NCBI GenBank assembly: GCA_028280785.1
Contig: JANQLF010000114.1
Coordinates: 1 to 33,536 of the forward strand
Length of the DNA stretch: 33,536 bases
Direction of reading: 5' to 3'
From: Planctomycetota bacterium
Lineage (GTDB): Bacteria > Planctomycetota > UBA11346
Both the position numbers and the translations under genes were made by a program. The notes under the pieces were generated by a model. It worked only from the letters and a program-made list of their open reading frames with translations. It ran no database searches and was not told the DNA's origin. Of this stretch, positions 1-33,536 are shown one piece after another; position 1 is the first letter of the stretch, and every line of letters starts with the position of its first letter.

Positions 1-1540
1 CCTTAATCGCAGCACCACGTGAGCCCTTAGCCTTGATGATGTCTTCTAGGAAGATCTTCTCGAAGGACTCTGTGCCATCTTCGCCCGCCTTCAGCGCCTT
101 CCAGTATTTTACGAAACGGGACTTCCCTTGCTTCCCTGCTCCAAAAATCCAAAAGTGAGTCATCGCATACACTTCGGCATAATTCATTGCCGGAATATGA
201 CCATAATGCTTCACGTAATTATCCATCGACCACAGCACATCTTTGGTTTGACCATAGACACCAACTAAACGACTGATGCGACCACGTGGTGGCTTATTAA
301 TATATTTACCTTTTTTAAAGATGAAGGTTTCAAAATACACGGCCAATCCCTCATTGATCCATGTAGGCACATGATCAGAACCATTACAGGTTAAATGAAG
401 AAATTGATGCGATAATTCATGAGCGATAACTTTATCTGGTGTAAATTGTGCATTCACATCAGTACTTTTCTCATAGGCAAATATGCACAGTAATGACGGA
501 TAGAAAAAACCACCAGTGCCAAAGCTGATAGGTATGCCTATAGAACCAGCGCCTGACGAGAAGTCATTAAACGTATTAAAAATATGAATTTCCATTTTGT
601 ATGGAATAACTGTTTCAGGCTGATAAAGGCTAAAGAATTCTCGATACAATGCCTCGCAAAGCATACCGTAATAATAAGCTTTGGCTGGCGAAACTTGACA
701 AGTGATGTGGTAATGTGCCGTTTCTACTTCAAAGGTTTGGTCCCACGGGGCAGGGCCATTATCACTTAATTTCATTGGATTACCTTTGAAATCCAAGACT
801 TTCTTGTCTCTAAATAAACTCTCACGGTAAGTCATCAACGGACCTTTTTTCCGCTTACGATCTTTTTTAGGACGATGCATAACTTCGAATGTATCTAAAA
901 TCTGTTTATTTTCCTTAAATCCCAATTTGCCCTGACATATCAGTGCATTGACCTTGCCCTCATGGCGCAACACCAAAGCAACGTATTCTTCCGATTCGCC
1001 AAGTGCAGCCTCTACGCCTTCTGGTGCCCATTTACTATTAACATGCGGACGTGATTCAGGCGATTGATAATAATCGTAAGAGACCCATTCCATATCATCA
1101 ATGTCGACTAATTTTTTAGCTTGATCAAAAATATCGGTACCTGCATCTAGTTTACTGGCACTCGAACGCTTCAATTCAATATCGGCATCAAAATCACCAG
1201 CACGCATGAACCACGAATTGCGACGAACAATACGTGGTTGGTACTGATCCGGTGTAGAATAAAAATAAGGGAATCGAAAGGCAATGCCGCTTTCTTGATC
1301 CGCATAAATACGCCAACGCATAGGAATTGCGTTTTTGTACATGTTGTAATCGTCTTCGTCACTGCTACTGGTACCACTCAGGCCTTTTTTTCTCAGTTCC
1401 TTCTCAAGCTTCTTTTTGAGTTTTTCAGCAATCTCATCATCAGCGTCACCATCTTCAGCATACGCTGAAACAACTGGGCTTTGCCAACAAAGCATTACTA
1501 AACAGAGCAAGGAAAGGTAATGTAACAACGAGTTCTTCAT
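1..1540 (-). CDS. Secreted zinc metallopeptidase, DUF1570-like (3' end outside window)
   Basis: The frame is open from an ATG at 1540 to the window edge (513 codons visible; the C-terminus is missing). GGAG lies 5 bases before the ATG. The first ~28 residues form a classical signal peptide (basic start, Leu-rich core, VSAYA before an acidic Glu/Asp stretch), so the protein is exported. A Lys/Glu-rich segment follows. The catalytic signature is HELSHQFLH at residues 374-382 (HExxH with H374, E375, H378), followed by NEGLAVYFE with E397 as the likely third zinc ligand, the gluzincin arrangement. This layout, with the peptidase motif late in the chain, resembles the DUF1570 proteins common in Planctomycetes. 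Substrate is unknown. It is transcribed leftwards, 162 bases downstream of the lipoprotein gene, and may have its own promoter. The zinc-peptidase fold is well supported; the DUF1570 label is an inference. Confidence 0.8.
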   Translation of the reverse strand, partial: MKNSLLHYLSLLCLVMLCWQSPVVSAYAEDGDADDEIAEKLKKKLEKELRKKGLSGTSSSDEDDYNMYKNAIPMRWRIYADQESGIAFRFPYFYSTPDQYQPRIVRRNSWFMRAGDFDADIELKRSSASKLDAGTDIFDQAKKLVDIDDMEWVSYDYYQSPESRPHVNSKWAPEGVEAALGESEEYVALVLRHEGKVNALICQGKLGFKENKQILDTFEVMHRPKKDRKRKKGPLMTYRESLFRDKKVLDFKGNPMKLSDNGPAPWDQTFEVETAHYHITCQVSPAKAYYYGMLCEALYREFFSLYQPETVIPYKMEIHIFNTFNDFSSGAGSIGIPISFGTGGFFYPSLLCIFAYEKSTDVNAQFTPDKVIAHELSHQFLHLTCNGSDHVPTWINEGLAVYFETFIFKKGKYINKPPRGRISRLVGVYGQTKDVLWSMDNYVKHYGHIPAMNYAEVYAMTHFWIFGAGKQGKSRFVKYWKALKAGEDGTESFEKIFLEDIIKAKGSRGAAIK

Positions 1541-1610
1541 GCTGACTCCAAATAACTAGCAGGCTACTATCACACTGCCTCTATACCTAAAAGCAAGGTC
1601 ATATTGCCGA

Positions 1611-1630
1611 TGTTTGGCACCCGCCAAACA
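1611..1630. repeat. Perfect 8-bp hairpin in the 5' flank of the metallopeptidase gene
   Basis: TGTTTGGC at 1611-1618 and GCCAAACA at 1623-1630 pair perfectly around a 4-base loop. The hairpin lies about 70 bases before the metallopeptidase ATG and about 70 bases after the lipoprotein stop. Neither strand has a T-run after it, so it is not a standard intrinsic terminator. It could be a 5'-UTR structure or an operator. Confidence 0.4.
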
Positions 1631-1702
1631 CTGCTGAACGCAGATTTGACGGTGAAGAACGATAAAAGTTTCAAACTATTTTGTAATAGGAGTCTTGGAT
1701 AC

Positions 1703-2197
1703 TTATCGAGCACTAGAGACTGACTTAACAGCCTGAACGGTACCGCCTGATTCCGAAAGCGTTATGCGCACCGCGTTATCCTTAGATAGAACTGCATAAG
1801 CTCCGATGGTTTCCCAGCCACTCCTGCCACCACTCACTACAGCGGTAAAGACCACCTTACGACCTGGTTTCAACGGTACCTCAAATTGATTAACACCCCA
1901 CTTGATGCGTTTGCGAAATAGATTCGCCTGACCAGCTGCATTGCCACCATACAGATAAACATTGGTACTCTGAAAACTTAATCCAAAACCCACACCTGTA
2001 CGCGTGCCGCCAGAACCAACGGTTACACCAGCACTGGCACCCATTTTTCCTTGTCTGTTTTCCATCGCACCAACAAAGGATCGATCAAGTAAGACTTCAA
2101 ACTGAACCGGTAAACCACCGACATCACCCATCTGACGTGGGCTACCACAAGCGCATAAACCAAATAACACCAACGCCAACAATCCTAGCTTAGGCAT
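1703..2197 (-). CDS. Small outer-envelope lipoprotein of unknown function
   Basis: A 164-residue protein that starts with a short lipoprotein signal: a hydrophobic stretch ending in LCAC at residues 14-17, making C17 the likely lipidated residue. The mature part is Gly- and Val-rich with alternating polar and hydrophobic residues, including a glycine-rich run around residues 55-75. That suggests a beta-sheet domain. I recognise no catalytic motif or family. GGAG sits 9 bases before the ATG at 2197. The ATG overlaps the stop of the upstream SDR gene by 8 bases, so the two are probably translationally coupled. Function cannot be assigned. Confidence 0.75.
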   Translation of the reverse strand: MPKLGLLALVLFGLCACGSPRQMGDVGGLPVQFEVLLDRSFVGAMENRQGKMGASAGVTVGSGGTRTGVGFGLSFQSTNVYLYGGNAAGQANLFRKRIKWGVNQFEVPLKPGRKVVFTAVVSGGRSGWETIGAYAVLSKDNAVRITLSESGGTVQAVKSVSSAR

Positions 2198-3098
2198 TCA
2201 AATCTCCGAGAATGTGTTCAAAGCAAGATCTTAATTCTAGGTCTGTATAAGAAAATCCAGTGTCCGATAATACATCAGGTTTCACTCGATTACTACTTAA
2301 CAACATTTCTTTAGCCATTTGACCAAAACGTAAACGCAATATCCAAGCAGGCACATGAGCCCAAAACGGTTTTTGCATGGTCGCAGCAAGACATTTGAAA
2401 AAATCATGGTTCGTAATTGGCTGTGGATTAACCACATTTACAGCGCCTGATATCTCTACATGCCCCGCACAATGGATGATGGCAGCTATACAATCCCGGA
2501 GTGAAATCCACGACATCCACTGACGACCATTACCCAAATGACCACCAAGACCAAATTGCATCGGCGGCAACATTCGTGCCATAGCACCGCCACCCTTTCC
2601 AAGCACAACACCAATACGCAGCGCAATCGTGCGATGTTGATCACCTAAATTTTTTAATTCTGCTTCCCATGCCTGACAAACTCCGGCTAAAAAATCGCTC
2701 CCGGGCTCACTCTGCTCAGTACATTCATTGGCACAGTCGCCGTAATAACCAACACCAGACGCGTTTAACAAGGTACAGGACGGATTCTCTGATTTATTAA
2801 TAGCCTCAACTAATAAGGACGTCGTAGTAATTCTACTTTCTAATAAAATCTTTTTACGCTTTTTAGTCCACACCGCATCGGCAATTGGCGCTCCAGAAAA
2901 ATTTATTACATGCGTCGCATCTGAAAATTGCTGATGTTCGATTTCCCCTTGCGCCGGATTCCAATAAATCTCTTTCTCGCTTCTTGGTTCGCAGCGAACT
3001 AAACGCACAAAGTCCACGTCATGCTGTGCAAGATATTGTTGCAAGGCATTACCAATGAAACCACTACAGCCTGCCAACACCAATTTCCAGTCTTTCAT
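2190..3098 (-). CDS. TIGR01777-family SDR NAD(P)-dependent epimerase
   Basis: A 302-residue extended short-chain dehydrogenase of the YfcH/TIGR01777 group, close to the usual family length. The Rossmann motif GCSGFIG is at residues 10-16. The family hallmark follows in mid-protein: NASGVGYYG, with the Tyr of the catalytic pair replaced by the family's own pattern, then SDFLAGVCQAWE. The C-terminal third carries the usual helical DUF1731-like extension. Members are predicted nucleotide-sugar epimerases, but no substrate is firmly known. The frame could extend to a TTG at 3116. I prefer the ATG at 3098 because the Rossmann strand starts immediately after it. The gene runs divergently from a Gfo/Idh gene and overlaps the lipoprotein gene downstream by 8 bases. 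Confidence 0.87.
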   Translation of the reverse strand: MKDWKLVLAGCSGFIGNALQQYLAQHDVDFVRLVRCEPRSEKEIYWNPAQGEIEHQQFSDATHVINFSGAPIADAVWTKKRKKILLESRITTTSLLVEAINKSENPSCTLLNASGVGYYGDCANECTEQSEPGSDFLAGVCQAWEAELKNLGDQHRTIALRIGVVLGKGGGAMARMLPPMQFGLGGHLGNGRQWMSWISLRDCIAAIIHCAGHVEISGAVNVVNPQPITNHDFFKCLAATMQKPFWAHVPAWILRLRFGQMAKEMLLSSNRVKPDVLSDTGFSYTDLELRSCFEHILGDLNA

Positions 3099-3175
3099 AG
3101 TAAACACTATGTTCAAAACGCCCTATTCTCAATCATCAGTCTTGCAGCATGCCTCGACGCTTAATGCTTAGTAAC

Positions 3176-4144
3176 ATGTTACAATTAGGCCTCATCGGCT
3201 GTGGTGGCTGGGCATCGAATATGCATATTCCAGCACTCGCAGCACTCCAAGAACAAAGTCAAATCAAAGTTGCCGCTGTTTGCGATTTAAATCAAGAATT
3301 AGCACAACAAGCAGCAGGTAAACTCGGACTCAATACGCACTATCAAGACATAGATGCGATGTTGGAAAAAGAAGAGATCCAGGCACTAAGCATCCTTGCT
3401 CCTGTCCATGTTACCGAGCATTTAATCGAAAAAGTCACTAAGCTCGGTATTCCATTTCTTACCGAAAAACCACCAGCAACTTCAGCACAAAAGCAAGCAG
3501 CGCTCATTGACCTCGTTGGGAACTTGCCTCATATCGTTGCCTATAATCGACGTTTTGGTCCCTACATGGATATTGCTAGAAATTGGATGGCTGGTCTCGA
3601 TTTACAAAGTGTTTCGGTCGCCTTTAGTCGCCACCAACGCCTAGATGAACAATTCTCAAATACTTTTGTTCATGGTCTCGATGCCATGCTTTCTTTTATT
3701 GGTCCCGTAACAGACGCTCAAGCAATCATCAATATAAAAGACCAAGTTACTAACATCAGCCTGCAAGTATTGGGCAAAAATAATTGCATCGGTCATTTAT
3801 TAGTTACGCCGAATAACGCTGTGTCTATGGAACATTACGAAATTCGTAGCGCATCACGATTTACTGAAATTGCCTTCCCCCAATTTGGCATGTATGACTT
3901 ACCCGGCTCCGTTACATGCTGGGAACACAAAGAACGCAAACAGCATGAAGATGCGGAAAGCCTCGGCATCGCCACTGACGATATGCCGCGTTTGGGAGGC
4001 ATCGTTAATGAATACTTACACCTTAGCGACGTTGTATTGAATAAGGAAACTCCGCGCTCAACTTTAAGCAACACCTTACAAACACAGCAAATTCGCGAGT
4101 GGATAGACCAACAAGATGAAGGCCTATCACAAACCACGCTCTAG
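3176..4144 (+). CDS. Gfo/Idh/MocA-family oxidoreductase (first copy)
   Basis: An NAD(P)-dependent sugar-type dehydrogenase of 322 residues. The N-terminus begins at once with the Rossmann motif GLIGCGG. The conserved TEKPPATS segment, whose EKP lysine contributes to catalysis in this family, is at about residues 96-103. YNRRFGPY follows, where the domain typically switches to the alpha/beta C-terminal half. An in-frame ATG at 3149 would add nine residues (MPRRLMLSN). Neither ATG has a clear ribosome binding site, and the inner one fits the fold better. The stop overlaps the convergent dctM stop by 4 bases. The C-terminal domain seems short and divergent, so the substrate cannot be predicted. 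It is clearly different from the second copy at 7421. Confidence 0.85.
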   Translation: MLQLGLIGCGGWASNMHIPALAALQEQSQIKVAAVCDLNQELAQQAAGKLGLNTHYQDIDAMLEKEEIQALSILAPVHVTEHLIEKVTKLGIPFLTEKPPATSAQKQAALIDLVGNLPHIVAYNRRFGPYMDIARNWMAGLDLQSVSVAFSRHQRLDEQFSNTFVHGLDAMLSFIGPVTDAQAIINIKDQVTNISLQVLGKNNCIGHLLVTPNNAVSMEHYEIRSASRFTEIAFPQFGMYDLPGSVTCWEHKERKQHEDAESLGIATDDMPRLGGIVNEYLHLSDVVLNKETPRSTLSNTLQTQQIREWIDQQDEGLSQTTL

Positions 4145-5481
4145 CCATTAAAATATTCGACAACAGACCAAATAAGCTCTTGCGGGAAAAACCACACCAA
4201 GGTGATAACCACCAATTGGATCAATATAAATGGAATAATACCTTTGTAGATATCCGTGGTTTTTATCTCAGGTGGCGCAGAACCTTTCAGATAAAACAGA
4301 GAAAAGCCAAATGGTGGTGTTAAGAAACTCGTCTGCAAATTAAGCGCTAATAAAATTCCAATAAACACCAAGCCCTCCTCTGTATCAATTCCAAATGCCT
4401 TGAGCACCGGTATGATAATCGGTACGACTATGAAACAGATCTCGATAAAATCCAAGAAGAAGCCAAGCAAAAAAACTACAATCATGATGATGTAAATAAA
4501 TTGTGGGGCAGTTAATTCATTATTGCCTAATAAACCGATAACCTGCTCAGTTCCGTTGAGTTGCTGAAATACCAGGCTAAATAGTTGGGCCCCGGCAAGA
4601 ATAAACACCACCATCGCCGATATTTCGACTGTTTTAATTGAAGCCTCGAATAAAGCTAATTTAGTAATGCGTCCCTTCATCAATGCCAAAACAAATGCAC
4701 CAACTGCACCACAGCCCGCAGCCTCTGTTGGCGTGGCATATCCAGCAATAATAGTTCCCAAAACCAAAACAATTAAAAACAAGGCTGGCAGTAAATGCCA
4801 CAAGAGCTCTTTTAAACTGATATCATCATCGTCTTCTTGTGCTGGTGGTGCAAGCTGCGGTTTAATCAAACACACACCGAAGATGTACACCATATAAGCA
4901 ACCACTAATAGTATCCCCGGCAACATGGCTGCTTGAAATAACTTTCCTACAGAAACGTCTAATTGGTCACCAAGTAAAATAAGTACGATTGATGGCGGTA
5001 TAATTTGCCCAAGTGTCCCCGATGCCGCGATCGTCCCACACGATAAACTTTTATCGTACTGCGCCTTAAGCATCGTTGGTAGCGACATAACCGTCATGGT
5101 GACTACCGTCGCGCCAACTATGCCCGTCGATGCTGCCATCAGTGCACCTACTATAATGACTGAAATGGCCAGCCCTCCGCGCATGCGCCTGAAAAAATGT
5201 GCCATCGATTTTAATAAGTCTTCAGCAATGCGAGTTCGCTCTAAAATCATACCCATCAAAATAAACAACGGCACTGCAATTAATATATCCGAAGCCACCA
5301 CATTATTAAATAAACGCTTAGGCAGCAAGCCAAGCACCTGGCTCATTTCAAGAGCCCCTGTCGCCGAACCAATACAGGTGAATAAAAATCCGACCCCGCC
5401 CAGACAGAATGCCACAGGAAATCCCGTAAACAAACTGCCAAATAGCACCACAAACATTAAGAGTGGCAATGCTTCAATCAT
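4141..5481 (-). CDS. dctM: TRAP transporter large permease (DctM)
   Basis: A 446-residue, very hydrophobic inner-membrane protein, the usual size for the large subunit of a tripartite ATP-independent periplasmic transporter. It moves the substrate using the sodium gradient. The N-terminus FGSLFTGFPVAFCLGG, the repeated glycine-rich ATPTEAAGCGAVGAF segment and the final FLTPPFGFSLFYLKG are typical DctM signatures. A longer frame starts at a GTG at 5502. The ATG at 5481 is preferred because it overlaps the dctQ stop by 8 bases and has AAAGAGG just upstream. It is the last gene of dctP-dctQ-dctM. Its stop overlaps that of the convergent Gfo/Idh gene by 4 bases. Confidence 0.95.
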   Translation of the reverse strand: MIEALPLLMFVVLFGSLFTGFPVAFCLGGVGFLFTCIGSATGALEMSQVLGLLPKRLFNNVVASDILIAVPLFILMGMILERTRIAEDLLKSMAHFFRRMRGGLAISVIIVGALMAASTGIVGATVVTMTVMSLPTMLKAQYDKSLSCGTIAASGTLGQIIPPSIVLILLGDQLDVSVGKLFQAAMLPGILLVVAYMVYIFGVCLIKPQLAPPAQEDDDDISLKELLWHLLPALFLIVLVLGTIIAGYATPTEAAGCGAVGAFVLALMKGRITKLALFEASIKTVEISAMVVFILAGAQLFSLVFQQLNGTEQVIGLLGNNELTAPQFIYIIMIVVFLLGFFLDFIEICFIVVPIIIPVLKAFGIDTEEGLVFIGILLALNLQTSFLTPPFGFSLFYLKGSAPPEIKTTDIYKGIIPFILIQLVVITLVWFFPQELIWSVVEYFNG

Positions 5482-6061
5482 GCACAGCCTCTTTATCAGC
5501 ACATATACATAACAATGCGCGCAGAAAAACAGCTACACTTTGCATAAACAACAGCAAGAAACCAATTGGAATAACCGATTTAATAACCCAACGCCACGGA
5601 AGACCACCGGCATCATTGGAAGCTTCGCTGTGTACAAAAGCATCAGTCGTTAATAGCAAACCATAATAACAAATAGCAATCGCCAGAGGCCAAACAAACA
5701 ACACAATCCCGACCGCGTCGACCATTGCTTTCACTTTTGGTGAAAATCGAGCATAAAATGTATCGACTCGCACGTGGGCATTGCGCTCAAAGCAGAATGC
5801 CCCTGACAATAAAAATAAAGCACCACAGAGATGCCATTTTAATTCTTCAAATCCATTGTGTATCAGATTGAATGCACCAAAAATAACCAATATTGTGGTT
5901 AACCCGGCAAGTAAAATGCACATGACTGCAGCCAATGCAGCCATGGCAAAGCTTAATCGCTCTATCCACGCAATCAGCGCATGCGCTGATTTACGCCAAC
6001 CTTTGGCAGATGTATGCTCATGCTCATCCCCGTACCAATGAACAGGTGCTTGGTTAAGCAT
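5474..6061 (-). CDS. dctQ: TRAP transporter small permease (DctQ)
   Basis: The small membrane subunit, 195 residues, with four predicted membrane helices after a polar, His-rich N-terminal tail. FGAFNLIHNG and the later CFERNAHVRVDTFYARFSP match the conserved DctQ pattern, where a membrane helix leads into a HxRVD motif. The frame extends upstream to 6145, but the ATG at 6061 is chosen: it overlaps the dctP stop by 8 bases and has a GAGG box 5 bases before it. It forms the membrane complex with DctM. The long charged N-terminal tail (about 40 residues before the first helix) is somewhat unusual. Confidence 0.92.
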   Translation of the reverse strand: MLNQAPVHWYGDEHEHTSAKGWRKSAHALIAWIERLSFAMAALAAVMCILLAGLTTILVIFGAFNLIHNGFEELKWHLCGALFLLSGAFCFERNAHVRVDTFYARFSPKVKAMVDAVGIVLFVWPLAIAICYYGLLLTTDAFVHSEASNDAGGLPWRWVIKSVIPIGFLLLFMQSVAVFLRALLCICADKEAVHD

Positions 6062-7190
6062 CGCGACCTCGGACAAAAGCCAATTCACTAGCATTGTGAT
6101 AGGCTTGATACAGACCCTGAAATCCGTGATAAGATTCATGGACACGTTTGGCTATATCACTCGAGTCGCGAATTTCTGCTTTTAACTCATCTGAAAATTT
6201 CTTTAATTCCTTGGCTATATTTGCTGGATAATCAGCAACATGAATCTTAGGGTCTTTCTTTAGCTTTTCATAATACTCAGAATCCCATTTCGCCCATTGT
6301 AAACTCATCCACCGGTCAGCCTCAACACAGGCCATGTTAATAATGTATTGCAGGTGTTGCGGCAAGGCATCCCATTTCTTTTTATTAATTAATAATTCAA
6401 GCACGGAACCAGGTTCATGCCAGCCACCAGTGTAGTAATACGGCGCTACTGCCTGAAAGCCGCGTTTGAAATCATGATACGGACCTATCCACTCAGTTGC
6501 ATCGATGCGACCGCTTTCCAAAGCTAAATAAATTTCCTGACCCGGTAAGGTTTGAGCAATACCGCCTGCGCGGGTTAAAACCTTGCCGCCCAAACCAGGC
6601 ATGCGCATTTTAATACCCTGTAGGTCTTCTATGGTTTTTATTGGCTTACGAAACCAACCCCCTGCCTGCACACCGGTATTGCCTAATGGCAACGGTTTTA
6701 AATTAAAAGGAGCATACATTTCATCCCACAATTCTTGACCACCACCTGCATTGAGCCAGGCATAGGTACCTGTTGCTGTCATACCAAACGGAACACTCGT
6801 ATAATAAACTGAAGCGCGTAAATTTGGGTCTTTACCATCCCAAAAATAGGATGCTGCATGTCCCATTTCTATATCACCGTCTTTAACCGCATCGAATATT
6901 TGCATCGATGGTACAATTTCACCAGCGCCCTTCACACTGATATTTAATTGTCCTCTACTTAAGATTCGGGCATTTTCTGCAAATCGTTGAACACCTGGAC
7001 CCCAGATTTCAAATCCAAGTGGAACAAACAGGGCCAATTTCCAATTATAGACTTCACCTGTCGTCTCAAATTGATGCTTTTCATTTTCCTGCTGTAATTT
7101 AATGGTTTCGGGATTCTCAAGATAAGGATTGCTCCCACATCCACCCAAGGCTCCCAATGCCCCCAGCTGCAATAAACGACGTCGATCCAT
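6054..7190 (-). CDS. dctP: TRAP transporter substrate-binding protein (DctP), probable Tat lipoprotein
   Basis: A 378-residue periplasmic solute receptor. The N-terminus has an RRRLLQLG twin-arginine-like motif and a lipobox ending LGGC at C18, so it is probably exported by Tat and lipid-anchored. The DctP-family arginine sits in KMRMPG (R196), which normally salt-bridges a substrate carboxylate. DATEWIG (E233, W234) and GWHEPG (E259) resemble the metal and keto-acid site of the TakP subgroup, so a small carboxylate or 2-oxoacid ligand is likely; that is inference. The ATG at 7190 has GGAG 6 bases upstream and is preferred over a TTG at 7202. First gene of the TRAP operon, divergent from the second Gfo/Idh gene. 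Confidence 0.93.
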   Translation of the reverse strand: MDRRRLLQLGALGALGGCGSNPYLENPETIKLQQENEKHQFETTGEVYNWKLALFVPLGFEIWGPGVQRFAENARILSRGQLNISVKGAGEIVPSMQIFDAVKDGDIEMGHAASYFWDGKDPNLRASVYYTSVPFGMTATGTYAWLNAGGGQELWDEMYAPFNLKPLPLGNTGVQAGGWFRKPIKTIEDLQGIKMRMPGLGGKVLTRAGGIAQTLPGQEIYLALESGRIDATEWIGPYHDFKRGFQAVAPYYYTGGWHEPGSVLELLINKKKWDALPQHLQYIINMACVEADRWMSLQWAKWDSEYYEKLKKDPKIHVADYPANIAKELKKFSDELKAEIRDSSDIAKRVHESYHGFQGLYQAYHNASELAFVRGRDA

Positions 7191-7420
7191 AATGATCTCC
7201 AAGAAGCCAGGGATTCTGTTCTCAACTGCTCAGGTACAAGCAATGCCAGGGGGCAAATATGGACAATGTGGCATGCAATTAAGGCATTCATAACTGCCCA
7301 TTCCCTCATGCTGAGCAGTTAATTAACACAATGATTTATCCGAACTTGTACCCTCCCTCCCTTCCAATAAGTAAAGCGCTCTACTCAACACTTACTCGTT
7401 CTTGAGAAAAGGATGCCGAT
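7191..7420. promoter_or_regulatory. Divergent control region between the TRAP operon and Gfo/Idh gene
   Basis: This 230-base spacer is the longest gene-free stretch in the window and must hold promoters for both flanking genes. I see no convincing -35/-10 pair. Three features stand out. AACTGCTCAG at 7224-7233 recurs inverted as CTGAGCAGTT at 7311-7320. GGTACAAG at 7233-7240 recurs inverted as CTTGTACC at 7345-7352. CCCTCCCTCCCTTCC at 7351-7365 is a G-run tract on the minus strand. The 10-bp pair, with centres about 87 bases apart, could be paired operator sites for a looping regulator. Confidence 0.4.
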
Positions 7421-8488
7421 ATGGCCAAGCGTAAAAAAGTACAACAAATAGGAATCATTGGTGGCGGTATGATTGCCCAAGCGCATATGCGCAATGTAGA
7501 AGCTGATCGTCGTGCCAAAGTGACTTGGGTTGCTGACATCAGTGATGCTGCCCTTAAAAAATCAATGGAAGCCTTCAGTGTACCTAACGGCACAACCAAT
7601 TATAAAGATATGCTCAACGACAGTGAGCTCGATGCTGTTATTGTCTGCACACCTCCAGGCACTCATAAAAAAATCGGCATCGATGTCATGCGTGCTGGCA
7701 AACATCTTTTACTTGAGAAGCCATTAGCTACCTCTGTCAAAGATTGCCAAGCATTGGTCAACGAAGCTAAAAAACATCGACGCTTAAAAATATCAGGCTG
7801 TTCTGCTAGGCACGCTCGTCTCAATCCTAAATTTGAATTTGTTAAAAAAATAATTAATTCTGGTAAACTCGGTGAAATTTATCATGTGCATCATCAATGT
7901 GGTGGACGCCAAGGTCGCGGCGGCATTGAATACAATCCTGGTGCCAAATGGTTTTTAGATAGAAAAATAGCCGGTGGTGGTCCGTTATTTGATTGGGGCG
8001 TCTATGACCTCTCTTTCCATCTCGGCGTCCTCGGCCAACCAAAACTCAAAAGCGTCGAATCATTCGCAGTCAATGGACTCGACGAACTCTATCCAAAAGG
8101 ACCTGGCTACGTTGAAGAACATGGCGCTGCCTGGATGAAATTCACGAATGGCATGACTTATTACTGGGAACGCGCTAATAATGCTCACAATGAAACCGAT
8201 TGGTTAACTCGTATTTATGGTAAAAAAGGCGGCTTGAAATTTAATTATCTTTCTGGCAACAAAGACCCGGTCATCTTTTTTGATGTAAGCAACAATGGTA
8301 AAGGCAAAGCACGCCAAAAAGCTTTGAAAGTGCCTCGTTTAGATAAACATCCTGGCGATATGCCTGCACTGGGCAAAGCGTGGCTAAACTACCTCTGTGC
8401 AGATGGACCAAAACCTATCAGTTTCCAAACTGAATTAGATAACATCAAAATCATGCTAGAGATGTATAAAAAATCTGGACTTAAATAA
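7421..8488 (+). CDS. Gfo/Idh/MocA-family oxidoreductase (second copy)
   Basis: A 355-residue dehydrogenase with a clean Rossmann motif, GIIGGGMIAQ, at residues 11-20, and the catalytic-lysine segment LLLEKPLATS with EKP at 99-101. The C-terminal half is longer than in the first copy, with a GGGPLFDWGVYDLSFHLGVLG segment where the family often carries the conserved D-x-x-x-H pattern (here D-L-S-F-H). This copy is therefore likely to be catalytically competent. The ATG at 7421 is preceded by AAAAGGA about 8 bases upstream. It is divergent from the TRAP operon and ends just before a strong terminator, so it is probably a single-gene unit. A role in oxidising a sugar or cyclitol taken up nearby is plausible but not shown. 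Confidence 0.9.
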   Translation: MAKRKKVQQIGIIGGGMIAQAHMRNVEADRRAKVTWVADISDAALKKSMEAFSVPNGTTNYKDMLNDSELDAVIVCTPPGTHKKIGIDVMRAGKHLLLEKPLATSVKDCQALVNEAKKHRRLKISGCSARHARLNPKFEFVKKIINSGKLGEIYHVHHQCGGRQGRGGIEYNPGAKWFLDRKIAGGGPLFDWGVYDLSFHLGVLGQPKLKSVESFAVNGLDELYPKGPGYVEEHGAAWMKFTNGMTYYWERANNAHNETDWLTRIYGKKGGLKFNYLSGNKDPVIFFDVSNNGKGKARQKALKVPRLDKHPGDMPALGKAWLNYLCADGPKPISFQTELDNIKIMLEMYKKSGLK

Positions 8489-8500
8489 AGATAGTTTAAT

Positions 8501-8532
8501 AAAAAAGGGCGGCTTATAAGCCGCCCTTTTTT
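8501..8532. terminator. Perfect 32-bp palindromic bidirectional terminator
   Basis: The whole 32-base block is a perfect palindrome: A6, then GGGCGGCTTA, and the mirror image ending in T6. It gives a G/C-rich stem with a T-run on either strand. It therefore ends both the Gfo/Idh transcript (stop at 8488) and the convergent araC-type transcript, whose TAA stop overlaps the palindrome at 8531-8533. Confidence 0.95.
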
Positions 8533-9376
8533 ATTGGAGTTGTCGCGGGATACTTCCGCGCTTACGAAATTGCATGGGCGTCGAACCAATTACTTTTTTA
8601 AACTGTCGGCAAAAGTAATTACAATCATCCATACCAACACGTGAGGCCACTGCCTTTACTGCATCGGTACTTTCAACCAATTGTATTGCTGCCAAACGCA
8701 TACGTTCTTCGACTAAATATTGTCGCGGTGCAATACCGTAGGCCTTTTTAAAACAACGAGTGAAATAATCCAAGCTCAATCCCATGTGATTTGCTAATTC
8801 TGCTGGACCAATACCTTCTAATATATGATCTGCTATATAACGTTGCAGATGATGGCGCTGATTGGCATAGAGACCTATTTCATCTGGTTGACGGTCGTCA
8901 GCAGATGTGCGCAGTACGCTTAATGCCAAGCCGGCGATGAGATGCCTTAATTGCAGCTCTGGAAACGGGCCAGGGTCCTCAACATATTCAAGAAAATCAT
9001 TTAATTGGTGACGAATGGATTGCGATGGGCGAACATGAATGTAATCCCGCATTAATCGTACGCTGGCATCTTCGTGTTTTAAAACAAAGCGCACATTGAT
9101 ATGACGCACTTGCTGATCGATTGGACAACCCAGGACCTCTATTTGGCTTCCAGGTTGCATCCACAGCATCTCACCCGCATTCACTTCGATGATGTTGCCA
9201 TCGACCCTGAACTGGAGCGGTCCCTGTTCAACAAATGTCATAAAGTGTTGCTGCTTGTCCGTATGCTGTGAATGCCACATACCAATTCTAGCATTGTAAC
9301 GACACACGATGAGTTTGACGTTACCGTTGAAGAGCGCTTTGAGCCACGCTTGGGGTCTACATTTTGTTAGTTTCAT
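8531..9376 (-). CDS. AraC-family transcriptional regulator with cupin sensor domain
   Basis: A 281-residue regulator. Roughly residues 15-110 form a cupin-like ligand-binding half (FRVDGNIIEVNAGEMLWMQPGSQIEV). The last ~100 residues hold two helix-turn-helix motifs: PAELANHMGLSLDYFTRCFK, then the family signature around VASRVGMDDCNYFCRQFKKVIGSTPMQFR. No ribosome binding site is obvious before the ATG at 9376. It is divergent from the sulfatase gene, and a near-perfect palindrome lies between them, so it probably controls that sulfatase and perhaps itself. The effector is likely a carbohydrate, by family habit. Its last codons run into the shared terminator. Confidence 0.93.
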   Translation of the reverse strand: MKLTKCRPQAWLKALFNGNVKLIVCRYNARIGMWHSQHTDKQQHFMTFVEQGPLQFRVDGNIIEVNAGEMLWMQPGSQIEVLGCPIDQQVRHINVRFVLKHEDASVRLMRDYIHVRPSQSIRHQLNDFLEYVEDPGPFPELQLRHLIAGLALSVLRTSADDRQPDEIGLYANQRHHLQRYIADHILEGIGPAELANHMGLSLDYFTRCFKKAYGIAPRQYLVEERMRLAAIQLVESTDAVKAVASRVGMDDCNYFCRQFKKVIGSTPMQFRKRGSIPRQLQ

Positions 9377-9425
9377 AGCGCTTTAATACAGTATTATCTA
9401 CGTATTTCTACATGTTTTTTGGAAT

Positions 9426-9441
9426 ATATGGTGCACCGTAT
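9426..9441. promoter_or_regulatory. Candidate operator palindrome between regulator and sulfatase
   Basis: A 16-base inverted repeat with core GGTGCACC and arms ATAT/GTAT; one position per arm is mismatched. It lies in the 149-base divergent spacer, about 85 bases before the sulfatase ATG and about 50 bases before the araC-type ATG. Position and symmetry suggest a regulator binding site. AraC proteins more often use direct repeats, so the assignment is tentative. Confidence 0.35.
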
Positions 9442-9525
9442 CCGTTTAAGTGCTATATTGAAACGTGCAGCTCCTCTAGTAGTGACAAGGACTCAACATA
9501 GTATCTGTAGCACGGAGCACGACTT

Positions 9526-10992
9526 ATGAGCAAGCAACCAAATATTCTCTTTATCATGTCAGATGAGCACGATGCAGCCGTTACCGGATGCTACGGTGAC
9601 CCATTGGTGCGCACACCACACCTCGACAGCCTCGCTGAAAACGGCGTCACCTTTGATGCTTGCTATACCCCATCTCCACTTTGTGTTCCTTGCCGGCTTA
9701 GCGTAACAGCTGGCAAATATGTTTCGCGTTGCGGAGCCTGGCAAAACACCAACCGCTTACCAAGTGATGATTATCCGAGCCTGCCACGCCTACTCCGTTC
9801 GGTTGGTTACACCCCTTACCTATGCGGTAAGCAACATTATGCGAGCAATCGTCGTTATGGTTATGTCGATTTAATTCCTGCATTAAATAATTCTTATAAG
9901 AGTGGCAAAGGTGGGTATCGCCAACCTGATGATGAGAATAATAGTGATGGCGCCTGGGATGGTCGAGCCAAAGATTTTCACACTGGCGAAGAATCGAGTA
10001 TCATGAATCATGATCGCATCGTCACCACTACCGCCTGCCAATTCTTAAAAGATTACTCTGCAGAGCAGGGACCCTTCTTCATGCACGTCGGTTATTTAGC
10101 CCCACATTTCCCTTTAATTGCACCTGATGAAATTTATCAGTATTACAAAGGAAAAACTCCTGCGCCAATTCCGGCAAGCCCCTGGGATAAACAGCCTGTC
10201 AATTATCGCCAGCAACAACTCGGCTTTGGTAGTCGCAAAGCTACCCAAAAAGAAATTCAAGATGGTCGTGATTTATACTGGGCTCTGACTGACTGGTTCG
10301 ATCGTGAAATCGGAAAATTACTCGGCGCGCTTGGCGATAGTGAAGTAGCCGACAATACCGTTGTCATTTATACTTCTGATCATGGTGAAAATAAAGGCGA
10401 CCATGGCATGTGGTGGAAAAACTGTGTTTACGACCATGGCTCGCGTGTACCGATGATCGTTAGCTGGCCCGCACGCTGGAAAGGCGGACAACGCCGAACT
10501 GAAGCATGTAGTATTCTTGATATTGTTCAGGGCATCGCTGAATTAGCAGGAACTGAATGTCCAGAAGATTGGGATGGTGATTCAATCATTCCTCTTCTCG
10601 ATGATGAAAAGCATGAATGGAAAGATCAGGCCTTAGTCGAGTATTACGGACATAACCGCTGTTCTGGCATCACTATGTTTCGCCAAGGTAAGTGGAAATA
10701 TGTGTACCATGCCACTATTAATGAAAAATATCCTGCCGAAAACGAATTATTTAATATGGAAGAAGATCCGCAGGAGACTAAAAATCTTGCTGATGATCCA
10801 CGTTGTCAAGAAATTCGCGAGCGTCTCCATCAAGCCATGCTTGATGAATTAGGTGAACATCCCGATGATATTAATGTAAGAGCAAATGCTGAACTAGCCG
10901 CAGGCTACGATGACGATGAGGAATCTGCTTCAGAATTCACTGCGGCAAAAAACGCGCATCGCACGTGTTCCGGCGGCGGTCTTAGTTCTTAA
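9526..10992 (+). CDS. Sulfatase (type I, formylglycine-dependent), cytoplasmic
   Basis: A 488-residue alkaline-phosphatase-superfamily sulfatase. The start runs straight into the catalytic fold (NILFIMSDEHD), so no signal peptide is visible and the enzyme is probably cytoplasmic. CVPCR at residues 53-57 matches the C-x-P-x-R signature, so C53 should be converted to formylglycine. Further metal/active-site segments are CGKQHY, MHVGYLAPHFP, and TSDHGENKGDHGMWWK with SRVPMIVSWP after it. It removes sulfate from an ester whose identity is unknown. GGAG sits 8 bases before the ATG. The gene is divergent from the AraC-type regulator, and its end overlaps the convergent MFS gene by 11 bases. No formylglycine-generating enzyme is in the window. 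Confidence 0.95.
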   Translation: MSKQPNILFIMSDEHDAAVTGCYGDPLVRTPHLDSLAENGVTFDACYTPSPLCVPCRLSVTAGKYVSRCGAWQNTNRLPSDDYPSLPRLLRSVGYTPYLCGKQHYASNRRYGYVDLIPALNNSYKSGKGGYRQPDDENNSDGAWDGRAKDFHTGEESSIMNHDRIVTTTACQFLKDYSAEQGPFFMHVGYLAPHFPLIAPDEIYQYYKGKTPAPIPASPWDKQPVNYRQQQLGFGSRKATQKEIQDGRDLYWALTDWFDREIGKLLGALGDSEVADNTVVIYTSDHGENKGDHGMWWKNCVYDHGSRVPMIVSWPARWKGGQRRTEACSILDIVQGIAELAGTECPEDWDGDSIIPLLDDEKHEWKDQALVEYYGHNRCSGITMFRQGKWKYVYHATINEKYPAENELFNMEEDPQETKNLADDPRCQEIRERLHQAMLDELGEHPDDINVRANAELAAGYDDDEESASEFTAAKNAHRTCSGGGLSS

Positions 10993-13207
10993 AATTATAA
11001 ATTAACCATGCAGATGCTAAAGTGACATTAGGACCCCATTTTTCCGCCTTCACAATGGAGTCGCTCAATGCCTTTAGCATCTGTATTTGGTTTTCACTCA
11101 AGTCAGATTGATCAAGAACTTTTAACAAACGATGACTCATTCCCTGATAATCAGAGCGTTTAAATATTTCAATAATTTCAGTACGCTTTTCACGCCAATT
11201 CTTAGAGCGGAATTGAATCGCGCGATCAAGCATATCCCAAGTACGCAAATCAGACTTGGCAGATACTAACCAACGCGCGTCAAGTTCCAGGCATTCACAA
11301 GCGAGCGCTAATAATTCATAACGGTCATAACGGTCACGTAATGAATTTGTTTCTTCAAAAATAAGATCTCCGTACTGCACTGCCTTTAAGTGCAGCAAGG
11401 CACAACAACAACTCGAACGGAAGTGATAGGATTCGCGATCAGACTGCAAATAATGCGCTAGCGATTCCGCGGCTGATTGATCCTCTATTTTACCAAGTGC
11501 CCGAGCGCACATAGCACGAATACGATAAGCCAACTCTTCATCAACGAGATGCTTCTGTAATAATGATCCCGCATCGGTCCATTGTAACTCGCCCAAGGCC
11601 CAAGCAATGCGGTCCCACAATTGCCGGCGTTCAGGGTCTTCAAGCATGTGCATTAAACGTTCTGCAGCTGTAGGCGAATCACTGCGCGCCAATGCGGTAA
11701 TAGCCTCACAGCGCACATCGTAAGATGGATCATCCAACAATTCTAAAAGCGGATCGATTGATAATGGGTTTTGATTATGCGCTAACATACGCGCCGTATT
11801 GACACGCAGACGCTCATTTTCATCATACATCAAGCGACCACGAAACATAGTGCGTAGTGGTTGTGCAAACATCGAATGGAAAAAGTCCGACAAGCCAAAG
11901 TGCGGACGCAAATTTGGCATTTTACGTATTAATAACAAAGAAATCAATGCACAGGTATTTAAAATAATAAGTATATATAGTTTAACATAATCCCAATGCA
12001 GACCTTCGTCCACAACTGCATGAGATCCATCAGGCAATGCCCAGGATTGGATTATCCAACCTGACATAAAAAACGTTCCGGACTGAACAGCATTTACCAT
12101 CACTGAAAACACCGCCATCTCCTCAACAACATAATGACTATTAGTGTGGGCATGTTGAATAGACGTCGCTGCAATACCCGTACCCGCCCCCATAGCCCCT
12201 GCCATAAATCCATAAAGCATCAACACTGACAGGGAAACGACATCGTTACCACTCAAGGCCTGCCAAGTTAATTCTTCCGCCTCAATTGGTGCTACTAATA
12301 AAAGTGCAGGCGATAAAAATATTCCCAAGATCAGTAAACCAGACAACATGGGCTTAAATCCAATCGCATCAGCAATGCGACCCCATAAAATCATCGATAC
12401 CACACTGCCTAGTGTACTCATAAAGACGAACGCAGATACGGCATTAGTGGGCACTTGTAAAACCTGGCGTAAATACACCACAAACATCGGCATTGCTGCC
12501 ATGGTCATAAAAATAACCACCCAAACTGGTCGCTTCAGTAATGCCGAAGCTTTAACAATTTCGATCAATGGCTTTTGCCGACGCTCTTCATCTTTTTCTT
12601 GTGGACGTTCTGGAATTTTTCGCGCCCAATAAATACGATTGAGCACGCCAATTATCGATAAAACCAAAAGAATATTGTATTCAGAGCGTGAAATCTCTTC
12701 ACCAATTAACAGGGCCATACCTGCAGAAATACCCAAAGTCACTATGCTGAAGACGAAGCGCATACGCGCAAAAAAGCGCCCACGATCACGATTAGTGGTT
12801 ATATCGCGTAACAATGGTTGCCACACCGTCATTGGACCAATGACTTGGGCTAATTTATAAAATAAAACCGTTGCCAAAAAAACACTGACCGTCAGCCACT
12901 CCACCGGTAACATCATTAATAGGCCGACACTGACAAAATATGCCAAATCAGTATAAAACAGAGTCTTCTTCAGCCCAAGACGACGAATAAAACCCAATAA
13001 TGGAAAACGCAAAACGATCATCAACGGCGCTAGACCAACAATGGTTGCAATGGTCTTTGGATCAAACTTAAGGACGTCATTGGCAAATAACATCATGATC
13101 GGACCCATCATGATAATATTTAAGGTTGGTAACCAAATGTTCGCGAAAAGGGCGGCTTGCTGACCGCGGTGACGTTCTGCTACGGGAATGAGTGGTTTCT
13201 CACCCAT
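10982..13207 (-). CDS. MFS transporter fused to C-terminal HEAT repeats
   Basis: A 741-residue fusion. Residues ~15-435 are a polytopic membrane domain with about twelve helices and an MFS-like architecture; LGFIRRLGLKKTL lies at the usual 2-3 loop position and WGRIADAIGFKP at the equivalent place in the second half. Residues ~465-740 are soluble and built of HEAT/PBS-lyase-type helical repeats (DPLLELLDDPSYDVRCEAI and similar units, with VR/YR-R at repeat turns). HEAT repeats mediate protein contacts, so the tail may anchor a partner or gate the transporter. The ATG overlaps the PHP gene stop by 8 bases, which predicts translational coupling. Substrate unknown. Confidence 0.88.
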   Translation of the reverse strand: MGEKPLIPVAERHRGQQAALFANIWLPTLNIIMMGPIMMLFANDVLKFDPKTIATIVGLAPLMIVLRFPLLGFIRRLGLKKTLFYTDLAYFVSVGLLMMLPVEWLTVSVFLATVLFYKLAQVIGPMTVWQPLLRDITTNRDRGRFFARMRFVFSIVTLGISAGMALLIGEEISRSEYNILLVLSIIGVLNRIYWARKIPERPQEKDEERRQKPLIEIVKASALLKRPVWVVIFMTMAAMPMFVVYLRQVLQVPTNAVSAFVFMSTLGSVVSMILWGRIADAIGFKPMLSGLLILGIFLSPALLLVAPIEAEELTWQALSGNDVVSLSVLMLYGFMAGAMGAGTGIAATSIQHAHTNSHYVVEEMAVFSVMVNAVQSGTFFMSGWIIQSWALPDGSHAVVDEGLHWDYVKLYILIILNTCALISLLLIRKMPNLRPHFGLSDFFHSMFAQPLRTMFRGRLMYDENERLRVNTARMLAHNQNPLSIDPLLELLDDPSYDVRCEAITALARSDSPTAAERLMHMLEDPERRQLWDRIAWALGELQWTDAGSLLQKHLVDEELAYRIRAMCARALGKIEDQSAAESLAHYLQSDRESYHFRSSCCCALLHLKAVQYGDLIFEETNSLRDRYDRYELLALACECLELDARWLVSAKSDLRTWDMLDRAIQFRSKNWREKRTEIIEIFKRSDYQGMSHRLLKVLDQSDLSENQIQMLKALSDSIVKAEKWGPNVTLASAWLIYNFKN

Positions 13208-14003
13208 AGACAGCCAATACCTCGTCTACGTCAACAACCTTAAGTTTTTTGCGATTAGCAAGATCAAGTGCATCATCTAAATTTGCAGCGACATCTTGTG
13301 GTCGATGTGCATCTGAATTTACCACCACTCTAATTGGATATTCACTGGCAATATCCCAAAACTCTTCCAGTGGATATTGATTACGTTCACCATATGGCGT
13401 TTGCACATTTTGCTTACGAAAACCGTAACCATTAACTTCCCAATAAACATTTAAGTCAGCTGCCGCTTCACACATAGCTCGCACACAAGTCTTCGCCTCT
13501 TCATCGAAATGCATACGTGATGAAGCAAAGTTATCTGGATGAGCCATAAATGCAAATAATCCTGATTGCATCGACTTGATAAAATAATCAGCAAAGCTAT
13601 GCATTAAATCGGGCGCATTCATATCGAAGAAGGGACTAAGCCACTCACCTTTATGGGGAAAATAATGAACAGCCCCGATTAAATAATCACAGTTATACTC
13701 ACCCAGCAATTCGTCGCGATAATAAGATGCATAAGCTTCATCATATTCACATTCAGCTGCGCGTAAGATTGTTAATTGCGGATATTTCTTTTGAGCATCT
13801 GTAATTGTCTGCATATAACTTGGCAAATCTTTATACGCCATCCGCACACCTAACCATCGATCATCAGGAAGCGCCGTGTGATCTGACATACCCAAGGTAT
13901 GTAAATCAGCAGCAACTGCTTCACGACAATAATCGTCCACATCCCCATCGGCATGCTTACATCGATAGGTATGTGTATGTAAATTTGTTTTTACGCTGGT
14001 CAT
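13200..14003 (-). CDS. PHP-domain metal-dependent phosphatase/hydrolase (histidinol-phosphatase-like)
   Basis: A 267-residue PHP-family hydrolase with the full set of expected metal ligands: H9 and H11 in NLHTHT, H17, H42 in SDHT, E84 or E86, H113 in AVHYF, H155 in MAHPDN, and D231/H233 in NSDAHR. Such proteins hydrolyse phosphate esters with two or three metals, and the HisJ-like members act on histidinol phosphate. No other histidine-biosynthesis gene is present and the gene is coupled to an MFS transporter, so a sugar phosphate or other ester is at least as likely. It starts at the ATG at 14003 and overlaps the transporter start by 8 bases. Confidence 0.88.
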   Translation of the reverse strand: MTSVKTNLHTHTYRCKHADGDVDDYCREAVAADLHTLGMSDHTALPDDRWLGVRMAYKDLPSYMQTITDAQKKYPQLTILRAAECEYDEAYASYYRDELLGEYNCDYLIGAVHYFPHKGEWLSPFFDMNAPDLMHSFADYFIKSMQSGLFAFMAHPDNFASSRMHFDEEAKTCVRAMCEAAADLNVYWEVNGYGFRKQNVQTPYGERNQYPLEEFWDIASEYPIRVVVNSDAHRPQDVAANLDDALDLANRKKLKVVDVDEVLAVYG

Positions 14004-14104
14004 GGTTGTTTAATATCGTTGCGGCAGAAAAAGATTTACTGCCTGCAATATGAGTTACCACAGCCGCCGATTAACGCAAGTAAACGTCTGGTTTTCGATA
14101 GGTA

Positions 14105-14779
14105 TTATAAAGAAAGACCGAGTTTTTCCTGCAATTCTGCCGGAACTTCCGCTAAATGCGGTCCTGTATACGCCGCACCTGCATCGGCCAGTTTCTCAGG
14201 CTCAAAGCTCGTGCTGAGTCCTAAGCACATAGCACCTGCAGCACATCCAGCCTGTATCCCATTAATAGCATCTTCGACCACTAAACATTTAGCCGGATCT
14301 ATTCCAACTTTTTCAGCCGCAGTCAGGTAACCCTCAGGATGTGGCTTTTTGTGAGTAATATCTGAACCAGTTACCACTGCATCAAATTGGTCGGCGCTCA
14401 CTCCAATTTCTCGCAGATTACCCTCTACCTTCATTCGGTCAGCCGCAGAGTTAACTGCTAATTTCAAACCCGCTTTGCGACCAGCTTCAATAAAATCTAT
14501 AACACCTGGTAATGCTGGCAGTCGACCTTTAATAATCTCCAAATAAATATCATAGGTCTTAACTTTATCTTCAGGCATTTGCAGGCTAACGCCATATTGT
14601 TCAGCGACGCCACCCAAATAACGATCTTCACCAGTACCGACAAAAGGCAAAAAGTCCTCCTCTTTTACCTCCACACCGTGAACATCGTTAAACATCTTTA
14701 TGGCCGCTTCACAAATAAATGGTTCGGAATCACAAAGCACACCGTCCATATCAAATAATACCGCTTCTATTTCTGCCAT
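14105..14779 (-). CDS. HAD-superfamily hydrolase, beta-phosphoglucomutase-like
   Basis: A 224-residue HAD phosphatase/mutase. Motif I is FDMDGVLCDSEP, with nucleophile D10 and acid/base D12. An alpha-helical cap follows (residues ~17-85). Motif II is the Ser in AVNSAAD, motif III the lysine region HKKPHPEGY, and motif IV VVEDAINGIQAG. This pattern fits the beta-phosphoglucomutase / 2-deoxyglucose-6-phosphatase group, so it acts on a small phosphosugar in the cytoplasm. The frame could extend to 14809. The ATG at 14779 is chosen because AGGAG lies 5 bases before it and it overlaps the upstream stop as TAATG. Confidence 0.93.
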   Translation of the reverse strand: MAEIEAVLFDMDGVLCDSEPFICEAAIKMFNDVHGVEVKEEDFLPFVGTGEDRYLGGVAEQYGVSLQMPEDKVKTYDIYLEIIKGRLPALPGVIDFIEAGRKAGLKLAVNSAADRMKVEGNLREIGVSADQFDAVVTGSDITHKKPHPEGYLTAAEKVGIDPAKCLVVEDAINGIQAGCAAGAMCLGLSTSFEPEKLADAGAAYTGPHLAEVPAELQEKLGLSL

Positions 14780-15258
14780 TACTGCTCCTGACCTATTTTC
14801 TCCAAACACGCCTTGACTACCTCTTCAGCATTGCGAATGCGCAAATCCTTTTCATAGACGCAATCATGAAGTGATTCCACATGAATCTTACCCTGCTTTA
14901 AATATATTAAAATTGGGAAGGTATATCCAAGTGTTTTGGGGATGTATGCGGCAAAAGATCGATACTGCTTATCATTCGCCTGCAAATTCTCTAGTATAAC
15001 TGTCGTTATACCTAATGATGGAAAGACTTCTTGTTCTAATAATTCCTGCGAATCTGCACGTTTTGTATATAATATAATCGCCTGCCGTTCTTGCTTGTGC
15101 AATATACTCTTACACGAAGCGCGACGTATTTTTGCCAATAACCGTTTAATCCCTTCGGCAACAATGATAAATGGCGCTGGTAAAACAGTTACCGCCAGTA
15201 CACAAATTGGTGTTGGCAGAGCCATTAATTTCCAAGGTACGTAACGGACCAAGATCAT
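14779..15258 (-). CDS. Membrane-anchored small protein of unknown function, possibly thioredoxin-fold
   Basis: About 159 residues. The first ~40 form one long, or two short, hydrophobic segments (PTPICVLAVTVLPAPFIIVA), so it is inner-membrane anchored. A basic linker follows, then a soluble domain with alternating strands and helices. The segment FPILIYLKQGKIHV has the look of a thioredoxin-type strand pair with a preceding proline, but no CxxC active site is present, so a redox role is not supported. It overlaps the HAD gene by one base (TAATG) and is presumably co-transcribed with it. I prefer the ATG at 15258 over a TTG six bases upstream. I do not recognise the family. Confidence 0.65.
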   Translation of the reverse strand: MILVRYVPWKLMALPTPICVLAVTVLPAPFIIVAEGIKRLLAKIRRASCKSILHKQERQAIILYTKRADSQELLEQEVFPSLGITTVILENLQANDKQYRSFAAYIPKTLGYTFPILIYLKQGKIHVESLHDCVYEKDLRIRNAEEVVKACLEKIGQEQ

Positions 15259-15306
15259 GCGCAAACTCTAAACCTCAGTTATTCGGAGCAAGACCAGTTA
15301 AATAAG

Positions 15307-15735
15307 CTAGCCGTCAAAGCTTGGTAAGGCAGGTGCGCCAGCCTGACTCAAGAAAAAATTGCACTGGTCACGTGTTAGCTCATCTGTCACACCCATTACC
15401 GAAAAAATCATCCACGTATCACTGACTTCATCGGTTAAAATACAAGCTATGTCCTTCCAACGGCAAATACGTTGATCGTTTTCAAGTTTGCCCACCAACC
15501 ACAATCCGTTGGCCTCACGGTCATCCATCTCTTGCTCGATGCGTTGCAGCAGCACCTTCGACAAATCGAGATGCAATTGCTTCATAAATGGCTGGTTGTC
15601 ACCACACTGCGGACAGCGAATCCACTTGGTGGAGCTATCGAGCAACAGCCGCCAGTCATGCTGGTACCAGTTCTTGCTAACCGAGCCTTCAGGCACCCAA
15701 TGAAAACCATCGCAGTAGGAACAATTAATGGGCAT
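15307..15735 (-). CDS. Small zinc-ribbon protein of unknown function
   Basis: A 142-residue soluble protein. Two CxxC pairs, C5/C8 and C41/C44, form a probable split zinc ribbon in the N-terminal third. The rest is a mixed alpha/beta stretch with no motif I recognise. The longest frame begins at a TTG at 15753, but the ATG at 15735 has AGGA 6 bases upstream and puts the first cysteine pair at the very start. It is divergent from the PQQ/PDZ gene and points toward the membrane-anchored gene at 14779. Function is unknown. Confidence 0.7.
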   Translation of the reverse strand: MPINCSYCDGFHWVPEGSVSKNWYQHDWRLLLDSSTKWIRCPQCGDNQPFMKQLHLDLSKVLLQRIEQEMDDREANGLWLVGKLENDQRICRWKDIACILTDEVSDTWMIFSVMGVTDELTRDQCNFFLSQAGAPALPSFDG

Positions 15736-15890
15736 CGATCTTCCTATTTCCAATCCATATCAGGACTAAGGTCTACCGCCTTTAGACAGGTTTTCTAGCG
15801 CGGGACCTTGGTAACGAAGACAGCTATACCCTGATGCCACGTCTTAAGCATAGCACCTGCTGTACGGCCGCCTATGCTATCAGGACAACA

Positions 15891-18800
15891 ATGACGACGA
15901 CTCGATTCAGCTTAATTTTGCTTGCCCTTTGCCTGCATGCGGGCCTCGCCGCCGTAGAAGCTCAGGTCATGGTAGCAACCTGGGAGCTTAATCAAAAAGT
16001 TCGTCAACTCCGCTTGGATATTTCCACTCAGCAAGGCGGCATCAGCCAGATCTTAGACCGTTGCAGTGTTATCATGCAAGAGAACCCAAATCATTTGGTG
16101 CAAAACGGTCAGCAATTTGTTCCGATTCAAGATATTCTCATGAGCGACTTGAATAAACAGGACCTGCTCAAGTCATGGATCGATTATGCTTCAGAAGCAG
16201 CCGACGATCTCTTAGGCTCCAACACCTTAGATGAACATGCACTACTCTTCATAGCTCAGACCTATCCGCGAACGGATGCTGCAGAAAAAGCCTGGCAACA
16301 ACTCGCTGATATTTCATGGGACCGCGGTCATCTCGGTAGTTATTTATACTATGCAACTCGCAGCAAAGAAAGCGACCTCACCAAGCGCAGTGGTCGCATT
16401 GAAGCCGCCCAACAATTACTGTCATTTCAAACACCGCATGAAATTCCACAACACCTCGATCGCGTTGATGCCATTTGGAAAGTTAGCCTTCCCGTTTTTC
16501 ATCAACGACAACAAAAACGCGTAACCAGCAATTTAATTAGGCACACACATACCAGAAAACCCGGCAGCATGCCGTATCAAGTTTCTCGAGGAAATAAACA
16601 CACGCTCGCTCTGTGCAACGGCATCAACATGGTAATCCTTGATCCCCTACTTGGGCGCCAGTTAGGTCAAGTTCACAATTTAGGCAATAATCGCTATGGT
16701 ATTCAAAGTAACCAGGCGTTTGTTAGCGATGATCATGTGATTGCAATTGGCGGAAACAGCAACGGTTTATATATCATTGCTTGCGATAGATTAGGTCAAT
16801 TATTATGGCGCTCACCAATAAACGATACTTCTTCTGTTTCGTTTGCCTCAAGGCCTATAGTTTTAGACAATAAAATATTCCTTAGTACCATTCAATATAA
16901 CAATAGTAGCGAACGAATCGATTTAATTGCACTTGATCTAGATGGCAATCAATTGTGGCGTAAAATTGTCGCGCAAGTGACTGGTGTTCGTCCACGTTAC
17001 AACCAAGGTTTAAATGATTTAAGTCCTGACATGTGTGTTCATAGAGGTCGTTTAGCACTCTTAAGCAATCGCGGTGTTATTGCACAAATATCTAGCGAAG
17101 GTCACGTAATCAGCTTAGACACCTACCCAACTAAAAAAATAGACATGCGATTTGTCCGTGGCGTAAGCGGCTCATCCAATAACGCCAATACGCGTAGCGC
17201 TGGTACCATATTCAGTGATGGCCTTCATTTATTAGCCACCCCTATTGACTGCAATGGCATTTTGGCAAGCGCTGCGAATGACAGAGGCTTTCGTCTCTAT
17301 AGTGGTGATGGTCAATCTGCGCAATTATTAGATGTACACAAAAACCGGTGCCTGCTTATTGATGATAAAATACGCATGCTCGATCTTGATAAACTTGAAC
17401 TCATGTGGTCTGCTGATCGACCGCGCAGTAAAACTACTACGCCATGGGGTCGCATAGGTCAAAATCATAGTTTAGTTGCAGTGAGTCAGCGTATTAGCAT
17501 GCACGAAAATAGTTCCGGAGAAATTAAAGGGCAAATTTCCCATCCAGACCAACAACGTATCGTCATGCATAATGGCCTTATTTTGTATATAAGTGAACGA
17601 ACCGTTTCCGGACGCGGAGATAGCACAGCATTTGAACAAACATTAATGCAAGCTTCAATTGATGCACCACATGATTATCAGCCGCGCATCGCTCTCTCAG
17701 CACTTCGTCGTGCTCAAGGGAAAAGTATCGAAGCTTTCAATTTTCTCCTACAAGCCATTGAACTCGGCGCACCACAAAGTTATAGCGAAAATGCAGCACA
17801 AATCATTCGACCACATTTATACTTAACACTCAACAATGATGAATTCGATTCTTATTTAAATCATCTCAAACGCCTACTTGCTATTGATAAAAATTTTGAT
17901 CAAGAAATGGCCTGGTGGCGCGCACGTCGTGCAGAATATCAAAAAGATATTCAAAAAGCCATTACCCTCTATAAATCCATGCAACGGCCACAGCCACGCT
18001 ACCTCACTTTAACCAATGGCCTTGAAGGTGACCTTAATAGTATTGCCCTAGCCAGCATTCATCGCTTACAAAATCAAGAGGCACCATGGCAAAGCACCCC
18101 ACCCATAGAACAAATAGACCATTTTAAACCTTGGGATATTGAAGGCGCTTCGCCAATAAAACCATTTACCAGTGGACCCTATATCATCGCATTTATTAAT
18201 AGTTTTTTACGTTGCTACGATGCACGCAACGGCAAAGAAATTTGGCGTCAAGATACCACAGATGCATTGCCCATGCTAGGCGTTACGCGCAGTCCGGGCG
18301 GAGCACAAGCAATGGACGCACGAGTCCTGGTACTTGATGGTATGACTGCCCAAACCATTGGCCTAAAACACAATGACAACATCACCAAATTAAACGATTA
18401 TACGATTAACCAATGGACGGATATCATTAAGGCCGTATCGGATACTGGCTGCGGCGAGGAATTTCGCATTACGGTCAAACGCGGAAACGAAACGCTAGAT
18501 TTCACCGGCGTTCTCGGTGCTCGCCCCATGCAAGCAACGCAGGCCAATAGCAAAAGCGTTATTTGTCGTAATGTCGACATTCAATTAGACCAACGCCGCC
18601 CTGGACGTTACACGACTAATCCTGACGCCATTAACACACCTTTTGTTGATATCTATGACATTAAAACTGGCGAATTGCTGTGGCATCACACCTTGGACAC
18701 CAAAACCAACATGCCAGTTCTTACCAATAATGATTTATTACTTGAAACGGTAAAAGGCGACCTTGTAGCTCGTGATATTCGACATCCAGAGCACCCTATT

Positions 18801-19994
18801 CGCTGGGTCGCTAAGGGCCGTGGTCATGAACTCAATGATTATCAGTTGCGCGACCAAGTCTTAATTTCTATCGATCACACCACGTCGAAAGCCATACTTC
18901 GCAATACTACTACTGGAACATTATTATACTCGATCCCTGCAAATCCTCTTTATGAAATGAAATTAGTTGGCGATCAATTTATCTGCACACTACCTGATGG
19001 TCACCTTTCTCTCTGGCAATTAAGTACCGGTGAAATGCTGTGGACTGCACAAGAAACACTACTTAAACCGGTAGCTACTTCTAAGAATACTATTTTCTGC
19101 CGCACAGCACGCGACCAATTGATCAGCATAGACCGCACCAACGGTTTAATTCACCGTCGTTACCCACAATGGTCGCAAGTTTATGCACATAAAACTAATG
19201 GCAGCATGCTGTTTCTGGCCTGCATCAACAAAGAGCAAGATAATACCATTGCTGGTATTCATCTAGAGAGCGGCAATATTATTTGGCAACATCCATTCTC
19301 GAGCGATTTACAATTTAATAACATCATCATACCGCATGACCGAGGCGCCTTTTACAAGCTGAGCAGCGATGATGATCGCAACGGCTTCGTCCACATAAAA
19401 AATGACGGAAAAATCCACAGCTTTATTCCCATCGCACCATACGACAGCTTTGCTCGTATAGGGCAACAGATTGTAGTTAGCGGTTCAGATGGCATGCGCA
19501 TCAGCGATGTATCAGAGCAAGTAAAACAACGCACCATTACCTACACGCAGGTGGCTGGTGAAATCGACAACTATGAAGAGTTTATCAAAAAACACATTGG
19601 CAAAGTAAAGTGGAAAGAAATCGCTGGCAACGAATTCGGCATCATTAAACACAAGGGTATTACCCATATTATCTGCCGTTTTAAAAATAATAATCAGCGC
19701 ATGCGCATGCGACTTGGCTTGGACGGCCCTCTTTTTGACACCGAAAGTGCCCTGCTCTTATTTAAATCAATGTTTCCGATAACATTACACGTTGCCGCTA
19801 ATTGGCAGCTTAAATACCAGTGCCAGTTTAATCATTCAGATGACGATAAGCTTATTCGCGCCTGCGGACTTGCACCACCACCAATGCGCCCTGCCACTTC
19901 ACAAATATTTCTCCATGTCGATCAATGGCAAAGTAATTCGAAGGACATCTGGTGGTTGCGTAAATTCTGGTTCCGCCTCGAATCAGACGAATAA
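15891..19994 (+). CDS. Giant exported PQQ-like beta-propeller protein with an internal PDZ domain
   Basis: A 1367-residue exported protein. The ATG at 15891 starts a signal peptide (TRFSLILLALCLHAGLAAVEA) and has AGGA upstream; a frame start at 15834 would bury this signal. Repeated propeller-type units end in Gly-x-x-x-Trp, for example GQLLWR, GNQLWRK, GKEIWRQ, GELLWHH, GEMLWT and GNIIWQH, in two blocks separated by a helical, TPR-like stretch (about residues 560-760). Residues ~810-880 look like a PDZ domain (GLKHNDNITKLNDY followed by FRITVKRGN). Such proteins are thought to be periplasmic scaffolds, not dehydrogenases, and I see no quinoprotein catalytic motif. Related large PQQ-repeat proteins are frequent in Planctomycetes. 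Exact role unknown. Confidence 0.85.
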   Translation: MTTTRFSLILLALCLHAGLAAVEAQVMVATWELNQKVRQLRLDISTQQGGISQILDRCSVIMQENPNHLVQNGQQFVPIQDILMSDLNKQDLLKSWIDYASEAADDLLGSNTLDEHALLFIAQTYPRTDAAEKAWQQLADISWDRGHLGSYLYYATRSKESDLTKRSGRIEAAQQLLSFQTPHEIPQHLDRVDAIWKVSLPVFHQRQQKRVTSNLIRHTHTRKPGSMPYQVSRGNKHTLALCNGINMVILDPLLGRQLGQVHNLGNNRYGIQSNQAFVSDDHVIAIGGNSNGLYIIACDRLGQLLWRSPINDTSSVSFASRPIVLDNKIFLSTIQYNNSSERIDLIALDLDGNQLWRKIVAQVTGVRPRYNQGLNDLSPDMCVHRGRLALLSNRGVIAQISSEGHVISLDTYPTKKIDMRFVRGVSGSSNNANTRSAGTIFSDGLHLLATPIDCNGILASAANDRGFRLYSGDGQSAQLLDVHKNRCLLIDDKIRMLDLDKLELMWSADRPRSKTTTPWGRIGQNHSLVAVSQRISMHENSSGEIKGQISHPDQQRIVMHNGLILYISERTVSGRGDSTAFEQTLMQASIDAPHDYQPRIALSALRRAQGKSIEAFNFLLQAIELGAPQSYSENAAQIIRPHLYLTLNNDEFDSYLNHLKRLLAIDKNFDQEMAWWRARRAEYQKDIQKAITLYKSMQRPQPRYLTLTNGLEGDLNSIALASIHRLQNQEAPWQSTPPIEQIDHFKPWDIEGASPIKPFTSGPYIIAFINSFLRCYDARNGKEIWRQDTTDALPMLGVTRSPGGAQAMDARVLVLDGMTAQTIGLKHNDNITKLNDYTINQWTDIIKAVSDTGCGEEFRITVKRGNETLDFTGVLGARPMQATQANSKSVICRNVDIQLDQRRPGRYTTNPDAINTPFVDIYDIKTGELLWHHTLDTKTNMPVLTNNDLLLETVKGDLVARDIRHPEHPIRWVAKGRGHELNDYQLRDQVLISIDHTTSKAILRNTTTGTLLYSIPANPLYEMKLVGDQFICTLPDGHLSLWQLSTGEMLWTAQETLLKPVATSKNTIFCRTARDQLISIDRTNGLIHRRYPQWSQVYAHKTNGSMLFLACINKEQDNTIAGIHLESGNIIWQHPFSSDLQFNNIIIPHDRGAFYKLSSDDDRNGFVHIKNDGKIHSFIPIAPYDSFARIGQQIVVSGSDGMRISDVSEQVKQRTITYTQVAGEIDNYEEFIKKHIGKVKWKEIAGNEFGIIKHKGITHIICRFKNNNQRMRMRLGLDGPLFDTESALLLFKSMFPITLHVAANWQLKYQCQFNHSDDDKLIRACGLAPPPMRPATSQIFLHVDQWQSNSKDIWWLRKFWFRLESDE

Positions 19995-20059
19995 CATACA
20001 AAAATGCCTCTATGCATTACTGGTTCATGCTAAAATGCACCGATGCGTTTAGAGAATTC

Positions 20060-20065
20060 TATAAT
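20060..20065 (+). promoter_or_regulatory. Perfect -10 box (TATAAT) before a possible small RNA
   Basis: TATAAT at 20060-20065 matches the sigma-70 consensus fully, but no good -35 lies 16-18 bases upstream (GCACCG region). Predicted initiation would fall at about 20071-20073, directly at an ATG and just before two hairpins. It is tentative because the -35 is poor. Confidence 0.35.
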
Positions 20066-20070
20066 CCTCA

Positions 20071-20160
20071 ATGAAGCGTTTGAAGAATATTGTTAGCCCA
20101 CTTCTTCAAACCCTCGGTAGACTTAAACCGCATCAGCTTAACTGGTGCGGTTTGTTTTTA
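20071..20160 (+). ncRNA. Candidate ~90-nt structured small RNA (or leaderless small ORF)
   Basis: The segment begins 6 bases after a perfect TATAAT and contains two hairpins. The first has a perfect 10-bp stem, GTTTGAAGAA (20078-20087) pairing with TTCTTCAAAC (20102-20111). The second is the terminator at 20125-20153 with a T-run. The same stretch is open from the ATG at 20071 to a TAA at 20176-20178 (35 codons) with no ribosome binding site, so a leaderless peptide is an alternative. The terminator lying inside that frame argues for RNA. It could also simply be the structured 3' UTR of the PQQ/PDZ gene. Confidence 0.3.
20125..20159 (+). terminator. Intrinsic terminator downstream of the PQQ/PDZ gene
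   Basis: AAACCGCA at 20125-20132 pairs with TGCGGTTT at 20146-20153; CAG/CTG extends the stem inward past a T-G wobble, closing on a CTTAA loop. The run GTTTTT follows. It ends transcription from the left and protects the convergent zinc-ribbon gene. Confidence 0.85.
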
Positions 20161-20178
20161 AATCACTTCATTTATTAA

Positions 20179-20994
20179 TTAAGGGCTAGCTACTTCAAAT
20201 TGCATGTCTTCCGCAGAGGTCTTATATTTTCTGGTGCTCGCATCATCAGTAGATGCAGCGCCTGAAAAACTGACATAATCACCACGTTTCATAGAGCTGA
20301 CTTTACCAGATACACTGAGTCGAATATGTGGCTGGATACCAAAACCCTTGCGCGTCACCTCGTTATTTTTGTTAGGCCCTTTAAGATCCTTAAATTCTTT
20401 ACCATTAATCTCATAACCAAAAACAACGATAACATCCGTATTACCACCACCGGCCGTATAACGCATAACGCGCCCAGAACCGGCGATCATTTCACCTTCA
20501 AAGATAAAATCGTCGGTTACTGAATCAGCACCTGGGCTGCGCAATGATAAATCTTTTGCGGTTACTATTGCAAAAATAAGATAAAGGATGACCACAGCAC
20601 CAACTGCTACACCGATTTGCACCGGTTTTTGACTCATGAGTGGAACAATCACTTCTTCGTCAGGATGTTTGCCACAGGCGCGACAATTTTCGCGACCCTT
20701 TTTATTTTTAGCGCCACAATGCGGACATTTCCACATGTCCTTACCTTGGCCTGGTTTAATATCGGCATCACCAGCATCAGCATCACCAACGTCACCGTCA
20801 GCGAAGGCATCAAAGCCACCGTCACTGCTGGCGGCTTCGCTACTTGGAGTGGAAGGTTTCGGCGCAGGTGGGGCTGGTTTGTCAGGAGCACCGACATCTT
20901 CATCAGCAAAAGCATCAAAGCTGCCTCCACCACTGTCTTTGGACGGGGTGCTTACCGGCTGATCATCATCTTCAAATTCATAATCTTCTGACAC
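20179..20994 (-). CDS. Zinc-ribbon, single-membrane-segment protein with duplicated acidic motif
   Basis: A 271-residue protein of unknown family. Residues 1-85 are disordered, acidic and Pro/Ser-rich, with FDAFADEDVG at 26-35 repeated as FDAFADGDVG at 61-70. A zinc ribbon follows, CPHC (C90/C93) and CRAC (C104/C107). One membrane helix spans ~125-146, then a ~120-residue domain probably outside the membrane (VIVVFGYEINGKEFKDL). The order resembles DUF-type zinc-ribbon membrane proteins that sense or scaffold at the envelope. No ATG is near the start. The GTG at 20994 is chosen because AAGGAG lies 6 bases before it; a TTG three bases earlier is too close. Downstream of the phosphomutase gene, same strand. 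Confidence 0.75.
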   Translation of the reverse strand: MSEDYEFEDDDQPVSTPSKDSGGGSFDAFADEDVGAPDKPAPPAPKPSTPSSEAASSDGGFDAFADGDVGDADAGDADIKPGQGKDMWKCPHCGAKNKKGRENCRACGKHPDEEVIVPLMSQKPVQIGVAVGAVVILYLIFAIVTAKDLSLRSPGADSVTDDFIFEGEMIAGSGRVMRYTAGGGNTDVIVVFGYEINGKEFKDLKGPNKNNEVTRKGFGIQPHIRLSVSGKVSSMKRGDYVSFSGAASTDDASTRKYKTSAEDMQFEVASP

Positions 20995-21084
20995 CAATTG
21001 CTCCTTATAGCAGCGTTTTACGCCGAATTTGAGCTAGCTCTAGCCCTGAACAAAGGCCACATGCTCAAATTGCTGACTCACCAC

Positions 21085-22479
21085 TCAATGACCAGTTATC
21101 ACCTCAGCGTCATAAATCTCACGGACTTGAGCTGCTAGCTCACTCGCCTCGGCCAAACTTGGGGCTTCAGCAATAATACGACTAGCAGGTTCTGTACCCG
21201 ATGCACGCACATGGACCCAACGATCTGACCAAATGCATTTCAATCCATCCTGTTCATCAAAGTCTGCGTCTTTGCATAGTTCATGTTCACGCAAGCGCGG
21301 TGAGCGTTCGGTAACTTGCTGACGATCTAGTGCGACTTTTTCTTTATGCATGCCATAGCTTGGAATTCTGGCAACCAACTCGGAAAAAGCTCCACCACTG
21401 CGACATAAATAATCAACAACCAAAGCCATGCCAATTTGACTGTCTCTACCCCAAACAATGCGTGGATCAATAACACCACCGTTACCTTCACCGCCCATAA
21501 CCGCATTCGATGCCTGCATGGCATCAACAACGTTTGCTTCACCGACAGAAGAACGTTTTACCTGCGCGCCATAACGAGCAGCAATGTCTTCTAACATGCG
21601 GCTGGTCGATAAATTAGTACAGACGACGGCATCATGAATTCCGGCATCTTGCAATTGAGCTAAACGCGCAGCTGCGCATAAAACTAAGGTATATTCTTCA
21701 CCGATATATTTACCGGTCTCATCAATAATAGCTAAACGATCAGCGTCTGGATCTTGCACAAAACCAATGGCAGCGCCTGATTCCACCACTTTTTGCCCTG
21801 TTTCTGTTACATTGCTCGCAGTAGGCTCTGGGTCACGTGGGAATACCTGAGTCGGATCAGTGTATAATTCAACAACGTCGCAGCCAAGTGAACGCAAAAG
21901 TTCTGGGGCAATACAACTGCCAGCACCATTGACGCTATCAATTAATACCTTGGGTTTTTCTTGTCTAATTAAATCATTATCTATTAATTCTAGAATTTTT
22001 TGCTGATGGATATGTAATGCATTGTCATTTTCTTGATAAGAACCCAAGCCATCCCAAGTTAAACATGCTTGATCAGCATCATAAGTCGAAAGCAATAATT
22101 CGAGCTCTTGCTTATCTATATTGCGCGCATCACGATTAAAAAACTTAAGTGCATTCCATTCAACTGGATTATGACTCGCGGAAATTTGAATGCCGCCTGC
22201 TGCTTTTAATTCATCAATCATGATCGGCACGGTCGGTGTCGGCACGATACCAATATCGATAACATCACAGCCCACCGCCTGCAAACCACTGGCCACTGCG
22301 CGTGCAAACATGGCGCCACTCGGCCTGCTATCGCGCCCGAGAATCACCGCTCCGCACTTTGCAATTGAACGACCATAGGCCATCGACATTTCGCAGGCCA
22401 GTAATGGGTGCATACCTTTACCAACGAGGCCACGCATACCGGATACAGACACCACACAATCAATCTGATTTCGCTTCAT
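21085..22479 (-). CDS. Phosphoglucomutase/phosphomannomutase (alpha-D-phosphohexomutase)
   Basis: A 464-residue cytoplasmic enzyme interconverting hexose 1- and 6-phosphates. All four family motifs are present: the phosphoserine loop SASHNP with S102, the magnesium loop DPDADR at 243-248, the sugar-binding loop GGEGNGG at 329-335, and the phosphate loop RASGTEP at 425-431. The GEGNGG loop resembles the phosphoglucosamine/bacterial ManB-type enzymes, so GlmM or ManB activity is possible and cannot be separated here. The ATG at 22479 is clear. It is divergent from the SUF operon and sits upstream of the zinc-ribbon membrane protein, with an 87-base gap. Confidence 0.93.
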   Translation of the reverse strand: MKRNQIDCVVSVSGMRGLVGKGMHPLLACEMSMAYGRSIAKCGAVILGRDSRPSGAMFARAVASGLQAVGCDVIDIGIVPTPTVPIMIDELKAAGGIQISASHNPVEWNALKFFNRDARNIDKQELELLLSTYDADQACLTWDGLGSYQENDNALHIHQQKILELIDNDLIRQEKPKVLIDSVNGAGSCIAPELLRSLGCDVVELYTDPTQVFPRDPEPTASNVTETGQKVVESGAAIGFVQDPDADRLAIIDETGKYIGEEYTLVLCAAARLAQLQDAGIHDAVVCTNLSTSRMLEDIAARYGAQVKRSSVGEANVVDAMQASNAVMGGEGNGGVIDPRIVWGRDSQIGMALVVDYLCRSGGAFSELVARIPSYGMHKEKVALDRQQVTERSPRLREHELCKDADFDEQDGLKCIWSDRWVHVRASGTEPASRIIAEAPSLAEASELAAQVREIYDAEVITGH

Positions 22480-22615
22480 TTGCAGCAGTTTTGGAGAACC
22501 GAAAGCCCCCGCAAGGACGCTCTAACTTCATTGACATGGCTGAGATACGGCAAAAACATGCATGAAACGCTAAGCGAACAATAAGCTCTAGCTCAGTTAA
22601 CACCTTTGCCGGTAA

Positions 22616-23365
22616 ATGATTGTGGTCACTAAACTTACTGATGAGACTGTTTTTTCTGCCGAGGCCCAGCGCCGCCTGCGCGAGCCACGTTGCCGCGGAA
22701 TGTTCAAGCCAATTGATGCCGCACGCCGTCAATTAGGCCTGCTCAGTGGTGGTGACGACCAAGGTCAGTGCCGTCTCTACTGCCTGGTCAACCTCGAAAC
22801 CAAGGTCATCGAAGACGCTCGATTCATGGCATTTGGCGATCTCGCTTCACATCCTATCGCTGATGCCCTCACCGAATTGATGCGCGAACAGGAACTTGAT
22901 AAAGCTCTGTCCATTAAAGCTGAAGAAATCGACAAAGTCCTTCGCGACGATACTGATTCGAGCTTTGGCATGGATAACCTCGATGCCTACGCATTTATTA
23001 ACAGTCTTCAAAACGAACTGCGCGAAAATTTTCCAAGTGTTAAATTACTACCCAAACCAATCGAAAAAGAAGTTTACAAACGTAAACGTGAAGCTGATTG
23101 GAGTGGATTTGATCAGCGTTGGTTCCCGCTAAGTTTACTCAAGAAAATTAGCACTATTCAAAAATGCATTAAATCACTGATTAACGACAAACTAAAACGC
23201 CAAGATATCGTATGGAGTATTGAAGGACTCCATGATGATTTCCAAATTGTTGTTAAAATCGATGGTGTTAACGCAGAAGAAATACCAACCCTGCTCCGCT
23301 TTATGGATGAAGCCGTGCACGAGGGCATTCACCCTGACCTCAGCGTCGAGGAGCATCAGGCATGA
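22616..23365 (+). CDS. NifU/IscU-like protein that appears to have lost its cluster-binding cysteines
   Basis: A 249-residue protein leading the SUF operon. Residues ~20-110 resemble the IscU/NifU scaffold: EPRCRGMF, then [11 protein letters not shown] and [17 protein letters not shown], matching the IscU pattern IEDARFKTYG and LVTEWVKGKSLDEA. The scaffold's cluster ligands appear replaced: Gln49 where the first Cys lies, Asp75 where the Cys of YGCG lies, and no third Cys. Its four cysteines are elsewhere (26, 52, 56, 184). The last ~50 residues also resemble the NifU C-terminal domain, with its CxxC replaced by Asn and Glu. It is probably an accessory SUF protein, not a classical scaffold. 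Its stop overlaps sufB as ATGA. The start lacks a strong ribosome binding site. Confidence 0.72.
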
Positions 23366-24822
23366 GTGAAAATGAATTAGAAGAATTAAACAAGGAAGCC
23401 TACAAATACGGTTTCACCACTGCGGTCGACGCCATAACCCTTGGTCGCGGATTAAACGAAGACGTCGTACGCGCTATTGCAGCGGCACGTAAAGAACCGC
23501 AGTTTATGCTCGATTTCCGTTTGCGTGCCTATGAAATATTTAAAGGCATGAAGGAACCAGAGTGGGCTGCGGTTCACTATCCACCAATCGATTATGAAAA
23601 TGTGCAGTATTATTCAGCGCCACAGAAAAAAGAAGAATCAGATGCTGCTCCCAGCTATGATTCGCTTGATGACGTCGATCCTGAAATTCTTCGCACCTTT
23701 GAAAAACTCGGTATTCCCCTTGATGAGCAAAAACGCTTAAGTGGCGTTGCCGTCGATGCGGTTTTTGATTCGGTTTCAATTACCACCACCCATCAGCAAA
23801 AATTATCTGACGCTGGTGTGATCTTCTGCTCCTTCGGCGAAGCACTACACGAGTTTCCGCATTTAATCGAGCGCTATCTCGGCAGCGTTGTACCTGCGAG
23901 TGATAATTATTTCGCTGCATTGAACGGAGCTGTTTTCTCTGACGGTAGCTTTGTTTACATTCCACCGTTCACTCGTTGCCCCCTCGAATTGTCTACTTAC
24001 TTCCGCATTAATAACGTAGAAGCTGGTCAATTTGAGCGCACATTGATTATTGCCGACAAAGGCAGCTATGTTTCCTACCTTGAGGGCTGCACAGCACCGC
24101 AAAGCAGCAAGCATCAATTACATGCCGCAGTCGTTGAACTGGTAACTTTAGATGACGCTGAAATAAAATACTCAACGGTACAAAACTGGTACGCCGGTGA
24201 TAAAGAAACCGGTGAAGGCGGCGTTTATAACTTTGTAACCAAACGTGGCGCCTGCCGTGGCAAACGCTCAAAGATTTCCTGGACTCAAGTAGAAACAGGC
24301 TCAGCTATTACCTGGAAATATCCAAGCTGCATTTTACTTGGTGATGACAGTGTCGGTGAATTTTATTCAGTGGCTTTGACCAACGGACATATGCAGGCCG
24401 ATACCGGCACCAAAATGATTCACATCGGCAAGAACACCAAGTCTACTATTATCTCAAAGGGCATCAGCGCTGATCACAGTTCGAATGTGTATCGCGGTCA
24501 TGTGAATATTAACCCCAAGGCCCATAACTCACAAAACTATACCCAATGTGATTCGATGTTGGTTGGTAAGCAATGCACTGCGCACACTTACCCCTACATC
24601 GACATTCGCACCAATGACAGCACCGTCGAACACGAAGCCAGTACCACCAAGCTCAGTGAAGACCAATTATTTTATTTTAAATCACGCGGTGTTTCTGAAG
24701 AAGAAGCCATTCAAGCAGTAGTCACCGGTTTCTGCCGTGACGTGCTCGACGTATTACCACTCGAATTTGCAGCAGAAGCACAAAAACTTTTAACATTAAA
24801 ATTAGAAAACTCGGTTGGATAA
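23362..24822 (+). CDS. sufB: Fe-S cluster assembly protein SufB
   Basis: A 486-residue SufB, the scaffold subunit of the SufBCD complex that builds Fe-S clusters in the cytosol. The family hallmark [19 protein letters not shown] is in the central beta-helix. The C-terminal core has [10 protein letters not shown] with Cys405, at the same position as the Cys405 implicated in cluster formation in E. coli SufB, and VEHEAS near residues 422-427, the conserved EHEA patch. [16 protein letters not shown] completes the C-terminal interface shared with SufD. The ATG overlaps the NifU-like gene by 4 bases. The next gene, sufC, is 2 bases away. This is one transcription unit. Confidence 0.97.
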
Positions 24823-24824
24823 CA

Positions 24825-25565
24825 ATGCTTACACTCGATAATGTTCACGCTCAGGTTGAAGATCACCCCATCCTCAAAGGGTTAAGTCTCACGGTTAACG
24901 CCGGCGAAGTTCACGCCATCATGGGTCCTAATGGCGCCGGCAAATCTACATTTGCTAAAGTTGTTGCCGGACATGATGATTATGAAGTTAACGATGGTGA
25001 TATTCAATTTAATGGCGAATCAATTAACGAACTCGACATCGAAGACCGAGCCAACAAAGGCATCTTTATTGGTTTTCAATATCCCACCGAAGTTCCTGGC
25101 GTAAATAATGCCGAGTTTTTGCGCCTCGCCTATAATGCTAAACGTCAAGCCAATAACCAAGAAGCATTAAACGACGAAGAGTTTCGTCCCATATTATTGG
25201 AAAAGCTCAAAGCCGCGCAAATGGATCATATCTTTCTCGAGCGCGATTTAAATTCAGGCTTTTCTGGTGGTCAAAAGAAGCGTAACGAAATTTTACAAAT
25301 GTTGGTTCTCGAACCACAGCTGGCCATTTTAGACGAAACCGATTCTGGTCTCGATATCGACGCACTACGCATTGTTGCTGATGGCATTAATCAATACCGT
25401 TCAGAAAACCACGCCATTGTTTTAATCACCCATTACCAACGACTACTTGATTTGGTTAAACCTGATTTTGTCCATGTCTTAGCAGATGGTAAAATTGCCA
25501 AAAGTGGCGGACCTGAATTAGCACTCGAACTTGAAGCCAATGGCTACGATTGGTTAACCAAATAA
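24825..25565 (+). CDS. sufC: Fe-S cluster assembly ATPase SufC
   Basis: A 246-residue ABC-type ATPase that powers the SufBCD complex. Walker A GPNGAGKST is at 34-42, the Q-loop glutamine is Q85 in GFQYP, the signature FSGGQKKR is at 146-153, and Walker B LAILDETDSGLD is at 167-178. The glutamate that normally ends Walker B is present in DET. The H-loop histidine appears in LITHYQRLL. It starts 2 bases after the sufB stop and its stop overlaps the sufD ATG by one base (TAATG). Length and motifs are canonical. Confidence 0.97.
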   Translation: MLTLDNVHAQVEDHPILKGLSLTVNAGEVHAIMGPNGAGKSTFAKVVAGHDDYEVNDGDIQFNGESINELDIEDRANKGIFIGFQYPTEVPGVNNAEFLRLAYNAKRQANNQEALNDEEFRPILLEKLKAAQMDHIFLERDLNSGFSGGQKKRNEILQMLVLEPQLAILDETDSGLDIDALRIVADGINQYRSENHAIVLITHYQRLLDLVKPDFVHVLADGKIAKSGGPELALELEANGYDWLTK

Positions 25566-26710
25566 TGACTGCATTAGCTGAAATCAACCAGCAGGCCGAT
25601 CAAGCACTAACAACAGCACCAACACCGACAGTAAAGCTGGAAGACTGGCGCTATGTTAATTTTAAAACAATCAGCGAATCCATTAATCCTGGCTCAGCTG
25701 GCAATAATGATCAAGTTCCTGAATTCTTAAACCATTTACCAAGTTTAGTGATTGATAACGGTCACGTCACTAAAAATGCACTTGAAGCACACTGCAGTCT
25801 CAGCGATACAGCATCGAATACAAATTGGTATGCTGATCTCCAAGCAAGCAATACGCCTGATGCCCTACGCTGCATTAATAGCGCTTCACAACATATCAAC
25901 ATTGCACTCAAAGGCATAGGCCAACAAGCAAGTGTAATCGTTTTACGCAGCAGCGGCGGTCAGTATGGATTAAATATTAACATCCATGCTCCGAAGGGCA
26001 GTGTCGGTGATTTAATTATTGTTCACGACCATGCTGAAAATTCTTCTGCGCATATCGCCATTCACGTTCAGGCTGAACAAGATGCGGTCGTTCGCATTGA
26101 TGAAATTGAATTACAAATCAATGACGCACGTTTATTCCTGTTTAAATACGCGGACCTCTTTAAAGCAGCACAAGTCAGCTGGCAACATATGGGCTTCGCC
26201 CTCGGCATTAATCGGCAGTATTGGCAAGCACAAATTCATGATGTTGAAGGCAATTGCCAACTCGGCAGCGCTTGTCTCACCAATGGTACACATCAAGCGC
26301 ATCATATTATTAACATGCGCCACCTCAGCCCCAAGACCTACAGCACCCAATTATTTAAATCGATCGCCTTAGACGAAACACGTTACAGTTTTAACGGTCT
26401 TACTCACATGGCCGATGATGCTGATGAAAGTTCAGCAAATCAACAAAATGCCAATTTGCAATTATCAACAAAAGCACGCGTTCATTCACGGCCGCAATTA
26501 GACATTCACACTGATGATGTCATCGCTACACACGGTTCCGCAACCGGTCAAGCTGACCCTGCAGAATTATATTATTTACGCACGCGTGGATTAAATAAAC
26601 AAGAGGCTGAAGAGTTGATTATCAGCGGGTTTCTACAAGAGGTCACCGGGAATTTTCACTCACCATTGTGCAAGCAATGGGCAGCAAATAAAATATCTGA
26701 AATTTTATAG
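25565..26710 (+). CDS. sufD: Fe-S cluster assembly protein SufD
   Basis: A 381-residue SufD, paralogue of SufB and part of the SufBC2D complex. The N-terminus EDWRYVNFKTI is the usual SufD pattern. The C-terminal half has the beta-helix ending in VIATHGSATGQADPAELYYLRTRGLNKQEAEELIISGF, which includes the conserved His of the SufB-SufD interface. The ATG at 25565 overlaps the sufC stop as TAATG. An earlier in-frame TTG at 25550 is inside sufC and is not used. It is the last gene of the operon; its stop is one base from the convergent AAA ATPase stop. Confidence 0.96.
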   Translation: MTALAEINQQADQALTTAPTPTVKLEDWRYVNFKTISESINPGSAGNNDQVPEFLNHLPSLVIDNGHVTKNALEAHCSLSDTASNTNWYADLQASNTPDALRCINSASQHINIALKGIGQQASVIVLRSSGGQYGLNINIHAPKGSVGDLIIVHDHAENSSAHIAIHVQAEQDAVVRIDEIELQINDARLFLFKYADLFKAAQVSWQHMGFALGINRQYWQAQIHDVEGNCQLGSACLTNGTHQAHHIINMRHLSPKTYSTQLFKSIALDETRYSFNGLTHMADDADESSANQQNANLQLSTKARVHSRPQLDIHTDDVIATHGSATGQADPAELYYLRTRGLNKQEAEELIISGFLQEVTGNFHSPLCKQWAANKISEIL

Positions 26711-26711
26711 A

Positions 26712-28475
26712 CTAGTTCTCGCCCAACTGCTCGAGTTGTTTTAATTCCTGCTGCCATTCGGCGCGCAGATCTTCGTTCACATCATCAAACGGTAATAATG
26801 AACGACGTGTGCAATTGACCAGTGCTTGCAAGGTTTGGTAACGACGAGTCTGCGCAATAGCCGCAGGTAATAAATCCTGTACTAGTGATCGAATTGCTTC
26901 TGCACTCGCATCTGGCAAAGCCGCGATCTCTCGACGCAATGAGGCATATCCAGCCGCGCTCCAATCAGCAGTCATGTCGCGCATATCACTTACTAATTGT
27001 TGATCATCTTTTAAATCTCTGAGAACCCATTTTATAAATGCATCACGATCTTCAGTTTCCGGATCCAACACAGGTATAATTAAATCGCCAACACGTCCTG
27101 GACGACGCAAGTCTGGCGACAAGCGATGAATGCGCGCCGTCATTAATAACCAAAAAGTTTTGCCTAATAATTGCGGGTCAGACATCATTCCTTGAATTTT
27201 ACCGGTTAAGCGTTTTTCGGTATCATGGGTACTGCTATCTAAGCCACCAAATTGTGTATCCGCTTCATCAACAATAATAACGACACGACCGAGACTCACC
27301 AAAATTCGTCGTAAACGTTCCAATATGACATCAGTCTGACCGAACCATTGTGAGCGGATATTACCGAGTTCCAAAACTGGCAATCCCAATTCACCCGCGA
27401 GTGCCTCAAATATAAAAGTTTTACCAGCACCGATGGGACCGGAAACAGCACAACCCGACAAAGCGCCACCACCACCGCCTTGAATGCGAGGCATCAATGT
27501 ATCGCGCAAAAAAGATAAAAGGCGTTTATTACCAATAACATCACTTAATTGTTGTTGCGGGCGTTTGAATCGCACAACATCCTCACCAAGCTGCCCTTGA
27601 ATATGTTGCTCAACGCGCTTGACAACTGCATCTGCATTTGGTCCTGCACCTTCATGTTCAGCGGCGACACAGAGTTGTCGTAAAGACTGTAAATTTAAAC
27701 CAGCTGTAGCAGCAGCAATGTGATCAAGCTCTTCATCATCTGGCAACCATGATTTATTATCACGAACTTGAAATTTTAAATATGCTAATCGATCTGACGC
27801 GTTTGGCTCTTCAATCGGCAGTGGCATTACCTGTGGCAATCGACTTAAACGACTATTCAGTGCATGGCCAGATTCGCTCAGCATCACCACCACATCTTTA
27901 CCGGCGGCAAATGCAGGATCGGCAAACCAATCGTGGCATATATGTAAGCGCTGGCGATCAGCATCGCTCATACCGTTAACCGGTGCTTCAGGGACAATTA
28001 AATCCGCTGCTTCAATTATCAAAACTAAATCAGCGTTGAGTAATTCGCGTGAACACACACATAACTGACGCATTAATTCCAAGGCGACTGTTGGACGACC
28101 AACAGCTGCAAGCAATTGATCATCAAAGCTGTTAGCCTGGTTGGCAATCTGATCACGTGCAACACCACTCGATGACAGTCTCGCCAATGCTAAATCACCG
28201 GAATCAAGTCCATGTCGCCACTTGAGCCAAGCATCTTTTAATAGTTGTCTGTCACTCGAACGGTGAATACGCAACGGACCATTAATTTCGTAGGTTACGA
28301 CAATACGATTTGGCACCTGCCAGTGAGCAACTAATACATCTGGTAAGGTTTGGTAGACACCTTCTGCATTGACAAATAAGTCATGAACGTTGCCCGCCAT
28401 AACCAAGACACGGGCTTCACCACTATTACAGAGGCGACCTGCCTCAGATAAAAACGGGGCTACTGCATTGCTCAT
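26712..28475 (-). CDS. Tandem AAA ATPase with Vps4/katanin-like pore loop, partner of PspA
   Basis: A 587-residue cytoplasmic ATPase. The C-terminal module is active: Walker A GPIGAGKT at 346-353, Walker B VVIIVDEAD at 398-406, sensor-1 region FWLLMTAR, and arginine fingers in DLRRPGRVG (455-463). The pore-loop stretch SQWFGQTD at 375-382 matches the SKWxGESE pattern of classical AAA proteins such as Vps4 and katanin. The N-terminal half (about 1-300) looks like a second AAA module without a Walker A: residues 23-33 read VLVMAGNVHDL, and a Walker B-like LVLIIEAADLI sits at 150-160. It is probably an inactive, structural ring element. The gene lies 13 bases after pspA on the same strand, which suggests it acts on PspA polymers (inference). 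No ribosome binding site precedes the ATG. Confidence 0.85.
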   Translation of the reverse strand: MSNAVAPFLSEAGRLCNSGEARVLVMAGNVHDLFVNAEGVYQTLPDVLVAHWQVPNRIVVTYEINGPLRIHRSSDRQLLKDAWLKWRHGLDSGDLALARLSSSGVARDQIANQANSFDDQLLAAVGRPTVALELMRQLCVCSRELLNADLVLIIEAADLIVPEAPVNGMSDADRQRLHICHDWFADPAFAAGKDVVVMLSESGHALNSRLSRLPQVMPLPIEEPNASDRLAYLKFQVRDNKSWLPDDEELDHIAAATAGLNLQSLRQLCVAAEHEGAGPNADAVVKRVEQHIQGQLGEDVVRFKRPQQQLSDVIGNKRLLSFLRDTLMPRIQGGGGGALSGCAVSGPIGAGKTFIFEALAGELGLPVLELGNIRSQWFGQTDVILERLRRILVSLGRVVIIVDEADTQFGGLDSSTHDTEKRLTGKIQGMMSDPQLLGKTFWLLMTARIHRLSPDLRRPGRVGDLIIPVLDPETEDRDAFIKWVLRDLKDDQQLVSDMRDMTADWSAAGYASLRREIAALPDASAEAIRSLVQDLLPAAIAQTRRYQTLQALVNCTRRSLLPFDDVNEDLRAEWQQELKQLEQLGEN

Positions 28476-28488
28476 AAGAATTCAGTGC

Positions 28489-29334
28489 TTATTCAGGAAG
28501 CTTGCCGTCACGTTGTGCTGGCGCAGCGTCGCCCTGCTCAGCTTCTGGCGCGGGCGCATCTGCTTGAGCAGCCAAACCAATCAACTTATCAAACTCGCTT
28601 TGGCCTGCCGTCTTCTTGGCGTACTCTAAGAACTCAGCTTCACGAGCTTTGGCATCAGTACCTGAGAGCTCTTTTGATACGCGCGCTTCAGCACGCAGCT
28701 CTTGGCGAACCTGACGCAGTTCAGCTAATTTGTCATCAGTGCTGCCATCGGTGGTCAGTCCAGCCAAGGCGTCGTTGAGTTCTTTTTCTTGCTTAGCAGA
28801 GATAACTTCTGCCACTGCCTCAGAACGCTCGCCTTTAATCTTCTCGATTTCGGCAACCAACTCTTTGAGTTGAATGCGATGTTCATTGATCCGCTTACCA
28901 TAGCCCTCCACATCATTTTCGAGCTCTTGCAAACGTGCTTCACGTTCCTTTAAGGTTGCAGAAAAATCATTATAGGCTGCCAAACATTGCTGGTAATCGT
29001 CATTGGAATGAATGGAGTCCATATCGGCACCACTTTGCTGCAGGGCAGCAACCGTGCTTTGGGCCTTGGCAAGGGCACCTGCTCGGAGATCTTCTAAGCG
29101 CTTGGCTTCTTCAACCAAATCTTTGGCTTTCGTGGTCTTTTGCTCTTGCTGAGCTATCAAACCGGCAACGGCTTCTTTATACTGTTGAATGCGCTCAGTT
29201 TTTTCACGCAGGACTTCATCGTATTTGGATCGGATCGCATGTGGATCCGTATCCATACCGCGCCGCGAGGCATCTACACGCCCTGACATAACATGACCGA
29301 GTGAACGAAACCAGCGAGCAATAGCACGAAACAT
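28489..29334 (-). CDS. pspA: PspA/IM30-family membrane-remodelling protein
   Basis: A 281-residue, highly helical protein of the PspA/Vipp1 family, which belongs to the ESCRT-III superfamily and polymerises on the inner membrane. The N-terminal amphipathic helix (MFRAIARWFRSLGHVMSG) is the membrane-binding element. Residues ~27-210 form long charged coiled-coil helices in heptads. The C-terminal tail (about 245-281) is Ala/Pro/Glu-rich, disordered and longer than in E. coli PspA (222 residues). The ATG at 29334 has AAGGAG 5 bases upstream. It precedes the AAA ATPase in a probable two-gene unit and is divergent from the YqiJ-like/flotillin genes. No pspF, pspB or pspC is visible. Confidence 0.85.
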   Translation of the reverse strand: MFRAIARWFRSLGHVMSGRVDASRRGMDTDPHAIRSKYDEVLREKTERIQQYKEAVAGLIAQQEQKTTKAKDLVEEAKRLEDLRAGALAKAQSTVAALQQSGADMDSIHSNDDYQQCLAAYNDFSATLKEREARLQELENDVEGYGKRINEHRIQLKELVAEIEKIKGERSEAVAEVISAKQEKELNDALAGLTTDGSTDDKLAELRQVRQELRAEARVSKELSGTDAKAREAEFLEYAKKTAGQSEFDKLIGLAAQADAPAPEAEQGDAAPAQRDGKLPE

Positions 29335-29474
29335 GAAAACTCCTTCTATAAGGGTAGGCCCAGCCTAAAGCCCATCGGGCTCCGGCTCAAGCTCTATGTA
29401 TGACCATACTAACAACGAACCCGAGCACCACTGCGGAACACTACCAGTAAGTGACGCAGAAATGCACCCTGCAA

Positions 29475-29503
29475 TTGATAACATCACATAGACATTCAAT
29501 TAT
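29475..29503 (+). promoter_or_regulatory. Probable sigma-70 promoter for the YqiJ-like/flotillin operon
   Basis: TTGATA at 29475-29480 (5 of 6 with TTGACA) and AATTAT at 29498-29503 (4 of 6 with TATAAT) are spaced exactly 17 bases. Initiation would fall near 29510, about 15 bases before the ATG at 29525, with the GAGGG ribosome binding site in between. It is a reasonable but unproven match. Two short hairpins, at 29355-29367 and 29369-29381, lie in the 5' UTR of pspA on the other strand. Confidence 0.45.
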
Positions 29504-29524
29504 TACAACTATTCTAGAGGGCCC

Positions 29525-30322
29525 ATGGATACCCTAATCGAATTACTACAAAGCTTTCCTACTGCCATTTGGTCAGTCCCCCTAGGCGTATCTATTTTCT
29601 TTTGGATCCTCACCATCCTCGGTGCCTTCGATATCGAGATGTTCGATATCGACACCGATGCAAGCCCCGATCTCGAACACGACATTGATATTGGACATGA
29701 TCATGGTGTACACCATGGCTTCTTCCATGGCCTGAGCGAATCATTGGCCATTGGTACCGTACCTACAACGATTGTTTTAAGCTCCATCTCAAGCTTCGGC
29801 TGGATATCTAGCGTCATTAGTGAATTAACGTTCGCTGGTTTTGCGCGTGAATTAATAAGCCCCATTCTTTATGGCATCCTGGCCTTTGTCGCCACTTTTC
29901 TGTTTGCCGTATGGATTACCACTTTGGTCGTCAGACCACTCAAACCAATTTTTCACACCCACACCGAACATGGGCATCATTATTTAGTCGGCCAACTTGC
30001 TAAGATTACTTCAAGTAAAGTTACCGATAATTTTGGCCTCGCTGCTATTGATGGCAAAGATTTGATTCTCAATGTTATCTGCAAAGATCAAAACGCATTA
30101 ACCGAAGGCGATGAAGTCTCGATCGTCTCTTATAACGAAGAAAAAAATCATTATATTGTAGCACCATTACACGAACAAAAAAGTATTGCATCAAACGAAG
30201 CGCATACTGCAGCAAGTAACGCGCATTTGCCCGGCAGCCAATCGGAAAACCGCACACCTGCTGAATTATCTCACCATGATACTCCCAATGAAACACCCAA
30301 ACACACATCAGAACTGGAATAA
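29525..30322 (+). CDS. YqiJ-like inner-membrane protein with an OB-fold domain
   Basis: A 265-residue membrane protein. TM1 is at ~13-33, and an acidic, His/Asp-rich loop (HDIDIGHDHGVHHGFFHG) occupies ~50-70, suggesting possible metal binding. TM2 (~78-100) and TM3 (~110-138) follow. A soluble domain at ~150-217 has the beta-rich layout of the OB-fold in YqiJ (VGQLAKITSSKV...GLAAIDGKDLILNVICKD...EGDEVSIVSY). In E. coli, yqiJ precedes the flotillin yqiK, and the same order is seen here. The 40-residue tail is disordered and Thr/His-rich. GAGGG precedes the ATG. The protein probably acts with the flotillin at the membrane. Confidence 0.82.
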   Translation: MDTLIELLQSFPTAIWSVPLGVSIFFWILTILGAFDIEMFDIDTDASPDLEHDIDIGHDHGVHHGFFHGLSESLAIGTVPTTIVLSSISSFGWISSVISELTFAGFARELISPILYGILAFVATFLFAVWITTLVVRPLKPIFHTHTEHGHHYLVGQLAKITSSKVTDNFGLAAIDGKDLILNVICKDQNALTEGDEVSIVSYNEEKNHYIVAPLHEQKSIASNEAHTAASNAHLPGSQSENRTPAELSHHDTPNETPKHTSELE

Positions 30323-30350
30323 ATTCGAGTAGTCGAAAGGACCACACAAT

Positions 30351-32375
30351 ATGGATATCTTCATTATCGCCGTCATTATCGGCGTCTTAATTGGACTCAT
30401 GCTGGCAATCATTGCCTTTGTCAAAGCCTTTTACCGCAAGGTTGACCAAGGTCGCGCATTAATTGTCAACACCATGAAAGCAGTCCCTAAAGTTACCTTT
30501 ACAGGTTGCACGGTTATACCGGTTATCCATCGCGCCGAAGTCATGGATATATCGGTAAAAACTATTGATGTTGACCGACGCGCTAAAGACGGGCTTATCT
30601 GTCAGGATAATATACGTGCTGACATCACCGTGGCCTTCTTCGTCCGTGTTAACAAAACCGCCGAGGACGTTCTCACTGTCGCCTCTGCCGTGGGTGTAGA
30701 ACGTGCATCGGATATTCGTACGCTCGAAGCTTTATTCCAAGCGAAATTCTCTGAAGCCTTAAAAACAGTTGGTAAACAGATGGACTTCATTTCGCTGTAT
30801 AATGAACGACAAAACTTTAAAGAAGCGATTATCGAAGTTATCGGCAAAGACTTAAACGGTTACATGCTCGAAGACGTTGCGATTGACTACTTAGAGCAAA
30901 CACCGCTCGAAAGTTTAGATCCAAATAATATTTTGGACGCACAGGGTCGTAAGAAAATTATCGACTTAACTTCTGAAGAGCAAGTAAAAGCCAACCTTAT
31001 TCAACGTGACGCACAAAAAACTATTAAAAAGCAAGACGTTGAAGCACGCGAAGCAATTCTCGCACTCGAGCGACAAGAAGAAGAAGCTGTTGCAGTTCAA
31101 AACCGTGATGTCTCTATTGTCCAAGCACGCGAAAAAGCTGAAATTGAAAAAGTACAGTTTGAAGAACACCGTCGTTCCGAAGAAGCTAAAATTCAAGCCG
31201 ATCAAGAACTTGGCATTGCCCGCGAAAATGCTCAACGCGAAATTGAAGTCGCCGAGCAAAATCGCTTGCGTGCGATTGCTGTAGAAGAAGAACGAGTTAC
31301 CAAAGAGCGTGATCTTGAAGTCATCAACCGCCAACGCGCTACTGAATTAAGCGAAATCGAAAAAGAAAAGGCACTCGAGGTAGAGAAAAAAGCTATCGCC
31401 GATGTTATTCGCGAACGTGTTGCCGTTGAAAAGAATGTGGCACAAGAAGAAGAACGCATCAAAGACTTACGCGCAACCATGGAAGCAGAACGTCTCAAAG
31501 TTGTTGCTTTAACCAAGGCTGAAGAAGAAGCCGAGCAAGCGAAAATTAAAGAAGTCAAAGCTGCTGAAGCTGCTGAAACCGCCGCTGGTCATAATGCACG
31601 CGAGAAATTGGTATTAGCAGAAGCCGAACAAGCTGCTGCAGAGAAAGAAGCTCTCGCTGATATTCGTCGCGCTGAAGGTGTACAAGCACGTGAAGCTGCT
31701 GCTGGACTTGCTAAAGCCAAGGTCAAAGAAGCCGATGCTATCGCCAACGAAAAACAAGGCTTGGCAGAAGTGCACGTACAAGAAGCAGAAGTCAAAGTTA
31801 TCGCCGAACGCGGCCAAGCAGAAGCAACCGCTATCGAAGCGAAGATGGGTGCCGAAGCATCCGGTATCGCCGAGAAGGCCGAGTCGATGAAGAAACTCAA
31901 CGACAACACTCGCGAACACGAAGAATTCCGTCTCGAACTCGAGAAAGAACTCGAAATCGCCAAAGCAGAAATTGCGGCGAGAATCGATATCGCCGAACGC
32001 AATGCAGACATTCTTGGTCAATCGCTTGCTAACGCTCGCTTCGACATTGTCGGCGGTGACGGTGAGTTCTTCGACCGCTTTGTTAAGGCTGTTTCGGTTG
32101 GTAAGAGCATCGACGGTGCTCTGGATCGCTCGACGGCACTCCAAACCGCAACGCGCGAATATTTGGAAGAAGGCCGCAGTCTACCAGACGATCTCAGAGA
32201 AGTGTTGTCCAACAGCAAACTCGGCACTGACGATCTGAAAAACTTAGCTGCAACCAGTCTCCTGGCTAAATTAGCTAAGGGTAAAGATCCCAAAGAAATA
32301 GCCGGCTTAGTTGAAAAAGCCAAAGAACTTGGCTTTGGTGACGAAATCGCTGGTTGGTTAAGTAATAATAAATAA
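30351..32375 (+). CDS. Flotillin-family (SPFH) membrane protein
   Basis: A 674-residue flotillin of the YqiK type. One membrane segment at residues ~2-25 (FIIAVIIGVLIGLMLAIIAFV) is followed by a positive stop and the SPFH domain at ~30-215 (ALIVNTMKAVPKVTFTG... ISVKTIDVDRRAKDGL). A very long Ala/Glu/Lys-rich coiled coil spans ~225-560, and an oligomerisation tail follows, giving a length in the upper range for flotillins. These proteins form membrane scaffolds that organise lipid domains. A purine-rich AAAGGA box precedes the ATG. It follows the YqiJ-like gene by 28 bases and is upstream of the DNA-repair-ATPase-like gene. Confidence 0.92.
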   Translation: MDIFIIAVIIGVLIGLMLAIIAFVKAFYRKVDQGRALIVNTMKAVPKVTFTGCTVIPVIHRAEVMDISVKTIDVDRRAKDGLICQDNIRADITVAFFVRVNKTAEDVLTVASAVGVERASDIRTLEALFQAKFSEALKTVGKQMDFISLYNERQNFKEAIIEVIGKDLNGYMLEDVAIDYLEQTPLESLDPNNILDAQGRKKIIDLTSEEQVKANLIQRDAQKTIKKQDVEAREAILALERQEEEAVAVQNRDVSIVQAREKAEIEKVQFEEHRRSEEAKIQADQELGIARENAQREIEVAEQNRLRAIAVEEERVTKERDLEVINRQRATELSEIEKEKALEVEKKAIADVIRERVAVEKNVAQEEERIKDLRATMEAERLKVVALTKAEEEAEQAKIKEVKAAEAAETAAGHNAREKLVLAEAEQAAAEKEALADIRRAEGVQAREAAAGLAKAKVKEADAIANEKQGLAEVHVQEAEVKVIAERGQAEATAIEAKMGAEASGIAEKAESMKKLNDNTREHEEFRLELEKELEIAKAEIAARIDIAERNADILGQSLANARFDIVGGDGEFFDRFVKAVSVGKSIDGALDRSTALQTATREYLEEGRSLPDDLREVLSNSKLGTDDLKNLAATSLLAKLAKGKDPKEIAGLVEKAKELGFGDEIAGWLSNNK

Positions 32376-32386
32376 GGCTTAGGTAT

Positions 32387-32419
32387 AGTGGGTCTTTAGT
32401 CCAAAACTAAGGACCCACT
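32387..32419 (+). terminator. Strong hairpin between flotillin and DNA repair ATPase-like gene
   Basis: AGTGGGTC at 32387-32394 pairs with GACCCACT at 32412-32419, extended inward by TTAG/CTAA beyond a T-G wobble. The stem totals about 13 bp with a 7-base loop. The tail is pyrimidine-rich (CCCTCTTCCCTT) but lacks a T-run, so it looks like a partial terminator or an attenuator that lowers expression of the next gene, not a full stop. Confidence 0.5.
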
Positions 32420-32468
32420 CCCTCTTCCCTTAATGACTTTAACGAAATTGAAAAACTGAACTATACAT

Positions 32469-33536
32469 ATGTCCGAACCTGAAATCGAAAACGAAGTTCA
32501 AAGCCCAGATATAGAAACATCAACCTATGATGTGATCCGCAAGCGCTTAATGGATCAGGGCAAAGAATTACAACAAGCCGTTGATAAATTAAATGGTAAA
32601 CGGCAAGAGATTTTTGGCGGCGTTAGCACAGAATTAATTGCCACTGAGCGTGCCCGCACTGAACACAATTGTATTCCACGCGACATAGTCGCCATCAGCG
32701 AAGATAAATTATTACTAGGTTATCAAGTCTTCATGGGACTTAAATCTGAAACCAGTGTTTCAGATATTTTTGCCAAATTGCATTATGACGGCGAACAACT
32801 CGAAAACGCTGACTTTGATTTACTCAACGACGCGAATTTCCAAAAAGATTTCAAGGAACTGCTCCAGTACTATAAAGATGCGCGCCTCCTCCAGCTGCGT
32901 CGTACTGATACCCATATTTTAATGGTTTTCCAAATTGGTGAACGCGCCAATGACATCAAAGTTTTGCGCTGGGGTATTTCCAATAAAGGCATCGGCTATA
33001 TAGATAATCGCGGTGAACGTGACCACACCTTCCCCCCGGTCCATGACTTTGAATGGGTACGCACCACGCGTGAGGATCACCTGCTCGGTACCCATCCGCA
33101 TATTAATGTAGCTGATACGATTTTTGTCGAATGTATTGGTGGCGATCTCACTATTAAAGTAGAAGATAATACCGAAGAAGGCACCGGCATTTACGCAGAA
33201 GAAGTAGAAGAGCCAAATCAAGGTCTTGATGATGCTGAAATTCTTTATGCAGACCTTGAATCAATGATTGTCCTCAAAGTTCGTCCCTATAAAGAAAATG
33301 TTTATCGCTATATTGTTTACAACAAACAATTACGTAGTGCCACCCGCATCGATTCTATTGGTTACAGCTGCCAACAATTACCAGAAGGGCACGGTCTTAT
33401 TTTTCCCAATGGTTACTACCTCAGCGACGGCAGTCACAAGGTCTTCCCAATTGAAGTCGATGACATGGAATTCATTCGTCAGATTCGTGCCCCTAACGGC
33501 GAAGACAGCGCATTTGTTTACCATCATCGCAATAAC
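32469..33536 (+). CDS. N-terminal part of a large DNA repair ATPase-like protein (3' end outside window)
   Basis: The frame is open from the ATG at 32469 to the window edge (356 codons, no stop). The start MSEPEIENEVQSPDIE is acidic, followed by a coiled-coil-like stretch (DQGKELQQAVDKLNGKRQEIF). Then come beta-rich repeats typical of the N-terminal half of the proteins annotated 'DNA repair ATPase', such as CIPRDIVAISEDKLLLGYQVFMGLK, WGISNKGIGYIDNRGERDHTFPP and FEWVRTTREDHLLG. In related genomes this gene follows a YqiJ-like protein and a flotillin, and its AAA domain is at the far C-terminus, outside this window. The name is inherited, and the actual role is not established. No clear ribosome binding site precedes the ATG. 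Confidence 0.78.
   Translation, partial: MSEPEIENEVQSPDIETSTYDVIRKRLMDQGKELQQAVDKLNGKRQEIFGGVSTELIATERARTEHNCIPRDIVAISEDKLLLGYQVFMGLKSETSVSDIFAKLHYDGEQLENADFDLLNDANFQKDFKELLQYYKDARLLQLRRTDTHILMVFQIGERANDIKVLRWGISNKGIGYIDNRGERDHTFPPVHDFEWVRTTREDHLLGTHPHINVADTIFVECIGGDLTIKVEDNTEEGTGIYAEEVEEPNQGLDDAEILYADLESMIVLKVRPYKENVYRYIVYNKQLRSATRIDSIGYSCQQLPEGHGLIFPNGYYLSDGSHKVFPIEVDDMEFIRQIRAPNGEDSAFVYHHRNN

Follow-up and report, generated by a model that had tools for sequence, protein, structure and literature searches.

The window analyzed here is a 33,536-nucleotide stretch of DNA from a Planctomycetota bacterium (assembly GCA_028280785.1, contig JANQLF010000114.1). An open reading frame check of the contig found all five predicted genes between positions 26,712 and 33,536. 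A PspA-like gene and the gene for an AAA ATPase lie on the minus strand with a gap of 13 bases, exactly as an earlier note on this DNA had described, and three further genes form a divergent arm on the plus strand. The features are as follows.

26712-28475, minus strand: AAA gene, encoding a tandem-AAA ATPase of 587 aa
27081-27458, minus strand: active AAA domain, residues 340-465 (Pfam, alignments)
27330-27353, minus strand: pore loop SQWFGQTD, residues 375-382 (invariant in 37 aligned homologues)
27417-27440, minus strand: Walker A motif GPIGAGKT, in the second AAA domain
27588-28457, minus strand: degenerate first AAA-like domain, residues 7-296 (model alignment, column counts)
28489-29334, minus strand: PspA-like gene, encoding a divergent PspA/Vipp1-like ESCRT-III superfamily protein of 281 aa
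28492-28560, minus strand: residues 259-281, a disordered C-terminal linker that ends in the invariant (L/I)PE (residues 279-281, 28492-28500)
29248-29331, minus strand: N-terminal amphipathic helix alpha0, residues 2-29 (model helix; predicted membrane anchor)
29335-29524, no strand: divergent intergenic region of 190 bases
29525-30322, plus strand: YqiJ/YuaF-like membrane protein (weak family match)
30351-32375, plus strand: flotillin, SPFH/Band_7 domain and long coiled coil
32469-33536, plus strand: N-terminal part of a DUF3686 protein (PF12458, 4.8e-138), cut by the contig end

No pspB, pspC, or pspF gene was found among the open reading frames beside the PspA-like gene. The claimed absence of these partners thus holds at the locus but not genome-wide for PspC, as one PspC-domain protein is encoded elsewhere in the same genome. 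The 190-base intergenic region contained no sigma-54 site, which led us to reject Psp-type sigma-54 control, and no sigma-70-like site scoring above chance. A known defense system was rejected because the PADLOC matches were weak and of coiled-coil and AAA types only, and the convergent sufBCD genes were dismissed as functional partners because L020 has different neighbors.

The assignment of the 281-residue protein to PspA is remote. A search of the whole genome with PF04012 found no PspA, the window's protein included; hhalign of the family profile against E. coli PspA gave no match, and a single-sequence search of the PDB with this protein returned nothing useful. A PspA identity is nevertheless suggested by its relatives and its fold. 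PF04012 matched 26 of 35 homologues, weakly (best E value, 4e-6), and the top five Foldseek matches of the AlphaFold model were Vipp1/PspA proteins (best E value, 3.5e-4), with low TM-scores of 0.30 to 0.46 and Smc coiled coils close behind. The model has helices at residues 2-29, 31-100, 112-193, and 199-258 and, at these low scores, the PspA/Vipp1 layout of an amphipathic alpha0, a long alpha1-alpha2/3 hairpin, and alpha4-5. The hydrophobic moment peaks at residues 1-18, where it reaches 0.44.

The AAA protein was matched by PF00004 (2e-13), and its model had a mean pLDDT of 90.5. Its second AAA domain also contains a Walker B motif (DEAD) and RRPGR arginine fingers, and the active-site motifs of this domain are invariant across the aligned family. 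Throughout the family, Ala stands in for the sensor-1 Asn, and ATP may for this reason be hydrolyzed slowly or in an atypical way. Column counts and an alignment of homologues revealed no Walker A motif in the first AAA-like domain, which has GNxxDLF instead, and a Pfam search of this domain gave no match. The earlier note had called the protein a Vps4-type ATPase from its pore loop. The loop is present and invariant, but the classification was not borne out, since in our alignments Cdc48 and Afg2 carry a like pattern, which is generic to classic AAA proteins and was rejected as a Vps4 signature. The CDC48 sequence model outscored that of CdvC (2.4e-12 versus 9.9e-5), the best matches in the profile search were VCP-like (1.7e-26), the best sequence matches were Cdc48/Afg2, and the structural model aligned over its full length with the tandem proteins Cdc48, Afg2, and Rix7. 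No MIT-like domain was found in the model, whose N-terminal half is the degenerate AAA-like domain. Vps4 membership was rejected on the sequence scores, the tandem-AAA fold, and the lack of an MIT domain joined to a single cassette.

The occurrence of the two genes was then surveyed across genomes. Strong matches to the PspA-like protein and to the AAA protein fell in the same 9 of 294 Planctomycetota genomes, where the AAA matches were full or near-full length (hypergeometric P of 2.5e-17, a value that ignores relatedness). Direct adjacency was seen in the window and in L020, L033, L091, L032, L046, L068, G128, and G142; elsewhere the pair was retained with reversed gene order or with genes in between. 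Another 30 genomes have the AAA gene but no PspA near it; 26 of them encode this same PspA at another site, and the four with no detectable PspA are metagenome-assembled genomes that are perhaps incomplete. Broader homologues lie inside an NMT1-OmpA/VWA/TM/permease/ABC operon; the pair occurs both with and without this ABC/NMT1-OmpA operon, as it does with and without the flotillin module, and it was kept in eight genomes in which a search that included positive controls found no NMT1/OmpA operon marker anywhere. The trees of the two proteins have their main groups in common (r = 0.70). These results demonstrate that, apart from a few exceptions, the PspA-like and AAA proteins are co-inherited from genome to genome and in different phyla. 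Nonconservation of the gene pair had been named beforehand as a possible refutation of a polymer-plus-AAA pairing, and the survey found the pair conserved in several phyla. That the two genes are chance neighbors with no joint function is contradicted by this survey and is, in our estimate, exceedingly improbable.

The C terminus of the PspA-like protein provided additional support for the pairing. Model pLDDT falls below 50 at residues 260-279, and among 35 homologues P280 and E281 are invariant while the linker before them is variable. All 61 readable tails (36/36 in one set, 22/22 in a second, and those of G128, G142, and G137) terminate in (L/I/V)PE, followed by no more than a single residue, a terminus that is not found in E. 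coli PspA. A distant relative in G009 has no such motif, and the sole related AAA protein in that genome is a divergent paralogue. Because the pair persists under reversed order, intervening genes, and operon-marker loss, the AAA protein is the only constant partner of this invariant tail, which could be a tag for the AAA ring to grab. A second conserved block, EFDxLIGL, lies at residues 247-254.

The flotillin of the divergent arm has a Band_7/SPFH domain (PF01145, 4.6e-12 on residues 30-178, with the coiled coil left out of the query), a transmembrane start, and a coiled coil; a single-sequence PDB search with it gave nothing useful. The match of the YqiJ-like protein to PF21001 (E value, 0.027) was below the cutoff, and its name rests mostly on its position before the flotillin gene. 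The DUF3686 gene very likely runs on into contig C132, as model positions 1-329 are matched in the window and 336-448 on C132, where a C-terminal AAA domain follows within the same 1410-aa frame. With the C132 part included, the product would be a coiled-coil/beta-propeller protein with a C-terminal AAA domain.

Starting from these genes, predicted folds, motifs, and co-inheritance, we infer that the AAA protein is, on balance, probably a dedicated ATP-dependent remodeler of a PspA polymer that engages the C-terminal (L/I)PE. The PspA-like protein would polymerize on the inner membrane through alpha0, as PspA and Vipp1 do, and the AAA protein would form a hexameric ring with a structural, nonhydrolyzing first tier and an active second tier. 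The ring would grip the flexible C terminus of PspA by its (L/I)PE motif and thread subunits past the W-F pore loops, whereby the polymer would be dismantled or turned over. Such an action would parallel that of Vps4 on ESCRT-III but be carried out by a protein of Cdc48/Afg2-like build. The YqiJ-flotillin-DUF3686 module could, in this lineage, supply a membrane platform or repair site for the pair.

Other readings assign the tail, the PspA-like protein, or the flotillin module a different role. It is rather unlikely, but conceivable, that the terminal motif is recognized by a protease, by a further PspA subunit, or by some housekeeping factor, with the AAA protein acting elsewhere on PspA. Motifs at a terminus can act as degrons or as contacts in assembly, and EFDxLIGL could be the AAA site instead; against this reading stand the retention of the motif in every genome despite changing neighbors and its absence both from E. 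coli PspA and from the G009 relative. Slightly less probable still is that PspA is an adaptor or inhibitor of the ring, tethering it to membranes to unfold or extract other (membrane) proteins. E. coli PspA binds and restrains the AAA+ protein PspF, which establishes that PspA can bind an AAA+ ring; Cdc48/Afg2-like machines usually work with adaptors, and the co-occurrence and tail data are compatible with this reading too. PspF, however, is a sigma-54 activator of another AAA+ clade, Vps4 seizes ESCRT-III proteins at their flexible C-terminal tail, which favors a substrate role, and the dyad-only genomes yielded no further protein that could serve as a constant substrate. PspA has also been cited as an AAA+ adaptor (PMC11746142).

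Even if the dyad is real, the flotillin module may be an independent neighbor that shares the locus by chance in this lineage, an explanation we regard as quite possible although not the probable one. The module is found in 39 of 294 Planctomycetota genomes, 34 of which have no dyad, and G026, G112, G137, and G142 carry the dyad but not the module. Against this, the module adjoins the dyad in all five genomes holding both, which represent two lineages. Two arrangements occur: in the window's family the module and the dyad diverge, and in G128 the genes run head-to-tail (YqiJ-flotillin-DUF3686-PspA-AAA). A comparable module has also been tied to another kind of PspA elsewhere among bacteria (PMC11237479). 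The link between the dyad and the flotillin module is real but narrow and confined to a small Planctomycetota set.

The dyad has largely been described before. In their main account, Ravi et al. (2024, mSystems; PMC11237479) describe PspA in the neighborhood of proteins that have two AAA domains, the N-terminal copy being inactive, place such pairs also in longer ABC/permease/PBPB-OmpA operons, and propose an ATP-dependent membrane remodeling role for them. The window has the same gene-linked PspA and tandem AAA protein with a degenerate first copy, the identity of the AAA family being inferred from the published description, but its dyad lies outside an NMT1-OmpA operon, the marker of which is missing from the genome, and is joined to a flotillin module. 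That account also links a YqiJ/YuaF-flotillin-coiled-coil/beta-propeller-AAA operon to a CesT/Tir-PspA of the YjfJ type; the three-gene module is common to both loci, whereas the window has no CesT/Tir gene or YjfJ-type PspA and carries the AAA-dyad PspA. With the classic pspFABC operon the window shares a PspA-type protein but not pspB/C/F, the sigma-54 site, or the AAA protein. Like Cdc48/p97 and Afg2/Drg1, its best sequence and fold matches, the AAA protein has a tandem layout; it differs from them in its degenerate first domain, the lack of a Cdc48 N-domain, the sensor-1 Ala, and its apparent partner, PspA. With ESCRT-III/Vps4 of eukaryotes and archaeal CdvB/CdvC, the pair has in common a superfamily polymer protein whose flexible tail ends in a conserved motif and an AAA ATPase partner whose pore loop is aromatic. 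The polymer protein, however, belongs to the PspA clade and not the Snf7 clade, and the position of the Vps4 MIT domain is taken in the ATPase by a degenerate AAA domain; the ATPase is closest to Cdc48/Afg2 in sequence and fold. The pair thus appears to be a bacterial equivalent of ESCRT-III/Vps4, driven by a different, Cdc48-like motor.

Relative to the main account of PMC11237479, it is new that the two proteins are strictly co-inherited, that the PspA-like protein has a C-terminal motif, that the AAA protein is of Cdc48-like architecture, and that both modules are present in one locus; one-to-one inheritance, the terminal (L/I)PE, and the sensor-1 change were not found there. A 2024 structural study suggested chaperones or PspF as disassemblers of bacterial ESCRT-III polymers by analogy to Vps4 (PMC11746142), and according to a 2026 review it is unclear how Vipp1/PspA disassembly is regulated (PMC13051332). 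It is possible, though somewhat short of probable, that a bacterial ESCRT-III disassembly motor evolved independently of Vps4, as a Cdc48/Afg2-like tandem AAA protein reading the terminal (L/I)PE of a dedicated PspA, coupled in some lineages to flotillin for local membrane repair. With a strictly co-inherited PspA-AAA pair and its three-residue terminal motif, the question of disassembly becomes open to experiment, given both proteins in purified form and a single short deletion.

ORF reading of the window recovered all five open reading frames of the earlier note where it had placed them, arranged as follows.

26712-28475, minus strand: tandem-AAA gene, 13 bases after the PspA-like gene
28489-29334, minus strand: PspA-like gene, upstream of the tandem-AAA gene
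Divergent from this pair: YqiJ-like gene, flotillin gene and DUF3686 gene, the last cut by the contig end

The source genome is a Planctomycetota MAG whose nearest named relative is isolate GH22 (AAA protein 65% identical). The first ORF of another of its contigs, C132, very probably continues the DUF3686 gene; C132 carries the DUF3686 model positions missing from the window as well as a C-terminal AAA domain. The cluster appears to be inserted into a suf operon, with sufBCD on one side (window positions 22616-26710) and a sufS-like gene on the other (L145, positions 5511-6000 of C132, which probably adjoins the window); a single base separates the end of the AAA gene from the stop of sufD.

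The PspA-like protein did not match PF04012, and a search of the whole genome with this family was empty; among 35 homologues it was the most frequent family match (26/35, best E value 4e-6). In the AlphaFold model (mean pLDDT 79.9), helices span residues 2-29, 31-100, 112-193 and 199-258 and the end is disordered; the hydrophobic moment of the protein peaks in the first 18 residues. The model's five best PDB matches were all Vipp1/PspA (best E value 3.5e-4 over 250 columns), with TM-scores of just 0.30-0.46 and Smc coiled coils close behind. With that reservation, we regard it as a divergent ESCRT-III protein of the PspA/Vipp1 clade. A PspC domain lies far from this locus, at 15987-16160 of contig C138, within a large (765-codon) open frame.

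The partner had been called a Vps4-type AAA ATPase, a membership that we reject. NCBIfam and PDB searches instead placed its active AAA domain (residues about 340-465) nearest Cdc48/Afg2, with CdvC/Vps4 far behind. The Walker A and B motifs of this domain are intact, it carries RRPGR arginine fingers, and its pore loop, SQWFGQTD, does not vary among 37 aligned members, all of which have Ala in place of the sensor-1 Asn. Because Afg2, p97 and Rix7 can be aligned with the model (pLDDT 90.5) from end to end, the N-terminal half of the protein, in which GNxxDLF occupies the P-loop position, is a degenerate first AAA domain. A paralogous second tandem-AAA family (319-420 bits) without adjoining PspA occurs at 1573-3276 on contig C174 of the same genome (L126) and at loci L131 (7330-9132) and L132 (5476-7155).

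Conservation of the pair across related genomes, on which the earlier note had staked its polymer-plus-AAA reading, was borne out; the Vps4 assignment within that reading was not. Among 294 Planctomycetota genomes, strong matches to PspA (>360 bits) and to the AAA protein (>700 bits, near-full-length) coincided in the same nine (hypergeometric 2.5e-17, ignoring relatedness), and one further genome held a fragmentary AAA match containing stops and no PspA. A scan of GTDB genomes yielded 80 loci in Planctomycetota, Verrucomicrobiota, Hydrogenedentota, Desulfobacterota, Acidobacteriota and others; where the AAA locus had no PspA, one was encoded elsewhere in 26 of 30 genomes. The same main groups recur in the PspA and the AAA tree (r = 0.70, 40 pairs). 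The commonest setting runs NMT1-OmpA protein, VWA protein, second NMT1-OmpA protein, TM protein, PspA, binding protein, permease, ABC ATPase and AAA, with the AAA gene placed first in Pirellulales operons. The pair in Thermoanaerobaculia has a small membrane gene upstream, one or two genes away (L032, 4619-5329, matching XpaC, PF10112, at 7.3e-14; L046, 7132-7845); larger operons have a TM plus coiled-coil protein in its place.

The proposed tie to the flotillin module is real but narrow. DUF3686 occurred in 39 of the 294 genomes, the pair in 9 and both in 5 (hypergeometric 0.003, ignoring relatedness), and pair and module were adjacent in all five. Four, of the window's family, have the divergent arrangement, and the fifth (G128, of another family) reads YqiJ-flotillin-DUF3686-PspA-AAA head to tail; other genomes carry the module without PspA.

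In 36/36, 22/22 and three more tails, PspA terminates in (L/I/V)PE, with no more than one residue beyond this motif. The linker ahead of it is variable, most columns having 2.2-3.2 bits of entropy versus 0 for P and E. E. coli PspA ends in KMKQDNQ, and a distant relative in genome G009, which has a divergent paralogue as its sole related AAA, in TREL. No NMT1-OmpA marker was found in the genomes of the window, G008 (one weak local match), G006, G016, G128 and loci L032, L046 and L068, with positive controls detected. Since the tail is kept where this marker is absent, the AAA protein is its sole constant partner, and a putative tail-AAA contact, comparable to that of Vps4 with ESCRT-III tails, is therefore the most economical reading. 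Ahead of the disordered tail lies a second conserved block, EFDxLIGL (residues 247-254; window 28573-28596), which could serve as an additional docking site.

Overall, the observation in the earlier note is confirmed and its interpretation partly supported. Ravi et al. 2024 (PMC11237479) report that a two-AAA protein with an inactive N-terminal copy sometimes co-occurs with bacterial PspA, including within operons that encode ABC ATPase, permease and PBPB-OmpA proteins, and propose ATP-dependent membrane remodelling, so the concept is already known as a prediction; an operon of band-7/flotillin, YqiJ and beta-propeller-AAA with CesT/Tir-linked PspA is reported there too. To this the present analysis adds that the pair is strictly co-inherited and separable from both operons, that its PspA bears the terminal motif and its AAA protein a Cdc48-like architecture, and that pair and flotillin module are merged in one locus.
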